From Pseudomonas benzenivorans (GTDB lineage: Bacteria; Pseudomonadota; Gammaproteobacteria; Pseudomonadales; Pseudomonadaceae): a stretch of DNA of 64,000 bases. The stretch lies in contig NZ_FNCT01000013.1 in the NCBI RefSeq assembly GCF_900100495.1, positions 62,001-126,000 on the forward strand. The letters run 5' to 3'. Below, in pieces: positions 1 through 64,000 of the stretch (the first letter of the stretch is position 1; each line of letters starts with the position of its first letter). Under the pieces are notes generated by a model. It was not told the DNA's origin. It saw nothing but the letters and a program-made list of their open reading frames with translations, and ran no database searches. Made by a program: the position numbers and the translations under genes.

Positions 1-47
1 CAAGGGTGTTTGCCGACAGCGGCAAAATCTCGCCGTCAGGCGTGTAC

Positions 48-77
48 AAGGCTCCCTCTGGGAGCCTTTTCTGTTTT
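48..77 (+). terminator. Intrinsic terminator upstream of flgF
   Basis: A perfect 9-bp stem (AAGGCTCCC / GGGAGCCTT) with a TCT loop is followed by TTCTGTTTTT. It ends whatever operon lies to the left, probably flgBCDE by family gene order, though that gene is outside the window. The first 47 bases have no start or stop that would identify a gene. Confidence 0.9.
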
Positions 78-120
78 TAAAGTCCTTGTTTTTCATTGAC
101 TTGCAACTTCTTTTCGAGGC

Positions 121-137
121 TGGCACGGCGCTTGCTG
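121..137 (+). promoter_or_regulatory. Sigma-54 promoter of the flgFGHIJKL operon
   Basis: TGGCACGGCGCTTGCTG matches the RpoN -24/-12 consensus with exact GG-N10-GC spacing (GG 122-123, GC 134-135). It lies 50 bp upstream of the flgF start, just after the terminator. Activation by FleR or FleQ is inferred from Pseudomonas flagellar hierarchy. Confidence 0.85.
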
Positions 138-186
138 AATAGCTTGCAAAGAGCAGCGGGCGGCACGCCCACCTCGGAGAATGACC

Positions 187-927
187 ATGGACAAGATGCT
201 GTACGTCGCCATGACCGGAGCCCACAACAACACCCTGGCTCAGAGCGCCCACGCCAACAATTTGGCGAATATCTCCACCAGCGGTTTTCGCCGTGATTTC
301 GAGCAGGCGCGCTCGATGCCGGTGTTCGGCGACGGCTACCCGGCGCGGGTATACGCCATGAGCGAGCGGCCCGGTACCGATTTCACCCCGGGTTCCCTGC
401 AGGAAACCGGACGCGACCTGGATGTGGCGATTGGCGGGCAGGGCTGGCTCGCGGTGCAGGCGGCGGACGGCAGCGAAGCCTATGTGCGCACCGCCAGCCT
501 GAATGTCGATGCCCTCGGCGTGCTGCGCACCGGCAATGGCTTGCCGGTGATCGGCAATGCCGGGCCGATCGCCGTGCCGCCGGAGCAGAAGATCGAGATC
601 GGCCAGGACGGCACCATCAGTATCCGTGCCCTCGGCGAAGCGCCGAACGTGCTGGCGGAAGTCGACCGCCTGAAGCTGGTCAACCCGGATCTCCAGCAGA
701 TGGAAAAGGGCGCCGACGGCATGCTGCGCTTCACCGGCCAGCAGCCACTGCTGGCCGACGCCTCGGTGCAGGTGACCTCGGGCTTTCTCGAGTCGAGCAA
801 CGTCAACGCCGTGGAAGAGATGACCGCGATCCTCTCGCTGTCCCGCCAGTTCGAGTTGCAGGTGAAGATGATGCGCACCGCCGAAGACAATTCGGCAGCC
901 ATGGCGCGGGTTTTGCAGATTAGCTAA
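187..927 (+). CDS. flgF: Flagellar proximal rod protein FlgF
   Basis: Structural subunit of the proximal rod linking the MS ring to the hook, exported by the flagellar type III apparatus. The 246-residue protein has the axial-family N-terminus (MDKMLYVAMTGA then NNLANISTSGF) and the C-terminal amphipathic heptad segment (VNAVEEMTAILSLSRQFELQVKMM) that packs in the rod core. The ATG at 187 is preferred over the in-frame ATG at 181 because GGAG at 176-179 is then correctly spaced. It is first in flgFGHIJKL, and flgG follows after 46 bp. Confidence 0.95.
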   Translation: MDKMLYVAMTGAHNNTLAQSAHANNLANISTSGFRRDFEQARSMPVFGDGYPARVYAMSERPGTDFTPGSLQETGRDLDVAIGGQGWLAVQAADGSEAYVRTASLNVDALGVLRTGNGLPVIGNAGPIAVPPEQKIEIGQDGTISIRALGEAPNVLAEVDRLKLVNPDLQQMEKGADGMLRFTGQQPLLADASVQVTSGFLESSNVNAVEEMTAILSLSRQFELQVKMMRTAEDNSAAMARVLQIS

Positions 928-973
928 TTACCAGCACGCGGCGCCGTGATAACGACGCCCGAGGAGAATCGAT

Positions 974-1759
974 ATGCTTCCGGCACTGTGGGTCAGCAAG
1001 ACCGGTTTGTCCGCCCAGGACATGAACCTGACCACCATTTCCAACAACCTGGCCAACGTCTCGACCACCGGCTTCAAGCGCGATCGCGCCGAGTTCGAGG
1101 ACCTGCTCTACCAGATCCGCCGCCAGCCGGGCGGGCAGACCAGCCAGGACAGCGAGCTGCCCTCCGGCCTGCAGCTGGGCACCGGCGTGCGCATCAGCGG
1201 TACCCAGAAAATCTTCACCCAGGGCAGCCTGCAGACCACCGAGCAACCGCTGGACATGGCGATCAACGGCCGCGGTTTCTTCCAGGTGCTGTTGCCGGAC
1301 GGCACCGTGTCCTACAGCCGCGACGGCAGCTTCCACCTGAATGCCGACGGTCAGCTGGTGACCAGCCAGGGTTTCGCCGTGGAGCCGGCCATCGTCCTGC
1401 CGGCCGAGGTGCAGACCTTCACCGTGGGCGAGGACGGTACCGTCTCGGTCACCACCTTCGGCAACCCGGCGGCCCAGGTGGTCGGCAACCTGCAGACTGC
1501 CGACTTCATCAATCCGGCGGGGCTGGAGGCGATCGGCAACAACCTGTTCCTGGAGACCGCCTCCAGCGGTGCGCCGCAGGTCGGCACGCCGGGCCTCAAC
1601 GGGCTGGGCACCACCCTGCAGAACACCCTGGAAAACTCCAACGTCAGCGTGGTCGAGGAGCTGGTGAACATGATCACCACCCAGCGCGCCTACGAGATGA
1701 ACTCGAAAGTCATCTCCACCGCCGACCAGATGCTGGCCTTCGTAACCCAGAATCTCTAG
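974..1759 (+). CDS. flgG: Flagellar distal rod protein FlgG
   Basis: Distal rod subunit spanning the periplasm through the P and L rings. It has 261 residues, the normal FlgG length. N-terminal NNLANVSTTGFKRDRAEFEDLLYQ and C-terminal VSVVEELVNMITTQRAYEMNSKVI are the FlgG forms of the axial-family signatures. A GAGGAG ribosome site lies about 8 bp upstream of the ATG. It sits between flgF and flgH in the usual order. Confidence 0.97.
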   Translation: MLPALWVSKTGLSAQDMNLTTISNNLANVSTTGFKRDRAEFEDLLYQIRRQPGGQTSQDSELPSGLQLGTGVRISGTQKIFTQGSLQTTEQPLDMAINGRGFFQVLLPDGTVSYSRDGSFHLNADGQLVTSQGFAVEPAIVLPAEVQTFTVGEDGTVSVTTFGNPAAQVVGNLQTADFINPAGLEAIGNNLFLETASSGAPQVGTPGLNGLGTTLQNTLENSNVSVVEELVNMITTQRAYEMNSKVISTADQMLAFVTQNL

Positions 1760-1819
1760 TAGCCGCGGCGGGCAATAGCCCGGCCCTGGCCTGAACTGCA
1801 ACGCCCCGAGGTAGTGGTT

Positions 1820-2515
1820 ATGAATCGGCTGATACTGGTGCTCTCGATGCTTGGCCTGGCCGCCCTGAGCGGTTGCGTGTCGCCGCCACCGAAGCCGAAC
1901 GACCCCTACTACGCGCCGGTGCTGCCGCGCACGCCGCTGCCGGCGGCGCAGAACAACGGTTCGATCTACCAGACCGGCTTCGAGAACAACCTGTTCGACG
2001 ACCGCAAGGCCTACCGCGTCGGCGACGTCATCACCATCACCCTCAACGAACGCACCCAGGCCAGCAAGAATGCCGGCTCGCAGATCCAGAAGGACAGCAA
2101 TGCCAACATCGGCCTGACCTCCTTGTTCGGCGGTGGCGTGTCGGTGGACAACCCGTTCTCCGACAACCAGTTGTCGCTGAGCGCCGAATACAACGCCAAC
2201 CGCGATACCAAGGGTGACAGCCAGGCTGACCAGAGCAACAGCCTGAGTGGCTCGATTACCGTGACCGTGGCCGAGGTGTTGCCCAATGGCATCCTCTCGG
2301 TGCGTGGCGAGAAGTGGATGACCCTCAACACCGGCGACGAGCTGGTACGCATCGCCGGGCTGGTCAGGGCCGACGATATCGCCACGGACAACACCGTGCC
2401 CTCGACGCGGATCGCCGATGCGCGCATCACCTACTCGGGTACCGGCGCCTTCGCCGATGCCAGTCAGCCGGGGTGGTTGGATCGTTTCTTCGTCAGCCCG
2501 CTGTGGCCGTTCTGA
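1820..2515 (+). CDS. flgH: Flagellar L-ring lipoprotein FlgH
   Basis: Outer-membrane ring (L ring) protein that acts as the rod bushing. It begins with a lipoprotein signal peptide, [19 protein letters not shown], whose LSGC lipobox would lipidate Cys19. The body contains the FlgH segment [27 protein letters not shown] and ends in SPLWPF. The ATG at 1820 is chosen over a GTG six bases earlier because it gives the compact signal peptide. 231 residues is normal. It precedes flgI. Confidence 0.96.
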
Positions 2516-2529
2516 ACAGGATGACGCTG

Positions 2530-3693
2530 ATGACAACCGTAGCAGCGGGCCATGCCCGCGCAAGCATCCGCGCGGCGCGCGGCAAGATTCTGGGCATGAC
2601 CCGCTCCTGCGTCTTGCTGCTGGGCGTCCTGCTGTGCCTGCCGGCCCAGGCCGAGCGGCTCAAGGACCTGGCCAGCATCCAGGGCGTGCGCAGCAACCAG
2701 CTGGTCGGCTACGGCCTGGTGGTCGGCCTCAACGGCAGCGGCGACCAGACCACCCAGACGCCGTTCACCATACAGACCTTCAACAACATGCTGGCGCAGT
2801 TCGGCATCAAGGTGCCGGAGGGCGGCAACGTGCAGTTGAAGAACGTCGCCGCGGTGTCGATCCATGCCGACCTGCCGGCGTTCGCCAAGCCGGGGCAGAC
2901 CATCGACGTGACCATCTCTTCCATCGGCAACGCCAAGAGCCTGCGCGGCGGCAGCCTGCTGATGGCGCCGCTGAAAGGCATCGACGGCAATGTCTACGCC
3001 ATCGCCCAGGGCAACCTGGTGGTCGGCGGTTTCGACGCCGAGGGTAGCGACGGCTCACGCGTCACCGTCAACGTGCCTTCGGCCGGGCGCATTCCCGGCG
3101 GCGCGACGGTCGAGCGGCCGGTGCCGAGCGGCTTCGAACAGGGCAACACGCTGACCCTCAACCTCAATCGCCCGGACTTCACCACGGCGAAGAACATCGT
3201 CGACCATATCAACGAACTGCTCGGCCCAGGCGTGGCGCAGGCCGTCGACGGCGGCTCGATCCGCGTCAGCGCGCCGCTCGATCCGAATCAGCGGGTGGAT
3301 TACCTGTCGATTCTGGAAAACCTCGAGGTCGAGGTCGGCCAGGCGGTGGCCAAGGTCATCATCAACTCGCGTACCGGCACCATCGTCATCGGCCAGAACG
3401 TCCGCGTGCAGCCGGCGGCGGTAACCCACGGCAGCCTCACCGTGACCATCACCGAAGACCCGATCGTCAGCCAGCCGGAAGCGCTGTCCGGCGGGCAGAC
3501 CGCGGTGGTGCCGCGCTCGCGGGTGAGCGCCGAGCAGGAGGCCAAACCGATGTTCAAGTTCGGCCCCGGTACCACCCTGGACGAGATCGTCCGCGCGGTG
3601 AACGAGGTGGGCGCATCGCCTTCCGACCTGATGGCGATCCTCGAGGCGCTCAAGCAAGCCGGCGCCTTGCAGGCCGACCTGATCGTGATTTAA
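2530..3693 (+). CDS. flgI: Flagellar P-ring protein FlgI
   Basis: Periplasmic P-ring subunit assembled around the distal rod. From residue 42 ([38 protein letters not shown]) to the C-terminus ([14 protein letters not shown]) it is typical FlgI. The start is uncertain. ATG 2530 has an AGGA ribosome site 8 bp away and gives 387 residues with a long Arg-rich n-region. ATG 2596 gives a compact signal peptide ([19 protein letters not shown], then E) and 365 residues, nearer the family norm, but has no good ribosome site. A further ATG at 2521 is possible. Confidence 0.94.
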
Positions 3694-3708
3694 GGGGGCG
3701 CGTACGCG

Positions 3709-4884
3709 ATGGACTCTCGACTCTCCGCCGGTCTGCTCGGCGATGGCAAAAGCCCGCTGGACAGCGGCGCCTTCACCGACCTGAACCGCCTCAACCAGTT
3801 CAAGGTCGGCGGCGACAGCGAACAGAACATCCGCAAGGTGGCGCAGGAGTTCGAGTCGCTGTTCCTCAATGAAATGCTCAAGGCCATGCGCTCGGCCAAC
3901 GAGGTGTTCGGCGAAGGCAACTTCATGAACAGCAACGAGAGCAAGACCTACCAGGACATGCACGACCAGCAGTTGGCGGTGACCCTGGCGAACAACCAGA
4001 ATGGCATCGGCCTGGCCGACGTGCTGGTGCGCCAGATGTCGAAGAGCAAGGCCGCCGGAAGCCGGCCGAATCCCTTTGCCCAGGTCGATGCGCCGGTCCC
4101 GAGCGCGCCCAGCAAGCCGCTGGCCAAGGTCGACAGCCGTCGTGACGATTCTTCCTTGCTCAATCAGCGCCGCCTGTCGTTGCCGGGCAAGCTGGGCGAC
4201 CGCTTGCTCGCCGGCATCCAGCCAGCGGCCGGTACGCGCGACGGCCAGCCGTTGGCGCAGGCCGACTGGATTCCCGCCCAGTCCTTCGCCGCGCCGCGCG
4301 ACAGGGCCCTGGCCCTGGAAGGCAGCGACGCCGTCAGCGGCCGACGCCTGGCCGGCAGTGCGCAGGAGGCGGGCAAGTCGGTGTTCGCCTCGCCGCAGGA
4401 GTTCGTCGCGGCCATGCTGCCGATGGCGGAGAAGGCGGCCGAGAAGATCGGCGTCGAGGCGCGCTACCTGGTGGCCCAGGCGGCCCTGGAAACCGGCTGG
4501 GGCAAGTCGATCATCCGCCAGCAGGACGGCTCCAGCAGCCACAACCTGTTCGGCATCAAGACCCACAACGCCTGGGACGGCGAGTCGGCGCGGGTGCTGA
4601 CCACCGAATACCAGGGTGGCAAGGCGGTGAAAGAGGCCGCATCGTTCCGCGCCTACGATTCCTACGCACAGAGCTTCGAGGACTACGTCAGCTTTCTGCA
4701 GAACAACGGCCGCTACCAGGACGCGCTGAATGCCACCGACAACCCCGAGCGCTTCGTCCGCGAGTTGCAGCAGGCCGGTTACGCCACCGACCCGCAGTAC
4801 GCGCGCAAGGTCGCGCAGATCGCCCGCAAGATGCAGACCTACCAGACTATCGCGGCGGCTGGCACGCCGACGACCCGAGGGTGA
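3709..4884 (+). CDS. flgJ: Rod-cap/peptidoglycan hydrolase FlgJ
   Basis: Bifunctional protein that caps the growing rod and opens the peptidoglycan. The N-terminal rod-binding domain is near residues 40-105 (VAQEFESLFLNEMLKAMRSANEVFGEGNF). A variable linker follows. The C-terminal GH73 glucosaminidase domain is near 230-385 and contains QAALETGWGKSII, in which Glu261 is the likely catalytic acid. At 391 residues it is slightly longer than the enteric protein because of the linker. It follows flgI after 15 bp and precedes flgK. Confidence 0.95.
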   Translation: MDSRLSAGLLGDGKSPLDSGAFTDLNRLNQFKVGGDSEQNIRKVAQEFESLFLNEMLKAMRSANEVFGEGNFMNSNESKTYQDMHDQQLAVTLANNQNGIGLADVLVRQMSKSKAAGSRPNPFAQVDAPVPSAPSKPLAKVDSRRDDSSLLNQRRLSLPGKLGDRLLAGIQPAAGTRDGQPLAQADWIPAQSFAAPRDRALALEGSDAVSGRRLAGSAQEAGKSVFASPQEFVAAMLPMAEKAAEKIGVEARYLVAQAALETGWGKSIIRQQDGSSSHNLFGIKTHNAWDGESARVLTTEYQGGKAVKEAASFRAYDSYAQSFEDYVSFLQNNGRYQDALNATDNPERFVRELQQAGYATDPQYARKVAQIARKMQTYQTIAAAGTPTTRG

Positions 4885-4892
4885 ACTGAGCC

Positions 4893-6914
4893 ATGGCTGA
4901 CCTCCTGAATATTGGCCTGTCCGGCTTGTCGGCGAACAAGACTGCGCTGTCGGTCACCGGCCATAACATCAGCAACGTCAACACCCCGGGGTTTTCCCGC
5001 CAGGACAGCGTGCAGGCCACGCGCGTGCCGCAGTTCAGCGGTGCCGGCTATATCGGCTCGGGCACCACCCTGGTGGACATCCGTCGCAGCTACAGCGAGT
5101 TCCTGACCACCCAGGTGCGCAGCAGCACCGCGCTGAGCAGCGACGTCGAGGCTTACAAGAGCCAGATCGAGCAGCTCGACTCGTTGCTGGCCGGCTCCAC
5201 CACCGGGATCACCCCCTCGCTGCAGAAATTCTTCTCCTCCTTGCAGACCGCCGCCGAGGACCCGTCCAACATCCCGGCGCGGCAACTGGTGCTGTCCGAG
5301 GCGGAAGGCCTGGCCCGGCGGTTCAACACTGTGTACGACCGCATCAACGAGCAGAACGAGTTCATCAACAAGCAGATGGTGGCCGTCAGCGATCAGGTCA
5401 ATCGCCTGGCTACCTCGATCGCCAGCTATAACGACGCCATCGCCGTCGCCGCGTCCAACGGCCAGCAACCCAACGACCTGCTGGATGCGCGCGAAGAGGC
5501 GATCCGCCAGCTGTCCACCTACGTCGGCGTAACGGTGGTGGCGCAGGATGACAGCTCGGTCAACCTGTTCGTCGGCTCCGGTCAGCCGCTGGTGGTGGGG
5601 AGCACCACCAGTCGCCTGGAGGTGGTTCCGGGGCAGGGCGACCCGACCCGTTTCGAGGTGAATTTCGTCAGTGGCGGCTCCAGCCAGGGCATCACCAGCC
5701 TGATCACCGGCGGCGAGCTGGGCGGGCTGATCCGCTACCGTGCCGAGAGCCTGGATCCGACCCTCAACTCGCTCGGCCGGCTGGCGCTGGCGGTCAGCGA
5801 TCAGGTCAATACCCAGCTCGGCGAGGGCCTGGACTTGAAGGGGCAGGTGGGCACGGCACTGTTCGGCGATTTCAACGATGCGGCGCTGGCAGCACTGCGG
5901 GTACGGGCCTTCTCGACCAATACCGGCAACGTCCAGCCGGCGCTGAACATCACCGACAGCAGCGTGCTGACCACCAGCGACTATCGCCTGGAATACGATG
6001 GCACGCAGTACCAGGCCCGCCGCTTGAGCGATGGTGCGGCGCTGACGGTGAGCCCGAACCCGCCGGGTGCTTATCCCGCCACCCTGACCTTCACCGATGC
6101 GGCCGGTCGCGACCAGGGCTTTGAACTGGCCATCGATTCCGCGCCGGCAACGGGCGACCAGTTCCTGCTCCAGCCGACCCGGCGCGGCGCCACCAGCATC
6201 TCGGCGGTGCTCGATCAGCCCGACCAATTGGCTTTCGCCGCGCCGGTGAGGGCGGAGGCGGAATTGCAGAACAGCGGCAACGGCGCGATCTCCCAGCCCG
6301 ATCTGATCGCCGCGGGTAGCAGCCCCATCGACGCCGCCGCCATTTCCGCCGCCTTGCCGGTGGCGTTGATTTATGACGGTGCCGGTACTTTCGAAAATCC
6401 GCCCGGCACCCCGGTCACCGGCCTGACCCGGGTGCCCGCCGGCGCATTCGTGCCCGGGCAGCTGAATACCTACGAGCTGGACCTGGGCGGCGGCAATCGG
6501 GTGAGTTTCACCATCAGCGGTCGCCCGGAAAATGGCGATAGCTTCAATCTGGATTTCAATACCAACGGCGTATCGGACAACCGCAATGCGCTCAAGCTGG
6601 TGGATCTGCAAAGCAAGCAGACCGTCGGCGTGGACCCGACGGTGACCGGCATCGACACCGGGGTCAGCTTTACCGACGGTTATGGCGACCTGGTCGAGCG
6701 TGTCGGCACCCTGACTGCGCAGGCCAGGCAGGACAGCGAGGCTACCGGGGCAATCCTCAAGCAGGCCACCGACAACCGCGACGCGCTGGCCGGGGTGAAC
6801 CTGGATGAGGAGGCGGCCAACCTGATCAAGTTCGAGCAGTACTACAACGCCTCGGCACAGGTCATTCAAGTTGCCCGCTCTTTGTTCGATACCCTGATCA
6901 ACAGTTTTAGATAA
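4893..6914 (+). CDS. flgK: Flagellar hook-associated protein 1 FlgK
   Basis: First hook-filament junction protein, secreted once the hook is complete. The N-terminus (MADLLNIGLSGLSANKTALSVTGHNISNVNTPGFSRQ) and C-terminus (VNLDEEAANLIKFEQYYNASAQVIQVARSLFDTLINSFR) are the diagnostic FlgK axial segments. The middle third is a variable beta-rich region. 673 residues lies within the Pseudomonas range. Start follows flgJ by 8 bp. Confidence 0.96.
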   Translation: MADLLNIGLSGLSANKTALSVTGHNISNVNTPGFSRQDSVQATRVPQFSGAGYIGSGTTLVDIRRSYSEFLTTQVRSSTALSSDVEAYKSQIEQLDSLLAGSTTGITPSLQKFFSSLQTAAEDPSNIPARQLVLSEAEGLARRFNTVYDRINEQNEFINKQMVAVSDQVNRLATSIASYNDAIAVAASNGQQPNDLLDAREEAIRQLSTYVGVTVVAQDDSSVNLFVGSGQPLVVGSTTSRLEVVPGQGDPTRFEVNFVSGGSSQGITSLITGGELGGLIRYRAESLDPTLNSLGRLALAVSDQVNTQLGEGLDLKGQVGTALFGDFNDAALAALRVRAFSTNTGNVQPALNITDSSVLTTSDYRLEYDGTQYQARRLSDGAALTVSPNPPGAYPATLTFTDAAGRDQGFELAIDSAPATGDQFLLQPTRRGATSISAVLDQPDQLAFAAPVRAEAELQNSGNGAISQPDLIAAGSSPIDAAAISAALPVALIYDGAGTFENPPGTPVTGLTRVPAGAFVPGQLNTYELDLGGGNRVSFTISGRPENGDSFNLDFNTNGVSDNRNALKLVDLQSKQTVGVDPTVTGIDTGVSFTDGYGDLVERVGTLTAQARQDSEATGAILKQATDNRDALAGVNLDEEAANLIKFEQYYNASAQVIQVARSLFDTLINSFR

Positions 6915-6948
6915 GCCGGCGCCGACTTCGGGCGCACACAGAACAATC

Positions 6949-7003
6949 CCCTCTCCCTCCGGGAGAGGGCTAGGGCGGCCCGCGTAGGGTGAGGGGCCTG
7001 CTA
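6949..7003. repeat. Intergenic hairpin repeat between flgK and flgL
   Basis: A perfect 9-bp inverted repeat (CCCTCTCCC / GGGAGAGGG) with a 3-nt TCC loop is followed by a GC-rich tract ending GTGAGGGG. Similar CCCTCTCCC...GGGTGAGGG units are common intergenic repeats in pseudomonads and xanthomonads. There is no T-run, so it is more likely an mRNA-stabilising or attenuating hairpin between flgK and flgL than a terminator. Confidence 0.65.
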
Positions 7004-7042
7004 ACGGCAGCCTGACCCCAGATTGCACCAAGAGGCTCAAGC

Positions 7043-8296
7043 ATGCGCATCTCCACCATCCAAGCATTCAACAACGGCGTGCAGGGCCTGCAGCGCAACT
7101 ACGCCAACGTCACCCGCACCCAGGAGCAGATCAGCACCGGCAATCGCATCCTCACCCCGGCCGACGATCCGGTCGCCTCGGTGCGCCTGCTGCAGCTGGA
7201 GCAACAGCAGAATGTGCTGACCCAGTACAAGGACAACCTCACCGCGGCCAACAACAGCCTGACCCAGGAGGAAGTCACTCTCAACTCGGTCGACACCATC
7301 CTCCAGCGCGTGCGCGAGCTGGCGGTGCAGGCCGGCAACGGCGCGCTCAGCCAGGCCGACCGGCAATCCATCGCGGCGGAGCTGGGCGAGCGCGAGGACG
7401 AGCTGCTCAGCCTGATGAACACCCGCAACGCCCGTGGCGAATACCTGTTCGCCGGTTTCCAGGGCAAGACCCAGCCCTTCGTGCGCCAGGCCGATGGCAG
7501 CTACAGCTACGAAGGCGACGAGGGCCAGCGCAAGCTGCAGGTGGCCAGCTCGCTGGACCTGGCGATCAGCGACAGCGGCAAGAAGATTTTCCAGAACGTC
7601 ACCAATGCCGGGCGCCTCGACAGCGTGCTGGACATCACCGCCGCGCCGGGCTCCACCCTGAGCGTATCCGCGCCGCTGGTGCAGGACGAAGTGGCCTTCT
7701 CGGGTACTCCACCGTTTCCGGCGGCGGGTATCGAGATCGTCTTCGGCAATCCGGATGCCGGCAGCTACGAGGTCTTCGAGGTCGGAGTGCCGGCGCCGGT
7801 GCTGGCCAGCGGCACGCTGGATGACGATCCAGACAAGAGCGACCAATTGGTCTTCCGCGGCGTGGCCCTGCAGTTCGACGGTGTTCCGGTGGGCGGTGAG
7901 AGCATCACGGTTAGCGCAGATCCGACGCGGGAAAAACAAGGCATCCTTTCGACCATCGCCAACCTGCGTACGGCTTTGCAGGACTCTCCCGACACGCCCG
8001 AAGGCAGCCGCCTGACCCGTGACGCCGTGGCCGTGGCACTGACCAACCTGGATCACGGCATGAGCACGGTGGACGGGGTGCGCGGCGAAATCGGTGCGCG
8101 CCTGAATATCATCGACTCCACCCAGACCGACAACGAAGACGTCAGCCTGGTCAACAGGGCGGTGCAGGCCGACCTGCGCGAGCTGGATTACGCCGAGGCC
8201 CTGTCGCGCCTGTCGTTCCAGTCGATCATCCTGGAAGCCGCACAACAGAGCTATGTGAAGATCAGCAGCCTCAACCTGTTCAACCAGCTGCGCTGA
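7043..8296 (+). CDS. flgL: Flagellar hook-associated protein 3 FlgL
   Basis: Second hook-filament junction protein, related to flagellin. The N-terminus (MRISTIQAFNNGVQGLQRNYANVTRTQEQISTGNRI followed by PADDPVAS) and C-terminus (YAEALSRLSFQSIILEAAQQSYVKISSLNLFNQLR) are FlgL-type. 417 residues with a variable centre. An AAGAGG ribosome site sits just upstream. It is the last gene of the flgF operon, separated from flgK by the hairpin repeat. Confidence 0.96.
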   Translation: MRISTIQAFNNGVQGLQRNYANVTRTQEQISTGNRILTPADDPVASVRLLQLEQQQNVLTQYKDNLTAANNSLTQEEVTLNSVDTILQRVRELAVQAGNGALSQADRQSIAAELGEREDELLSLMNTRNARGEYLFAGFQGKTQPFVRQADGSYSYEGDEGQRKLQVASSLDLAISDSGKKIFQNVTNAGRLDSVLDITAAPGSTLSVSAPLVQDEVAFSGTPPFPAAGIEIVFGNPDAGSYEVFEVGVPAPVLASGTLDDDPDKSDQLVFRGVALQFDGVPVGGESITVSADPTREKQGILSTIANLRTALQDSPDTPEGSRLTRDAVAVALTNLDHGMSTVDGVRGEIGARLNIIDSTQTDNEDVSLVNRAVQADLRELDYAEALSRLSFQSIILEAAQQSYVKISSLNLFNQLR

Positions 8297-8456
8297 CGGT
8301 TCGGCGGTCGCTGCTCTTGTAGGAGGGCCGACCCTGCACGATGCTCTTGTACGGTGGAACAGGTTCTGAAAACCTGTCTACGATCTTTGCGGGCCACTCA
8401 ATACCAGCCCGCAGGCCACGTTGCAGCCTCGCCTTGACAGGTTATCGATGCTTTCA

Positions 8457-8520
8457 CGTAGGGTGCGCTGCGCGCACCGGGACGATCTGCAGGCTTCTGG
8501 TGCGCACGGCACACCCTACG
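8457..8520. repeat. Imperfect 22-bp inverted repeat upstream of fliC
   Basis: Arm 8457-8478 begins CGTAGGGTGCGC. Arm 8499-8520 ends CACACCCTACG and is its reverse complement at 19 of 22 positions, with a 20-bp spacer. The CGTAGGGTG end also occurs in the fleR-fliE repeat, so both probably belong to a family of pseudomonad intergenic palindromes. Confidence 0.7.
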
Positions 8521-8646
8521 GTGCATGGCCAACTCTCCCGGCAACCTGCCGAAAAGTCGTCAAAGCTGCTTCTGTTTTCTTCGTGCAGTGCTAACTGATT
8601 GTTTGGTAAGAAGAAAAAACTTTCACCAAATATGGCAAAAAGCCGC

Positions 8647-8673
8647 TAAAGCATCCTCGGTCAGCGCCGATAT
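8647..8673 (+). promoter_or_regulatory. Sigma-28 (FliA) promoter of fliC
   Basis: TAAA (8647-8650), exactly 15 bp, then GCCGATAT (8666-8673). This matches the TAAA-N15-GCCGATAA consensus at all but the last base. It lies 101 bp upstream of the fliC ATG. The cognate sigma factor gene fliA is at 37992. Confidence 0.9.
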
Positions 8674-8774
8674 AAATCACGAATGCGAAGTTTATGGGCG
8701 CCTGAGCAAGCAGCAGGCTCACAGCTCGCAAACTCAGGCAAACCTAAGTACCAGCGCCCTTGGAGGCAAATACC

Positions 8775-9947
8775 ATGGCTCTTACTGTCAACACTAACGT
8801 CGCGTCCCTCAACACCCAGCGTAACCTGAACACCTCGTCCAACTCGCTGGCGACCTCCCTGCAGCGCCTGTCCACCGGTTCGCGCATCAACTCCGCCAAG
8901 GACGATGCCGCCGGCCTGCAGATCGCCAACCGCCTGACCAGCCAGGTCAACGGCCTGGGTGTTGCGGTAAAGAACGCCAACGACGGTATCTCCCTGGCGC
9001 AGACCGCTGAAGGCGCTCTGCAGCAGTCAACCAACATTCTGCAGCGTATGCGCGACCTGTCCCTGCAGTCGGCCAACGGCTCGAACAGCGACTCCGAGCG
9101 TGACGCGCTGAACTCCGAAGTGGGTCAGTTGAAGAAGGAACTGGACCGTATCAGCAACACCACTACCTTCGGTGGTCGCAAGCTGCTGGACGGAAACTTT
9201 GGCACCACCAGTTTCCAGGTGGGTTCGGCTGCGAACGAAAGTATCAGCGTCAGCATTGCCGAAATGAGCACTGATTCGCTCGAAGGCAACTTCTTCGAAA
9301 CTGCATTTGGCGCTGCCACCGCTGTGGCAACTGCTGACGGCACCGCAACCTTGACTCTCGCTTTCTCGGGCACCACCCCTGACGCGGTTCTGGATGTCGA
9401 GCTGAAGACTACCGATTCGCTTACCGAGATCACTGACAAACTGGCTGCAGCCATTAACGATGCAAACCTGGAAGTCGGTGTGCATAAAGATTCCGCCGGC
9501 GCCTATCAGGTGATCAACAAAGGCGATGCCACCACTTCAACCACCAGCGCCCTCACCTCTATCACCTTCGCAGCCGGCGGTGCTACCGCTGCGGCTTTTG
9601 CCACCGTTACTCCAGGCGCTGCTTCTACTGCAAACACTATTGATGATATCGACATCACCGATGTCGCAGGCGCCCAGTCCGCAGTATTGGTCATCGATGA
9701 CGCGATCCAGGCCATCGATGCCCAGCGTGCCGATCTCGGTGCGGTGCAGAACCGCTTCGACAACACCATCGCCAACTTGCAGAACATCAGTGAGAACGTT
9801 GCTGCCGCTCGTGGCCGTATCCAGGACACCGACTTCGCTGCCGAAACCGCCAACCTGAGCAAGAACCAGATCCTGCAGCAAGCCGGTACCGCGATCCTGG
9901 CCCAGGCCAACCAGCTGCCGCAGGCGGTGCTCAGCCTCCTGCAGTAA
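8775..9947 (+). CDS. fliC: Flagellin FliC
   Basis: Filament subunit. D0/D1 ends are intact: N-terminal [19 protein letters not shown] and [27 protein letters not shown], and C-terminal [38 protein letters not shown]. The central region (about 165-300) is variable and rich in Thr/Ala/Ser, the surface-exposed part. 390 residues, an a-type-like length. The ATG at 8775 follows TTGGAGGCAAATACC; the in-frame TTG at 8760 lies on the ribosome site and is rejected. It is monocistronic, with its own sigma-28 promoter and terminator. Confidence 0.97.
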
Positions 9948-9974
9948 GCTGAAACAGCAAGTCAGCGTTAGACT

Positions 9975-10007
9975 ACGGGGGGAAGTGCATAGCGCTTCCC
10001 CCCGTCT
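9975..10007 (+). terminator. fliC terminator
   Basis: ACGGGGGGAAG(T/C)G pairs with CGCTTCCCCCCGT around a short CATAG loop, a stem of about 13 bp with one wobble pair. It lies 27 bp after the fliC stop and is followed by CTT. The T-run is weak but the stem is strong. Confidence 0.75.
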
Positions 10008-10028
10008 TGCCATTGAGAGGGTGTGACG

Positions 10029-10415
10029 ATGGACGTAGGTATCAGCAATCCGTTGTCGTTGGTAACAGCTGGGTCGAGGTCGCAAGCGGGGACGGCGGGC
10101 AGCTCTGCTTCGCGCTCCGACGCGGCGCCTGCGACTGAGCCATCAGCTCGTGCAACAGCAACCCAGCAGTCCGAGCCTTCGGCAGAGTCGGCCAGGGAAC
10201 CCGTTGAAAAGGCCATTTCCTCGATTCAGGGGTTCGTTCAATCGATTCGGCGCGATCTGAATTTCGATCTCGATGATTCCTCCGGGCGCGTGGTGGTCAA
10301 GGTCACGGACTCGGTATCGGGAGACGTCATTCGTCAGATTCCTTCTGAAGATGCGTTGCGCTTGGCCGAAAACCTGGAAGAGATCCGTAGCCTGCTGTTC
10401 AAGGCTGAGGCCTGA
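10029..10415 (+). CDS. flaG: FlaG family protein
   Basis: Small FlaG-family protein encoded after flagellin; in related polar flagellates it influences filament length. 128 residues. The N-terminal half is low complexity (Ala/Ser/Pro). The conserved FlaG domain is C-terminal: FVQSIRRDLNFDLDDSSGRVVVKVTDSVSGDVIRQIPSEDALRLAENL. Start at ATG 10029 with GAGAGGG about 8 bp upstream; an in-frame GTG at 10023 is possible. It lies between fliC and fliD. Confidence 0.9.
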   Translation: MDVGISNPLSLVTAGSRSQAGTAGSSASRSDAAPATEPSARATATQQSEPSAESAREPVEKAISSIQGFVQSIRRDLNFDLDDSSGRVVVKVTDSVSGDVIRQIPSEDALRLAENLEEIRSLLFKAEA

Positions 10416-10482
10416 GCGGCATGAATTTTGATGGTGTTTGGTTTTAGCGTAGAAGCGTCAACCCCATGACGAGGTGGTCAGC

Positions 10483-11898
10483 ATGGTCGGTTTAACGGGT
10501 ATTGGTTCTGGCATCGATATCGACAGTATCGTCAGTGCGTTGGTCAGTGCGGAAAAGGCACCGAAGGAAGCGCAGCTGGCGCGTCTTGAAAAAGCCACGA
10601 CAACCAAGTTCTCCGCATTGGGCCAGCTCAAGAGTGCACTTAGCGCTTTTCAAACAGCGCTGAAAGCATTGAACGATATTTCGCTGTTTGAAAATCGTAC
10701 GGCCAGCTCCTCCAATACCGGCTCGGTAACCGCTTCTGCCAGCAAGACTGCTTTGGCTGGTACCTACCAGGTGGCGGTGAATCGTTTGGCCGCCTCGAGT
10801 AAGGTGGCCTCCGCGGCGGTGGACAATACCTTCAGCAGTGGCGCGGTCGAGGAAACCTTCACCGTCAAACTCGGTGTCGGCGATGCCGGTACAGAGGTCA
10901 AGATCGCGGCGGGTTCCGACTTGTCGAGCACTCGCGATCAGCTCAATGTGGCGCTCAAAGACAAGGGCATCAGCGTCAACATCGTCAGCAACCCGAGTTC
11001 AACAACCGGGGAGTCGCGGCTGGTATTCAGCTCCAGCACCACCGGCGCTGGCGAAGACGTGATCGTGACGGGTACTGGTAATCTGGCCGCGCTGGCCGCC
11101 GACGGCACTGTTGCGTTGAATACTGCGGATACCGCCAGTGCGGGCTACATCACCCAGGCAGCCGATGCCGAGTTCACTATTGACGGTCTGACGCTGAACA
11201 GCCCGACCAACAGCGTGACTGGCGCCATCCCCGAAGTGACCCTTGAGCTGATTGCCAAAACGGAAGCGGACAGTCCGCTGACGGTGACGGTTGGCCAGGA
11301 CACCGACGGTGTTACGGACAGCATCAAGGAATTTGTCGACGCCTATAACAAGCTGATCAAGACCAGCAACGAGTTGACCAGCGTGGTATCGGTGGGCGAT
11401 GGCAAGGAGCCGGTGGTCGGTGGCCTGGTCGGCGATACCACCGTGCGCAACCTGCTAAGCGCTGTGCGTAACGAGTTGGTCAGCCCCGCGAGCCAGGATG
11501 GGGTCCGCGTGTTGGCAGATCTGGGTATTTCCACTCAGAAAGACGGCACCCTGAAGATCGATGACGACAAGCTTGAGACCGCGCTCGAAGACAACTTCGA
11601 TGCAGTCGGTACCTTCTTCACCGGCGAAAATGGCCTGATGAGTCGAGTCGACGAGCGCATCGATGGCTTCATCAAGACCGGTGGCGTGCTGGAGCAGCGC
11701 ATGAACGGCCTGCAGTCGACGATCAGTGACATCGATAAGCAGAAAGAAAACCTGGCCTTGCGCATTGAGAAGGTTCAGGCCCGCCTGTATGCCCAGTTCA
11801 ATGCGATGGATGCGTTGATCGGACAGTTGAACCAGACCAGCGATCGCTTGACTCAATCGCTTGCGAGCCTGCCGGGCTTCGTGAAAAAGGACAGCTAA
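10483..11898 (+). CDS. fliD: Flagellar filament cap FliD (HAP2)
   Basis: Filament cap that folds flagellin monomers at the tip; in Pseudomonas it is also a mucin adhesin. The N-terminus ([40 protein letters not shown]) and C-terminal coiled coil ([44 protein letters not shown]) are typical FliD. The ATG at 10483 is selected because ACGAGG lies about 8 bp upstream. 471 residues. The two fliS genes follow directly. Confidence 0.95.
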
Positions 11899-11902
11899 AC
11901 CA

Positions 11903-12295
11903 ATGAGCAAGAAATCCATCGACACCTACAAGCAGGTCAAGATCAGCCAGGAAGTCAGCAACTATCGCGCCGTGCAGATGCTGCTCGAAGGCGCTATCGA
12001 GCGCGTACTGTTGGCGAAGCAGGCCCAGGCGGATGGCAAGCCAAACCTGCGCGGCGAAGCTGTGGGCTCGACGCTGAGCATCATTGGCGTGTTGCAGGCG
12101 AGTCTGGATAAGGAGCTTGGTGGCGAGATCGCCGAGAACCTGGATGCGCTGTACGACTATATGACCCGTCGTCTGGCGGGTGTCGCCCTGGATGAGACGC
12201 CGCGTTCGCTGGACGAGGTGCGGGCGCTGCTAGGGCAGATCAAGAGCGCCTGGGATGCCATCGGCGCTGAAGTCGAAACGGCGTCAGCAGGCTGA
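11903..12295 (+). CDS. fliS: FliS-like flagellar export chaperone (divergent copy)
   Basis: FliS holds flagellin in the cytosol before export. This 130-residue copy starts 4 bp after fliD. It keeps the FliS helical pattern ([19 protein letters not shown]...[19 protein letters not shown]...[13 protein letters not shown]) but lacks the usual SPHRLI segment before QML, having [10 protein letters not shown] instead. It is clearly paralogous to the fliS at 12368; both end in K-S-[AG]-WDAIG. The divergence suggests a different client, perhaps FliD or another late substrate, but this is inference. Confidence 0.85.
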
Positions 12296-12367
12296 TTTCA
12301 TTGCTAAAGCTTTGCGCTGTGACGCCGATACCTAAGGTATCCAGCAAGCAGAACAGCGAGAGCGACA

Positions 12368-12748
12368 ATGAATGCGATGGCGGCCCTCAAGCAGTATCAA
12401 ACCGTCAACACCCAGGCCCAGGCCGTGGACGCCAGCCCGCACCGGTTGATCCAGATGCTGATGGAAGGTGGCCTGACCCGCATCGCCCAGGCGCGCGGGG
12501 CCATGGAGCGTCAGCAGACGGCGTTGAAAGGCGAGCTGATCGGCAAGGCCATCGCCATCGTCGGTGGCTTGCGCGAAGGCCTGGATCTGCAGCGGGGCGG
12601 CGAGCTGGCGAGCAACCTGGACAGTCTGTACCAGTACATGGTTTCCCGCCTGCTGGAAGCCAATATGAAGAACGAGGCCGCGCCGCTGGATGAAGTGGCC
12701 GGCTTGCTGCGTAATGTGAAGTCCGGTTGGGACGCGATCGGCCAGTGA
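12368..12748 (+). CDS. fliS: Flagellar export chaperone FliS
   Basis: Canonical FliS of 126 residues: MNAMAALKQYQTVNTQAQAVDASPHRLIQMLMEGGLTRIAQARGAM, then the helical bundle with GGELASNLDSLYQYMVSRLLEAN. It is the likely flagellin chaperone. GAGAGCGAC precedes the ATG. It lies 72 bp after the divergent copy and before the fliT-like gene, matching the fliD-fliS-fliS'-fliT order seen in other Pseudomonas. Confidence 0.93.
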   Translation: MNAMAALKQYQTVNTQAQAVDASPHRLIQMLMEGGLTRIAQARGAMERQQTALKGELIGKAIAIVGGLREGLDLQRGGELASNLDSLYQYMVSRLLEANMKNEAAPLDEVAGLLRNVKSGWDAIGQ

Positions 12749-12776
12749 GAGCGTTCGGCGCTTGAGGAGCATGCTC

Positions 12777-13073
12777 ATGAGTTCATCTGTCCAGCGTCTA
12801 CAGGAGACCGGCAGTGCCCTGCGCCACGCCCTGGCCTCGCAGGATTGGGCGGCGATCGGCGAACTGGATTTGCAGTGCCGCCAAGTCGTTGACGAAGCGA
12901 TGCTCGAGGCGGTGCAGGACGAAGCCGTGCTGCGCCTGCGCATGCAGGAGTTGCTCGACCTGTATCGCGAGCTGGTCGGCGTTTGTCAGGCGGAACAGCA
13001 ACGGCTGGCCGGCGAATTGGTGCAGCTCAACCAGGCCCGGCAAGGGGCCAAGGTCTACCAGCTGTTCGGCTGA
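12777..13073 (+). CDS. FliT-like flagellar protein (FleP position)
   Basis: 98-residue all-helical small protein (SSSVQRLQETGSALRHALASQDWAAIGELDLQCRQVVDEAML... ending QVYQLFG-like YQLFG). Size, helix content and position after fliS match FliT-type chaperones (called FleP in P. aeruginosa). GAGGAG at 12764-12769 selects ATG 12777 rather than ATG 12771, which would be only 1 nt away. The function as FliD chaperone is inferred from context; sequence conservation in this family is low. Confidence 0.75.
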   Translation: MSSSVQRLQETGSALRHALASQDWAAIGELDLQCRQVVDEAMLEAVQDEAVLRLRMQELLDLYRELVGVCQAEQQRLAGELVQLNQARQGAKVYQLFG

Positions 13074-13422
13074 TCAGTAGGCTGCGGTTTCCTAGGCTTT
13101 ACAGTCTCTCGGGGTGGGTCGGCGATGGGCGATCCGCCTTTGTCTGGGGCCCGCTACGACGACCACCTGCGTTGCGCTATGGATTGCGCCGGTTCCGCCA
13201 CTAATCCACTAGGGCGTACCGCGGTTCGTACTCAGGCAGTCGCCTAATATCCCCCTTTCGTTCGAGCAATCGCTTAGGCTGTCCGCCGCATGGATCAAAA
13301 AAAGCACGCCATAAAATTGACTAAATCCAATAAATTGGCTTAAATAGTGGCTAAATGCTGGCGCTTCCCGGGTATTTGCCGGTGCGCGTCTCCTTTCGCC
13401 CCCAGGATCAGACCAAAACAAC
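13074..13422. other. fleQ upstream region (349 bp)
   Basis: No gene is supported. The first 200 bp are ordinary GC-rich sequence. From about 13290 it becomes AT-rich and holds a sigma-70-like promoter with an internal palindrome (13317-13345). Three related TGRCTAAAT-like units (13319-13326, 13337-13346, 13357-13366) are spaced through it. Confidence 0.6.
13317..13345 (+). promoter_or_regulatory. Putative fleQ promoter with FleQ-box-like palindrome
   Basis: TTGACT (13317-13322), 17 bp, TTAAAT (13340-13345) resembles a sigma-70 promoter about 78 bp before the fleQ ATG. The spacer contains the perfect palindrome CCAATAAATTGG (13327-13338). This matches the published FleQ-box consensus GTCAATAAATTGAC at 11 of 14 positions when aligned on its centre. 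Binding is inferred. Confidence 0.55.
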
Positions 13423-14898
<1,476 letters not shown>

Positions 14899-14944
14899 CG
14901 CGGTTGCAGCGAGTCAGCGGCTTGGCGCTGGCCCATCCGATACA

Positions 14945-14979
14945 GCCGGCGGTTTGACATAACCGCCGGCTTTGTTTTT
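14945..14979 (+). terminator. fleQ terminator
   Basis: A perfect 10-bp stem GCCGGCGGTT / AACCGCCGGC with loop TGACAT, followed by TTTGTTTTT. It separates fleQ from fleSR. Confidence 0.92.
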
Positions 14980-15007
14980 GAAGTAATTGAAAAACAAGAC
15001 TAATTTT

Positions 15008-15026
15008 TTAGGCACGGGTATTGCTA
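15008..15026 (+). promoter_or_regulatory. Sigma-54 promoter of fleSR
   Basis: TTAGGCACGGGTATTGCTA: GG at 15011-15012 and GC at 15023-15024 with a 10-bp gap, a near-consensus RpoN site. It lies about 50 bp upstream of fleS and after the fleQ terminator. FleQ activation of fleSR is established in P. aeruginosa. Confidence 0.88.
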
Positions 15027-15074
15027 TCTCTCTGCTGACCGACTGTCTTATGACGGCTCGCTACGCGAGAGAGA

Positions 15075-16292
15075 ATGATGAAGCCCACTGCTCAACCTGC
15101 CCACAACGCTGCATCGACGCCTGCCATCCCCATCGAACAGGCCAGCCGCGCCAGCCTGGAGCAGGCTTTCGCGCGCTTTAGCCAGATGTCGACCCAGCTC
15201 AGCGAGTCCTACAGCCTGCTGGAGGCCCGCGTCACCGAGCTGAAAGGCCAACTGGCCCTGGTCAGCGCCCAGCGCATGCAGGAACTGGCGGAGAAGGAAC
15301 GCCTGGCGCACCGCCTGCAAAGCTTGTTGGACTTGCTGCCGGGCGGGGTGATCGTCATCGACGGCCAGGGCGTGGTGCGCGAAGCCAATCCGGTGGCGCG
15401 CAACCTGCTCGGCCAGCCCCTGGTCGGCATGCTCTGGCGCCAGGTGATTGCCCGTAGCTTCGCCCCGCGCGAAGACGATGGCCACGAAATTTCCTTGCAG
15501 GATGGGCGACGGCTGTCGATCGCCACCCGCTCGCTGCATGGCGAACCCGGGCAATTGGTGCTGCTCAACGATCTGACGGAAACCCGTCGCCTGCAGGATC
15601 AGCTGGCGCGCCATGAGCGGCTGTCCGCCTTGGGGCGGATGGTCGCGTCCCTGGCTCATCAAATCCGCACGCCGTTGTCCGCCGCCTTGCTCTATGCCAG
15701 TCACCTGACCGAGCAGGTGCTGCCGCTCGAGCAGCAGCAGCGCTTTGCCGGGCGCTTGAAGGAGCGCCTGCACGAGCTCGAGCACCAGGTGCGCGACATG
15801 CTGGTCTTCGCCCGTGGCGAACTGCCGTTGCCGGATCGGCTGAGCCCCAAGGCACTGTTCGAGGCCCTGCGTGGCGCGGGGGAGGCCCATGTGCAGGGCA
15901 TGACGGTGCGCTGGCAGTGCGACAGTCGCGACGGCGAACTGCTGTGCAATCGCGACACCCTGGTCGGCAGCGTGCTCAATCTGGTGGAGAACGCGATCCA
16001 GGCTGCCGGCCGCGAGGCGCGTCTGAAGGTTCATCTGTACCAGCGTGGCAACACGCTGCGCCTGTGCATCAGCGACAACGGCCCGGGGATGGACCCGGCC
16101 ACCCTGGCGCGCCTGGGCGAGCCGTTCTTCACCACCAAGACCACCGGCACCGGCCTCGGCCTGGCGGTGGTCAAGGCCGTGGCGCGCGCCCACCAGGGCG
16201 AGCTGCAGTTACGTTCGCGCGCCGGTCGTGGCACCTGCGCTGTGCTGATCCTGCCGCTGATTCCCGCGGCGCAACCCTTGATTCAGGAGTAA
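15075..16292 (+). CDS. fleS: Flagellar sensor histidine kinase FleS
   Basis: Cytoplasmic sensor kinase for FleR, controlling hook-basal body genes. No transmembrane segment is visible. An N-terminal coiled region leads to a PAS domain near 75-165 (LDLLPGGVIVIDGQGVVREANPVARNLLG). HisKA follows with His195 in SLAHQIRTPLSAA, then HATPase_c with the N box (LVENAIQAAG), G1 (ISDNGPGMD) and G2 (GTGLGLAVVK). 405 residues. ATG 15078 is an alternative start. fleR begins 7 bp after its stop. Confidence 0.95.
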   Translation: MMKPTAQPAHNAASTPAIPIEQASRASLEQAFARFSQMSTQLSESYSLLEARVTELKGQLALVSAQRMQELAEKERLAHRLQSLLDLLPGGVIVIDGQGVVREANPVARNLLGQPLVGMLWRQVIARSFAPREDDGHEISLQDGRRLSIATRSLHGEPGQLVLLNDLTETRRLQDQLARHERLSALGRMVASLAHQIRTPLSAALLYASHLTEQVLPLEQQQRFAGRLKERLHELEHQVRDMLVFARGELPLPDRLSPKALFEALRGAGEAHVQGMTVRWQCDSRDGELLCNRDTLVGSVLNLVENAIQAAGREARLKVHLYQRGNTLRLCISDNGPGMDPATLARLGEPFFTTKTTGTGLGLAVVKAVARAHQGELQLRSRAGRGTCAVLILPLIPAAQPLIQE

Positions 16293-16298
16293 TTCCCC

Positions 16299-17711
16299 AT
16301 GGCTGCCAAAGTCCTGCTGGTCGAAGACGACCGCGCCCTGCGCGAAGCCCTGGCCGATACCCTGGTGCTGGGCGGGCATGACTACCGGGCGGTGGATTGT
16401 GCCGAGGCGGCGCTGCGGGCCCTGGCGCAAGAGCCGTTCGGCATGGTGATCAGCGACGTGAACATGCCGGGGATGGATGGCCACCAGTTGTTGGCGCTGA
16501 TCCGCGAGCGCCTGCCGCAGTTGCCGGTGTTGCTGATGACCGCCTTTGGCGCGGTCGAGCGGGCGGTGGATGCGATGCGCCAGGGCGCGGCGGATTACCT
16601 GGTCAAGCCGTTCGAACCGAAAGCCCTGCTGGCGCTGGTCGATCGGCATGCCCGCGGGCAGGTGGGCACGGGCGAGGCGGATGGCCCGGTGGCGCTCGAG
16701 CCGGCCAGTTTGCAGTTGCTCGAACTGGCCTCGCGGGTGGCGCAGAGCGACTCCACGGTGCTGATCACCGGCGAGTCCGGCACCGGCAAGGAAGTCTTGG
16801 CGCGCTATATCCACCAGCGCTCGCCGCGCGCGACTAAGCCGTTCATCGCCATCAACTGCGCGGCGATTCCCGACAACATGCTCGAGGCGACGCTGTTCGG
16901 TCATGAGAAGGGCGCCTTTACCGGCGCCATCGCCAGCGCGCCGGGCAAGTTCGAGCTGGCCGAGGGCGGCACCATCCTGCTCGATGAAATCTCCGAAATG
17001 CCGCTGGGGCTGCAGGCCAAGCTGTTGCGCGTGTTGCAGGAGCGCGAAGTGGAGCGGGTCGGCGCGCGCAAGCCGATCACCCTGGATATCCGCGTGCTGG
17101 CCACCAGCAACCGCGACCTGGCCGGCGAAGTGGCGGCGGGGCGCTTCCGTGAAGACCTCTACTATCGCCTGTCGGTGTTTCCGCTGGCCTGGCGGCCCCT
17201 GCGCGAGCGCCCGGCGGATATCCTGCCGCTGGCCGAGCGGCTGTTGGCCAAGCACGTCAAAAAAATGAATCGTGCGCCGATCAGCCTGTCGCCCCAGGCC
17301 CGCGCGTGTCTGCTGGGGCATGCCTGGCCGGGCAACGTGCGCGAGCTGGACAACGCCATCCAGCGGGCGTTGATCCTGCAGCAGGGGGGGCTGATTCAGC
17401 CGCAGGACCTGTGCCTGACCACGCCGATCGGCTTTGCCCCCGCTGCGCAGCCGCAGTTGGCAGTGGTGCCCGTGAGTGCGCCGGCCGGCATGGTGACGCC
17501 GGCGGAAGTGCCGGCAGCCGAGGCGGGCGCGCTGGGGGAGGATCTGCGTCGGCGCGAGTTCCAGATGATCATCGATACCCTGCGTTCCGAGCGTGGCCGC
17601 CGCAAGGAGGCCGCCGAGCGCCTGGGCATCAGCCCGCGCACCCTGCGTTACAAGCTGGCGCAGATGCGCGACGCGGGCATGGACGTCGAGGCCTATCTGT
17701 ACGCCAGCTAG
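16299..17711 (+). CDS. fleR: Flagellar response regulator FleR (sigma-54 activator)
   Basis: NtrC-type regulator phosphorylated by FleS; activates class III flagellar promoters. The receiver keeps Asp53 (MVISDVNMPG) and Lys103. The AAA+ domain has Walker A GESGTGKE (158-165) and GAFTGA (205-210). The Fis-type HTH is C-terminal (GRRKEAAERLGISPRTLRYKLAQMRDAG). Unlike FleQ it retains a phosphorylatable receiver. 470 residues. The operon ends here, followed by a repeat-rich region. Confidence 0.96.
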   Translation: MAAKVLLVEDDRALREALADTLVLGGHDYRAVDCAEAALRALAQEPFGMVISDVNMPGMDGHQLLALIRERLPQLPVLLMTAFGAVERAVDAMRQGAADYLVKPFEPKALLALVDRHARGQVGTGEADGPVALEPASLQLLELASRVAQSDSTVLITGESGTGKEVLARYIHQRSPRATKPFIAINCAAIPDNMLEATLFGHEKGAFTGAIASAPGKFELAEGGTILLDEISEMPLGLQAKLLRVLQEREVERVGARKPITLDIRVLATSNRDLAGEVAAGRFREDLYYRLSVFPLAWRPLRERPADILPLAERLLAKHVKKMNRAPISLSPQARACLLGHAWPGNVRELDNAIQRALILQQGGLIQPQDLCLTTPIGFAPAAQPQLAVVPVSAPAGMVTPAEVPAAEAGALGEDLRRREFQMIIDTLRSERGRRKEAAERLGISPRTLRYKLAQMRDAGMDVEAYLYAS

Positions 17712-17774
17712 CGCTGCTGCGGCTTGACCGCAAGGGGCGTCCCCGGATTTCATCCGGGTTACAGGTGGCTGCCT

Positions 17775-17941
17775 CGTAGGGTGGGTTAGCGGCGCGGTAC
17801 GCCGGCCGATAAGCCGAACGCGATCGTGGCGCGGCGCGTAACCCACCAGGCGATCGACCGCGTTGTGCCTATGGTGGGTTACGCCGCGTCCCTCGTGGCG
17901 CGATGTCGAGTAATTGCCGCATGCGGCTAACCCACCCTACG
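17775..17941. repeat. Nested double inverted repeat between fleR and fliE
   Basis: Outer arms CGTAGGGTGGGTTAGC (17775-17790) and its exact reverse complement (17926-17941). Inner arms GCGTAACCCACC (17836-17847) and GGTGGGTTACGC (17873-17884) are also exact. The same core, GTGGGTTA/TAACCCAC, thus occurs four times in alternating orientation within 167 bp, suggesting two abutting copies of one palindromic element. Confidence 0.8.
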
Positions 17942-17952
17942 CGTTGCCTACC

Positions 17953-17968
17953 TGGCACCCTTGTTGCA
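17953..17968 (+). promoter_or_regulatory. Sigma-54 promoter of the fliE operon
   Basis: TGGCACCCTTGTTGCA has GG 17954-17955 and GC 17966-17967 with 10 bp between, matching the RpoN consensus closely. It lies 58 bp before fliE. FleQ is the expected activator. Confidence 0.9.
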
Positions 17969-18025
17969 AATACCTCTGCAACGCGCCGCGCAGCGTCAAA
18001 AAACCGCGGCCAGTGGAGGAAGGTC

Positions 18026-18355
18026 ATGAGCCAGGGTATTGAATTCAACCGCCTGATGTTGGAAATGCGATCCATGCAAGCCGAGGCGATGGCGCGGCAG
18101 AAGCCGGTCGTCAGCGCGCCGGAGCCGGGTGCGCCGAGCTTCTCCGACATGCTCGGGCAGGCGGTGAACAAGGTCAACGAAACCCAGCAGGCCTCCAATC
18201 AACTGGCGACGGCCTTCGAGATGGGCCAGGGCGGCGTGGATCTGACCGACGTGATGATCGCCTCGCAGAAAGCCAGCGTATCGTTCCAGGCCATGACCCA
18301 GGTGCGCAACAAGCTGGTTCAGGCCTATCAAGACATCATGCAGATGCCGGTTTAA
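18026..18355 (+). CDS. fliE: Flagellar hook-basal body protein FliE
   Basis: Adaptor joining the MS ring to the proximal rod. 109 residues: [22 protein letters not shown] at the N-terminus and the conserved C-terminal block [29 protein letters not shown]...[39 protein letters not shown] strong GGAGGAAGG site sets the ATG at 18026; a longer in-frame reading from 17903 would overlap the promoter and is rejected. It is first in fliEFGHIJ. Confidence 0.96.
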
Positions 18356-18370
18356 GGGTAGGTTCCGATC

Positions 18371-20164
18371 ATGGCCGACGCACTCACCGCACATGTACCT
18401 GCCACCACCGGTGGTGGCGATTCGAAGAAGCCACTGTTTGGCTTGGCGTTCCTGGAAAACCTCGCGGATATGTCGATGCTGCGGCAGATCGGCCTGCTGG
18501 TCGGCCTGGCTGCCAGCGTGGCGATCGGCTTTGCCGTGGTGCTCTGGTCGCAACAGCCGGATTACCGCCCGCTGTACGGCAGTCTCGAGGGCATGGACGC
18601 TTCCCAGGTCATGCAGACCCTGGCGGCCGCCGATATCGCCTATACCGTCGAGCCCAACTCGGGTGCGCTGCTGGTCAAGGCCGACGACCTGGCCCGAGCG
18701 CGCATGCGCCTGGCGGCTGCCGGGGTGGCGCCGAACGATAAGCATGTGGGCTTCGAGATTCTCGATCAGGAGCAGGGCCTCGGCACCAGCCAGTTCATGG
18801 AGGCCACCCGCTACCGGCGTGGCCTGGAAGGCGAGTTGGCGCGTACCGTCTCCAGCCTCAACAACGTCAAGGCCGCGCGGGTGCACCTGGCGATCCCGAA
18901 AAGCTCGGTGTTCGTCCGCGACGAGCGCAAGCCCAGCGCCTCGGTGCTGGTCGAACTGTATTCGGGCCGTAGCCTGGAGCCCAGCCAGGTGATGGCGATC
19001 GTCAACCTGGTCGCCAGCAGCGTGCCGGAGATGGACAAGGCCCAGGTCACCGTGGTCGACCAGAAAGGCAACCTGTTGTCCGATCAGCAGGAGCTGTCCG
19101 AGCTAAGCATGGCCGGCAAGCAGTTCGACTACAGCCGGCGGATGGAAAGCCTGTTCACCCAGCGCGTGCACAACATCCTGCAACCGGTGCTCGGCAGCGG
19201 CCGCTACAAGGCCGAGGTCTCGGCCGACGTGGATTTCAGCGCAGTGGAGTCCACTGCGGAGATGTTCAATCCGGATCAGCCGGCGTTGCGCAGCGAGCAA
19301 CAAGTCAACGAACAACGCAGCAGCGGCTCGGCGCCGCAGGGCGTGCCGGGCGCGCTGAGCAATCAGCCGCCGGGCGCTGCGACGGCTCCCGAGCAAGCCG
19401 GCGCCGCCACCGCGGTGGCCGGGCCGGTCGCGCCGGGCCAGCCGCTGGTGGACGTCAACGGCCAGCAGGTCATGGACCCGGCGACCGGCCAGCCGATGCT
19501 GGCGCCCTATCCGGCGGACAAGCGCGAACAGTCGACGCGTAACTTCGAGCTGGATCGTTCGGTCAGCTATACCAAGCAGCAGCAGGGGCGCTTGCGCCGG
19601 CTGTCGGTGGCGGTGGTGGTCGACGATCAGCTCAAGGTCGATGCGGCCACCGGCGAAACCAGCCGCGTGCCGTGGAGCAGCGACGATCTGGCGCGCTTTA
19701 CCCGCCTGGTGCAGGACTCGGTGGGTTTCGACGCCAGCCGTGGCGACAGCGTCAGCGTGATCAATACGCCGTTCTCCGTCGAGACGGGCGAAGAAGCCAT
19801 CGAGATTCCGTTCTACACCCAGCCCTGGTTCTGGGACATCGTCAAGCAAGTGCTCGGCGTGCTGTTCATCCTGGTGCTGGTATTCGGTGTGCTGCGGCCG
19901 GTGCTGAACAACATCACCAGTGGCGGCAAGGGCCGTGAATTGGCCGCTGGCGGGCGTGGCGGCGACGTCGAACTGGGCGAAATGGGCGGCCTCGACGGCC
20001 ATCTGGCGGCCGACCGGGTCAGCCTCGGCGGCCCGCAGAGCATCCTCCTGCCCAGTCCGAGCGAGGGGTATGATGCGCAACTGAATGCGATCAAGAGCCT
20101 GGTGGCGGAAGACCCGGGCCGTGTGGCGCAGGTCGTGAAAGAGTGGATTAACGCCGATGAATAA
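18371..20164 (+). CDS. fliF: Flagellar MS-ring protein FliF
   Basis: Inner-membrane ring on which the basal body is built. Two transmembrane segments: about 38-57 (IGLLVGLAASVAIGFAVVLW) and about 484-505 (DIVKQVLGVLFILVLVFGVL). The periplasmic region between carries the ring-building motifs and a variable Gly/Ala/Pro-rich insert (about 310-370). The C-terminal tail (AQLNAIKSLVAEDPGRVAQVVKEWINADE) is the FliG-binding helix. 597 residues. Its last 8 bp overlap fliG, implying translational coupling. Confidence 0.96.
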   Translation: MADALTAHVPATTGGGDSKKPLFGLAFLENLADMSMLRQIGLLVGLAASVAIGFAVVLWSQQPDYRPLYGSLEGMDASQVMQTLAAADIAYTVEPNSGALLVKADDLARARMRLAAAGVAPNDKHVGFEILDQEQGLGTSQFMEATRYRRGLEGELARTVSSLNNVKAARVHLAIPKSSVFVRDERKPSASVLVELYSGRSLEPSQVMAIVNLVASSVPEMDKAQVTVVDQKGNLLSDQQELSELSMAGKQFDYSRRMESLFTQRVHNILQPVLGSGRYKAEVSADVDFSAVESTAEMFNPDQPALRSEQQVNEQRSSGSAPQGVPGALSNQPPGAATAPEQAGAATAVAGPVAPGQPLVDVNGQQVMDPATGQPMLAPYPADKREQSTRNFELDRSVSYTKQQQGRLRRLSVAVVVDDQLKVDAATGETSRVPWSSDDLARFTRLVQDSVGFDASRGDSVSVINTPFSVETGEEAIEIPFYTQPWFWDIVKQVLGVLFILVLVFGVLRPVLNNITSGGKGRELAAGGRGGDVELGEMGGLDGHLAADRVSLGGPQSILLPSPSEGYDAQLNAIKSLVAEDPGRVAQVVKEWINADE

Positions 20165-21176
20165 TGACAACGCCCGCCAGGGCAAACTGAGCAAGGTCGA
20201 CAAGGCCGCCATTCTGCTGCTCTCGCTCGGCGAAACCGATGCCGCGCAGGTGCTGCGCCACCTCGGGCCCAAGGAAGTGCAGCGGGTCGGCGTGGCCATG
20301 GCCGGCATGCGCAACGTGCATCGCGAGAAGGTCGAGCAGGTGATGGGCGAGTTCGTCGAGATCGTCGGCGACCAGACCAGCCTGGGCGTCGGCGCCGACG
20401 GCTATATCCGCAAGATGCTGACCCAGGCCCTCGGCGAAGACAAGGCCGGCAACCTGATCGATCGCATCCTGCTCGGCGGCAGCACCAGCGGCCTGGACAG
20501 CCTGAAGTGGATGGAACCGCGCGCCGTGGCCGACGTGATCCGCTACGAGCACCCGCAGATCCAGGCCATCGTGGTGGCCTACCTCGATCCGGATCAGGCC
20601 GGCGAAGTGCTCGGCCACTTCGACCATAAGGTGCGTCTGGACATCGTCTTGCGCGTGTCCTCGCTGAACACCGTGCAGCCCTCGGCGCTCAAGGAGCTCA
20701 ACCAGATTCTCGAGAAGCAGTTCTCCGGCAGCGCCAACACCACCCGCGCCGCGCTCGGCGGGATCAAGCGCGCCGCGGACATCATGAACTTCCTCGACAG
20801 CTCGATCGAAGGCCAGTTGATGGACTCGATCCGCGAAGTCGACGAGGACCTGTCGTCGCAGATCGAGGACCTGATGTTCGTCTTCGACAACCTCGCCGAT
20901 GTCGACGACCGCGGCATCCAGGCGCTGCTGCGCGAAGTTTCCTCCGATGTGCTGGTGCTGGCGCTCAAGGGCGCGGACGAGGCGATCAAGGAGAAGGTCT
21001 TCAAGAACATGTCCAAGCGCGCCGCCGAGCTGCTGCGCGACGACCTGGAAGCCAAGGGCCCCGTGCGGGTCAGCGACGTGGAAACGGCGCAGAAGGAAAT
21101 CCTCACCATCGCCCGGCGCATGGCCGAAGCCGGGGAAATCGTCCTCGGCGGCAAGGGCGGCGAGGAAATGGTCTAA
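20157..21176 (+). CDS. fliG: Flagellar motor switch protein FliG
   Basis: Rotor protein of the C ring that contacts the stator. 339 residues. The N-terminal FliF-binding domain starts LSKVDKAAILLLSLGETDAAQVLRHLGPKEV. The middle domain (WMEPRAVADVIRYEHPQIQAIVVAYLDPDQAGEVL) has the EHPQ motif. The C-terminal torque helix region includes LMFVFDNLADVDDRGIQALLREVSSDVLVLALKGADEAIKEKVFKNMSKRAAELLRDDLE with the conserved charged residues. Overlaps fliF by 8 bp. Confidence 0.97.
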   Translation: MNNDNARQGKLSKVDKAAILLLSLGETDAAQVLRHLGPKEVQRVGVAMAGMRNVHREKVEQVMGEFVEIVGDQTSLGVGADGYIRKMLTQALGEDKAGNLIDRILLGGSTSGLDSLKWMEPRAVADVIRYEHPQIQAIVVAYLDPDQAGEVLGHFDHKVRLDIVLRVSSLNTVQPSALKELNQILEKQFSGSANTTRAALGGIKRAADIMNFLDSSIEGQLMDSIREVDEDLSSQIEDLMFVFDNLADVDDRGIQALLREVSSDVLVLALKGADEAIKEKVFKNMSKRAAELLRDDLEAKGPVRVSDVETAQKEILTIARRMAEAGEIVLGGKGGEEMV

Positions 21177-21179
21177 GCC

Positions 21180-21974
21180 ATGGCCGCCAAGGAAACCCCC
21201 AGCGAGCTGATTCGCGCCCAGGACATCGGTGCCTTCGACCGCTGGGCGTTGCCCAGCTTCGATGACGGTGCCGAGCAGCCGGCCTCCTCCGCCGAGGAGG
21301 AGGCCAAGGCTGCGGCTAGCGACGCGGCCCCGGTGCAGGCTGGCGAGGTCGAGGACGTCGCCCTGGAGGACGTCAAGCCGTTGACGCTGGACGAGCTGGA
21401 GGCGATCCGCCAGGACGCCTACAACGAGGGCTTCGCCACCGGCGAGAAAGACGGCTTTCATGCCGGCCAGCTGAGAGCCAAGCAGGAGGCCGAGGCTGCC
21501 CTGGCCGGCAAACTGGCCAGCCTGGAGCGCTTGATGAGCCAGCTGTTCGAGCCGATCGCCGAGCAGGACCAGCAACTGGAAGTGGCGCTGGTCAACCTGG
21601 TCAGCCACATGACCCGCCAGGTCATCCAGCGCGAACTGAACAGCGACTCCAGCCAGATTCGCCAGGTCCTGCGCGAAGCCCTGAAGTTGCTGCCGATGGG
21701 CGCCGGCAACGTGCGCATCCACCTCAACCCGCAGGACTTCGAGATGGCCAAGGCGCTGCGTGAGCGCCACGAAGAAAGCTGGCGCATCCTCGAGGACGAA
21801 TCCCTGCTGCCCGGTGGTTGCCGGGTCGAGAGCGAACACAGCCGTATCGATGCGAGTATCGAAACCCGCCTCAACCAGGCGCTCAAGCAGCTGTTCGAGC
21901 AACAGCGCGAACAAGCCACCCAGCCGCTGACGGCCGACCTGCGGCTCGATCTGGACCTGCCCCATGCACCTTGA
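21180..21974 (+). CDS. fliH: Flagellar assembly protein FliH
   Basis: Negative regulator and membrane-docking partner of the ATPase FliI. 264 residues: an acidic, Ala/Glu-rich N-terminal half, then [41 protein letters not shown] with glycine-spaced helix repeats typical of FliH, and a C-terminal FliH/HrpE domain ([24 protein letters not shown]). It starts 3 bp after fliG and overlaps fliI by 11 bp. Confidence 0.94.
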
Positions 21975-23325
21975 GCGCACCAGCTTCGGCAAGCGCCTGG
22001 CCGGCTACAGCGAGGCGGTGCAGTTGCCCGCCCAGCCGGTGGTCGAAGGCCGCCTGCTGCGCATGGTCGGCCTGACCCTGGAGGCGGAGGGCCTGCGTGC
22101 CGCACTCGGCAGCCGCTGCCTGGTGATCAACGACGACAGCTATCACCCGGTCCAGGTCGAGGCCGAGGTGATGGGCTTTTCCAACGGCAAGATCTACCTG
22201 ATGCCGGTGGGCGGCCTGGCCGGCATCGCACCCGGCGCCCGCGTGGTGCCGCTGCCGGATACCGGGCGCTTGCCGATGGGCCGCTCGATGCTCGGGCGGG
22301 TGCTCGACGGCACTGGCCGCGCCCTGGACGGCAAGGGCGGGATGAAGGCCGAAGACTGGGTGCCGATGGATGGCCCGACGATCAACCCGCTCAAGCGCCA
22401 CCCGATCAGCCAGCCGCTGGATGTCGGCATCCGCAGCATCAATGGCCTGCTCACGGTCGGCCGCGGCCAGCGCCTGGGCCTGTTCGCCGGCACCGGCGTC
22501 GGCAAGAGCGTGCTGCTCGGGATGATGACGCGCTTCACCGAGGCCGAGATCATCGTGGTCGGGCTGATCGGCGAACGCGGCCGCGAGGTCAAGGAGTTCA
22601 TCGACGAGATCCTCGGCGAGGAAGGTCTCAAGCGTTCGGTGGTGGTCGCCTCGCCAGCCGACGACGCGCCGCTGATGCGCCTGCGCGCGGCGATGTACTG
22701 CACCCGGATCGCCGAATATTTCCGCGACAAGGGCAAGAACGTCCTGCTGCTGATGGATTCCCTGACCCGTTTCGCCCAGGCCCAGCGCGAGATCGCCCTG
22801 GCCATCGGCGAGCCGCCGGCGACCAAGGGCTATCCGCCGTCGGTGTTCGCCAAGCTGCCCAAGCTGGTGGAACGGGCCGGCAACGCGGAAGAGGGCGGCG
22901 GTTCGATCACCGCCTTCTACACCGTGCTGAGCGAGGGCGACGATCAGCAGGACCCGATCGCCGATGCCGCGCGTGGGGTGCTCGACGGGCATATCGTGCT
23001 GTCGCGGCGGCTGGCCGAAGAGGGCCACTACCCGGCTATCGATATCGAGGCCTCGATCAGCCGGGTGATGCCGCAGGTGGTGTCGGCCGAGCACCTGCGC
23101 CACTCGCAGCGCTTCAAGCAGCTGTGGTCGCGCTACCAGCAGAGCCGCGACCTGATCAGCGTCGGCGCCTACGTGGCGGGCGGCGACGCGGACACCGACC
23201 TGGCCATCGCCCGGCGGCCGGCTATGGTCAAATACCTGCGCCAGAGCCTGGGCGAAAGCGAAAGCCTGGAGCGCAGCGGCGTGCAGCTGGCGGCGACCTT
23301 CAATCCCGCCGCGCCGGTGGCATAA
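21964..23325 (+). CDS. fliI: Flagellum-specific ATPase FliI
   Basis: Export ATPase of the flagellar type III apparatus, F1-beta-like. 453 residues. Walker A AGTGVGKS (175-182), the acidic segment [13 protein letters not shown], Walker [21 protein letters not shown] and [25 protein letters not shown] are all present. The start overlaps the fliH 3' end by 11 bp. Hexamerises at the base with FliH and FliJ (23329). Confidence 0.97.
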
Positions 23326-23328
23326 GCC

Positions 23329-23778
23329 ATGTCGAAAAGCCGTGCCGCGCGCCTGGCGCCGGTCGTCGCCATGGCCGAGCGCGCCGAGCGCGAGGCGGCC
23401 GTGCAGCTCGGTCATTGCCAGGGTTTGCTGAACCAGGCGCAAGCCAAGCTGGGCGACCTGGAGCATTACCGCAGCGACTACCAGCAGCAGTGGATCAGCG
23501 AAGGCCGGCGCGGCGTCTCCGGGCAATGGCTGATGAACTACCAGCGCTTTCTCTCGCAGCTGGAAGTGGCTATCGGCCAACAGCGCCAGACAGTGGACTG
23601 GCACCGCGCCAACCTGGACAAGGTGCGCGGGCTCTGGCAACAGCGCTATGCCCGCCTGGAAGGCCTGCGCAAGCTGGTGCAGCGCTACCTGGAGGAGGCC
23701 CGCCAAGCCGAGGACAAGCGTGAGCAGAAGCTCCTCGACGAATTGGCGCAGCGCATACTCGGGCGCAATTCAGGTTGA
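23329..23778 (+). CDS. fliJ: Flagellar export protein FliJ
   Basis: Coiled-coil stalk of the export ATPase, also an escort for minor-chaperone recycling. 149 residues, almost wholly helical: MSKSRAARLAPVVAMAERAEREAAVQLGHCQGLLNQAQAKLGDLEHYRSDYQQQW through RYLEEARQAEDKREQKLLDEL. It begins 3 bp after fliI. A 136-bp gap separates it from hsbA. Confidence 0.92.
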   Translation: MSKSRAARLAPVVAMAERAEREAAVQLGHCQGLLNQAQAKLGDLEHYRSDYQQQWISEGRRGVSGQWLMNYQRFLSQLEVAIGQQRQTVDWHRANLDKVRGLWQQRYARLEGLRKLVQRYLEEARQAEDKREQKLLDELAQRILGRNSG

Positions 23779-23914
23779 ATGACAGTTGCCGCTGGCGGTC
23801 CGGGGTGCTACATCTTGAGGGTGCGGATTGCGCCGACGGGTATCTTCGGGTGTACTGACGCCCAGGGGCCGTCGTGGCCTGCCATCGACTGTTCTGCTGG
23901 ATAAGGAGTTATTC

Positions 23915-24220
23915 ATGGCCATCACCTCGCTGCCCTCGCCTGATGGGCAAGAGTTGACCATCGTGATTCAAGGACGCTTCGATTTTGGCGCGCACCAGGA
24001 GTTCCGCGACGCTTACGAGCGCATCAACCTCAGCCCCAAGCGCTATGTGGTGGACCTCAAGGGCACGACCTATCTCGACAGCTCGGCGCTGGGCATGCTG
24101 CTGCTGTTGCGCGACCATGCCGGTGGCGATCAGGCGCAGATCCGTCTGCTCAACTGCAACCCGGACGTGCGCAAGATCCTCGCCATTTCCAATTTCGAAC
24201 AGCTGTTCCAGATCACCTAG
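23915..24220 (+). CDS. hsbA: STAS-domain anti-anti-sigma factor, HsbA-like
   Basis: Single STAS domain of 101 residues (GRFDFGAHQEFRDAYERINLSPKRYVVDLKGTTYLDSSALGMLLLLRDHAGG). The YLDSSALG motif places the phosphorylatable serine at Ser56 or Ser57. In P. aeruginosa HsbA is switched by HsbR and, depending on phosphorylation, binds the anti-sigma factor FlgM or the diguanylate cyclase HsbD. AAGGAG sets ATG 23915. It lies in hsbA-hsbR-hptB between fliJ and fliK; assignment rests on sequence and that order. Confidence 0.9.
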   Translation: MAITSLPSPDGQELTIVIQGRFDFGAHQEFRDAYERINLSPKRYVVDLKGTTYLDSSALGMLLLLRDHAGGDQAQIRLLNCNPDVRKILAISNFEQLFQIT

Positions 24221-24236
24221 CACGAGGCGTTGAGCC

Positions 24237-25934
24237 ATGCCCGAGCGTTTGTCCATCCTGATTGCGGAGGACAGCGCTGCCGACCGCATGCTGCTGGCGA
24301 CCATCGTCAGTCGCCAGGGGCACCGCAGTTTGACCGCCAGCAACGGCCTGGAGGCGGTCGCCCTGTTCGAGCAGGAGCGTCCGCAACTGGTGCTGATGGA
24401 TGCCCTGATGCCGGTGATGGATGGCTTCGAGGCGGCGCGGCGGATCAAGCAGATGGCCGGCGAGGAACTGGTGCCGATCATCTTCCTGACCTCGCTGACC
24501 GAGGGCGAGGCGCTGGTGCGCTGCCTGGAGGCCGGCGGCGACGATTTCCTCCCCAAGCCCTACAACCGGGTGATCCTCGAGGCCAAGATCAATGCCATGG
24601 ATCGTCTGCGCCGCCTGCAGGACACCGTGCTGCAGCAGCGCGACCTGATCGCCACGCATAACGAGCACCTGCTCAACGAGCAGCGGGTGGCCAAGGCGGT
24701 GTTCGACAAGGTGGCGCACTCCGGCTGTCTGGATGCCGCGAATATCCGCTACCTGCAGTCACCCTATGCGCTGTTCAATGGCGACCTGCTGCTCGCGGCA
24801 TTCAAGCCCTCCGGCGGCATGCACGTGCTGCTCGGCGACTTCACCGGCCATGGCTTGCCGGCGGCGATCGGCGCCATGCCGCTGGCCGAGGTGTTCTACG
24901 GCATGACCGCCAAGGGCTACTCCCTGGCGGAGATCCTCCGCGAGATCAACGCCAAGCTCAAACGCATCCTGCCGCTCGGGGTATTCTGCTGCGCCACGCT
25001 GCTCAATATCAGCTTCCAGCGTCGGGTGGTGGAGGTCTGGAACGGCGGCTTGCCGGACGGTTACCTGCTGCGTGCCGCTGGCGGCGCGCGGGTTCCACTG
25101 ATATCGCGGCACCTGCCGCTGGGGGTCTTGGAGCCCGCGGCGTTCAACGACGCCTACGAGGTCTACCCGCTGGAGTTGGGCGACCGGATCTTCCTGCTCT
25201 CCGATGGCGTGCTGGAGGCCTGCAACAAGCAGGGCGAGTTGTTTGGCGAGGCGCGCCTGCACGAGGTGTTTGCCGCTAACCGTCAGCCGGCGCGGCTGTT
25301 CGCCGAGATTCAGCAGGCGCTGGCGCACTTTCGCGGCGAGCCGCAGGACGATGTCAGCCTGGTCGAGGTCAGCCTGGTCGAGGAGGGCGCCCTGAGCCGT
25401 CCGCCGTTGGCCTTCGCCGGTAGCGGGCAGGGCAGTCCGCTGGATTGGTCGGCAAGTTTCGAGTTCCGCGGCGAAACCTTGCGCCGTTTCAATCCGCTGC
25501 CGTTCCTCCTGCAGCTGCTGCTCGAGGTGCAGGGGCTGCGCCCGCAGGGTGGGGCGCTCTACAGCGTGCTCGCCGAGCTGTACTCGAATGCCTTGGAGCA
25601 TGGGGTGCTGGGCCTGGACTCGACCTTGAAATGCGATGCCGAGGGCTTCGCCGAGTACTACCGGCAACGCAGCTCGCGCCTGGCCAGGCTGGGCGAGGGG
25701 TATGTGCGTTTCCACCTGAGCGTGCTACCGGAGCCGGGCGGCGGGCGGTTGATCGTGCGAGTCGAAGACAGCGGTCCGGGGTTCGACGGCAGGGCGATCC
25801 TGGAGCAGCAATTGGCGCTGGACAGCCTCTGCGGGCGCGGCCTGGCCCTGGTCCGCCAGTTGAGCGAGCGCTGCACCTGGCCGGCGGATGGGCGGGGGGT
25901 CAGCGTGGAGTTCTGCTGGCAGGCTGGGGCATAA
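24237..25934 (+). CDS. hsbR: Response regulator with PP2C phosphatase and anti-sigma kinase domains, HsbR-like
   Basis: 565-residue partner switch. Receiver 1-125 has Asp55 (LVLMDALMPVMDG) and Lys107 (FLPKPYN). A PP2C/SpoIIE domain spans about 165-385 (GDLLLAAFKPSGGMHVLLGDFTGHGLPAAIGAMPLAEVF, later DRIFLLSDGVLEA). A C-terminal HATPase_c serine-kinase domain spans about 430-560 (AELYSNALEHGVLGLD, VEDSGPGFDG). It should phosphorylate and dephosphorylate HsbA and accept phosphate from HptB. It starts 17 bp after hsbA. Confidence 0.92.
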   Translation: MPERLSILIAEDSAADRMLLATIVSRQGHRSLTASNGLEAVALFEQERPQLVLMDALMPVMDGFEAARRIKQMAGEELVPIIFLTSLTEGEALVRCLEAGGDDFLPKPYNRVILEAKINAMDRLRRLQDTVLQQRDLIATHNEHLLNEQRVAKAVFDKVAHSGCLDAANIRYLQSPYALFNGDLLLAAFKPSGGMHVLLGDFTGHGLPAAIGAMPLAEVFYGMTAKGYSLAEILREINAKLKRILPLGVFCCATLLNISFQRRVVEVWNGGLPDGYLLRAAGGARVPLISRHLPLGVLEPAAFNDAYEVYPLELGDRIFLLSDGVLEACNKQGELFGEARLHEVFAANRQPARLFAEIQQALAHFRGEPQDDVSLVEVSLVEEGALSRPPLAFAGSGQGSPLDWSASFEFRGETLRRFNPLPFLLQLLLEVQGLRPQGGALYSVLAELYSNALEHGVLGLDSTLKCDAEGFAEYYRQRSSRLARLGEGYVRFHLSVLPEPGGGRLIVRVEDSGPGFDGRAILEQQLALDSLCGRGLALVRQLSERCTWPADGRGVSVEFCWQAGA

Positions 25935-25964
25935 TCCAGCGCCTTCTGATCAGGGAGTGAGCCG

Positions 25965-26318
25965 ATGGCCGATATTCATCTCGACAGCACGGTACTGGCT
26001 GCCTTGCAGGACGTCATGGAAGACGAGTATCCGGTGCTGCTGGATACCTTCCTGGCGGACTCCGAAGAGCGCCTGCGCCTGTTGCGTCTGGCCGAGCAGG
26101 CGACCGATGGGCAAGGCCTGCGTTTGGCTGCGCATAGTTTCAAGGGTAGTTGCAGCAATATGGGCGCCAGCCTGCTCGCCGGCCTGTGCAAGCAACTGGA
26201 GGAGGTCGGCCGCCGCGAGTTGCTGGCCGAGGCCCCCGAGTTGATCGAACAGATCGAGCGCGAGTTCGCCATCGTGCGCATCCTGCTCAAGTCCGAGCGC
26301 CAGCGTTATCGGCGTTGA
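25965..26318 (+). CDS. hptB: Histidine phosphotransfer protein HptB
   Basis: Single Hpt domain, 117 residues. LRLAAHSFKGSCSNMGASLLAGLCKQLEEVGRR carries the phospho-His57 motif H-x-x-K-G. In P. aeruginosa HptB receives phosphate from several hybrid kinases and passes it to HsbR, feeding biofilm, swarming and Gac/Rsm output. GGGAG precedes the ATG. It is the third gene of the hsb set, 30 bp after hsbR. Confidence 0.92.
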   Translation: MADIHLDSTVLAALQDVMEDEYPVLLDTFLADSEERLRLLRLAEQATDGQGLRLAAHSFKGSCSNMGASLLAGLCKQLEEVGRRELLAEAPELIEQIEREFAIVRILLKSERQRYRR

Positions 26319-26372
26319 GCGCAGGCCGCGCCGGGCCTGCTCGGCGGCGATCTATTGGCGGCTTCAGCGAAC

Positions 26373-26390
26373 TTGGCCCAGCCTTTGCAG
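26373..26390 (+). promoter_or_regulatory. Candidate sigma-54 promoter of fliK
   Basis: TTGGCCCAGCCTTTGCAG has GG 26375-26376 and GC 26387-26388 with 10 bp between. It lies 40 bp before fliK. The -24 element is GGCCC rather than GGCAC, so it is weaker than the other sites in this window. Confidence 0.6.
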
Positions 26391-26427
26391 ATTCTCCGCC
26401 ACGACCCACCCCGAACGGAGAATATCC

Positions 26428-27705
26428 ATGTCCGTTGCCCCCGATCCGCTCCTCAGGTCGGCACCTGAGATAAGGCCGAAAGCCCCTGCGGGCAAAGCCC
26501 AGGCGAAAGCGCCCGAGCCCCGTAACAACGAGGCTGCGAGTTTCGCCCAGGTATATGCCAAGGAGCGCCAGGCGAAAGCCGCAGAGCGTAGCGACGAAGC
26601 GGCCAAACCCGGCCGCGAGTCGAGCGCCGAGCCGCAACAGGCGCAAGAGCCGCCGGCCGATGCTGCCGTCGAGCAGCCAGCGCTTGCCGATAGCGGCAAG
26701 CCTTTGCCGAGCGATCCGCCGCTGGACGAACCGGCCCTCGATCCGCTGGGGCTGCTGGGCCTGGGCGGTCAGCCGCCGCTGGAAGCCGAAGCGCCAAGCC
26801 TCGAGCCGGAGGGGGATGCGGCAGTGCCGGTAGCGCCGGCCGGCAGCCTGCTCGGCTCCGGGCCGGCCAGCCTGAGCGAGGCGAGCTTCGATCCCGAACT
26901 GGATGCGTTGAACCAGTTGCCGGCCGTGCGCATGGCGCTGGAGCTGGGCGCCAAGGCCAAGGCCGCGGCCGCCGAGCAGGGCGCGCCGGGCACCCCGGCC
27001 ACGCAAGCGGCGCTCGGCGGCGGGCAGGGCTTTGCCAGCAGCATGCTCGCCATGGGCCTGCAACAGGCGCAAGGCGAGGCCGGCGAGGCGGCCGAGGTGC
27101 CGCTGATCGAGCTGACGGCGGAGGGCCTGGAGGCCCTCAAGGAAAGCGTCGCCGACACGCGTCCGGAGAACTTCGTCAGCAAGCTCGGGGCGGCGAGCCA
27201 GGCGCAGGCCCAGCAAAGCGCACCAGTCCCGCAGGCAGTGCGGGCCGGGCTGATCCCGGGCCAGCCGGTGCCCATGCAGCAGGGCGGGTGGGGCGAGGAG
27301 GTGGTGGATCGGGTGATGTGGTTGTCCAGCCAGAACCTCAAGTCCGCCGAGATTCAACTCGATCCGGCCGAGTTGGGGCGCCTGGAAGTGCGAATCAGCC
27401 TGAACCAGGAGCAAACCCAGGTCAGCTTCGCCAGTGCCAACGCCGGGGTGCGCGAAGCCCTGGAAGGGCAAATGCACCGCCTGCGCGAGCTGTTCACCCA
27501 GCAAGGCATGAACCTGCTGGACGTGAGCGTTTCCGATCAGTCGCTCAGTCGTGGCTGGCAGGGCCAGGAGGGGGATGGCAAGGGCCGCGGCGGTAGCGGC
27601 CAGGCACTGCTCGCTAGCGGCGACGAGGAGCTTGCGCCGAGCAGCGTCGAGCTGAAAGGCAGCCCGTTGAGCGGGGCGCGCGGTATGGTCGACTACTACG
27701 CCTGA
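26428..27705 (+). CDS. fliK: Flagellar hook-length control protein FliK
   Basis: Secreted ruler that triggers the FlhB substrate switch when the hook reaches length. 425 residues. The N-terminal part is low complexity (Ala/Glu/Pro/Gln-rich). The C-terminal Flg_hook domain is clear at about 285-390: WGEEVVDRVMWLSSQNLKSAEIQLDPAELGRLEVRISLNQEQTQVSFASANAGVREALEGQMHRLRELFTQQGMNLLDVSVSDQS. A second FliK-like gene is at 48613-50157. Confidence 0.93.
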   Translation: MSVAPDPLLRSAPEIRPKAPAGKAQAKAPEPRNNEAASFAQVYAKERQAKAAERSDEAAKPGRESSAEPQQAQEPPADAAVEQPALADSGKPLPSDPPLDEPALDPLGLLGLGGQPPLEAEAPSLEPEGDAAVPVAPAGSLLGSGPASLSEASFDPELDALNQLPAVRMALELGAKAKAAAAEQGAPGTPATQAALGGGQGFASSMLAMGLQQAQGEAGEAAEVPLIELTAEGLEALKESVADTRPENFVSKLGAASQAQAQQSAPVPQAVRAGLIPGQPVPMQQGGWGEEVVDRVMWLSSQNLKSAEIQLDPAELGRLEVRISLNQEQTQVSFASANAGVREALEGQMHRLRELFTQQGMNLLDVSVSDQSLSRGWQGQEGDGKGRGGSGQALLASGDEELAPSSVELKGSPLSGARGMVDYYA

Positions 27706-28065
27706 TAGCCGCCGAAGAGTCGGCCGGGAGATCTCGCCGTTGACGGTCATTCCGGGCCGGCCGCCGGCACTGCAGTCGCCCTAAACTGCGGCGCGCCCGA
27801 CCCCGGCAACGGAGCCGGGCACGAGCGTTTTCGGGTGACAGCAAAGGGCGAGCCTGGTATACCCGCTGGCCATCGGCGCGGCGCAGACTCGATCGGTTGC
27901 GCTGTTGCCCGGCAGGCGGCGTCGAGCGGCTCGAGCGGCGTGTGCGCGAGGGCTGGCAAGCGCCAGGGCAGATAAGCGGAGCCGCGGCCGTCTACAAGCT
28001 GGCATAACCCTTGCTCCCACCCCTTTGAACGCGGATAGAACTCCGATCAGTGACGGATTATTGGC
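27706..28065. other. fliK-fliL intergenic region (360 bp)
   Basis: No gene with a ribosome site or family signature. It has a CCCGGC/GCCGGG hairpin with a 6-nt loop (27802-27819), without a T-run, and the fliL sigma-54 promoter near its right end. Confidence 0.6.
28000..28015 (+). promoter_or_regulatory. Sigma-54 promoter of the fliLMNOPQR-flhB operon
   Basis: TGGCATAACCCTTGCT has GG 28001-28002 and GC 28013-28014 with exact 10-bp spacing. It is 50 bp upstream of fliL. Confidence 0.85.
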
Positions 28066-28587
28066 ATGGCTAAGAAAGACGCGCCGGACGAATCGGCAAG
28101 CGCCGAGGCGAAACCGGCCGGCAAAATGAAACTCATCATCCTGATTGCCGTGGCCCTGCTCCTGGCGATCGGCCTGTCGGTCGGCGGCACCTGGTTCTTC
28201 CTCAACAAGGGTGCCGCCGACCACGCCGCCGAGGCGGAGCCGGTCGCGGCGGCGGCGCCTGTCAAGCAAGTGGCGATTTACGAAGAACTGGCGCCGGCCT
28301 TCGTGGTCAATTTCAACCACAAGGGGCGGGCGCGCTACATGCAGGTCAGCGTGGCCCTGATGGCGCGCGACCAGGCGGCGCTCGATGCGCTCAAGGTGCA
28401 CATGCCGGTGCTGCGCAATCGCCTGGTGATGCTGTTCTCCAGCCAGGATTTCGAGGCCTTGATCACCCCGGTGGGCAAGGAGATGCTGCGCCAGCAGGCC
28501 ACGGCCAGCGTGCAGGAGCTGGCGCAGAAGGAGACGGGCAAGTTGGCCGTCGAGCAAGTGCTGTTCACCAACCTCGTGTTGCAGTAG
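28066..28587 (+). CDS. fliL: Flagellar basal body-associated protein FliL
   Basis: Inner-membrane protein that rings and stabilises the stator. 173 residues: a short cytosolic N-terminus, one transmembrane helix at about 24-45 ([27 protein letters not shown]), and a periplasmic domain related to stomatin SPFH folds (YEELAPAFVVNFNHKGRARYMQVSVALMARDQAALDAL). It is first in an operon running to flhB; fliM follows after 13 bp. Confidence 0.95.
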   Translation: MAKKDAPDESASAEAKPAGKMKLIILIAVALLLAIGLSVGGTWFFLNKGAADHAAEAEPVAAAAPVKQVAIYEELAPAFVVNFNHKGRARYMQVSVALMARDQAALDALKVHMPVLRNRLVMLFSSQDFEALITPVGKEMLRQQATASVQELAQKETGKLAVEQVLFTNLVLQ

Positions 28588-28600
28588 CCGGGAGGCCCAC

Positions 28601-29572
28601 ATGGCCGTGCAAGACCTGCTGTCCCAGGATGAAATCGACGCGCTGCTGCATGGCGTCGATGACGGCTTGGTGGAAACCGAGGATGCCGACGAGCCGGGCA
28701 GCGTCAAGCAATATGACCTGACCAGCCAGGATCGCATCGTCCGCGGGCGCATGCCGACCCTGGAAATGATCAACGAGCGCTTCGCCCGCTATACCCGTAT
28801 CAGCATGTTCAACCTGCTGCGCCGTTCGGCGGACGTGGCGGTGGGCGGCGTGCAGGTGATGAAGTTCGGTGAGTACGTGCATTCGCTGTACGTGCCGACC
28901 AGCCTCAACCTGGTGAAGATGAAGCCGCTGCGCGGCACCGGGCTGTTCATCCTGGATGCCAAGCTGGTGTTCAAGCTGGTCGACAACTTCTTCGGCGGCG
29001 ATGGCCGCCACGCCAAGATCGAGGGCCGCGAGTTCACCCCGACCGAGTTGCGGGTGGTGCGCATGGTGCTCGACCAGGCCTTCGTCGACCTGCAGGAAGC
29101 CTGGCATGCGGTGATGGACATCAACTTCGAGTACGTCAACTCGGAGGTCAATCCGGCCCTGGCCAACATCGTCAGCCCCAGCGAAGTCATAGTGGTGTCG
29201 ACCTTCCACATCGAACTGGACGGCGGTGGCGGCGACCTGCACATCACCATGCCCTACTCGATGATCGAGCCGATCCGCGAGATGCTCGATGCCGGCTTCC
29301 AGTCCGATGTCGACGATCAGGACGAGCGCTGGATCAAGTCCCTGCGCGAAGACATCCTCGACGTCAGCGTGCCGCTGGGCGCCACCGTGGCGCGGCGGCA
29401 GCTGAAACTGCGGGACATCCTGCACATGCAGCCGGGCGACGTGATACCGGTGGACATACCCGACAACATCATCATGCGTGCCAACGGCGTGCCGGCTTTC
29501 AAGGTCAAGCTCGGTGCGCACAAGGGCAATCTGGCGCTGCAGGTGCTGGATCCGATCGAGCGCCAGCGCTGA
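28601..29572 (+). CDS. fliM: Flagellar motor switch protein FliM
   Basis: C-ring protein that binds CheY-P and reverses the motor. The N-terminal peptide MAVQDLLSQDEIDALLHGVDDG is the CheY-binding EIDALL motif. The middle CheC-like domain (ERFARYTRISMFNLLRRSADV...FGGDGRHAKIEGREFTPTELRVVRMVLDQAFVDLQEAW) and the C-terminal SpoA domain (DILDVSVPLGATVARRQLKLRDILHMQPGDVIPVDIP) are intact. 323 residues. Confidence 0.97.
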   Translation: MAVQDLLSQDEIDALLHGVDDGLVETEDADEPGSVKQYDLTSQDRIVRGRMPTLEMINERFARYTRISMFNLLRRSADVAVGGVQVMKFGEYVHSLYVPTSLNLVKMKPLRGTGLFILDAKLVFKLVDNFFGGDGRHAKIEGREFTPTELRVVRMVLDQAFVDLQEAWHAVMDINFEYVNSEVNPALANIVSPSEVIVVSTFHIELDGGGGDLHITMPYSMIEPIREMLDAGFQSDVDDQDERWIKSLREDILDVSVPLGATVARRQLKLRDILHMQPGDVIPVDIPDNIIMRANGVPAFKVKLGAHKGNLALQVLDPIERQR

Positions 29573-29632
29573 GCGAGCGCTGAAACGCCGTTGCGCCCGC
29601 CTAACCCATGACAAGCCAGCCGAGGACCAACG

Positions 29633-30100
29633 ATGGCCGACGAAAATGAAATCACCTCCCCCGAGGAGCAGGCGCTGGCCGACGAGTGGGCGGCGGCCCT
29701 GTCCGAGTCCGGCGATGTCGCCGGCCAGGACGATATCGATGCCATGCTCGCCGGCGGCGTGAGCAAACCCGCCGCGCCGCGTGCGCCGATGGAGGAGTTC
29801 GGCAGTGCGCCCAAGGGCAATCTGCCGGTCAACCTGGAGGGGCCTAACCTCGATGTGATCCTCGATATCCCGGTGTCGATCTCCATGGAGGTCGGCAACA
29901 CCGACATCACCATCCGCAACCTGTTGCAGCTCAACCAGGGCTCGGTGATCGAGCTCGACCGGCTGGCCGGCGAGCCCTTGGACGTGCTGGTCAACGGCAC
30001 GCTGATCGCCCACGGCGAGGTGGTGGTGGTCAACGAGAAGTTCGGCATCCGCTTGACCGACGTGATCAGCCCGAGCGAACGCATCAAGAAGCTGCGCTGA
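29633..30100 (+). CDS. fliN: Flagellar motor switch protein FliN
   Basis: C-ring base protein and docking site for FliH. The C-terminal SpoA domain is canonical (NLDVILDIPVSISMEVGNTDITIRNLLQLNQGSVIELDRLAGEPLDVLVNGTLIAHGEVVVVNEKFGIRLTDVISPSERIKKLR). The N-terminal extension holds GQDDIDAMLAGG (31-42), which resembles the CheY-binding peptide of FliM. 155 residues, somewhat longer than enteric FliN because of this extension. 60 bp separate it from fliM. Confidence 0.96.
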   Translation: MADENEITSPEEQALADEWAAALSESGDVAGQDDIDAMLAGGVSKPAAPRAPMEEFGSAPKGNLPVNLEGPNLDVILDIPVSISMEVGNTDITIRNLLQLNQGSVIELDRLAGEPLDVLVNGTLIAHGEVVVVNEKFGIRLTDVISPSERIKKLR

Positions 30101-30101
30101 G

Positions 30102-30530
30102 ATGAGGCTCCTCGGCATTCTATTGGCGCTGCCCGCGACTGTGCTTGCGGCCGAGCCGGCGGCGCAAGCGGCCACCCCGCTGGCCAGTGGCGGCATCGCC
30201 GGGCAACTGGTGCAGCTGCTGCTCGGCTTGCTGCTGGTGATCGGCTTGATTTTCCTGTTGGCCTGGCTGCTGCGCCGGGTGCAGCAGATCGGCCCGCGCG
30301 GCGGCCAGGTGATCAAGATAGTGGCCAGCCAGGCCCTCGGTCCGCGCGATCGATTGGTGCTGGTGCAGGTCGGCGGCGAGCAGATCCTGCTCGGCCTGAC
30401 GCCGGGGCGCATCACCGCGCTGCATGTCATGAGCGAGCCGGTGCACCTGCCCGATGGCGAGCCGGCCTCGGCGGAATTCGCCCAGCGCCTGATGGAGCTG
30501 CTGGGCAAGGATCAGAAGGACAAGTCTTGA
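30102..30530 (+). CDS. fliO: Flagellar biosynthetic protein FliO
   Basis: Membrane chaperone for FliP pore assembly. 142 residues: cleavable or membrane N-terminus ([23 protein letters not shown]), a transmembrane helix at about 35-57 ([24 protein letters not shown]) and the conserved cytosolic part ([38 protein letters not shown]). The stop overlaps the fliP ATG by one base. Confidence 0.93.
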
Positions 30531-31285
30531 TGAGCGCGTTGCGCCCGCTGTGGGTTCTCCTGTTGATGCTGGTCGCCCCCCTGGCGTTTGCCGCCGACAA
30601 CCCGCTGTCGATCCCGGCGATCACCCTGAGCACCGACGCCGCCGGCCAGCAGGAGTACTCGGTCAACCTGCAGATCCTGCTGATCATGACGGCGCTGAGC
30701 TTCATTCCGGCCTTCGTCATGCTGATGACCAGCTTCACCCGGATCATCATCGTGTTCTCCATCCTGCGCCAGGCCCTCGGCCTGCAGCAGACACCGTCGA
30801 ACCAGATCCTCATTGGCCTGGCGCTGTTCCTCACGCTGTTCATCATGGCGCCGGTGTTCGAGCAGATTAACCGCGAAGCGCTGCAGCCCTACCTCAACGA
30901 GCAGTTGCCGGCCCAGGAGGCGATCGCCAAGGCCGAGGGGCCGATCAAGAACTTCATGCTGGCGCAGACCCGCGAAAGCGATCTGGAGCTGTTCGTGCGC
31001 CTGTCCAAGCGCAGCGATATCCTCACGCCGGACGCCGCACCGCTGACCATCCTGATCCCGGCATTCGTCACCTCGGAACTGAAGACCGCGTTCCAGATCG
31101 GCTTCATGATCTTCATCCCGTTCCTGATCATCGACCTGGTGGTGTCGAGCATCCTCATGGCCATGGGCATGATGATGCTCTCGCCGCTGATCATCTCGCT
31201 GCCGTTCAAGATCATGCTGTTCGTCCTGATCGATGGCTGGGCGCTGATCATGGGCACCCTGGCCGCCAGCTTCGGAGGGACTTGA
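30530..31285 (+). CDS. fliP: Flagellar export gate protein FliP
   Basis: Pore subunit of the type III export gate, forming a 5:4:1 complex with FliQ and FliR. 251 residues with a signal peptide ([22 protein letters not shown]) and membrane helices including [43 protein letters not shown] and [63 protein letters not shown], the FliP signatures. ATG 30530 overlaps the fliO stop. Confidence 0.97.
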
Positions 31286-31287
31286 GC

Positions 31288-31557
31288 ATGACGCCCGAAG
31301 TTGCCGTCGATCTGTTTCGCGAGGCGCTCTGGCTGACCGCGTTGATCGTCGCCACGATCGTCGTCCCGAGCCTGCTGGTCGGCCTGTTGGTGGCGATGTT
31401 CCAGGCCGCCACGCAGATCAACGAACAGACCCTGAGCTTCCTGCCGCGTCTGCTGGTCATCCTGCTCACCCTGATCTTCGCCGGGCCCTGGCTGGTGCGC
31501 GAGCTGATGGAGTACACGCAGACCCTGATCATGAACATTCCGATGCTGATCGGCTGA
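31288..31557 (+). CDS. fliQ: Flagellar export gate protein FliQ
   Basis: Two-helix export gate subunit, 89 residues: MTPEVAVDLFREALWLTALIVATIVVPSLLVGLLVAMFQAATQINEQTLSFLPRLLVILLTLIFAGPWLVRELMEYTQTLI. ATQINEQTLSFLPR is the family hallmark. GGAGGG lies about 10 bp before the ATG. Confidence 0.96.
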   Translation: MTPEVAVDLFREALWLTALIVATIVVPSLLVGLLVAMFQAATQINEQTLSFLPRLLVILLTLIFAGPWLVRELMEYTQTLIMNIPMLIG

Positions 31558-31558
31558 C

Positions 31559-32335
31559 ATGCTGGAGCTGAGCGATGCGCAGATCGGCGGCTGGGTCAGC
31601 AGCTTCCTGCTGCCGCTGTTTCGCATCGCCGCGCTGGTGATGAGCATGCCGATCGTCGGCACCCAACTGGTGCCGGTGCGGGTGCGCCTGTACCTCGCCT
31701 TGGCGATCTGCCTGGTGCTGGCGCCGACCCTGCCGGCCATGCCGCAGCTCGATGCGCTGAGCCTGCGAAGCTTCATGCTGATCGCCCAGGAGGTGCTGGT
31801 CGGGGTGATGCTCGGGTTCACCCTGCAGCTGTTCTTCCATGCCTTCGTGATCGCCGGGCAGATCGTCTCGATGCAGATGGGCCTGGGCTTCGCCTCCATG
31901 GTCGACCCGACCAACGGGGTGTCGGTGCCGGTGGTCGGGCAGTTCTTCCTGATGCTGGTGACCCTGCTGTTTCTCGCCATGAATGGCCATCTGGTGGTGT
32001 TCGAGGTGCTCGCCGAGAGCTTCGTGACCCTGCCGGTCGGCGGCGGCCTGCTGGTCGAGCACTACTGGGAGCTGGCCAGCAAGCTGGGCTGGGTGCTCGG
32101 CGCCGCGCTGATCCTGGTGTTGCCGGCGATCACCGCGCTGCTGGTGGTCAACCTGGCGTTCGGCGTGATGACCCGTGCGGCGCCGCAGTTGAACATCTTC
32201 TCCATCGGCTTTCCGCTGACCCTGGTGCTGGGGCTGGCGATCGTCTGGGTCGGCATGGCGGACATCCTCACGCAGTATCAGGTGCTCGCCAGCGAGGCCC
32301 TGCAACTGCTCCGCGAAATGGCGCGGGCGTCTTAG
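31559..32335 (+). CDS. fliR: Flagellar export gate protein FliR
   Basis: Single-copy subunit closing the export gate ring. 258 residues, about six hydrophobic helices, with LYLALAICLVLAPTLP, MQMGLGFASMVDPTNGVSVPVVGQFFLMLVTLLFLAMNGHL and NLAFGVMTRAAPQLNIFSIGFPLTLVLGL as family signatures. It starts 1 bp after fliQ and precedes flhB by 10 bp. Confidence 0.96.
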   Translation: MLELSDAQIGGWVSSFLLPLFRIAALVMSMPIVGTQLVPVRVRLYLALAICLVLAPTLPAMPQLDALSLRSFMLIAQEVLVGVMLGFTLQLFFHAFVIAGQIVSMQMGLGFASMVDPTNGVSVPVVGQFFLMLVTLLFLAMNGHLVVFEVLAESFVTLPVGGGLLVEHYWELASKLGWVLGAALILVLPAITALLVVNLAFGVMTRAAPQLNIFSIGFPLTLVLGLAIVWVGMADILTQYQVLASEALQLLREMARAS

Positions 32336-32345
32336 GTAGGGCGGT

Positions 32346-33482
32346 ATGGCAGAGTCTGAAAGCGGCGCCGATAAAAGCGAGGAACCCACGGAGAAACGCC
32401 GACGTGAGGCCCGCGAAAAAGGCCAGATCGCGCGTTCCCGCGAACTCAATACCCTGGCGGTGATGCTGGCGGGGGCCGGTGGCTTGTTGGCCTCTGGCGG
32501 CGGTTTGGCCAATCGGCTGCTGGAGATCATGCGCGGCAGCTTTTCCCTGCCGCGCGAGGCGATCATGGATGAAGGGAGCATGGCCATCTGGCTGATCGCC
32601 TCCGGGAAAATCGCCCTGGAGGCGCTGCTGCCGCTGTTTCTGGCCTTGCTGATCGCCTCGATCGTCGGCCCTATCGCCTTGGGCGGCTGGTTGTTCTCGG
32701 CCCAGGCGATGGCGCCCAAACTGAGCCGGATGGACCCGCTGGCGGGGCTCAAGCGGATGTTTTCGCTCAAGGCGCTGGTCGAGCTGCTCAAGGCGCTGGC
32801 CAAGTTCACGCTGGTTCTGCTGGTGGCGCTGGCGGTGTTGTCCGCCGATCGCGACGACCTGCTGGCGATTGCCCATGAGCCCCTGGAGTCGGCGATCCTG
32901 CATGCCGCCCAGGTGGTCGGCTGGAGCGCGCTGTGGATGGCCTGCGGGCTGATTCTGATCGCCGCGGTGGACGTGCCGTTCCAGCTCTGGGACAACAAGC
33001 AGAAGCTGATGATGACCAAGCAGGAAGTGCGCGACGAATACAAGGACAGCGAGGGCAAGCCCGAGGTCAAGTCGCGCATCCGCCAGTTGCAGCGCGAGAT
33101 GGCCGAGCGGCGGATGATGCAGGCGGTGCCGCAGGCCGACGTGGTGATCACCAACCCGACCCACTTTGCCGTGGCGCTCAAGTACGACCCGGCCAAGGGC
33201 TCGGCGCCGGTGCTGCTGGCCAAGGGCGGCGACTTCACCGCGCTGAAGATTCGCGAGATCGCCCAGGAGCACAAGGTCATGCTGCTGGAGTCGCCGGCGC
33301 TGGCGCGGGCGGTGTTCTATTCCACCGAGCTGGACCAGGAAATCCCCGCCGGCCTGTACCTGGCGGTGGCCCAGGTGCTGGCCTACGTCTACCAGATCCG
33401 CCAGTACCAGGCCGGCAAGGGCAAGCGCCCCGGGCCGCTGCCGGACTTGCCGATTCCGCCGGATCTGCGCCGCGACGAGTAG
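32346..33482 (+). CDS. flhB: Flagellar export switch protein FlhB
   Basis: Export apparatus protein whose self-cleavage and interaction with FliK switch secretion from rod/hook to filament substrates. 378 residues: Lys/Arg-rich N-terminus (EEPTEKRRREAREKGQIARSREL), four membrane helices, then the cytosolic domain with the autocleavage motif N270-PTH (DVVITNPTHFAVALKYDPAKG). A stand-alone homologue of its C-terminal fragment is at 48290. Confidence 0.97.
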   Translation: MAESESGADKSEEPTEKRRREAREKGQIARSRELNTLAVMLAGAGGLLASGGGLANRLLEIMRGSFSLPREAIMDEGSMAIWLIASGKIALEALLPLFLALLIASIVGPIALGGWLFSAQAMAPKLSRMDPLAGLKRMFSLKALVELLKALAKFTLVLLVALAVLSADRDDLLAIAHEPLESAILHAAQVVGWSALWMACGLILIAAVDVPFQLWDNKQKLMMTKQEVRDEYKDSEGKPEVKSRIRQLQREMAERRMMQAVPQADVVITNPTHFAVALKYDPAKGSAPVLLAKGGDFTALKIREIAQEHKVMLLESPALARAVFYSTELDQEIPAGLYLAVAQVLAYVYQIRQYQAGKGKRPGPLPDLPIPPDLRRDE

Positions 33483-33502
33483 GGCGGGTTGCACCCGCCC
33501 TA
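33482..33502. repeat. Hairpin after flhB
   Basis: GGGCGGGT / ACCCGCCC around a short TGC loop, beginning at the flhB stop codon. A TACA follows rather than a T-run. It could be a weak terminator or one of the pseudomonad GTAGGGCGGGT palindromes. Confidence 0.55.
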
Positions 33503-33530
33503 CAGCCGCAATCGCAGCTTCAGGCGTATG

Positions 33531-33547
33531 TGGAATGCTTCTTGCGA
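33531..33547 (+). promoter_or_regulatory. Sigma-54 promoter of flhA
   Basis: TGGAATGCTTCTTGCGA has GG 33532-33533 and GC 33544-33545 with 10 bp between. It is 57 bp before the flhA GTG. FleQ-dependent sigma-54 control of flhA is known in P. aeruginosa. Confidence 0.78.
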
Positions 33548-33603
33548 TACCCCGCTCGGGACGCGCTTTAGCGTCAAAAGATTGAATCGGCTGGGGTAGG
33601 GAC

Positions 33604-35733
33604 GTGGCAGTAGATCGCTCGCAAATGATCGGGGACGTACGCAGCAACCTGTCGGGGTTGCGCCACGGCAACCTGGGCATCCCCCTGCTGCTGCTGGTCA
33701 TGCTCGGCATGGTCATGCTGCCGATTCCGCCGTTCCTCCTCGACGTGCTGTTCACCTTCAGCATCGCCCTGTCCATCGTCGTCCTGCTGGTCGCCATCTA
33801 CGCCCTGCGGCCGCTGGATTTCGCCGTGTTCCCGACCATCCTGCTGGCGGCGACCTTGCTGCGCCTGGCGCTCAACGTCGCCTCGACCCGGGTGGTGTTG
33901 CTGCACGGACAGGACGGCCACGACGCGGCCGGCAAGGTGATTCAGTCCTTCGGCGAGGTGGTGATCGGCGGCAACTATGTGGTCGGTATCGTGGTGTTCG
34001 CCATCCTCATGATCATCAACTTCGTGGTGGTCACCAAGGGCGCCGGACGGATTTCCGAGGTCAGCGCGCGTTTCACCCTGGACGCCATGCCCGGCAAGCA
34101 GATGGCCATCGATGCCGATCTCAACGCCGGCCTGATCGATCAGGCGGAAGCCAAGAAGCGCCGTTCCGAGGTGGCCCAGGAGGCCGACTTCTACGGCTCG
34201 ATGGACGGTGCCAGCAAGTTCGTCCGTGGTGATGCCATCGCCGGCCTGCTGATCCTGTTCATCAACCTGATCGGCGGCATCGCCATCGGTATCTTGCAGC
34301 ACGACCTCAGCTTCGCCGACGCCGGGCGTATCTACACCCTGCTGACCATCGGTGACGGCCTGGTCGCGCAAATCCCCTCGCTGTTGCTGTCCACCGCGGC
34401 GGCGATCATGGTCACCCGGGTCTCCACTTCGGAAGACATGGGCGCCCAGGTCACCCGGCAGATGTTCGCCTCGCCGCGCGCCCTGGCGGTGGCGGCGGCG
34501 ATCATGATCGCCATGGGCCTGGTGCCGGGCATGCCGCATTTCTCCTTTATCGGCCTCGGCCTGGTTGCCGCCGGCGCCGCCTACTGGATCGCCAACAAGC
34601 AGCGCAAGGTCCAGGAAGAAGAGGTCAGGGAGGTCCAGCGCCAGCAGGAGCTGATTCCGGCCCAGCGTGCCCAGGAGGTCAAGGAACTCGGCTGGGACGA
34701 CGTCACGCCGGTGGACATGGTCGGCCTGGAGGTCGGCTACCGGCTGATCCCGCTGGTCGACCGCAACCAGGGCGGGCAATTGCTGGCGCGGATCAAGGGG
34801 GTACGCAAGAAGCTCTCCCAGGAGATGGGCTTCCTCATGCCCTCGGTGCATATCCGCGACAACCTCGACCTGCAACCGAATGCCTACCGGCTGACGCTGA
34901 TGGGCGTCAGCGTGGCCGAGGCCGAGGTCTATCCGGACCGCGAGCTGGCGATCAACCCGGGCCAGGTGTTCGGCAGCCTCAACGGGGTCGCCGCCAAGGA
35001 TCCGGCGTTCGGCCTGGAGGCCGTGTGGATCGACCCGAGCCAGCGCGACCAGGCGCAGTCGCTGGGTTATACCGTGGTCGACGCCAGCACCGTGGTCGCC
35101 ACCCACCTCAACCAGGTCCTGCACAAGCACGCCCATGAGCTGCTCGGCCACGAGGAAGTGCAGCAGTTGCTGCAGCTGCTGGCCAAGAGCTCGCCGAAAC
35201 TGGCCGAGGAGCTGGTGCCCGGCCTGGTGTCGCTGTCGACCCTGCTCAAGGTGCTGCAGGCGCTGTTGCAGGAGCAGGTGCCGGTGCGCGACATCCGCAC
35301 CATCGCCGAAGCCATCGCCAACGCCGCGGCCAAGAGTCAAGATCCCGCCGCGATGGTCGCGGTGGTGCGCGTCGCGTTGGCCCGCGCCATCGTGCAAAGC
35401 ATCGTGGGACTAGAGCCGGAGCTGCCGGTGATCACCCTTGAGCCGAGGTTGGAACAGATATTGCTCAATAGCCTACAGAAGGCCGGTCAGGGCTCCGAGG
35501 ATGGCATCCTCCTGGAGCCCGGCATGGCCGAGAAGCTGCAGCGTTCCCTGGTGGATGCGGCGCAGCGCCAGGAAATGCTCGGCAAGCCAGTGATCCTGCT
35601 GGTGGCCGGCCCGGTCCGGGCGATGCTCTCGCGGTTCGCGCGGCTGGCAGTGCCGAGCATGCACGTGCTGGCTTACCAGGAAATACCGGACAACAAGCAG
35701 GTCACCATCGTCGCGACGGTGGGGCAGAACTAA
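33604..35733 (+). CDS. flhA: Flagellar export gate protein FlhA
   Basis: Proton-driven export gate with a large cytosolic ring that docks chaperone-substrate complexes. 709 residues. The N-terminal half has about eight membrane helices with the FHIPEP-type block (RPLDFAVFPTILLAATLLRLALNVASTRVVL). The C-terminal half is the soluble docking domain (VRDIRTIAEAIANAA). Translation starts at GTG 33604; GGGTAGGGA lies just upstream and no better ATG exists in frame nearby. Confidence 0.96.
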   Translation: MAVDRSQMIGDVRSNLSGLRHGNLGIPLLLLVMLGMVMLPIPPFLLDVLFTFSIALSIVVLLVAIYALRPLDFAVFPTILLAATLLRLALNVASTRVVLLHGQDGHDAAGKVIQSFGEVVIGGNYVVGIVVFAILMIINFVVVTKGAGRISEVSARFTLDAMPGKQMAIDADLNAGLIDQAEAKKRRSEVAQEADFYGSMDGASKFVRGDAIAGLLILFINLIGGIAIGILQHDLSFADAGRIYTLLTIGDGLVAQIPSLLLSTAAAIMVTRVSTSEDMGAQVTRQMFASPRALAVAAAIMIAMGLVPGMPHFSFIGLGLVAAGAAYWIANKQRKVQEEEVREVQRQQELIPAQRAQEVKELGWDDVTPVDMVGLEVGYRLIPLVDRNQGGQLLARIKGVRKKLSQEMGFLMPSVHIRDNLDLQPNAYRLTLMGVSVAEAEVYPDRELAINPGQVFGSLNGVAAKDPAFGLEAVWIDPSQRDQAQSLGYTVVDASTVVATHLNQVLHKHAHELLGHEEVQQLLQLLAKSSPKLAEELVPGLVSLSTLLKVLQALLQEQVPVRDIRTIAEAIANAAAKSQDPAAMVAVVRVALARAIVQSIVGLEPELPVITLEPRLEQILLNSLQKAGQGSEDGILLEPGMAEKLQRSLVDAAQRQEMLGKPVILLVAGPVRAMLSRFARLAVPSMHVLAYQEIPDNKQVTIVATVGQN

Positions 35734-35748
35734 CCGAGGTTACAGGCC

Positions 35749-37050
35749 ATGCAGGTCAAACGCTTTTTCGCCGCCGATATGCGTCAAGCCATGAAGCTGG
35801 TCCGCGATGAGCTGGGCGCGGATGCCTCGATCATCGGTAATCGCCGGGTCGCCGGCGGTGTCGAACTGACCGCCGCGCTGGATTACCAGATCCCCGCCGC
35901 GCCGGCACGCCAGCCCAACCCGGCGCTCGAGGCCGAACTGCGCAAGACCCAGACGCGCATCGCCGCGGCCCAGGCCGAACTGGCCACGCGCGCGCAAGGC
36001 GACGCCGGCAAGGATCGCCAGCTTTTTGGCGAAGAGCCGAGCCGGCCGGCCGACAGCCTGCTTGCCGCTCCGCACAAGGCGCCGGCGCTGGTCGCCGCGG
36101 CAACCGAGCAGGGCGCGCTGGAGGCCATGCGCTCCGAGTTGCACGGCCTGCGTGAATTGATCGAAGTGCAGCTGGGCTCGATGGCCTGGGGGCAGATGCA
36201 GGACCGCCGTCCACAGCAAGCCAACCTGTGGCGGCGCCTGCAGCGCATGGGCTTGCCCGCCGAGCTGGCGCGGGTCCTGCTCGAGCGCGTGGCGAATGTC
36301 GCCGAGCCGCGTCAGGCCTGGCGCATGCTCCTGGCGCATCTGGCCCATGCGATTCAAACGCCGCAGCAGGAGCCGCTGGAAGAGGGTGGGGTGATCGCCC
36401 TGGTCGGTCCGGCCGGCATGGGCAAGACCACCACCCTGGCGAAGCTGGCGGCGCGCTACGTACTCAAGTACGGTGCGCAGAACATCGCCCTGGTCAGCCT
36501 GGACAGCTACCGGATCGGCGCCCAGGAGCAACTGAAGACCCTGGGGCGGATCCTCAATGTCCCGGTGACCCTGGTCGATCCCGGCCAGTCGCTGACCCAG
36601 GCCCTGGCGCCCCTGGCGCGCAAGCGGGTGGTGTTGATCGACAGCGCCGGGCTGCCGGCCAACGATCCGGCCCTGAGCATGCAACTGGAGGCCCTGGCCA
36701 GCCGTGGCGTCAAGGCCAGGAATTACCTGGTATTGGCGGCCACCAGCCAGAGCCAGGTGCTCAAGGCGGCCTATCACAGCTACAAGCGCTGCGGTCTTTC
36801 CGGCTGCATCCTGAGCAAGCTGGACGAGGCGACCAGCCTGGGCGAGGTTTTAGGTCTGGCTATTGGCCAGCGTCTGCCGGTAGCCTATCTGACCGATGGG
36901 CCGCGGATCCCGGACGATCTGCAGGTGCCGCGCAGTCATCAGTTGGTGAGCCGTGCCGTGGGCCTGCAAGCCGCGGATGATCCGAGCGAAGAGGTGATGG
37001 TCGAGATGTTTGCCGGGCTCTATCAACATCCGGCGCGGCGCGCCGGCTAG
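35749..37050 (+). CDS. flhF: Flagellar placement GTPase FlhF
   Basis: SRP-family GTPase that sets the polar site of the flagellum. 433 residues: a basic N-terminal B domain starting MQVKRFFAADMRQAMKLVRDELGADASIIGNRRVAGGVEL, a helical N domain, and the G domain with Walker A GPAGMGKT (220-227), VSLDSYRIGAQEQLKTLGRILNVP and SKLDEATSLGEVL. Works with FleN, encoded 114 bp downstream, to give the right number of polar flagella. Confidence 0.97.
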   Translation: MQVKRFFAADMRQAMKLVRDELGADASIIGNRRVAGGVELTAALDYQIPAAPARQPNPALEAELRKTQTRIAAAQAELATRAQGDAGKDRQLFGEEPSRPADSLLAAPHKAPALVAAATEQGALEAMRSELHGLRELIEVQLGSMAWGQMQDRRPQQANLWRRLQRMGLPAELARVLLERVANVAEPRQAWRMLLAHLAHAIQTPQQEPLEEGGVIALVGPAGMGKTTTLAKLAARYVLKYGAQNIALVSLDSYRIGAQEQLKTLGRILNVPVTLVDPGQSLTQALAPLARKRVVLIDSAGLPANDPALSMQLEALASRGVKARNYLVLAATSQSQVLKAAYHSYKRCGLSGCILSKLDEATSLGEVLGLAIGQRLPVAYLTDGPRIPDDLQVPRSHQLVSRAVGLQAADDPSEEVMVEMFAGLYQHPARRAG

Positions 37051-37164
37051 TGGCTGCTACGGCAGCGGTTTTGTGACATGGGGCGATGCGTGGCTGGGCG
37101 CTGATCGGCGCAGCACGGGTAGCCACGGGGTTCCAGTCGAAGTCAGACAAGGTGTGTAGATAAC

Positions 37165-37995
37165 ATGGGTATGCATCCCGTTCAGGTGATTGCGGTGACC
37201 GGCGGCAAGGGCGGCGTCGGCAAGACCAATGTGTCGGTGAATCTGGCGCTGGCGCTGGCCGACCTCGGTCGGCGGGTGATGTTGATGGATGCCGACCTGG
37301 GCCTGGCCAACATCGACGTGCTGCTCGGCCTGACCGCCAAGCGCACCCTGGCCGATGTGATCAGCGGCGAGTGCGAGCTGCGCGACGTGTTGCTGCAGGG
37401 CCCGGGGGGCGTGCGCATCGTGCCCGCCGCCTCCGGCACCCAGAGCATGGTGCAGTTGACGCCGATGCAGCACGCCGGGCTGATCCAGGCCTTCAGCGAC
37501 ATCAGCGAGAACCTCGACGTGCTGATCGTCGATACCGCGGCGGGGATCGGCGACTCGGTGGTCAGCTTCGTCCGCGCGGCCCAGGAAGTGTTGGTGGTGG
37601 TGTGCGACGAACCGACCTCGATCACCGATGCCTACGCGCTGATCAAGTTGCTCAATCGCGACTACGGCATGAATCGTTTCCGCGTGTTGGCCAATATGGC
37701 GCATAGCCCGCAGGAAGGCCGCAACCTCTTTGCTAAGCTGACCAAGGTTACCGACCGGTTCCTCGATGTGGCGTTGCAATACGTGGGCGCGGTGCCTTAT
37801 GACGAATCGGTGCGCAAGGCCGTGCAGAAGCAGCGTGCGGTCTACGAAGCATTCCCGCGCTCGAAGTGCTCCCTGGCGTTCAAGGCGATCGCCCAGAAGG
37901 TCGATGCCTGGCCGTTGCCGGCCAACCCGCGCGGCCATCTGGAGTTTTTCGTCGAGCGTCTGGTTCAGCAACCGACCGCGGATGCCGCGGTATGA
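37165..37995 (+). CDS. fleN: Flagellar number regulator FleN (FlhG)
   Basis: MinD-like ATPase that restrains FleQ and limits flagella to one per pole. 276 residues with deviant Walker A GGKGGVGKT (13-21), LMDADLGLANIDVLLGL and DTAAGIGDSVVSFVRAAQEVLVVVCDEPTSITDAYALIK. The TGA stop overlaps the fliA ATG (ATGA). The gap to flhF shows no clear promoter. Confidence 0.96.
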   Translation: MGMHPVQVIAVTGGKGGVGKTNVSVNLALALADLGRRVMLMDADLGLANIDVLLGLTAKRTLADVISGECELRDVLLQGPGGVRIVPAASGTQSMVQLTPMQHAGLIQAFSDISENLDVLIVDTAAGIGDSVVSFVRAAQEVLVVVCDEPTSITDAYALIKLLNRDYGMNRFRVLANMAHSPQEGRNLFAKLTKVTDRFLDVALQYVGAVPYDESVRKAVQKQRAVYEAFPRSKCSLAFKAIAQKVDAWPLPANPRGHLEFFVERLVQQPTADAAV

Positions 37996-38738
37996 CAGCA
38001 GCCCCTGGACTCCGTATGTACAGCAAGGCACAGGCACGGGACTCCCAATATCAATTGATCGAGCGCTACGCGCCCCTGGTCAAGCGTATTGCCTACCACT
38101 TGTTGGCGCGCTTGCCGGCCAGCGTGCAGGTGGACGATCTGATCCAATCGGGGATGATCGGCCTGCTCGAAGCCGCGAAGAAATACGACTCCAGCAAAGG
38201 CGCGAGTTTCGAGACATTCGCCGGCATCCGCATTCGCGGCTCGATGCTCGACGAGGTGCGCAAGGGCGACTGGGCGCCGCGTTCGGTACACCGCAACAGC
38301 CGCATGGTCAGCGACGCGATCCGGGTAATCGAGGCGAGAACCGGTCGCGACGCTAAAGATCAAGAGGTTGCGGCCGAACTCCAATTGAGTCTCGAGGATT
38401 ACTACGGCATTCTTGGCGACACTTTGGGCAGCCGCTTGTTCAGCTTCGACGACCTGTTGCAGGACGGCGAACAGGGTGGCCTGCACGAAGACGCCAGCTC
38501 CACCCACCCAGAACCTTCGCGAGACCTGGAGGATGAACGCTTCCAGAAGGCGTTGGCCGACGCCATCGCCAACTTGCCCGAGCGTGAGCGCCTGGTGTTG
38601 GCGCTGTATTACGACGAAGAGTTGAATCTCAAGGAAATTGGCGAGGTCCTGGGGGTCAGCGAATCGCGGGTCAGTCAGTTGCATAGCCAGTGTGCCGCGC
38701 GCTTGCGGGCACGCCTGAGTGAGTGGCGCGCACGCTGA
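37992..38738 (+). CDS. fliA: Flagellar sigma factor FliA (sigma-28)
   Basis: RNA polymerase sigma factor for late flagellar genes such as fliC (promoter at 8647). 248 residues. Region 2 ([78 protein letters not shown]), region 3 and region 4 ([48 protein letters not shown]) are complete. ATG 37992 overlaps the fleN stop; ATG 38016 (MYSKAQ) is an alternative. Confidence 0.96.
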
Positions 38739-38743
38739 ACGAT

Positions 38744-38769
38744 TAAACGAGCGGGCCGTTGGCGGAAAA
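38744..38769 (+). promoter_or_regulatory. Weak sigma-28-like promoter before cheY
   Basis: TAAA (38744-38747), then 14 bp, then GCGGAAAA (38762-38769), matching GCCGATAA at 6 of 8 with one base too few in the spacer. FliA control of the che genes is expected from P. aeruginosa, but the site is poor. Confidence 0.3.
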
Positions 38770-38859
38770 GCCGCGGTTCTGCAACGGCCAGCCAGGCCGG
38801 TTTCACGATTGAAGGCGTACCCAGGTGCTGGGTCCGTTTGGGACTGTACGGAGGTCGAC

Positions 38860-39246
38860 TTGGACAAGAACATGAAAATCCTCATCGTTGACGACTTTTC
38901 AACGATGCGACGGATCATCAAGAACCTCCTGCGTGACTTGGGGTTCACCAACACCGCAGAAGCCGACGACGGCACCACCGCGTTGCCGATGCTGCAGAGC
39001 GGCAGCTTCGATTTCCTGGTGACCGACTGGAACATGCCGGGCATGACCGGCATCGACCTGTTGCGTGCGGTGCGCGCCGATGACCGCCTCAAGCACCTGC
39101 CGGTGCTGATGGTCACCGCAGAAGCCAAGCGCGATCAGATCATCGAGGCCGCACAAGCCGGGGTGAACGGTTATGTGGTCAAACCGTTCACCGCCCAGGT
39201 GTTGAAAGAAAAGATTGAAAAAATCTTCGAGCGAGTCAACGGCTGA
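38860..39246 (+). CDS. cheY: Chemotaxis response regulator CheY
   Basis: Single receiver that, phosphorylated by CheA, binds FliM to reverse the motor. From the internal ATG at 38872 it reads [25 protein letters not shown] with the usual 124 residues, phospho-Asp52 (TDWNMPG) and Lys104 (GYVVKPF). GGAGG at 38850-38854 is only 5 nt from TTG 38860 but 17 nt from the ATG, so initiation at TTG (four extra residues) looks more likely. cheZ follows after 19 bp. Confidence 0.95.
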
Positions 39247-39265
39247 TGTCTGCCGCGAGGGTGCT

Positions 39266-40054
39266 ATGGAACACAACGATTCCCCTCAGGGCGACCTCGA
39301 GTCGACTCTGAAACTCCACGCTCGCCAGTTGGTGGATAGCCTGGAACACGGCAATTTCGGCGAAGCGGTGCAACTGATCAATGATCTCAACAAGGTGCGC
39401 GACCGTGGCCTGTACCACGAAGTCGGCAAGCTGACGCGCGAGTTGCATAACGCCATCGTCAACTTCCAGCTGGACCCGCGGGTACCGCATGCCAAGGAGG
39501 TGTCGCAAATCGCCGACGCCACCCAGCGCCTGAACTACGTGGTGACGATGACCGAGAATGCGGCCAATCGCACCATGGACCTGGTCGAAGAGAGCGCGCC
39601 GCTGGTCAACGACATAGGCAGCGAGGCGCAGAGCCTGGGCGCCGATTGGGGGCGCTTCATGCGCCGGGAAATGGGCGCCGACGGCTTCCGCGAACTGGCC
39701 AAGCGCATCGAGTTGTTTCTCGCCCGCAGCGAACGCGACAGCGCCAAGCTGTCCGGCCATCTCAACGACATCCTGCTCGCCCAGGACTATCAGGACCTCA
39801 CCGGCCAGGTGATCAAGCGGGTCACCCAACTGGTCACCGAGGTGGAAAGCAACCTGCTCAAGCTGGTGCTGATGGCCAGCCAGGTCGATCGTTTTGCCGG
39901 CATCGAACACGACCACGAGCAGTTACGCGCCGAGCAACAACAACAAAAAGAGCCTTCCCGTGGTGAAGGTCCGCAGATTCATGCCGATAAGCGTGATGAC
40001 GTCGCATCCAACCAGGATGATGTCGACGATCTGCTATCCAGCCTAGGATTTTAG
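39266..40054 (+). CDS. cheZ: CheY-P phosphatase CheZ
   Basis: Dephosphorylates CheY-P. 262 residues, mostly a long helical hairpin. It contains the phosphatase motif in DILLAQDYQDLTGQVIKRVTQLV, in which the Gln of AQDYQDLTGQ is the catalytic residue in E. coli CheZ. The C-terminal peptide NQDDVDDLLSSLGF is the CheY-binding helix, after a flexible linker rich in Gln/Glu. Start at ATG 39266, with GCGAGGGTG just upstream. Confidence 0.96.
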   Translation: MEHNDSPQGDLESTLKLHARQLVDSLEHGNFGEAVQLINDLNKVRDRGLYHEVGKLTRELHNAIVNFQLDPRVPHAKEVSQIADATQRLNYVVTMTENAANRTMDLVEESAPLVNDIGSEAQSLGADWGRFMRREMGADGFRELAKRIELFLARSERDSAKLSGHLNDILLAQDYQDLTGQVIKRVTQLVTEVESNLLKLVLMASQVDRFAGIEHDHEQLRAEQQQQKEPSRGEGPQIHADKRDDVASNQDDVDDLLSSLGF

Positions 40055-40064
40055 GAGCACGTCT

Positions 40065-42221
40065 ATGAGCTTCGGCGCCGATGAAGAAATCCTCCAGGAT
40101 TTCCTGGTAGAGGCCGGCGAGATTCTCGAGCAATTGTCCGAGCAGTTGGTGGAACTCGAAAGCCGCCCGGACGATATGAACCTGCTCAACGCGATTTTTC
40201 GCGGGTTCCACACCGTCAAGGGTGGGGCCGGATTCCTCCAGCTCAACGAGCTGGTGGAGTGCTGCCATATCGCCGAGAACGTCTTCGACATCCTGCGCAA
40301 GGGTGAGCGGCGCGTCGACTCCGAGCTGATGGACGTGGTGCTGGAAGCGCTCGATGCGGTCAACGGCATGTTCGGCGAGGTGCGCGAACGCGTCGAACCG
40401 ACGGCGGCCACCCCCGAGTTGCTGGCGGCCCTGGCGCGCCTGGCCGAGCCGGCCCGGGCAGCCCAGGCGCAGCCTGTCGCTGCACCTGTGGTCGAGGCCG
40501 CGATGGCCGGCGACATCACCGACAGCGAGTTCGAGCAACTGCTCGACGCCCTGGACGAAGCACCGGTGGCGGCGGCCAGTAGTGCCGCCGGCGGCGACGA
40601 AATCACCGACGATGAGTTCGAGTCGCTGCTCGACCAGCTGCATGGCAAGGGCCAGTTCGCCCCGCAGGCTGCGCTCGCGAGCGGCGCTGCGAGCGTTGTG
40701 ACGGCCGGTGGCGATGAAATCACCGACGACGAGTTCGAGGCCTTGCTCGATCAGCTGCACGGCAAGGGCCAGTTTGCTGCGCCTGCGGCCCCCGCGCCGG
40801 CTGCTACGCCTGCCGCCCCGCCCGCCGCCGCTGCCGGTGACGAAATCACCGACGACGAATTCGAGGCGCTGCTCGACCAACTGCATGGCAAAGGCAAGTT
40901 CAGCGAACCGGCCGCGCCGCTCAAGGCGCCCACGCCTGAGCCGGCAAAGCCGGCGCCAGCGGCCAAAGCCGTTGCCAAACCGCTGGCGAAAGCCGAACCG
41001 GCGAAAGCCGCCCCGGCACCGGCAGCGGCGGACAAGACGACACCGGCCAGCGAGGCGGAAACCACGGTGCGGGTCGACACCGCGCGCCTGGACGAGATCA
41101 TGAACATGGTCGGCGAGCTGGTGCTGGTGCGTAACCGCCTGGTGCGCCTGGGCCTGAACAGCGGCGACGAGGCCATGTCCAAGGCAGTGTCCAACCTCGA
41201 CGTGGTCACCGCGGACCTGCAGACGGCGGTGATGAAGACCCGCATGCAGCCGATCAAGAAGGTCTTCGGCCGTTTCCCGCGGCTGGTCCGCGACCTGGCG
41301 CGGCAGCTGAAGAAAGAGATCAACCTGGAGCTGGTCGGCGAAGAGACCGACCTCGACAAGAACCTGGTCGAGGCGCTGGCCGATCCGCTGGTGCACCTGG
41401 TGCGCAACGCCGTCGACCATGGTGTCGAAACCCCCGAGGAGCGCGAGGCCGCCGGCAAGTCGCGTGGCGGCAAGGTGGTGCTGTCGGCGGAACAGGAAGG
41501 CGACCACATCCTGCTGTCGATCTCCGACGACGGCAAGGGCATGGACGCCGAGGTGTTGCGCGCCAAGGCCGTGGAAAAGGGCCTGCTGGACAAGGACGCG
41601 GCCGACCGGCTGAACGAGTTCGAGTGCTACAACCTGATCTTCGCCCCGGGCTTCTCGACCAAGACCGAGATCTCCGACGTGTCCGGCCGCGGGGTCGGCA
41701 TGGATGTGGTGAAGACCAAGATTTCCCAGCTCAACGGCACGGTCAACGTGTTCTCGGTCAAGGGCCAGGGCTCGAAGATCGTCATCAAGGTTCCGCTGAC
41801 CCTGGCGATCATGCCGACCCTGATGGTGATGCTGGGCAACCAGGCGTTCGCCTTCCCGCTGGTCAACGTCAACGAAATCTTCCACCTCGACCTATCGCGT
41901 ACCAACGTGGTCGATGGCCAGGAGGTGGTGATCGTGCGCGACAAGGCGCTGCCGCTGTTCTACCTCAAGCGCTGGCTGGTGCGCAGCGCCGCCCACGAAG
42001 AGCAGCGCGAGGGCCATGTGGTGATTCTTACGGTCGGCAGCCAACGCATTGGCTTCGTCGTCGATCAACTGGTCGGCCAGGAAGAGGTGGTGATCAAGCC
42101 GTTGGGCAAGATGCTGCAAGGCACTCCCGGCATGTCCGGCGCGACCATCACCGGCGATGGCCGCATCGCCCTGATTCTCGACGTGCCGAGCATGCTCAAG
42201 CGTTACGCGCGGCGCATCTGA
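40065..42221 (+). CDS. cheA: Chemotaxis histidine kinase CheA
   Basis: Signalling kinase of the receptor array. Hpt (P1) domain with phospho-His49 (GFHTVKGGAGFLQL); a 220-residue linker (112-333) rich in Ala/Pro with four copies of an acidic motif (see repeat); dimerisation P3 from about 334 (ETTVRVDTARLDEIMNMVGELVLVRNRL); HATPase P4 (LVEALADPLVHLVRNAVDHGVETPEER, SDDGKGMD, SGRGVGMDVVKTKI); CheW-like P5 at the C-terminus. 718 residues. No ordinary globular P2 domain is apparent between P1 and P3. Confidence 0.96.
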   Translation: MSFGADEEILQDFLVEAGEILEQLSEQLVELESRPDDMNLLNAIFRGFHTVKGGAGFLQLNELVECCHIAENVFDILRKGERRVDSELMDVVLEALDAVNGMFGEVRERVEPTAATPELLAALARLAEPARAAQAQPVAAPVVEAAMAGDITDSEFEQLLDALDEAPVAAASSAAGGDEITDDEFESLLDQLHGKGQFAPQAALASGAASVVTAGGDEITDDEFEALLDQLHGKGQFAAPAAPAPAATPAAPPAAAAGDEITDDEFEALLDQLHGKGKFSEPAAPLKAPTPEPAKPAPAAKAVAKPLAKAEPAKAAPAPAAADKTTPASEAETTVRVDTARLDEIMNMVGELVLVRNRLVRLGLNSGDEAMSKAVSNLDVVTADLQTAVMKTRMQPIKKVFGRFPRLVRDLARQLKKEINLELVGEETDLDKNLVEALADPLVHLVRNAVDHGVETPEEREAAGKSRGGKVVLSAEQEGDHILLSISDDGKGMDAEVLRAKAVEKGLLDKDAADRLNEFECYNLIFAPGFSTKTEISDVSGRGVGMDVVKTKISQLNGTVNVFSVKGQGSKIVIKVPLTLAIMPTLMVMLGNQAFAFPLVNVNEIFHLDLSRTNVVDGQEVVIVRDKALPLFYLKRWLVRSAAHEEQREGHVVILTVGSQRIGFVVDQLVGQEEVVIKPLGKMLQGTPGMSGATITGDGRIALILDVPSMLKRYARRI
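40509..40904 (+). repeat. Four-copy repeat in the CheA P1-P3 linker
   Basis: Protein-level repeat: GDITDSEFEQLLDALDE (residues 149-165, degenerate), then three near-identical 23-residue copies of GDEITDDEFExLLDQLHGKG[QK]F at 177-199, 216-238 and 258-280 (nt 40593-40661, 40710-40778, 40836-40904), separated by Ala/Pro spacers. Codon differences between copies show they are not a very recent duplication. Confidence 0.9.
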
Positions 42222-42264
42222 TTGTTCGCGGCGCCGGCCTGGTCCGCGCCGCTTGGGAGTGTTT

Positions 42265-43380
42265 ATGGTTGTCAAGGTGTTGGTGGTGGACGACTCCGGG
42301 TTCTTTCGCCGGCGCGTCTCGGAAATTCTGTCTGCCGATCCGAATATCCAGGTGGTCGGCACGGCCACCAATGGCCGCGAGGCCATCGATCAGGCGTTGG
42401 CGCTCAAGCCCGATGTGATCACCATGGATTACGAGATGCCGATGATGGATGGCATCACCGCGGTGCGGAACATCATGCAGCGCTGCCCGACGCCGGTGTT
42501 GATGTTTTCCTCGCTGACCCACGAAGGCGCCCGGGTCACCCTGGATGCCCTGGATGCCGGGGCGGTGGATTTCCTGCCGAAGAATTTCGAAGACATCTCG
42601 CGCAATCCGGAGAAGGTCAAGCAACTGCTGTGCGAAAAGGTCCACAGCATCGCCCGCAGCAATCGCCGCAGCATCGGTGCGGCCATTGCTGCACCAGCGC
42701 CGAGTGCCAACACGCTGGGAAAGCCGACAGCGGCCAGTAGCCTCGGGCGGCCGAACCTCGGCGCGCCCGCACCCGTTGCGGGGGCTCCACTGGCCAGTAC
42801 GGCGGCGCCCAAGCGCAAGGCCTACAAGCTGGTGGCGATTGGAACCTCGACCGGCGGGCCGGTGGCGCTGCAGCGCGTGCTGACCCAGTTGCCGGGTAAT
42901 TTTCCGGCGCCGATCGTACTGATCCAGCACATGCCGGCGGCCTTCACCAAGGCCTTTGCCGAGCGCCTCGACAAGCTCTGCCGGATCAATGTCAAGGAGG
43001 CCGAGGACGGCGACTTGCTGCGCCCGGGGCTGGCGCTGCTGGCTCCCGGCGGCAAGCAGATGATGGTCGACGGGCGCGGTGCGATCAGGATTCTTCCGGG
43101 CGACGAGCGCCTGAACTACAAACCCTGTGTCGACATCACCTTCGGTTCGGCGGCCAAGTCCTACCGCGACAAGGTGCTGGCGGTGGTGCTGACCGGCATG
43201 GGCGCCGATGGCCGCGAGGGTGCGCGCCTGCTCAAGGAGGGCGGCAGCCAGGTGTGGGCGCAGGATGAAGCCAGCTGCGTGATTTACGGCATGCCGATGG
43301 CGGTGGTCAAAGCCAATCTGGTCGACGCGGTGTACGGGCTCGACGACATCGGCCGGCACCTGGCCGAGGCCTGCCTGTAA
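42265..43380 (+). CDS. cheB: Chemotaxis methylesterase CheB
   Basis: Removes methyl groups from receptor glutamates during adaptation. 371 residues: receiver with Asp55 (VITMDYEMPMMDG), an Ala/Pro/Ser-rich linker (about 135-180) and the CheB esterase domain with the catalytic serine in AIGTSTGGPVALQ, histidine in LIQHMPAAFTKAFAERLD and aspartate in LTGMGADGREGARLL. GGGAG precedes ATG 42265; an in-frame TTG at 42253 lies upstream of the ribosome site. Confidence 0.96.
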   Translation: MVVKVLVVDDSGFFRRRVSEILSADPNIQVVGTATNGREAIDQALALKPDVITMDYEMPMMDGITAVRNIMQRCPTPVLMFSSLTHEGARVTLDALDAGAVDFLPKNFEDISRNPEKVKQLLCEKVHSIARSNRRSIGAAIAAPAPSANTLGKPTAASSLGRPNLGAPAPVAGAPLASTAAPKRKAYKLVAIGTSTGGPVALQRVLTQLPGNFPAPIVLIQHMPAAFTKAFAERLDKLCRINVKEAEDGDLLRPGLALLAPGGKQMMVDGRGAIRILPGDERLNYKPCVDITFGSAAKSYRDKVLAVVLTGMGADGREGARLLKEGGSQVWAQDEASCVIYGMPMAVVKANLVDAVYGLDDIGRHLAEACL

Positions 43381-43399
43381 TGACCGGGAGCGTGCCTGC

Positions 43400-44140
43400 A
43401 TGGATGTACTGAGCCTTATCGGGGTCATCCTGGCGTTCGTCGCCATCCTGGGTGGCAACTACCTCGAGGGTGGCCATGTCACGGCGCTGCTCAATGGACC
43501 GGCGGCGCTGATCGTGGTGGGCGGCACCCTGGGCGCGGCGTTCCTGCAGGCACCGGTGAATGTCTTCAAGCGCGCCCTGGTGATTCTGCGCTGGATCATC
43601 TTCCCGCCACGCATCGATCTGGTCGGCGGCATCGAGCATGTGGTCGGCTGGAGCATGACCGCACGCAAGGAAGGTCTGCTCGGCCTGGAGGCGGTGGCCG
43701 ATGCCGAGACCGACCCCTATGCGCGCAAAGGCTTGCAGTTGCTGGTCGATGGCGCCGAGCCCGAAGCCATCCGCAGCATTCTCGAGGTCGACCTGTACAC
43801 CCAGGAGGGCCGCGATATCCAGGCCGCCAAGGTCTACGAAAGCATGGGCGGCTACGCGCCGACCATCGGCATCATCGGTGCGGTGATGGGCCTGATCCAC
43901 GTGATGGGCAATCTCGCCGACCCGAGCAAGCTCGGCAGCGGCATCGCAGTGGCGTTCGTCGCCACTATCTACGGCGTTGGCTTCGCCAACCTGCTGTTGC
44001 TGCCGATGGGCAACAAGCTCAAGGCCATCGCCATGCGCCAGTCGCGCTACCGGGAGATGCTGCTCGAGGGCATCCTGTCGATCGCCGAGGGCGAGAATCC
44101 GCGCTCGATCGAGCTGAAACTGCAAGGTTTCATGGACTGA
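43400..44140 (+). CDS. motC: Flagellar stator protein MotC (MotA family)
   Basis: Second Pseudomonas stator, with MotD; in P. aeruginosa it is important for swarming at high viscosity. 246 residues, about four membrane helices (IGVILAFVAILGGNYLEGG; ALIVVGGTLGAAFLQAP; GYAPTIGIIGAVMGLIHVMGNL; GIAVAFVATIYGVGFANLLLLPMGNKL) and a cytoplasmic loop that contacts FliG. The ATG lies 19 bp after cheB, and motD begins 14 bp downstream. Confidence 0.95.
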   Translation: MDVLSLIGVILAFVAILGGNYLEGGHVTALLNGPAALIVVGGTLGAAFLQAPVNVFKRALVILRWIIFPPRIDLVGGIEHVVGWSMTARKEGLLGLEAVADAETDPYARKGLQLLVDGAEPEAIRSILEVDLYTQEGRDIQAAKVYESMGGYAPTIGIIGAVMGLIHVMGNLADPSKLGSGIAVAFVATIYGVGFANLLLLPMGNKLKAIAMRQSRYREMLLEGILSIAEGENPRSIELKLQGFMD

Positions 44141-44154
44141 CGGGGGGCGGACGA

Positions 44155-45015
44155 ATGGCCCGGCGGCGTAACCACGAAGAGCATGAGAATCATGAGCGCT
44201 GGCTAGTCTCCTACGCCGACTTCATTACCTTGCTGTTCGCCTTTTTTGTGGTGATGTACTCGATTTCCTCGATCAACGAGGGCAAGTACAAGATTCTTTC
44301 GGAGACCCTGACCGGGGTGTTCAGCCAGCCGGAGCGCGCGATCAAGCCGATCCCGGTGGGCGAGGAGCGGCCGCGAACCAGCGAGCCGGACCGTTCGCTG
44401 GTCGATGAGGAGACGACCGCGGACTCTCTGCAGAGCATCGCCAACAGCGTGCGCGAGGCGTTTGGCGAGCTGATCCAGAACGAGCAGCTCAAGGTGCGCG
44501 GCAACGAGCTGTGGATCGAGATCGAACTCAGCTCCAGCCTGCTGTTCCCCAGCGGCGATGCAGTGCCGAACGATGCCGCGTTCGAGCTGATCGAGAAGGT
44601 CGCCAAAATCCTGGCGCCTTATGAGAACCCGGTGCATGTGGAAGGCTTCACTGACAACCTGCCGATCCAGACCGCGCAGTTTCCGACCAACTGGGAGTTG
44701 TCGGCGGCGCGGGCGGCGAGCATCGTGCGCATGCTCGCCATGGATGGGGTCAACCCGGGGCGCCTGGCGTCGGTGGGCTATGGCGAATTCCAGCCGGTGG
44801 CGGACAACGCCACGGCCGAAGGGCGAGCGCGTAATCGCCGGGTGGTCCTGGTGGTTTCGCGCAACCTCGACGTGCGTCGCAGCGTCAGCGGGGTCGGCAG
44901 TGCCAATGCGCGGCCCGATAGCGCCTTGCGGCGCGCTGGCACGCAACCTGCACCGACGGCTACAGCGCAGGCCCCGCAAGCGGGTGCCGTCAATCCCCCG
45001 TCGCCAACCCCCTAG
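44155..45015 (+). CDS. motD: Flagellar stator protein MotD (MotB family)
   Basis: Peptidoglycan-anchored stator subunit. 286 residues. The single membrane helix with the proton-carrying Asp is SYADFITLLFAFFVVMYSISSINEGKY. A plug/linker follows, then an OmpA-like domain at about 115-245 (VHVEGFTDNLPIQTAQFPTNWELSAARAASIVRMLAMDGVNPGRLASVGYGEFQPVADNATAEGRARNRRVVLVV). The C-terminal tail is Ala/Pro/Thr-rich. Confidence 0.95.
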   Translation: MARRRNHEEHENHERWLVSYADFITLLFAFFVVMYSISSINEGKYKILSETLTGVFSQPERAIKPIPVGEERPRTSEPDRSLVDEETTADSLQSIANSVREAFGELIQNEQLKVRGNELWIEIELSSSLLFPSGDAVPNDAAFELIEKVAKILAPYENPVHVEGFTDNLPIQTAQFPTNWELSAARAASIVRMLAMDGVNPGRLASVGYGEFQPVADNATAEGRARNRRVVLVVSRNLDVRRSVSGVGSANARPDSALRRAGTQPAPTATAQAPQAGAVNPPSPTP

Positions 45016-45066
45016 GGCGGCGCCTGTTCTCGGTAGGACCTGGGTCGTGCCGGGAGGATGAAGAAC

Positions 45067-45855
45067 ATGAGAGTCTGGGCAGTAGCCAATCAAAAAGGTG
45101 GCGTCGGCAAGACCACCACCGCCATCGCCCTGGCCGGCCTGCTGGCCGACGCCGGCAAGCGCGTGGTGGTGGTCGATCTCGACCCGCACGGGTCGATGAC
45201 CAGCTATTTCGGCCACGATCCGGATTCGCTGGAGCACAGCAATTTCGACCTGTTCCTGCACCAGGGCGGCGTGCCGCAGGGCTTGCCGCAGCAGTTGCTG
45301 CTGCCGACCAGCCATGAGCGCATCAGCCTGCTGCCATCGAGTACCGCGCTGGCCACGCTCGAGCGCCAATCCCCCGGGCAGAGCGGTTTGGGGCTGGTGA
45401 TCGCCAAGAGCCTGACCCAGCTGTGGCAGGAGTTCGATCATGCGGTGATCGACAGCCCGCCCTTGCTGGGGGTGCTGATGGTCAATGCCCTGGCGGCGAG
45501 CCAGCATCTGGTGATTCCGGTGCAGACCGAGTTTCTCGCGGTCAAGGGGCTGGAGCGGATGGTCAGCACCCTGGCGATGATCAATCGGTCGCGCAAGCAG
45601 GCGCTGCCCTATACCATCGTGCCGACCCTGTTCGACCGCCGCACCCAGGCGTCTCTGAGCACCTTGCGCCTGCTGCGCGATGCTCACCCGGAACACCTGT
45701 GGCCGGCCTACATCCCGATCGACACGCGCCTGCGCGATGCCAGCCGGGCGGGGCGCACGCCCTCGCAGTTCGACTCCGGCAGCCGCGGGGTGATCGCCTA
45801 CCGGGCATTGCTCAAGCACCTGCTGGCGCAGCAGCTGGCGGCGCAGGTGGCGTGA
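45067..45855 (+). CDS. parC: ParA-like chemotaxis array positioning ATPase ParC
   Basis: ParA/Soj-family ATPase within the chemotaxis operon, the ParC position, where it directs the array to the cell pole in Vibrio and Pseudomonas. 262 residues with Walker A QKGGVGKTTT (9-18), VVVDLDPHGSMTSYFGHD and DSPPLLGVLMVNALAASQHLVIPVQTEFLAVKGL. GGGAGG at 45052-45057 is adjacent to ATG 45058, so ATG 45067 is preferred. parP follows. Confidence 0.88.
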   Translation: MRVWAVANQKGGVGKTTTAIALAGLLADAGKRVVVVDLDPHGSMTSYFGHDPDSLEHSNFDLFLHQGGVPQGLPQQLLLPTSHERISLLPSSTALATLERQSPGQSGLGLVIAKSLTQLWQEFDHAVIDSPPLLGVLMVNALAASQHLVIPVQTEFLAVKGLERMVSTLAMINRSRKQALPYTIVPTLFDRRTQASLSTLRLLRDAHPEHLWPAYIPIDTRLRDASRAGRTPSQFDSGSRGVIAYRALLKHLLAQQLAAQVA

Positions 45856-45942
45856 GATGAGGAGCGCTGTCGCCCGGGGTCGCTCAAGTCTGTCGCCGCT
45901 GCGGCCGATAGGTTGTACAGGTTATTTTCGCGGATCGCATTT

Positions 45943-46743
45943 ATGAGTCGTCCCGTCGTCATCGCTAGCCGTTCCCAGTTGGCCTTGCAGTCCTACCTGG
46001 ACGGCTTGCTGCAGGAGGCCGCCGTCGAGTTGGCCGAGAGCACCAGCCTGGACGAGTTCGAGGCCGCCGTGCTGCAGGAGCAACTCCGCGACGCCAGCCG
46101 GGTAGCCGTTGCGCCGCGACCCAAACCGCTCGAACCGCTGCCGATTGCCGAGCTGCCGCCGCTGGTGGTCGCCGCGCCGTCGGTGCCGGTGCCGCTTGAG
46201 CCGTCGCGCGCGGTGGCGCTGTCCGAGGTGCAGCCGAATGCCGCGCCGCCGGTGCCGCTGGACGGTCGGCCGGATTGGGCGCAGGGCGCGTTCGAGTGCC
46301 TGCTATTCGATGTCGCCGGCCTGACCCTGGCCGTGCCGCTGGTGTGCCTGGGCTCGATTTATCCGCTGGCCGGGCAGGAGTTGACGCCATTATTTGGCCA
46401 GCCGGACTGGTTTCTCGGCATACTGCCGTGCCAGGCCGGCAACCTGAGAGTCCTGGATACCGCGCGTTGGGTGATGCCCGATCGCTATCGCGAGGATTTT
46501 CGCCAGGGCCTGCAGTACGTGATTTCCGTGCAGGGCTATGAATGGGGGCTGGCGGTGCACCAGGTCAGCCGTTCGATCCGCTTGCAGCCGGACGAGATCA
46601 AGTGGCGCAGCCAGCGTACCCAGCGGCCCTGGCTGGCCGGTACGGTGATCGAGCATATGTGCGCCTTGCTGGATGTGGCGGCGTTGGCCGAATTGATCGC
46701 CAGCGGTGCGGCCAAGCGCATGCGCAATGGGCCGCTGCGCTGA
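45943..46743 (+). CDS. parP: CheW-domain array protein ParP
   Basis: Partner of ParC that joins chemotaxis arrays and CheA. 266 residues. The N-terminal 110 residues are helical then Pro-rich (including SLDEFEAAVLQEQL at 35-48). The C-terminal half is a CheW-like/AIF domain (CLLFDVAGLTLAVPLVCLGSIYPLAGQELTPLFGQPDWFLGILPCQAGNLRVLDTARWVMP). Context parC-parP-cheW matches the Vibrio order. The in-frame TTG at 45913 is a less likely start. Confidence 0.85.
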   Translation: MSRPVVIASRSQLALQSYLDGLLQEAAVELAESTSLDEFEAAVLQEQLRDASRVAVAPRPKPLEPLPIAELPPLVVAAPSVPVPLEPSRAVALSEVQPNAAPPVPLDGRPDWAQGAFECLLFDVAGLTLAVPLVCLGSIYPLAGQELTPLFGQPDWFLGILPCQAGNLRVLDTARWVMPDRYREDFRQGLQYVISVQGYEWGLAVHQVSRSIRLQPDEIKWRSQRTQRPWLAGTVIEHMCALLDVAALAELIASGAAKRMRNGPLR

Positions 46744-46850
46744 AACAGGCAGGGTCGCGCGGTACGCGCGGTCCTATGGTTGGACCAAGTAACCACAGCG
46801 GGGGATACCCGCGTATGCCGCCGCGAGCGGATCAAGATGAGGCTGGGGAC

Positions 46851-47330
46851 ATGAAGAAAAGTTCTGCACAGGGTGCCGAAGATCCGATCCTGCAATGGGT
46901 GACCTTTCGTCTGGACAACGAGACCTACGGCATCAACGTGATGCAGGTCCAGGAAGTGCTGCGCTACACCGAGATCGCCCCGGTGCCGGGGGCGCCGAGC
47001 TACGTGCTGGGCATCATCAACCTGCGCGGCAATGTGGTGACGGTGATCGATACGCGCCAGCGCTTCGGCCTGGACTCGGCAGCGGTGACGGATAACACCC
47101 GGATCGTGATCATCGAGGCGGACAAGCAGGTGGTCGGCATCCTGGTCGACAGCGTGGCCGAAGTCGTCTATCTGCGTCAGTCCGAAGTGGAAACCGCGCC
47201 GAATGTCGGCAACGACGAGTCGGCCAAGTTCATCCAGGGCGTGTGCAACAAGAACGGCGAACTGCTGATCCTGGTCGAGCTGGACAAGATGATGAGCGAA
47301 GAAGAGTGGTCCGAGCTGGAGAGCATCTGA
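46851..47330 (+). CDS. cheW: Chemotaxis coupling protein CheW
   Basis: Couples receptors to CheA. 159 residues, a single CheW domain: LQWVTFRLDNETYGINVMQVQEVLRYTEIAPVPGAPSYVLGIINLRGNVVTVIDTRQRFGL...VVGILVDSVAEVVYLRQSEVE...FIQGVCNKNGELLILVELDKMM. ATG 46851 follows ATGAGGCTGGGGAC; upstream in-frame sequence has no ribosome site and belongs to the gap after parP. Confidence 0.97.
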   Translation: MKKSSAQGAEDPILQWVTFRLDNETYGINVMQVQEVLRYTEIAPVPGAPSYVLGIINLRGNVVTVIDTRQRFGLDSAAVTDNTRIVIIEADKQVVGILVDSVAEVVYLRQSEVETAPNVGNDESAKFIQGVCNKNGELLILVELDKMMSEEEWSELESI

Positions 47331-47331
47331 G

Positions 47332-47736
47332 TTGCTCGAAATCGCGCTGAGCGTACTCGCGCTGGTCTGCCTGGGGCTGATCGGCGCCTGTGTGTGGCTG
47401 GCCCTGCAACAGCGACATGCCGCGCAGTTGCAGGCCGAACGCGATGCCGCGCGCGATCAGCGGATCAAGGAATTGAGCAAGCGCCTGGATACCTACCTGG
47501 CCGGCAGCGTGCGCATGGGCGAGGAACTGCACGAGCTGCGCCGCATCGTCGCGCCGCTGCCGGACAAGCTGAGCCAGATCGAGCAGCGTGACCCGAGCAG
47601 CCTGTCGTTCACCCAGGCGGCGCGCCTGGTCGGTCTGGGCGCCAGTGTCGACGATCTGACCCAGTCCTGCGGCTTGACCCAGGCCGAAGCGGAGCTGGTC
47701 AGCAAGCTGCACCGGCCCAAGCCGCAGAAGCCCTGA
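47332..47736 (+). CDS. DUF2802 membrane protein at the end of the chemotaxis operon
   Basis: Function unknown. 134 residues beginning at TTG 47332, one base after the cheW stop, so translation is probably coupled. One membrane helix at 3-25 (EIALSVLALVCLGLIGACVWLAL), a coiled coil at about 30-85 (QLQAERDAARDQRIKELSKRLDTYLAGSVRMGEELHELR), and a C-terminal three-helix, HTH-like segment (FTQAARLVGLGASVDDLTQSCGLTQAEAELVSKLH). The layout resembles SwrB of Bacillus; similarity in function is inference only. Confidence 0.85.
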   Translation: MLEIALSVLALVCLGLIGACVWLALQQRHAAQLQAERDAARDQRIKELSKRLDTYLAGSVRMGEELHELRRIVAPLPDKLSQIEQRDPSSLSFTQAARLVGLGASVDDLTQSCGLTQAEAELVSKLHRPKPQKP

Positions 47737-47865
47737 GCTCCCCGCGGCTGGGCGGATATAGCGCGGGCGGTTCTTAACTTGCGGCGATCCTTCGCAATTC
47801 GTTCCTAACTGGCAGTTTTGCGCTACCTAAGCTGAATACAAGCGTGTTCGGCGGAGGTTGTCGCT

Positions 47866-48309
47866 ATGCGTGGTTTGCTCGTTCTGCTGTTGTGTGGGGC
47901 TGCCTGGCTGCCGGTGCAGGCTCAGGAGGCACCCTTGATGGTGGAGGGAGCGATCACCGTCAATGTGTTGCAGGCCAAGTACCTGTACGACCGCGGCGCC
48001 TTGTTCATCGATATCAGGCCGTCGCGGGAGTGGGGTTGGGGGCATGTGCGCGGCGCCATGCACCTGGAGCTGGCCGATCATTTCGGCGCCCTGGCTCGGC
48101 CGCATTGGCCACGGCAGATGCCCCTGGTGATCTATTGCGATAGCGAGGTCTGCCCGCACAGTGCCCTGGCGGCGCACCTGGCGGTCAGTTGGGGATACCT
48201 GCAGGTGTTCTATTTCCGCGATGGCTTCTTTGCCTGGCAGCTGCTCGACTTCCCCTTGGGCAAGGGCCAGGAAGGCGAGATACCGTTCATCAGCGAGGCG
48301 GAGCGTTGA
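47866..48309 (+). CDS. Secreted rhodanese-like protein
   Basis: Single rhodanese domain with an export signal (MRGLLVLLLCGAAWLPVQAQ, likely cut near residue 20). 147 residues. Features: ALFIDIRPSREWGWGHVRGAMHLELADHF and the active-site loop LVIYCDSEVCPHSALAA with Cys91, and Cys96 five residues on. The loop differs from the common CRSGxR type, so a periplasmic thiol or sulfur role is plausible but unproven. Its 3' end overlaps the convergent flhB-like gene by 20 bp. Confidence 0.82.
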   Translation: MRGLLVLLLCGAAWLPVQAQEAPLMVEGAITVNVLQAKYLYDRGALFIDIRPSREWGWGHVRGAMHLELADHFGALARPHWPRQMPLVIYCDSEVCPHSALAAHLAVSWGYLQVFYFRDGFFAWQLLDFPLGKGQEGEIPFISEAER

Positions 48310-48616
48310 GCAGGGGCAGCGCCGGCGGGTCGTCGCGCTCCTGCCCGAAGCCGGGAGGGCACTTGCCTTTCAGGTGCCAGGCAAAGGCGATGATCTCGGC
48401 AATGCAGCGATACAACTGCTCGGGAATCGCCTCGCCCAGTTCCAGGCGCGCCAGCAGGCGCACCAGCTCGGCGTTCTCATAGATCGGCACCTCATATTCG
48501 CGGGCGATCGCCAGGATCGCCTCGGCCAATTCGTCATCGCCCTTGGCGCTGAGGTTCGGCGCGTTCTGCCCGTCATAGGTCAGGGCGATGGCTTGGCGCG
48601 GCGCTGATTTCTTCAT
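48290..48616 (-). CDS. FlhB C-terminal domain-like protein (FlhB2)
   Basis: 108 residues aligning with the FlhB cytosolic fragment downstream of the NPTH cleavage site: RQAIALTYDGQNAPNLSAKGDDELAEAILAIAREYEVPIYENAELVRLLARLELGEAIPEQLYRCIAEIIAFAW. It has no membrane part and no NPTH. Such free FlhB-C homologues (FlhX-type) can replace or modulate FlhB-CC in substrate switching in other bacteria. Its start overlaps the end of the upstream FliK-like gene by 4 bp, indicating one operon. Confidence 0.88.
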   Translation of the reverse strand: MKKSAPRQAIALTYDGQNAPNLSAKGDDELAEAILAIAREYEVPIYENAELVRLLARLELGEAIPEQLYRCIAEIIAFAWHLKGKCPPGFGQERDDPPALPLLNAPPR

Positions 48617-50157
48617 GCGGTTTCGTCGACCCAGCGTTGTTCGAGGGTGGTTCGCGGTCCTTGCGGTGGCACGCCCTGGCTGCAGGCCAGCTCGCCGACA
48701 TTCAGGCCGGCAGCCGTCAGGCGTTCACGCAGGTTGCCCAGCTCGACGTCGATCAGGCTGGCGGTGCGGGCGCGTTCGGCCCACAACTGGCTGGACAGGC
48801 TGCCGCGCGCCAGCTGCGCCTGGACTTGCAGCGGCCCCAGCGGCTCCAGGTCGAACGCCAGCTCGACCCGCCAGAGCATTTCCTTCTGTTCGTGGTTGGA
48901 CGGCTTCTGCGGTTCGTCGCGCTGGATCTTCAGCTGCAACGGCACCAGCTCCTGCTGGTTACGCATCGGCAGCTCCAGTTGCCAGGTGGTCAGCAGGTTG
49001 CCATCCGGGCCGACCTGGCTCTGCGCGAGGCTGGACAGTTGATGGGTTTGCAGGCGCGAGACGGCGGCGGCAGCCAGTTTCAGCACGGCTTCCAGATCGC
49101 CGTCACCCGCCAGCGCCTGCAGCAAGCGCGACGGCAGCGGAAAACCCAGTGCCTGCTGGCGTGCACTGGTCTGCCCAAGGTTGCCCAGCAAATTGCGGGC
49201 GAACGCCGGCAGCGCCTGGGCCAGCACCGCACCGGCATTGGCGGCAGCCAGCGGCGCGCCGCTCGGCAGGTTGGGCAACAGTTGACTGATCAGGCGCAGC
49301 AGGTTGGCTTTCAGGTCGGCGGCCAGGGCGTTGCCTTGGCCGCCGAGCAGCTTGCTCTCGAGGAGCACTCCGCTGTTTTCCAGGGCCTGGCTGAGGCTTT
49401 TGGCGTTGCTCAGCTGGCTGGCGTCGGGCAGCGCGGCGAATAGTTTGTCGATGCTGCCGCGCAGGCCTTCGTCCATGCCCTCTTGGCCGCGTAGACCTTG
49501 CAGGGCCTTGAACAGCCCCTCCAGCGAGCCCTGGCGATTCTGCTGGGTCGCCAGTTGCTGGCTCAGTTCCAGTTGATCCAGACGGCCGCTGAGCGGCAGG
49601 AAATTCAGCGCCTGGCTGCCTTGCACCTGGGCGCTGAGCAGGCTGCCCAGCGGCAGGGGCAGGGCGGTCTCCAGCGCCAGCTTGCTGCCGGCCAGCGGAG
49701 TGTTGAGCAGGTTGACCAGCACCTTGTAGATCGCCTGCTGGGCTTTGCCCTGCAGCAGTTGTTCGCGAGCGATCACCTTGCCTTGCAGCAGTGTGCCGAT
49801 CGGCAGCTGCTCGAGGTCCAGGCTGGTCAGCGCCGCCTCGCCGCCGGTTTGCAGGGCGATGGCCAGGCGGGTTTCCGACAGCGCGGTGACGGCCAGGGCG
49901 GTGCCCTCGGCCAGCGGCCGCAGGCTATTGGCGTGCACGGTGGCTTGGCGGCCATTGTCCAGGGTCAGCTTGAGCAACAGCTGGAAACTCTGCGCCACCT
50001 CCTTGAGTGCGAGCACCTCGGCCTTGGCCGTCTCACCGCTGGCCAGCAGGCCGTCTAGCGGTTGCAGCAGCTTCAGCGCCAGGTCGTTGGCTGTCGCACC
50101 GGGACGGCTGCTCGGCGGTGTTGGCGGGATAGGGCGGGGGCTGCTGATTTCGCTCAT
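48613..50157 (-). CDS. Second FliK-like protein (Flg_hook domain)
   Basis: 514-residue, Leu/Gln-rich protein starting [20 protein letters not shown]. The C-terminal part resembles the FliK hook-length domain ([21 protein letters not shown]...[67 protein letters not shown]). The open frame runs on to 50874, but that part is antisense to ccmA, so the ATG at 50157 is chosen. It pairs with the FlhB-C homologue just downstream; the true hook ruler is probably fliK at 26428. Confidence 0.82.
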
Positions 50158-50211
50158 CGGCGGGTTACAACCTGTCGAAAATGCCCACTGCGGGGGCCTG
50201 GGTCCGGCATG

Positions 50212-50217
50212 TATAAT
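50212..50217 (+). promoter_or_regulatory. Probable -10 element of the ccm operon
   Basis: A perfect TATAAT stands out in GC-rich sequence 82 bp before the ccmA GTG. The -35 region at the right spacing is poor (TGCGGG), so activation or a weak promoter is likely. Confidence 0.45.
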
Positions 50218-50298
50218 GCCGCCCCGTCCGGGCCGGCCTTGCGTCAGTATAGCGGCCGCGACACTCCCGACTTGAACAGCTTTCCAGGTACGCATGCC

Positions 50299-50934
50299 GT
50301 GACCAGTCCCTTTCTCGAAGCCGTTGCGCTCACCTGTGAGCGGGACTGGCGCATGCTCTTCGAGCGTCTGGACCTGCGTCTGGCGGCGGGCGACATGTTG
50401 CAGGTGTCCGGCCCCAACGGCAGCGGTAAAACCAGCCTGCTGCGGCTGCTCGCCGGGCTGATGCACCCCACCGCCGGTGAGATCCGCTTGAATGGCCAGC
50501 CCCTGGGCAAGCAGCGTAGCGAGTTGGCCCGCAACCTGCTGTGGATCGGCCATGCCGCCGGGATCAAGGGCCTGCTGACCGCCGAAGAAAACCTGACCTG
50601 GTTGTGCGCCTTGCACCGCCCCGCCGAGCGTGCAGCCATCTGGCAGGCGCTGGCTGCGGTGGGGCTGCGCGGTTTCGAGGACGTACCCTGCCATACCCTG
50701 TCGGCCGGCCAGCAGCGTCGGGTGGCCCTGGCGCGGCTGTATCTCGATGGGCCGCCGCTGTGGATTCTCGATGAGCCATTCACCGCGCTCGACAAGTACG
50801 CCGTGGCCCAGTTGGAAAGCCACCTGGCGCTGCACTGCCAGCGCGGTGGCCTGGTGCTGCTGACCACCCATCACACGCTGACGGTCAAGCCGGCCAGCTA
50901 CCGCGAGCTCGATCTGGGACAGCGCGTCGCATGA
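50299..50934 (+). CDS. ccmA: Cytochrome c maturation ABC ATPase CcmA
   Basis: ATPase that drives heme release from CcmE. 211 residues from GTG 50299: Walker A GPNGSGKT (38-45), signature [18 protein letters not shown] and Walker [13 protein letters not shown]. No in-frame ATG is near the domain start. Overlaps ccmB by 4 bp (ATGA). It is divergent from the FliK-like gene at 50157. Confidence 0.95.
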
Positions 50935-51602
50935 GTAACGTTTTCAGCCTGCTGGTCGCCCGCGAGTCGCGCTTGCTGTTTCGTCGTCCGGCCGAATTGG
51001 CCAATCCGCTGGTGTTCTTCGCCATCGTCATCGCCCTGTTCCCGCTCGCGGTCGGCCCGCAGACCCAGTTGCTGCAGAGCCTGTCCCCCGGTTTGGTCTG
51101 GGTCGCGGCGTTGCTGGCCGTGCTGCTCTCGCTGGATGGGCTGTTTCGCAGCGATTTCGAGGACGGCTCGCTGGAGCAGTGGGTCCTTTCGCCGCACCCC
51201 CTGCCTCTTCTGGTATTGGCCAAGGTGCTGGCACACTGGCTGTTTTCCGGCTTGGCCTTGGTCCTGCTGGCACCGTTGCTGGCGCTGATGCTGGGGCTGC
51301 CGGGGCGCTGCCTGCCGGTGCTGCTGCTCTCGCTGCTGCTCGGCACGCCGGTGCTCAGCCTGCTCGGTGCGGTCGGCGCGGCGCTGACCGTCGGGCTCAA
51401 GCGCGGTGGCCTGCTGCTGGCGCTGCTGATCCTGCCGCTGTACATCCCGGTGCTGATTCTCGGCAGCGGGGCGTTGCAGGCGGCCCTGCAGGGATTGCCG
51501 GCGGTCGGTCACCTGTTGTGGCTGGCCAGCCTCACCGCGCTGGCGGTGACCTTGACACCTTTTGCCATCGCCGCCGGTCTCACCATCAGCGTTGGCGAGT
51601 AA
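50931..51602 (+). CDS. ccmB: Cytochrome c maturation permease CcmB
   Basis: Membrane partner of CcmA. 223 residues, about six membrane helices. [38 protein letters not shown] and [34 protein letters not shown] are CcmB signatures. Starts within the ccmA stop (ATGA overlap). Confidence 0.96.
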
Positions 51603-51679
51603 TCTAGAACTGTGCGACTGAGGACGGCCAGGCTACGGATCGAGTGGCGCCGCTCTCTCGGGAAATGACGAGTAACCTG

Positions 51680-52435
51680 ATGAACTGGACGTGGTTTCAC
51701 AAGCTGGGTTCGCCCAAGTGGTTTTACGAGATCAGCGGCCGCTGGGTGCCCTGGCTGGCGGTGGCCGCCGCGCTGTTGCTGGCGATCGGACTGGTCTGGG
51801 GCCTGGCCTTCGCGCCGCCGGACTACCAGCAGGGCAATAGCTTCCGGATCATCTACATCCATGTGCCGGCGGCATTTCTGGCCCAGTCGATCTATGTCAT
51901 GCTGGCCGTGGCCGGCATCGTCGGCCTGGTGTGGAAGATGAAGCTGGCCGATGTCGCCGTGCAGCAGGCGGCGCCGATCGGCGCCTGGATGACCGTGATC
52001 GCCCTGCTCACCGGTGCCATCTGGGGCAAGCCGACCTGGGGCGCCTTCTGGGTCTGGGATGCGCGCCTGACGTCGATGCTGATCCTGCTGTTCCTGTATT
52101 TCGGCGTGATCGCCCTCGGCCAGGCGATCAGCAACCGCGACAGCGCGGCCAAGGCCTGTGCCGTGCTGGCCATCGTCGGGGTGGTCAATATCCCGATCAT
52201 CAAGTACTCGGTAGAGTGGTGGAACACCCTGCACCAGCCGGCCACCTTCAGCGTGGTCGAGAAACCGGCCATGCCGTTCGAGATGTGGATGCCGTTGTTG
52301 ATCATGGTGTTGGCTTTCTACTGTTTCTTCGGCGCCGTATTGCTGCTGCGCATGCGCCTCGAGGTACTCAAGCGCGAGGAACGCAGCAGTTGGGCGAAGG
52401 CCGAGGTCCGGGCACAGGTGGAGAGGGGCGTATGA
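51680..52435 (+). CDS. ccmC: Heme-handling protein CcmC
   Basis: Membrane protein that loads heme onto CcmE. 251 residues, six membrane helices, and the tryptophan-rich WWD motif in [45 protein letters not shown] is the usual Pseudomonas N-terminus, so ATG 51680 is chosen; ATG 51665 and 51644 are upstream alternatives. Overlaps ccmD by 4 bp. Confidence 0.95.
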
Positions 52436-52608
52436 GTTTCAACTCGGTTGGCGAATTCCTCGCCATGGGCACCCACGGCGCCTATGTCTGGTCGTCCTAT
52501 GGCATCAGCCTCGCGGTTCTGGCCTTGAATGCCCTGCTGCCGATCCTGGCACGGCGCCGCTACCTGCAAGACGAGGCGCGTCGTTTGCGCCGGGAGGAAT
52601 CACAGTGA
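52432..52608 (+). CDS. ccmD: Heme exporter small subunit CcmD
   Basis: 58-residue single-helix membrane protein: [58 protein letters not shown]. MGxHGxYVWxxY is the CcmD signature. It helps release holo-CcmE from CcmABC. ATGA overlaps with both ccmC and ccmE. Confidence 0.95.
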
Positions 52609-53072
52609 ACCCTGTCCGCAAGAAGCGCCTGTTGATCATCCTGGCGATCCTCGCCGGGGTCGGTATCGCCCTGGCCCTGGCCCTGAGTGCGCTGCAACAG
52701 AACATCAACCTGTTCTATACGCCGACCCAGATCGCCAACGGCGAGGCGCCGCAGGATACCCGCATCCGCGCCGGCGGGCTGGTGGAGCAGGGGTCGGTGA
52801 AGCGCTCCGGAGACTCGCTGCAAACCGACTTCGTGGTCACCGATGGAGTGAAGAGCGTGACCATCCGCTACAGCGGCATCCTTCCGGACCTGTTCCGCGA
52901 GGGGCAGGGCATCGTTGCCATGGGCAAGCTGGACGGCGACGGGCTGCTGATCGCCGATGAAGTGCTGGCCAAGCACGACGAGAACTACATGCCGCCGGAA
53001 GTCATGCAGGCGCTGGAGCAGAGCGGCATGAAACAGCAGCATGACGCTGCCAATCAAGGGGGCGCGCAATGA
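52605..53072 (+). CDS. ccmE: Heme chaperone CcmE
   Basis: Periplasmic heme chaperone anchored by an N-terminal helix ([23 protein letters not shown]). 155 residues. The heme-binding histidine is in [14 protein letters not shown], the HxxxY motif. [13 protein letters not shown] and VRY-like [25 protein letters not shown] fit the family OB fold. Confidence 0.96.
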
Positions 53073-55042
53073 TTCCCGAACTCGGCCACCTGGCCATGAT
53101 CCTGGCCCTGTGTCTGGCCCTGGTGCAGGCCAGCCTGCCGCTGATCGGCGCCTGGCGCGGCGACCACCAGTGGATGAGCCTGGCCGTGCCGGCGGCCTGG
53201 GGCCAGTTCGCCTTCCTGGCGTTCGCCTTCCTGTGCCTGACCTATGCCTTCATGGTCGACGACTTTTCCGTGGCCTACGTGGCCAGCAACTCCAACAGCG
53301 CGCTGCCCTGGTACTACAAGTTCAGCGCCGTGTGGGGCGCCCACGAGGGCTCGCTGCTGCTCTGGGCGTTGATCCTCGGTGGCTGGACCTTCGCCGTGTC
53401 GATCGGCTCGCGGCACTTGCCGGAGGAGATGCTCGCCCGGGTGCTGGGCGTGATGGGCATGATCAGCGTCGGCTTCCTGCTGTTCCTGATCGTCACCTCC
53501 AACCCCTTCGCGCGCCTGCTGCCGAACAGTCCGATGGACGGTCGCGACCTCAACCCGCTGTTGCAGGACTTTGGCCTGATCATCCACCCGCCGATGCTCT
53601 ACATGGGCTACGTCGGCTTCTCCGTGGCCTTCGCCTTCGCCATCGCCGCCTTGCTCGGCGGCAAGCTGGATGCGGCCTGGGCGCGCTGGTCGCGGCCCTG
53701 GACCCTCACCGCCTGGGCCTTCCTCGGCACCGGCATCGCCCTTGGCTCCTGGTGGGCCTACTACGAGCTGGGCTGGGGCGGCTGGTGGTTCTGGGACCCG
53801 GTGGAGAACGCCTCGTTCATGCCCTGGCTGGTCGGCACCGCGCTGATCCACTCGCTGGCGGTCACCGAGAAGCGCGGCGTGTTCAAGAGCTGGACCGTGT
53901 TGCTGGCCATCGCCGCCTTCTCCCTTAGCCTGCTGGGGACCTTCCTGGTGCGTTCCGGGGTGCTCACCTCGGTGCATGCCTTCGCCACCGATCCGGCGCG
54001 CGGGGTGTTCGTCCTGGGGTTCCTGCTGCTGGTGGTCGGCGGTTCGCTGACCCTGTTCGCCATCCGCGCGCCGGTGGTCAGGAGCCAGGTCGGCTTCGCC
54101 CTGTGGTCGCGGGAAACCCTGTTGCTGGCGAATAACCTGATCCTGGTGGTGGCGGCGGCGATGATCCTGCTCGGCACCCTCTACCCGTTGGTGCTGGACG
54201 CCCTGACCGGCGCCAAGCTGTCGGTCGGCCCGCCGTATTTCAACGCGCTGTTCGCGCCGCTGATGGGCCTGTTGCTGGCGATGCTCGCGGTCGGCGTGCT
54301 GGTACGCTGGAAGGACACCCCGTTGCGCTGGCTGCTCGGCATGTTGACCCCGGTACTGCTCGGCAGCGTGGCCCTTGCCGTGCTGGCGGGCCTGCTGATC
54401 GGCGACTTCAACTGGGCGGTGCTGGCGGTCTGCCTGCTGGCGGCCTGGGTGGTGCTGGCCGGGTTGCGCGACATCCATGCCAAGACCCGCCACAAGGGCC
54501 TGCTCAAAGGCCTGGCGGGCCTCGGTCGCAGCTACTGGGGCATGCAGCTGGCGCATTTCGGCCTGGCGGTCTGCGCCTTGGGGGTGATCCTCACCAGCCT
54601 CGGCAGCTTCGAGCGTGATATGCGCATGGCGCCGGGCGACTCGGTGGAGATGGGCGGTTACCGGTTCGTCTTCGACGGCGCCGTACATCACGAGGGGCCG
54701 AACTTCACCGCCGACAAGGGCACCGTGCGGGTGCTCGAGGACGGCGAGCAGATCGCCATGCTGCATCCGGAGAAACGCCTGTACAGCGTGCAGCAGTCGG
54801 TGATGACCGAGGCCGGCATCGATGCCGGTTTCACCCGCGACCTGTTCGTCGCCCTGGGCGAGCCGCTGGAGAATGGCGCCTGGGCCGTGCGCGTGCACAT
54901 CAAGCCGTTCGTCCGCTGGATCTGGCTGGGCGCGCTGCTGATGAGCCTCGGCGGCCTGCTCGCGGCAAGCGACAAGCGCTACCGGATCAAGGTCAAGACC
55001 CGGGTGCGCGAAGCCCTGGGCATGGCGGGGGTGCAGGCATGA
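53069..55042 (+). CDS. ccmF: Cytochrome c heme lyase subunit CcmF
   Basis: Large membrane protein that ligates heme to apocytochrome c. 657 residues, many membrane helices. The WWD-family segment is [36 protein letters not shown], and [11 protein letters not shown] and [21 protein letters not shown] are also typical. Joined to ccmE and ccmG by 4-bp overlaps. Confidence 0.97.
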
Positions 55043-55578
55043 GGCGCTTGCTGTTGGTCGTGCCCTTGGCGATATTCCTCGGCGTTGCGCTATTCCTCTA
55101 TCGCGGCCTCTATCTCAACCCGACCGAGCTGCCCTCGGCGTTGATCGGCAAGCCGTTTCCGGCCTTTGCCCTGCCGTCGCTGGACCAGCCGGGGCGGACC
55201 CTGACCCACGACGACCTCAAGGGCAAGCCGGCCCTGGTCAATGTCTGGGCGACCTGGTGTCCGTCCTGCCGCGCCGAGCACCCGGTGCTGAACCAGCTGA
55301 AACAGATGGGCGTGACCATCCATGGGGTCAACTACAAGGACCAACGCGCGCCGGCACAGAAGTGGCTGCGCGAGCTGCACAACCCCTACCAGCTGAATAT
55401 CGAGGACGCCAAGGGCAGCCTGGGCCTCGACCTGGGGGTCTATGGCGCCCCCGAGACGTTCTTCATCGATGCCCAGGGGATCATCCGCCACAAGTTCGTC
55501 GGTACCATCGACGAGCGCGTCTGGCGCGAGCAGTTGGCGCCGCTCTATCAGCAACTGGTCGACGAGGCAAAACTATGA
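55039..55578 (+). CDS. ccmG: Thiol:disulfide interchange protein CcmG/DsbE
   Basis: Membrane-tethered thioredoxin that reduces apocytochrome thiols. 179 residues: N-terminal anchor [28 protein letters not shown], then a thioredoxin fold with the CxxC motif in VNVWATWCPSCRAEHPVL and GVYGAPETFFIDAQGIIRHKFVG. Confidence 0.96.
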   Translation: MRRLLLVVPLAIFLGVALFLYRGLYLNPTELPSALIGKPFPAFALPSLDQPGRTLTHDDLKGKPALVNVWATWCPSCRAEHPVLNQLKQMGVTIHGVNYKDQRAPAQKWLRELHNPYQLNIEDAKGSLGLDLGVYGAPETFFIDAQGIIRHKFVGTIDERVWREQLAPLYQQLVDEAKL

Positions 55579-56060
55579 AGCGCCTGCTGAGCTCGGCAAT
55601 CCTGGGGCTGGCTCTGCTCGGCAGCGCCCAGGCGGCCATCGATACCTACGAGTTCGCCAGCGAGGCGGAACGCCAGCGCTACCGCAGTCTGGTCGAGGAG
55701 CTGCGCTGCCCGAAGTGCCAGAACCAGAACATCGCCGACTCCGATGCGCCGATCGCCATGGACCTGCGCGCGGAGATCTACCGCATGCTCGAGGAAGGCA
55801 AGGACGACCAGCAGATCATCGAGTTTCTGGTGGCCCGCTACGGCGATTTCGTGCTCTACAAACCACCGGTCACGGCGCGCACCCTGCTGCTCTGGTACGG
55901 ACCCGCGGCGCTGCTGGTCGGTGGTTTCGTGCTGCTCGGGGTGATCGTGGTGCGCCGCCGTGGCAAGCGGCCCTCTGCGCAGAACGGCCTCTCCGCGGAT
56001 GAACAGCAACGCCTCGCCGCCCTGTTGAATCAAGCGTCCATGGATAAGAAAGACCGATGA
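55575..56060 (+). CDS. ccmH: Cytochrome c maturation protein CcmH
   Basis: Apocytochrome thiol handling partner of CcmG. 161 residues: signal peptide [22 protein letters not shown], the redox motif [56 protein letters not shown], and a C-terminal membrane helix ([27 protein letters not shown]). 4-bp overlaps at both ends. Confidence 0.96.
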
Positions 56061-57265
56061 TCGAATTCTGGCTGTCCGCCGGCCTGCTGTTGCTGGCCGC
56101 CCTGGGTTTTTTGCTGATCCCGCTGCTACGCGGGCGCAAGGCCCAGGCCGAAGAAGACCGCACCGCACTGAATGTCACCCTCTATCAGGAGCGCCTGCAG
56201 GAGCTGGAGAGTCAGCGCCAGGCGGGCACCCTCAGCGACGCGCAATGGCAAGCCGGCCGCGACGAGGCCGCGCGCGAGCTGCTCGCCGACACCGAGAACG
56301 CGGAGGGCGCCAGGCACGGCGTTCTGGGGCGTAAGGTGCCGATAGCCGTCGCCTTGTTGATGCCGCTGCTGGGTTACGGCCTGTACCTGTACTGGGGGGC
56401 GATCGACCAGGTCGAGCAGGCGCGGGTGTTTGCCGAACAGCCGCGCAGCATCGAGGAAATGACCGCGCGGCTGGAGGCGACGGTGCAGGCCGATCCGCAG
56501 TCGGCCGAGGGCTGGTACTTCCTCGGCCGAGCCTATATGGCCCAGGACCGGGCGGGCGAGGCCGCCAAGGCCTTCGAGCGCGCGGTGGGCATCGCCGGGC
56601 GCCAGCCGGAGCTGCTCGGCCAATGGGCGCAGGCCCTGTACTTCGCCGGCGACAAGCAATGGAGCGAGCAGTTGCAGGCGCTCACCGATGAGTCGCTGCA
56701 GGCCGATCCGGCGGAGGTCACCAGCCTCGGCCTGCTCGGTATCGCGGCCTATGAAGAGGGGCGTTTCCAGGACGCCATCGGCTTCTGGGAGCGCTTGGTC
56801 GCGGTGCTGCCGGAGCAGGATCCGTCGCGCCTGGCGATCGAGAGCGGCATCGCCCGCGCCCGCGAGCGCCTCGCTCCGCAGGCGCCCGGACAGACGGCAC
56901 AAGCGCCTGCCACGACGGGGCGGCTGACCGTCAGGGTCGACCTGGCCGCGGCACTGAAGGGCAAAGTGCAGCCGAGCGACAGCGTGTTCGTCTTCGCCCG
57001 TGCCGTGTCCGGTCCGCCGATGCCGCTGGCGGTCAAACGCCTGACCGTTGCCGACCTGCCGGCCGAAGTCAGCCTGTCGGACAGCGATGCGATGATGCCG
57101 CAACTGAAGCTCTCCGGTTTCGCCCAGGTGCAGCTGGTGGCGCGGATTTCGCGCAGCGGCACGGCCACCGCCGGCGAGTGGATTGGCCGCAGCCAGCCGC
57201 TGGCCAGCAGCACGCTCGAGCCGCAGAACTTGACCATCGACAGCGCGGACGGGCAAAACCCATGA
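56057..57265 (+). CDS. ccmI: Cytochrome c biogenesis TPR protein CcmI (CycH)
   Basis: Apocytochrome chaperone. 402 residues: two membrane helices ([41 protein letters not shown]), TPR repeats in the periplasmic middle ([50 protein letters not shown]) and a C-terminal beta domain that follows an Ala/Pro linker ([44 protein letters not shown]). Its stop overlaps the next start by 4 bp. Confidence 0.94.
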
Positions 57266-57582
57266 ATAGATTGACTGCGATTGTCCTGGCCATCGGTCTG
57301 TCCAGCCTCGCCGGTTGTGCGGTGCAGGGCACGGCGCCGATCGGCACGCTGCCGGCGAGCACGTCCCACCCGCGCTACGCGCCGCCGCCGGGCGCGCAAA
57401 GCCAGTGGGATGCCGGCCTTGGAGTCTATGTAGTGGGTGGGGCGCGCGACCTGTATTACCGCGAGCGCACCTATTACCGCTGGAACCAGGGCTGGAGCTG
57501 GGCCACCAGCGCGCAAGGGCCCTGGCAGCCGACCGACAGCAGTGGCGTGCCGCCGGGCCTGTACCGACGCTACGCGCAGTAA
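57262..57582 (+). CDS. Small lipoprotein of unknown function at the end of the ccm operon
   Basis: 106 residues. Lipobox LAGC with Cys19 after [15 protein letters not shown]. The mature part is aromatic-rich ([38 protein letters not shown]), resembling small outer-membrane lipoproteins with YYR/WxWA patterns. It is translationally coupled to ccmI by an ATGA overlap, but nothing in it suggests a direct cytochrome c role. Confidence 0.82.
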
Positions 57583-57720
57583 GCGCCTGAGCCCCCATTC
57601 CGCTTCGGTTCTCGGGTATTTCCTAGGAGCGGCGGGGACGCCCAGCTCCATGGCCGCGATAGCGCGCGCCGGCCAAAAGCATCGAGGCCATGGGCCGCTC
57701 CTGCCACGCCCCTGTGTCCC

Positions 57721-57803
57721 GTAGCCCGGTTGAAATCCGGGACGTTCACCGCCTGCTCAACAGCTCCCGGATTGCGCCGGGGCTGATCCGTATGTGGACA
57801 TGC
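57721..57803. repeat. Intergenic repeat copy 1
   Basis: Begins GTAGCCCGGTTGAAATCCGGG (an imperfect palindrome) and ends with a 33-bp segment (57767-57799) matching 62510-62542 at 27 of 33 positions. All six differences are transitions. It lies between the ccm operon and pirin. The rest of the 57583-57810 gap also has a widely spaced GGAGCGGC / GCCGCTCC inverted repeat but no gene. Confidence 0.7.
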
Positions 57804-57810
57804 GCCGCGA

Positions 57811-58665
57811 TCAGACCAGCACGCCGTCGCGAAAGTCGCGCAGCGCCTGCTCGATCTCTTCCCGGCTATTCATCACGAACGGCCCGTATTGCACGATCGG
57901 CTCGCCCAGCGGCTTGCCGGCGATCAGCAGCACCCGCGCTCCGCTGGCACTCTGCAACTGCAATTCGCCCTCGTCGGACAGGCGCACCAGGCGCCCGGCA
58001 TCGGCCTGCTGTGGGCGTTCGCCTGGTAGTTCCAGGCTGCCTTCGTAGACGTAGAGCAGCACGCGGTGGCCCTCCGGCAGGCGTGGGGCGATCCGGCTGC
58101 CGGCAGGCAGGCGCAGGTCGAACAGCTGCGGCTCGGTATGCGGCCGCTGCACGGCGCCGGCCTGTTGCCGCTGGCCGTCGTCGAACTGCCCGGCGATCAC
58201 CACCACCTCGACGCCGTCCGCGCTGGTCAGGCGCGGAATCTCGCTGGCGGGAATGTCGCGGTAGCCTGGATCGCCGAGTTTGTCCTTGGCCGGCAGGTTG
58301 AGCCAGAGCTGGAAGCCGCGCATCACGCCCTGTTCCTGTTCGGGCATCTCGCTGTGGATGATGCCGCGGGCGGCGGTCATCCACTGCACTCCACCGCTTT
58401 GCAGCAGGCCGACATTGCCCAAGTGGTCTTCGTGGCGCATGCGCCCTTCGAGCATGTAGGTGATGGTCTCGAAGCCGCGGTGCGGGTGCGGCGGAAAGCC
58501 GGCGATATAGTCGTCCGGGTTGTCCGAACCGAACTCGTCGAGCATCAGGAACGGATCGAAGCGTTCGATCCCGGCGCCGCCGATCACCCGGTTCAGGCGC
58601 ACCCCGGCGCCGTCGGACGCGGGTTGGCCGGGTTGGATGGCGAGTACGCTACGCAGTTGGCTCAT
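57811..58665 (-). CDS. Pirin family protein
   Basis: Bicupin pirin, 284 residues. The N-terminal cupin metal site is readable in AGFPPHPHRGFETITYMLEGRMRHEDHLGNVGLLQSGGVQWMTAARGIIHSEMPEQ, with the conserved HPH, H and E residues. Some bacterial pirins are quercetinases or redox regulators; the role here is unknown. ATG 58665 is set by GAGGAGG 6 bp upstream. A palindrome at 58706 lies in its promoter region. Confidence 0.9.
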   Translation of the reverse strand: MSQLRSVLAIQPGQPASDGAGVRLNRVIGGAGIERFDPFLMLDEFGSDNPDDYIAGFPPHPHRGFETITYMLEGRMRHEDHLGNVGLLQSGGVQWMTAARGIIHSEMPEQEQGVMRGFQLWLNLPAKDKLGDPGYRDIPASEIPRLTSADGVEVVVIAGQFDDGQRQQAGAVQRPHTEPQLFDLRLPAGSRIAPRLPEGHRVLLYVYEGSLELPGERPQQADAGRLVRLSDEGELQLQSASGARVLLIAGKPLGEPIVQYGPFVMNSREEIEQALRDFRDGVLV

Positions 58666-58705
58666 CGGGCACCTCCTCAAGTGGGAATATGCCCATGCTA
58701 TGCCT

Positions 58706-58720
58706 ATCAATCAGATTGAT
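58706..58720. promoter_or_regulatory. Palindromic operator candidate upstream of pirin
   Basis: ATCAATC-A-GATTGAT is a perfect 7-1-7 inverted repeat, about 40 bp upstream of the pirin ATG on the reverse strand. Its T-N11-A form (ends A/T) suits a dimeric regulator of LysR or similar type. No regulator gene is adjacent. Confidence 0.5.
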
Positions 58721-58816
58721 GGTTGCGAAATTCGCGGGATAAAAATCGATTTATTCGATATTTAGAGGGGCGAGATCCTCGCCTTGGCCACAGCATCCGT
58801 GACGCTGGGCGCAGGC

Positions 58817-59590
58817 TCACTCGGCGATCTGCAGTTTGCGCGCCTCGCTATAGGCGTAGCGCAGCTTCTCGTACTCGAACGGCGAGTTGAGCTGGCCGTA
58901 ACGGAAATCGGTGATGGCGCGCTGGTCGACCATCTTCAGCGCGGTGATCTCCGGGTGGTTGCCGCTGGCTTCGGCGACGTTGAGCAGGTTGACCTGGCTC
59001 TCCACGCCGAAGTCCACCACCAGCCCACCGGTGTCGCGCAGATTGGCGGGGCCGAGCAGCGGCAGCATCAGGTAGGGGCCGGCCGGTACGCCATAGACGC
59101 CCAGGGTCTGGCCGAAGTCTTCCTTCTGTTTCGGCAGGCCCATCCGGCTGGCCGGGTCCCACAGCCCGGCCACCCCGAGGGTGGTATTGAACAGCAGGCG
59201 GGCGCTGGTCTGCAGCGAGCGCTTGCCCTTGAATTGCAGCAGGCTGTTGAGCAGGCTGGGTACATCGCCCAGGTTGCTGAAGAAGTTGCTCACCCCGTGC
59301 TGCACCAGAGTCGGGGTGACGTAGCGGTAGCCGTCCACCAGCGGCAGGAATACCCATTGGTCGAAGCGGTAGTTGAAGTGGTAGACGCGGCGGTTCCACG
59401 ACTCCAGCGGATCGTAGACATTCAATGCGCCGAGCGTCGAGCGCTCGAACTCGCGCTGGTCGAGACGCGGATTGAACTGCAGGTGTTGCAGCGGTTGCGT
59501 GAAGCCGTCGTCATCCACCTGGTGTTCTGCCTGGACCAGGCCGCTGGCGAGCAGGCAGGTGCACAGGAGGGCGGTGAAACGCTTAGCCAC
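58817..59590 (-). CDS. mlaA: MlaA/VacJ family outer-membrane lipid asymmetry protein
   Basis: Removes phospholipids from the outer leaflet of the outer membrane. 257 residues from GTG 59590: signal sequence VAKRFTALLCTCLLASGLVQA, then DPLESWNRRVYHFNYRFDQWVFLPLVDGYRYVTPTLVQHGVSNFFSNLGDVPSLLNSLLQ and FGQTLGVYGVPAGPYLMLPLLGPANLRDTGGLVVD, both MlaA signatures. No canonical lipobox is seen. The GTG overlaps the stop of the upstream hydrolase by 8 bp. Confidence 0.9.
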   Translation of the reverse strand: MAKRFTALLCTCLLASGLVQAEHQVDDDGFTQPLQHLQFNPRLDQREFERSTLGALNVYDPLESWNRRVYHFNYRFDQWVFLPLVDGYRYVTPTLVQHGVSNFFSNLGDVPSLLNSLLQFKGKRSLQTSARLLFNTTLGVAGLWDPASRMGLPKQKEDFGQTLGVYGVPAGPYLMLPLLGPANLRDTGGLVVDFGVESQVNLLNVAEASGNHPEITALKMVDQRAITDFRYGQLNSPFEYEKLRYAYSEARKLQIAE

Positions 59591-60881
59591 GGAAGAACTC
59601 CAGCATGGCGTCGCTGTTGACGCGGTAATTGAGGTTGCCGAGGTGCCCGCCATGGGGGTAGACGGTCAGGCGCTCGCCCAGGGTGCGGCGCAGGAAACCC
59701 AGGTCACCGCGACCGAGGATCACATCGTCGGCGTTGTGCATCACGGCGACCTTGCTGCTGTTCCTCAGGTAATCCTCGAGGGCGTAGAGGCTGACCTGAT
59801 TGATCAACTGGTTCAGGCTGCCGCCGTTATAGCGCGCCCGCCACATGGGGATCAGTTGTTCGGTGATGTAGCAGTCGAAGTCGCACTGCAGCGCGCGCTT
59901 GAAGAACGGCGTGAGGCTGGTGCCCTCGCCGATCGGGATACCCACGGGGGTGATCAGGCCGCGACGGTTGATCAAGTCCGAGGTGAAGGCGATGTCCGCC
60001 GCGGCGAAGCGGAACACCGCGCCGATCAACATGGCCATCTGCTCGTCCGACAGCTGCTCCTTGGACTGCTGGAAGTCGTAGAGCATGGCGTCGTTGAGGT
60101 CGATGTGACCCTTGCGCTGGAAATAGCGGGTCAGCTTGCCCAGCATCAGCTCGTAGAAGGTGGTGGTGTCGTCGATGCCTTCGACCCGGGTTTGCACCAG
60201 GCGGTCGAGGTTGCTGATCGAGGTGTAGAGGTTGACCGGCGGATTCAGCAGCAGCACGCGCTTGAAGTTGAAGCCGCGCCGGGTTTCGTCGAGATGGCTG
60301 ACGAAGGCCGCTTGCAGCGCACCGAGGCTGTAACCGGTCAGGTGGAACGCGCTGATCGCCAGTTTCGGATGTTGCGCACGCACGGCGTGCATCACGCGGT
60401 ACAGGTCGTCGGCATCGTCGCTGGTAAAGCCGGGGGTGGCGAAGCGCGAGGCAGCGGTCATGAAGTCGTAGCTGCTCGGCGAGGACAGCTGCACCACATG
60501 GTAGCCGGCGCCGTAGAACAGTTTCTTCAGGTATTCCGAGGTGCTGTTGGCGTAATGCCCGCCGGTACCGGGGATGATGAAGATCAGCGGCGCCTGGCCT
60601 TTCTGCTGGGCCAGGCGGTAACGCAGCTTGGTCACCGGCCAGAAGTTTTCCGGCACCTCGAACTCGCGTTCCGGGCGCAGTTTAATCTGGTAGTCGGCCT
60701 GCTCGATATCCGCATCGGCCGGCAGCGCCGGGCGCAAATTCGGCGGTGTGGTGGCGATGGTCGCCTCGAATGGGTTGCTCAGCGGATAGCCATAGCTGCG
60801 CGCATCGATGTCGGCCGCCCACAGCGGCACACAGAGGACGAGGCCGCCGAAAGCGGCGGCGAGGCGATGGAGGAGCGGCAT
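59583..60881 (-). CDS. Secreted alpha/beta hydrolase
   Basis: 432 residues with a signal peptide (MPLLHRLAAAFGGLVLCVPLWA). Alpha/beta-hydrolase features: IFIIPGTGGHYANSTSEYLKKLF, nucleophile elbow GYSLGALQAAF (Ser), a possible acid in HNADDVILG and C-terminal His in PHGGHLGNL. Substrate unknown; co-transcription with mlaA suggests an envelope-lipid role, which is inference. ATG 60881 is preferred over TTG 60887 because AGGGA is then 7 bp away. Confidence 0.85.
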   Translation of the reverse strand: MPLLHRLAAAFGGLVLCVPLWAADIDARSYGYPLSNPFEATIATTPPNLRPALPADADIEQADYQIKLRPEREFEVPENFWPVTKLRYRLAQQKGQAPLIFIIPGTGGHYANSTSEYLKKLFYGAGYHVVQLSSPSSYDFMTAASRFATPGFTSDDADDLYRVMHAVRAQHPKLAISAFHLTGYSLGALQAAFVSHLDETRRGFNFKRVLLLNPPVNLYTSISNLDRLVQTRVEGIDDTTTFYELMLGKLTRYFQRKGHIDLNDAMLYDFQQSKEQLSDEQMAMLIGAVFRFAAADIAFTSDLINRRGLITPVGIPIGEGTSLTPFFKRALQCDFDCYITEQLIPMWRARYNGGSLNQLINQVSLYALEDYLRNSSKVAVMHNADDVILGRGDLGFLRRTLGERLTVYPHGGHLGNLNYRVNSDAMLEFFRG

Positions 60882-60956
60882 GGCCAAGTCCCTTTAGAAG
60901 AGAGCGTGCTGATTGAATGCTCGGGCTATGACAACTGGATGCCGGCCAAGTGCCGA

Positions 60957-61445
60957 TCAGAGTGCTTTTTCCGCCAGGTCGCGCAGCGCCGGGCCGGTCA
61001 GGCGATACTGCGTCCAGTCATCCAGCGGCTCGGCGCCCAGGCGCTGGTAGAAGCCGATGGCCGGCTGGTTCCAGTCCAGTACCGCCCACTCCAGGCGACC
61101 GCAGCCGCGCTCGACGGCGAACCCGGCGAGGCGGCCGAGCAAGGCTTTGCCCAAACCGGCGCCGCGCGCAGTGGGGCGCACATAGAGGTCTTCCAGGTAG
61201 ATCCCGGGCTTGCCGAGAAAGGTCGAATAGTTGTGGAAGAACAGGGCGAAGCCTTCCGCCTGGCCATCCACCTCGCCGATCAGCACCTCGGCGAAGGGGC
61301 GTTCGCCGAACAGATGCTCGGTCAGTTGCTCCGGGGCGGCGACCACCTGGTCGCTGAGTTTCTCGTACTCGGCCAGTTCGCCGATCAGAGCCAGGATCAG
61401 CGCGACGTCGTCAGGTTGCGCGGTGCGGATATGCAGGCGGGGCAT
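60957..61445 (-). CDS. GNAT family N-acetyltransferase
   Basis: 162-residue acetyltransferase of unknown substrate. The acetyl-CoA loop is VRPTARGAGLGKALLGRLA. LEDLYV before it and LEWAVLDWNQPAIGFYQRLGAEPLDDWTQYRLTG after it match the diamine/spermidine acetyltransferase-like branch. AAGGA precedes ATG 61445. Reverse strand, 75 bp upstream of the hydrolase. Confidence 0.88.
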   Translation of the reverse strand: MPRLHIRTAQPDDVALILALIGELAEYEKLSDQVVAAPEQLTEHLFGERPFAEVLIGEVDGQAEGFALFFHNYSTFLGKPGIYLEDLYVRPTARGAGLGKALLGRLAGFAVERGCGRLEWAVLDWNQPAIGFYQRLGAEPLDDWTQYRLTGPALRDLAEKAL

Positions 61446-61534
61446 GGTCGTTCCTTGGGCCAGTGGTGCTGGCGAGCATGCCGTGCCGCAATGGGTTTCG
61501 GCAATAGATGGCGTACGGCGCCTGGCCCGCAGGT

Positions 61535-61759
61535 TCAGGCCTGGTGATGCAGCCAGGCGTGAGCCGGGCGTTGGGCCTGGCGGCCGGGGCGTTTCTCGAT
61601 GCACTGCCAGATCTTCTCGTGAAAGTAGAAGCCCACCGAGTTGCACAGCGGCTCGATGGCGGCCACCAGGCCGCTGGCGGCGACACTGCCGGTCAACGCA
61701 TAGGTGACCCCGAAGGCGATGCAGAAGTGCATCAGGGTAAAGGTCAGGGTCTTGAGCAT
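61535..61759 (-). CDS. DUF2061 small membrane protein
   Basis: 74 residues: MLKTLTFTLMHFCIAFGVTYALTGSVAASGLVAAIEPLCNSVGFYFHEKIWQCIEKRPG. Two hydrophobic helices joined by the conserved EPxxNSVxxYFHEKxW motif of the DUF2061 family. Function unknown. Upstream in-frame sequence to 61996 lacks a ribosome site and is excluded. Confidence 0.85.
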   Translation of the reverse strand: MLKTLTFTLMHFCIAFGVTYALTGSVAASGLVAAIEPLCNSVGFYFHEKIWQCIEKRPGRQAQRPAHAWLHHQA

Positions 61760-61932
61760 GGCACGCCTCGAATGAGAATGTTTCTTCGTTGAGCAGCAGG
61801 TTAGTGGGTCGGCATTCATTGAGAAAATGTCGTTTCTTAAACTGATCAATAGTCTGTATGAATCGATTGGCAGGGCCAAATGCTGGCGACCCTTGGCGCG
61901 GGAGCGAGGGCGGCGTGAAAGTTCGGGGGAAT

Positions 61933-61960
61933 TTGACAAAGCAACGGTAGCGACTAGCTT
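61933..61960 (+). promoter_or_regulatory. Possible sigma-70 promoter of the comEA-like gene
   Basis: TTGACA (61933-61938), 16 bp, TAGCTT (61955-61960). The -35 is perfect and the -10 poor. It lies 65 bp before ATG 62025 in the gap between divergent genes. Confidence 0.35.
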
Positions 61961-62024
61961 GTAGCTCGCGGCGCATGGATGTACCGCGCCGTTCACGATG
62001 TCTTACTTACAGGGAATGTCCGCT

Positions 62025-62348
62025 ATGCAAAAGAACTATCTCTCCTCGCTGTTGTTCGCCGTCCTGGCCGCTACCTCCCTCGCCGCATCCGCCGCCGAAA
62101 CCGCCAAAGCCGCTCCGGCCAAAGCCGAGGTCGTGCAAGTGGCCGAGGCCGGCAAGGTCAATCTCAATACTGCCGACGCTCCCACGCTGCAGCGCGAGTT
62201 GAGCGGCATTGGCGAGGTCAAGGCCCAGGCAATCGTTGCCTATCGGGAGGCTCACGGCTCCTTTGCCTCGGTCGATGAGTTGCTGGAGGTCAAGGGAATC
62301 GGCGAATCCATCCTGGAGAAGAACCGCGCCAAGTTGAGCGTCAACTAG
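62025..62348 (+). CDS. Secreted ComEA-like helix-hairpin-helix protein
   Basis: 107 residues: signal peptide [23 protein letters not shown], Ala/Lys-rich spacer, then a helix-hairpin-helix DNA-binding domain ([64 protein letters not shown]). ComEA homologues bind incoming DNA in the periplasm during transformation, but no other competence genes are nearby. AGGGA at 62011-62015 suits ATG 62025; ATG 62016 is too close. Confidence 0.9.
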
Positions 62349-62366
62349 CCCGCGGGCAGCGTCACG

Positions 62367-62392
62367 AAGGCCGGTCGCTGACCGGCCTTTTT
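62367..62392 (+). terminator. Terminator of the comEA-like gene
   Basis: A perfect 8-bp stem GGCCGGTC / GACCGGCC with a GCT loop and TTTTT directly after. Confidence 0.93.
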
Positions 62393-62476
62393 GCATCCTG
62401 GGGGGCGAATAACCAGCTAACAGTCAACCGGCTAAGCTGTCGGCTGCGTTTGCCGGCCCCAGGTGTCCGTAGCCTC

Positions 62477-62545
62477 GTAGCCTGGGGCGTAATCCGGGAA
62501 ACATGCCCGCCGGATTACGCTGGAGCTGATCCATACATGGACTCA
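62477..62545. repeat. Intergenic repeat copy 2
   Basis: Starts GTAGCCTGGGGCGTAATCC and contains the 33-bp segment 62510-62542 shared with 57767-57799. The same GTAGCC-CCGGATTACGC pattern is a common pseudomonad intergenic element. Confidence 0.7.
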
Positions 62546-62571
62546 TGGGATGAGCTAGGGCGCAAATCACC

Positions 62572-62943
62572 TTATGGCAGGCTGAAACGCAGCTGCTCGT
62601 CGGCCGCACCCGGCACGCTCAGTTTGACGATGGCCTTGGCGCCGGGGGCCAGTTGATAGTCGCCGCTGCCGCTGAGGCGGTTGCCCTCGACCGGAGCCAG
62701 TTTCACCGTGGCCTTCTGGCCCCCGCTCAGCAGCAACACCTCGCCGCTGGCGCCCTGGGCGTTCATCGGCTCCCCATGGTTGCTCAGGTAGACCTCCAGG
62801 TTCTCGGGTTTGGCGACCAGCTCGGCGGTGATGGCTTTGCCTTCGACGATCACGCCGCCGTGGGCCGCTTCCAGCGTGCCATGGGCCAGGACCGGCAGGC
62901 TGAACAGGCTGGAGCAGAGCAGAGCGAGCAGTTGGCTTTTCAT
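62572..62943 (-). CDS. Small periplasmic protein downstream of the RND pump
   Basis: 123 residues with a signal peptide (MKSQLLALLCSSLFSLPVLA). The mature protein starts HGTLEAAHGGVIVEGKAITAELVAKPENLEVYLSNHGEPM and is beta-rich, ending with DEQLRFSLP. His residues near the mature N-terminus suggest metal binding, consistent with its place 35 bp after the heavy-metal RND gene on the same strand. No specific family assignment is possible by eye. Confidence 0.75.
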   Translation of the reverse strand: MKSQLLALLCSSLFSLPVLAHGTLEAAHGGVIVEGKAITAELVAKPENLEVYLSNHGEPMNAQGASGEVLLLSGGQKATVKLAPVEGNRLSGSGDYQLAPGAKAIVKLSVPGAADEQLRFSLP

Positions 62944-62978
62944 CGGTATTTTTCCTCGGTTGGCGTTCAAGTGGTTCA

Positions 62979-64000
62979 TCAAAATGCCTCGTCGTCCCGT
63001 TCGGCCAGCAAGGCGGTCAGGGGTTTTTCGCCGTACAGCCAGAACATCAGCGGCGTCAGCAGGGTATCCAGCAGGGTCGAGCTGACCAGGCCGCCGAAGA
63101 TCACCACGGCCACCGGATGCAGGATCTCCTTGCCCGGCGCGTCGGCGGCGAACAGCAGCGGCAGCAGGGCGAAGGCGGCCACCAGGGCGGTCATCAGCAC
63201 CGGCGTCAGGCGTTCCAGCGAACCGCGCACGATCAGCGCCTGGCCGAAGTGCTCGCCCTCGAATTTGCACAGGTTGATGTAGTGGCTGATCTTCAGGATG
63301 CCGTTGCGCGTGGCGATGCCGGTGAGGGTGATGAAGCCGACCAGCGAGGCCACCGACAGGCTGATGCCGGCCAGCCACATGGCCGCCACGCTGCCGATCA
63401 GGGCCATGGGGATGTTGCCCATGATCATCAGCGCCAGGCGCGTCGAGCGGTAGCGGCTGTAGAGCACCATGAAGATAAGCGCCAGGGACACCAGCGAGAG
63501 CAGAGCGATCAGCCGGGTGGCCTGCTCCTGGGCCTGGAACTGGCCCTCGAGGCTGACGAAATAACCCTCCGGCAAGGGCGTGGCCGCCAGGCTGGCGCGA
63601 ATGTCGGCGATTACTTGGGCCATGTCCGAGCCATCGGTATTGGCGGCGATGACGATGCGCCGGCGGCTGTTCTCGCGGCCGATCTGGTTGGGCCCGTCGC
63701 CCTCCTCGACGCTGGCTACCTGGGATAACGGCACGCGGCCGTGCGGCGTATCGATCAGCACGTTGGCCAGGCCCTGGCTGCTGCGCGCGCTGTCGGGCAG
63801 GCGCACCACCAGGTCGAAGCGTTTGTTGCCATCGATGATCTGCGCCACCCGGTCGCCCTCGGCGAGGGTCTCCAGGCTGCGCAGCAGGGCGCCGGGGGAG
63901 ACCCCGTACTGCGCCGCACGGTCGTAGTCCAGGCGCACCTTGATCTGCGGGATCAGCACCTGCTTCTCGATCTGCAGGTCGGTCAGCCCGGGGATCTGCT
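62979..64000 (-). CDS. Heavy-metal RND efflux transporter, CzcA/CusA family (partial)
   Basis: Inner-membrane proton-driven metal efflux pump. Only the C-terminal 339 residues or so are in the window; the reading frame runs off the right edge (QIPGLTDLQIEKQVLIPQIKVRLDYDRAAQYGVSPGALL). Periplasmic part, then membrane helices 8-12 with IALLSLVSLALIFMVLYSRYRSTRLALMIMGNIPMALIGSVAAMWLAG, LASLVGFITLTGIATRNGIL-type HME motif and HPVAVVIFGGLVSSTLLDTLLTPLMFW. The metal cannot be told from this fragment. Confidence 0.93.
   Translation of the reverse strand, partial: QIPGLTDLQIEKQVLIPQIKVRLDYDRAAQYGVSPGALLRSLETLAEGDRVAQIIDGNKRFDLVVRLPDSARSSQGLANVLIDTPHGRVPLSQVASVEEGDGPNQIGRENSRRRIVIAANTDGSDMAQVIADIRASLAATPLPEGYFVSLEGQFQAQEQATRLIALLSLVSLALIFMVLYSRYRSTRLALMIMGNIPMALIGSVAAMWLAGISLSVASLVGFITLTGIATRNGILKISHYINLCKFEGEHFGQALIVRGSLERLTPVLMTALVAAFALLPLLFAADAPGKEILHPVAVVIFGGLVSSTLLDTLLTPLMFWLYGEKPLTALLAERDDEAF

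Follow-up and report, generated by a model that had tools for sequence, protein, structure and literature searches.

The cheA Locus and the Repeats in Its Linker

The window, a stretch of 64,000 nucleotides from Pseudomonas benzenivorans, carries chemotaxis genes in the order flhF, fleN, fliA, cheY, cheZ, cheA, cheB, motC, motD, parC, parP, and cheW. The gene names, that of parC included, are presumptive and rest in part on Pfam matches. The product of cheA matched the Pfam families Hpt, H-kinase_dim, HATPase_c, and CheW. The best PDB matches of the cheY product were 3to5 and 4hns, which we take to be CheY of Vibrio cholerae. Judging from gene order and similarity, this CheA and those like it would be of type F6, a CheA class name found in the literature (PMC7184735, PMC7534058, PMC9855816). 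The features considered here are as follows.

28601..28654, + strand: N-terminal peptide of FliM, EIDALL type, MAVQDLLSQDEIDALLHG
29723..29755, + strand: N-terminal peptide of FliN, GQDDIDAMLAG, a weak likeness
38872..39246, + strand: cheY, proposed ligand (Pfam Response_reg), with R92, Q94, and V103 (E. coli numbering, by alignment)
40007..40051, + strand: C-terminal CheY-binding-type peptide of CheZ, SNQDDVDDLLSSLGF
40065..42221, + strand: cheA, F6-type chemotaxis kinase, 718 aa, with P1, linker, P3, P4, and P5, and no P2
40443..41078, + strand: P1-P3 linker, residues about 127-338, mostly disordered in AlphaFold2 model m1a61a3afadd9
40509..40574, + strand: motif copy 1, degenerate, GDITDSEFEQLLDALDEAPVAA, residues 149-170, score 29.5, predicted helix 154-163
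40596..40661, + strand: motif copy 2, DEITDDEFESLLDQLHGKGQFA, residues 178-199, score 58.7, predicted helix 182-192
40713..40778, + strand: motif copy 3, DEITDDEFEALLDQLHGKGQFA, residues 217-238, score 60.0, predicted helix 221-231
40839..40904, + strand: motif copy 4, DEITDDEFEALLDQLHGKGKFS, residues 259-280, score 61.6, predicted helix 263-274
45058..45855, + strand: parC, ParA-like polar ATPase (Pfam AAA_31, CbiA), adjoining parP
45943..46743, + strand: parP, N-terminal helix and CheW-like (AIF) domain (Pfam CheW, 4.4e-15; profile A1)
45982..46017, + strand: conserved N-terminal helix of ParP, ALQSYLDGLLQE, from the consensus of 20 ParPs
46045..46086, + strand: ParP stretch SLDEFEAAVLQEQL, in Pseudomonadaceae only among the ParP N-termini compared

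The linker between the Hpt and dimerisation domains is Ala/Pro-rich and of low complexity. Within it lie four copies of a motif with the consensus [IM]-[TS]-[DE]-[DE]-E-F-[ED]-x-L-L-D-x-L-H-G-x-G, three of them near-identical and one degenerate. They occupy 40509-40904, exactly the span given in a preliminary description of this DNA. With a position matrix built without the CheA of the window, the four copies scored 29.5-61.6, while the top score among 2880 shuffled linkers was -0.3. Copies 2 and 3 have 21 of 22 residues in common, yet only 57 of 66 bases, and 7 of the 21 common residues are encoded by different codons. Such synonymous differences between near-identical copies mean that the protein sequence is what has been kept, a sign of selection at the peptide level. 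Among 11 cheA genes of Pseudomonadaceae, the DNA identity of copies within a gene was 78% (39 pairs), and that of the last copies between species was 77% (55 pairs). One copy in the window (residues 260-273) also matched the Pfam family SHOCT at 29.6 bits (cut-off 27), so CheAs of this kind may be mislabelled as SHOCT proteins.

Absence of a P2 Domain

No P2/CheY-binding domain was matched by Pfam in the CheA of the window up to an E value of 0.1, nor in any of 28 F6-type CheAs (the window plus 9, 8, and 10). The Pfam CheY-binding family was found in just 2 of 33 non-F6 CheAs and is thus insensitive for P2, as is also stated in PMC10542144. Because Pfam misses P2, linker profiles were compared as well, and AlphaFold2 models were made of the CheA in the window and of a control CheA that has P2. 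When the linkers of F6 CheAs were compared with those of other CheAs, the profiles matched over 38 columns only, at the end of P1, with a probability of 42%; the same comparison for the Vibrio-side set gave 9%, and split-half controls gave 100%. The AlphaFold2 model of the CheA in the window (83 aligned sequences; model numbering is CheA numbering plus 6) contained four isolated short helices, one per motif copy, with 10-residue pLDDT means of about 56-77, in a linker whose remainder was mostly below 50. It had no globular domain between P1 and P3. By comparison, the control CheA, which bears a P2 matched by Pfam CheY-binding (L070; 26 aligned sequences), was modelled with a beta-alpha-beta-beta-alpha-beta fold at 177-244, with pLDDT means of 86-92 across 181-240. 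A P2 that is merely hidden from Pfam was therefore ruled out by the profile comparison and by AlphaFold2 with a control that folded. Thus, as the preliminary description had proposed, P2 is absent and the repeats stand in its place; a globular P2 here, which that description named as a refutation, was not found.

The CheA of Pseudomonas putida has been drawn with a Pfam CheY-binding domain (PMC11978298); this assignment was not reproduced in 10 CheAs of Pseudomonadaceae, searched up to an E value of 1. A PDB search with the repeat segment returned one chance-level match (E 0.82). Two F6-like CheAs, L228 (G479) and L229 (G530), have neither the motif nor P2, and the CheY that occurs with them is of the E. 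coli type. Beside the cheA of L228 lie two CheV-like genes, each joining CheW and a receiver.

Distribution of the Motif

The CheA of the window served as query against 274 genomes of the class. The loci taken were 60 with flanks, 80 named ones around a CheY of the V. cholerae type (chiefly from Vibrio, Photobacterium, Shewanella, and Aeromonas), and further stretches. They yielded 177 CheA frames longer than 550 aa, whose scores were bimodal (431 or less vs. 484 or more); 144 were F6-type (score 480 or more) and 33 were others. The motif was present in 141 of the 144 F6-type CheAs, in none of the 33 others, and in none of the 2880 shuffled linkers. The first of these fractions is a description, since the matrix had been refined by iteration on those F6-type CheAs that were later counted, the window being left out. 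Three copies were most common (93 CheAs), followed by two (29), four (13), one (6), and none (3). On inspection by eye, two degenerate copies can be made out in L067, one of the three CheAs scored as motif-less; L228 and L229 have none.

Independently of the CheA calls, profile A4, built from 33 motif copies, found the motif in 108 of the 274 genomes. A CheA match better than 1e-120 also occurred in 108 genomes, 106 of which had the motif. The exceptions were G025 (degenerate copies), G214 (a CheA fragment without the linker), G151 (a divergent CheA with one motif copy), and G228. The G228 locus (L252) appears to be what is left of a decayed cheA and contains a stop as well as motif copies; the other member of its genus here, G111, has a full-length CheA match. 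In G172 (L062), a run of N in the assembly breaks cheA, the first part of which contains two copies of the motif. Across families the motif is kept as the same 18-column pattern. The preliminary description had called for a survey of CheA linkers in Pseudomonas for copy number and loss of P2: copy number indeed varies, from none to four, and P2 was found in none of the F6-type CheAs searched, but the array is not specific to Pseudomonas. The array is real, conserved, and widespread, and it is a trait of F6-type CheA as a whole.

A literature search by title and start of abstract, with subscription papers and preprints largely outside its scope, returned no account of repeats in CheA, and four peptide strings, looked up in full texts, led to no paper on a chemotaxis protein by title.

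CheY Residues and the Motif

Q94 occurred in 141 of 142 CheYs grouped with motif-bearing CheAs and in none of 10 from genomes with a motif-less CheA, these being counts of sequences and not of events on the CheY tree. The CheYs of the motif-less genomes had K92 (10 of 10) and A103 (9 of 10). No motif match was found in nine of these genomes (G479, G530, G272, G171, G013, G107, G224, G467, and G506), and the tenth, G349, gave two weak partial matches of 17 bits. The two motif-less F6-like CheAs, L228 and L229, are accompanied by a CheY of this second type. The grouping dropped L165, L120, L157, L172, and L131, in which CheA was missing from the locus or cut short, and the duplicates L235, L237, L239, and L240. 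N94 was found in three CheYs beside motif-bearing CheAs (L058, G172, and G151); L062 (G172) and L236 (G151), both N94, were moved to the motif side later. Two of the 142, those of G093 and G028 (L233 and L234), have Q94; the assemblies of both genomes are fragmented, and no motif was found in them. They reflect either missing sequence or a real exception, and if they are counted with the motif-less set, Q94 occurs there in 2 of 12.

The same residues have been noticed before: R92K, Q94N, and V103A were reported as P2-facing differences between the CheYs of F6 CheA and those that work with F7 (Ortega and colleagues, PMC7184735). In Pseudomonas aeruginosa, CheY-EYFP overlaps the polar CheA cluster (PMC12410967), so arrays of this kind do hold CheY.

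Likeness to CheY-Binding Peptides

The core of the CheA motif, F-[ED]-x-L-L-D-x-L, aligns with V-D-D-L-L-S-S-L of CheZ and I-D-A-L-L of FliM. According to the position matrix and the predicted helices, which are of middling AlphaFold2 confidence, the motif conforms to a helical E-phi-[DE]-x-L-L core. The tail of CheZ binds the same face of CheY as the EIDALL peptide of FliM. The latter sits in the CheY groove between alpha4 and alpha5 (PMC9126983).

The peptides quoted in the preliminary description, SNQDDVDDLLSSLGF of CheZ, SQDEIDALLHG of FliM, GQDDIDAMLAG of FliN, and SLDEFEAAVLQEQL of ParP, are all present. We scored them with the CheA matrix against 16260 16-mers of real proteins, a test that slightly favours the FliM, FliN, and ParP peptides because they are 18-20 residues long. 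The fraction of 16-mers scoring as well was 1.8e-4 for FliM, 5.5e-4 for CheZ, 1.0e-3 for ParP, and 5.5e-3 for FliN. When position was ignored among the 301 ORFs of the window, many of them spurious, FliM ranked 6th, CheZ 10th, ParP 11th, and FliN 57th. The likeness of the CheA motif to the CheZ and FliM peptides is thus statistically visible but modest, and it is unremarkable without the restriction on position. The idea of a common core therefore stands, in this modest form, for CheZ and FliM, while FliN, with its weak likeness, was rejected as a candidate CheY binder. The ParP stretch, which had been described as a related motif, is lineage-specific among the ParP N-termini compared.

ParP, ParC, and the LID

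The preliminary description passed over a published function of this part of CheA in Vibrio. In Vibrio, an extra part of CheA before P3, the LID, binds the AIF domain of ParP and is said to occur only with ParC and ParP (PMC5706961, PMC7534058); the assignment to ParP rests on two-hybrid work (PMC5706961). We found a motif-bearing linker before P3 in Vibrio, Shewanella, and Aeromonas loci too, which fits the placement of the LID. The Vibrio linkers compared contain the motif three times, including copies missed by a strict pattern, and are otherwise little alike. The published LID of Vibrio is therefore, from this comparison, very likely the motif array. Both parC and parP are present in the window (45058-46743); P. 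aeruginosa is reported to have no related genes (PMC12410967).

ParP was in view beside 112 of the 144 F6-type CheAs. Genome-wide profile searches overturned the status of eight genomes that had seemed ParP-less by neighbourhood (G165, G356, G543, G012, G204, G220, G103, and G138). Profile A1 gave at least 120 bits in G000, G204, G122, G103, G220, G160, and G403, with ParP on another contig than cheA in G204, G220, and G103, and a weak but real-looking match of 41 bits in G138. This profile misses a divergent ParP-like protein of family f14, which is present in G165, G356, and G543, and in G012 by profile A6, so that absence of ParP is judged by both profiles. Ten genomes gave matches at CheW level (35 bits or less) or nothing with profile A1: G010, G022, G170, G025, G172, G473, G056, G267, G156, and G148. 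Because A1 can miss f14 forms, these ten were also searched with profile A6, built from three f14 ParP-like proteins; it gave 50-73 bits, at the CheW end only, against 253 in G012 and 689 in G356. The 66-bit match of G473, at C13:64615, belongs to a frame of 328 aa and was judged by its CheW end. ParC was not found in the first six of the ten, where the best matches reached 109-133 bits; the second ParA of the window's genome gave 134 bits, and genomes with parC in the cluster gave 186 or more. The remaining four (G056, G267, G156, and G148) have ParC, with no ParP found.

All ten keep the motif: three copies in G473; two in G172, G010, and G156; one in G022, G170, G056, G267, and G148; and two degenerate copies in G025. 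The six that yielded no ParC and no ParP belong to five families. Since the motif persists where neither was found, ParP is unlikely to be its sole reader, and the motif follows the P2-less F6 type of CheA and not ParP; ParP seems unneeded for the upkeep of the motif, which seems to outlast it. Some of the ParP-less genomes fall within clades that have ParP, on branches most of which are unstarred. At least two copies were present in 111 of the 112 CheAs with ParP at the locus, and the mean was 2.84, vs. 1.4 in the 10 without ParP (Mann-Whitney p 2.4e-4, 43 vs. 10, ignoring kinship). On the tree, which has long branches that meet and an unsure order of basal lineages, only two well-supported (starred) independent contrasts exist, and the relation was not significant. 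A rise of copy number with ParP was dropped as a claimed effect, the independent contrasts being too few.

ParP itself has some resemblance to the array. Its conserved N-terminal helix (QxALxxYLDxLLxE), as noted for the ParPs of the window, L170, L150, and L094, resembles the core of the CheA motif, most of all in Vibrionaceae (DDYFxALLDE; DDYFEALLDDL). The ParP-like protein of G543 (L226:3341-4741, - strand) starts with ALDDYLRDLL, ends in a CheW-like part, and carries LITDDEFEALLDQLHGGAAPG in its long linker. It gave the only full motif match in 7974 non-CheA frames (score 51; the next was 7.8), which suggests that the motif could be a portable recruiting tag. G543 has two more motif copies, in a frame of 454 aa at the beginning of a different contig; this frame is probably the front of its CheA.

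What the Repeats May Bind

We propose that in F6-type CheA the globular P2 is replaced by a tandem array of docking motifs, each a short stretch that forms a helix. Each motif would most likely bind CheY on the alpha4/alpha5 face, as the N-terminus of FliM and the C-terminus of CheZ do, and the disordered arm would keep CheY near phosphorylated P1 through weak, repeated contacts; the receiver domain of CheB is perhaps another ligand. Docking of CheY is the best single reading of the repeats, and we put its probability at roughly 0.5, so that the CheY-docking interpretation in the preliminary description, as judged from sequence comparisons, is partly supported. Several points count against it. 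Acidic amphipathic helices with paired leucines are common, and five ORFs of the window, some of them spurious, beat FliM on the CheA core, and nine beat CheZ. The F6-like CheAs of G479 and G530 do without both the motif and P2. The two-hybrid assignment of a LID in this part of Vibrio CheA to ParP, the higher copy number with ParP, and the exceptions to the pattern at CheY residue 94 count against it as well.

The main and serious rival is that the repeats are the LID only: they would dock the AIF domain of ParP, thereby anchoring the array at the pole and stabilising it, and CheY would have no role. The published position and partner of the LID and its restriction to organisms with ParC and ParP (PMC5706961, PMC7534058), the Vibrio linkers that share little beyond the motif copies, the presence of ParP beside most F6-type CheAs, and the higher copy number with ParP all argue for it. 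Nevertheless, we consider it rather unlikely, because the motif is kept in six genomes where the profiles found no ParC and no ParP, and in another four that have ParC but gave no ParP. Docking of CheY and docking of ParP can both hold. In ParC/ParP lineages some copies may also act as the published LID gripped by the AIF domain, CheY taking one copy and ParP the others, or both competing. Such dual use is a case of CheY docking, and its odds lie within those given above. The motif is near-universal in F6-type CheA, and the ten ParP-less genomes have up to three copies but mostly one or two, where ParP genomes mostly have three, as would be expected of shared use; against this, the sequences compared fall into no clear copy types by eye, and the contrast in copy number is not significant on the tree. 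On balance, dual use is a real possibility but less likely than not.

Two other readings fit less well. The motif could serve a different partner (CheW, CheV, P4/P5 of CheA, or a chaperone) or act as an intramolecular clamp on P1 or P4, and both the AlphaFold2 output, with no sign of confident placement of the motif helices, and the perfect motif in one ParP-like protein would be compatible with this; the likeness of the motif is to CheY ligands, nothing here favours these partners, and we regard the idea as improbable. That the repeats are partnerless spacers, kept by gene conversion or composition, might be suggested by their Ala/Pro-rich, low-complexity surroundings. This explanation is very hard to maintain, given the same 18-column motif across families, the synonymous differences between copies, and a DNA identity between the copies of one gene that is about the same as that between the last copies of different species.

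Returning to CheY docking, its fullest form is tentative and rather doubtful as a whole: in F6-type CheA, a repeated FliM/CheZ-like motif would have taken over from P2. The kinase would then vie with the phosphatase and the motor for a single face of CheY, each by the same kind of peptide. In organisms with ParC and ParP the same copies would be read by ParP too, and the loading of CheY would be coupled to the polar anchoring of arrays. Among surveyed CheA proteins, over half have no P2 (PMC10542144). A defined motif, widespread in the chemotaxis kinases of gammaproteobacteria, bears on how such kinases hold CheY, and a flexible linker bearing between one and four copies suggests how they may do so; the motif also offers mutable residues and natural copy-number variants. 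In addition, the published account of the LID is put in question, since a part tied to ParC and ParP is kept where neither was found.

Comparison with Known Systems

The CheA array occupies the same position between P1 and P3 as the P2 domain of E. coli and Thermotoga maritima, and the same job is proposed for it. P2 is a folded domain, whereas the array is a disordered arm with short predicted helices and without a sequence or profile match to P2. The LID of Vibrio CheA and the array lie in the same place before P3 in orthologous CheAs, and the Vibrio linkers compared carry the motif too; the array differs in being kept also where neither ParC nor ParP was found, and the LID accounts consulted describe no repeated motif. 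In sequence, the array resembles the EIDALL peptide of FliM and FliY and the C-terminal peptide of CheZ. The CheA motif differs from these peptides in being internal, repeated, and usually followed by H-G-x-G, and in that its CheY binding is putative, but it has in common with them an acidic helix with the core phi-[DE]-x-L-L, and the CheZ peptide has a further leucine at the spacing of the CheA motif.
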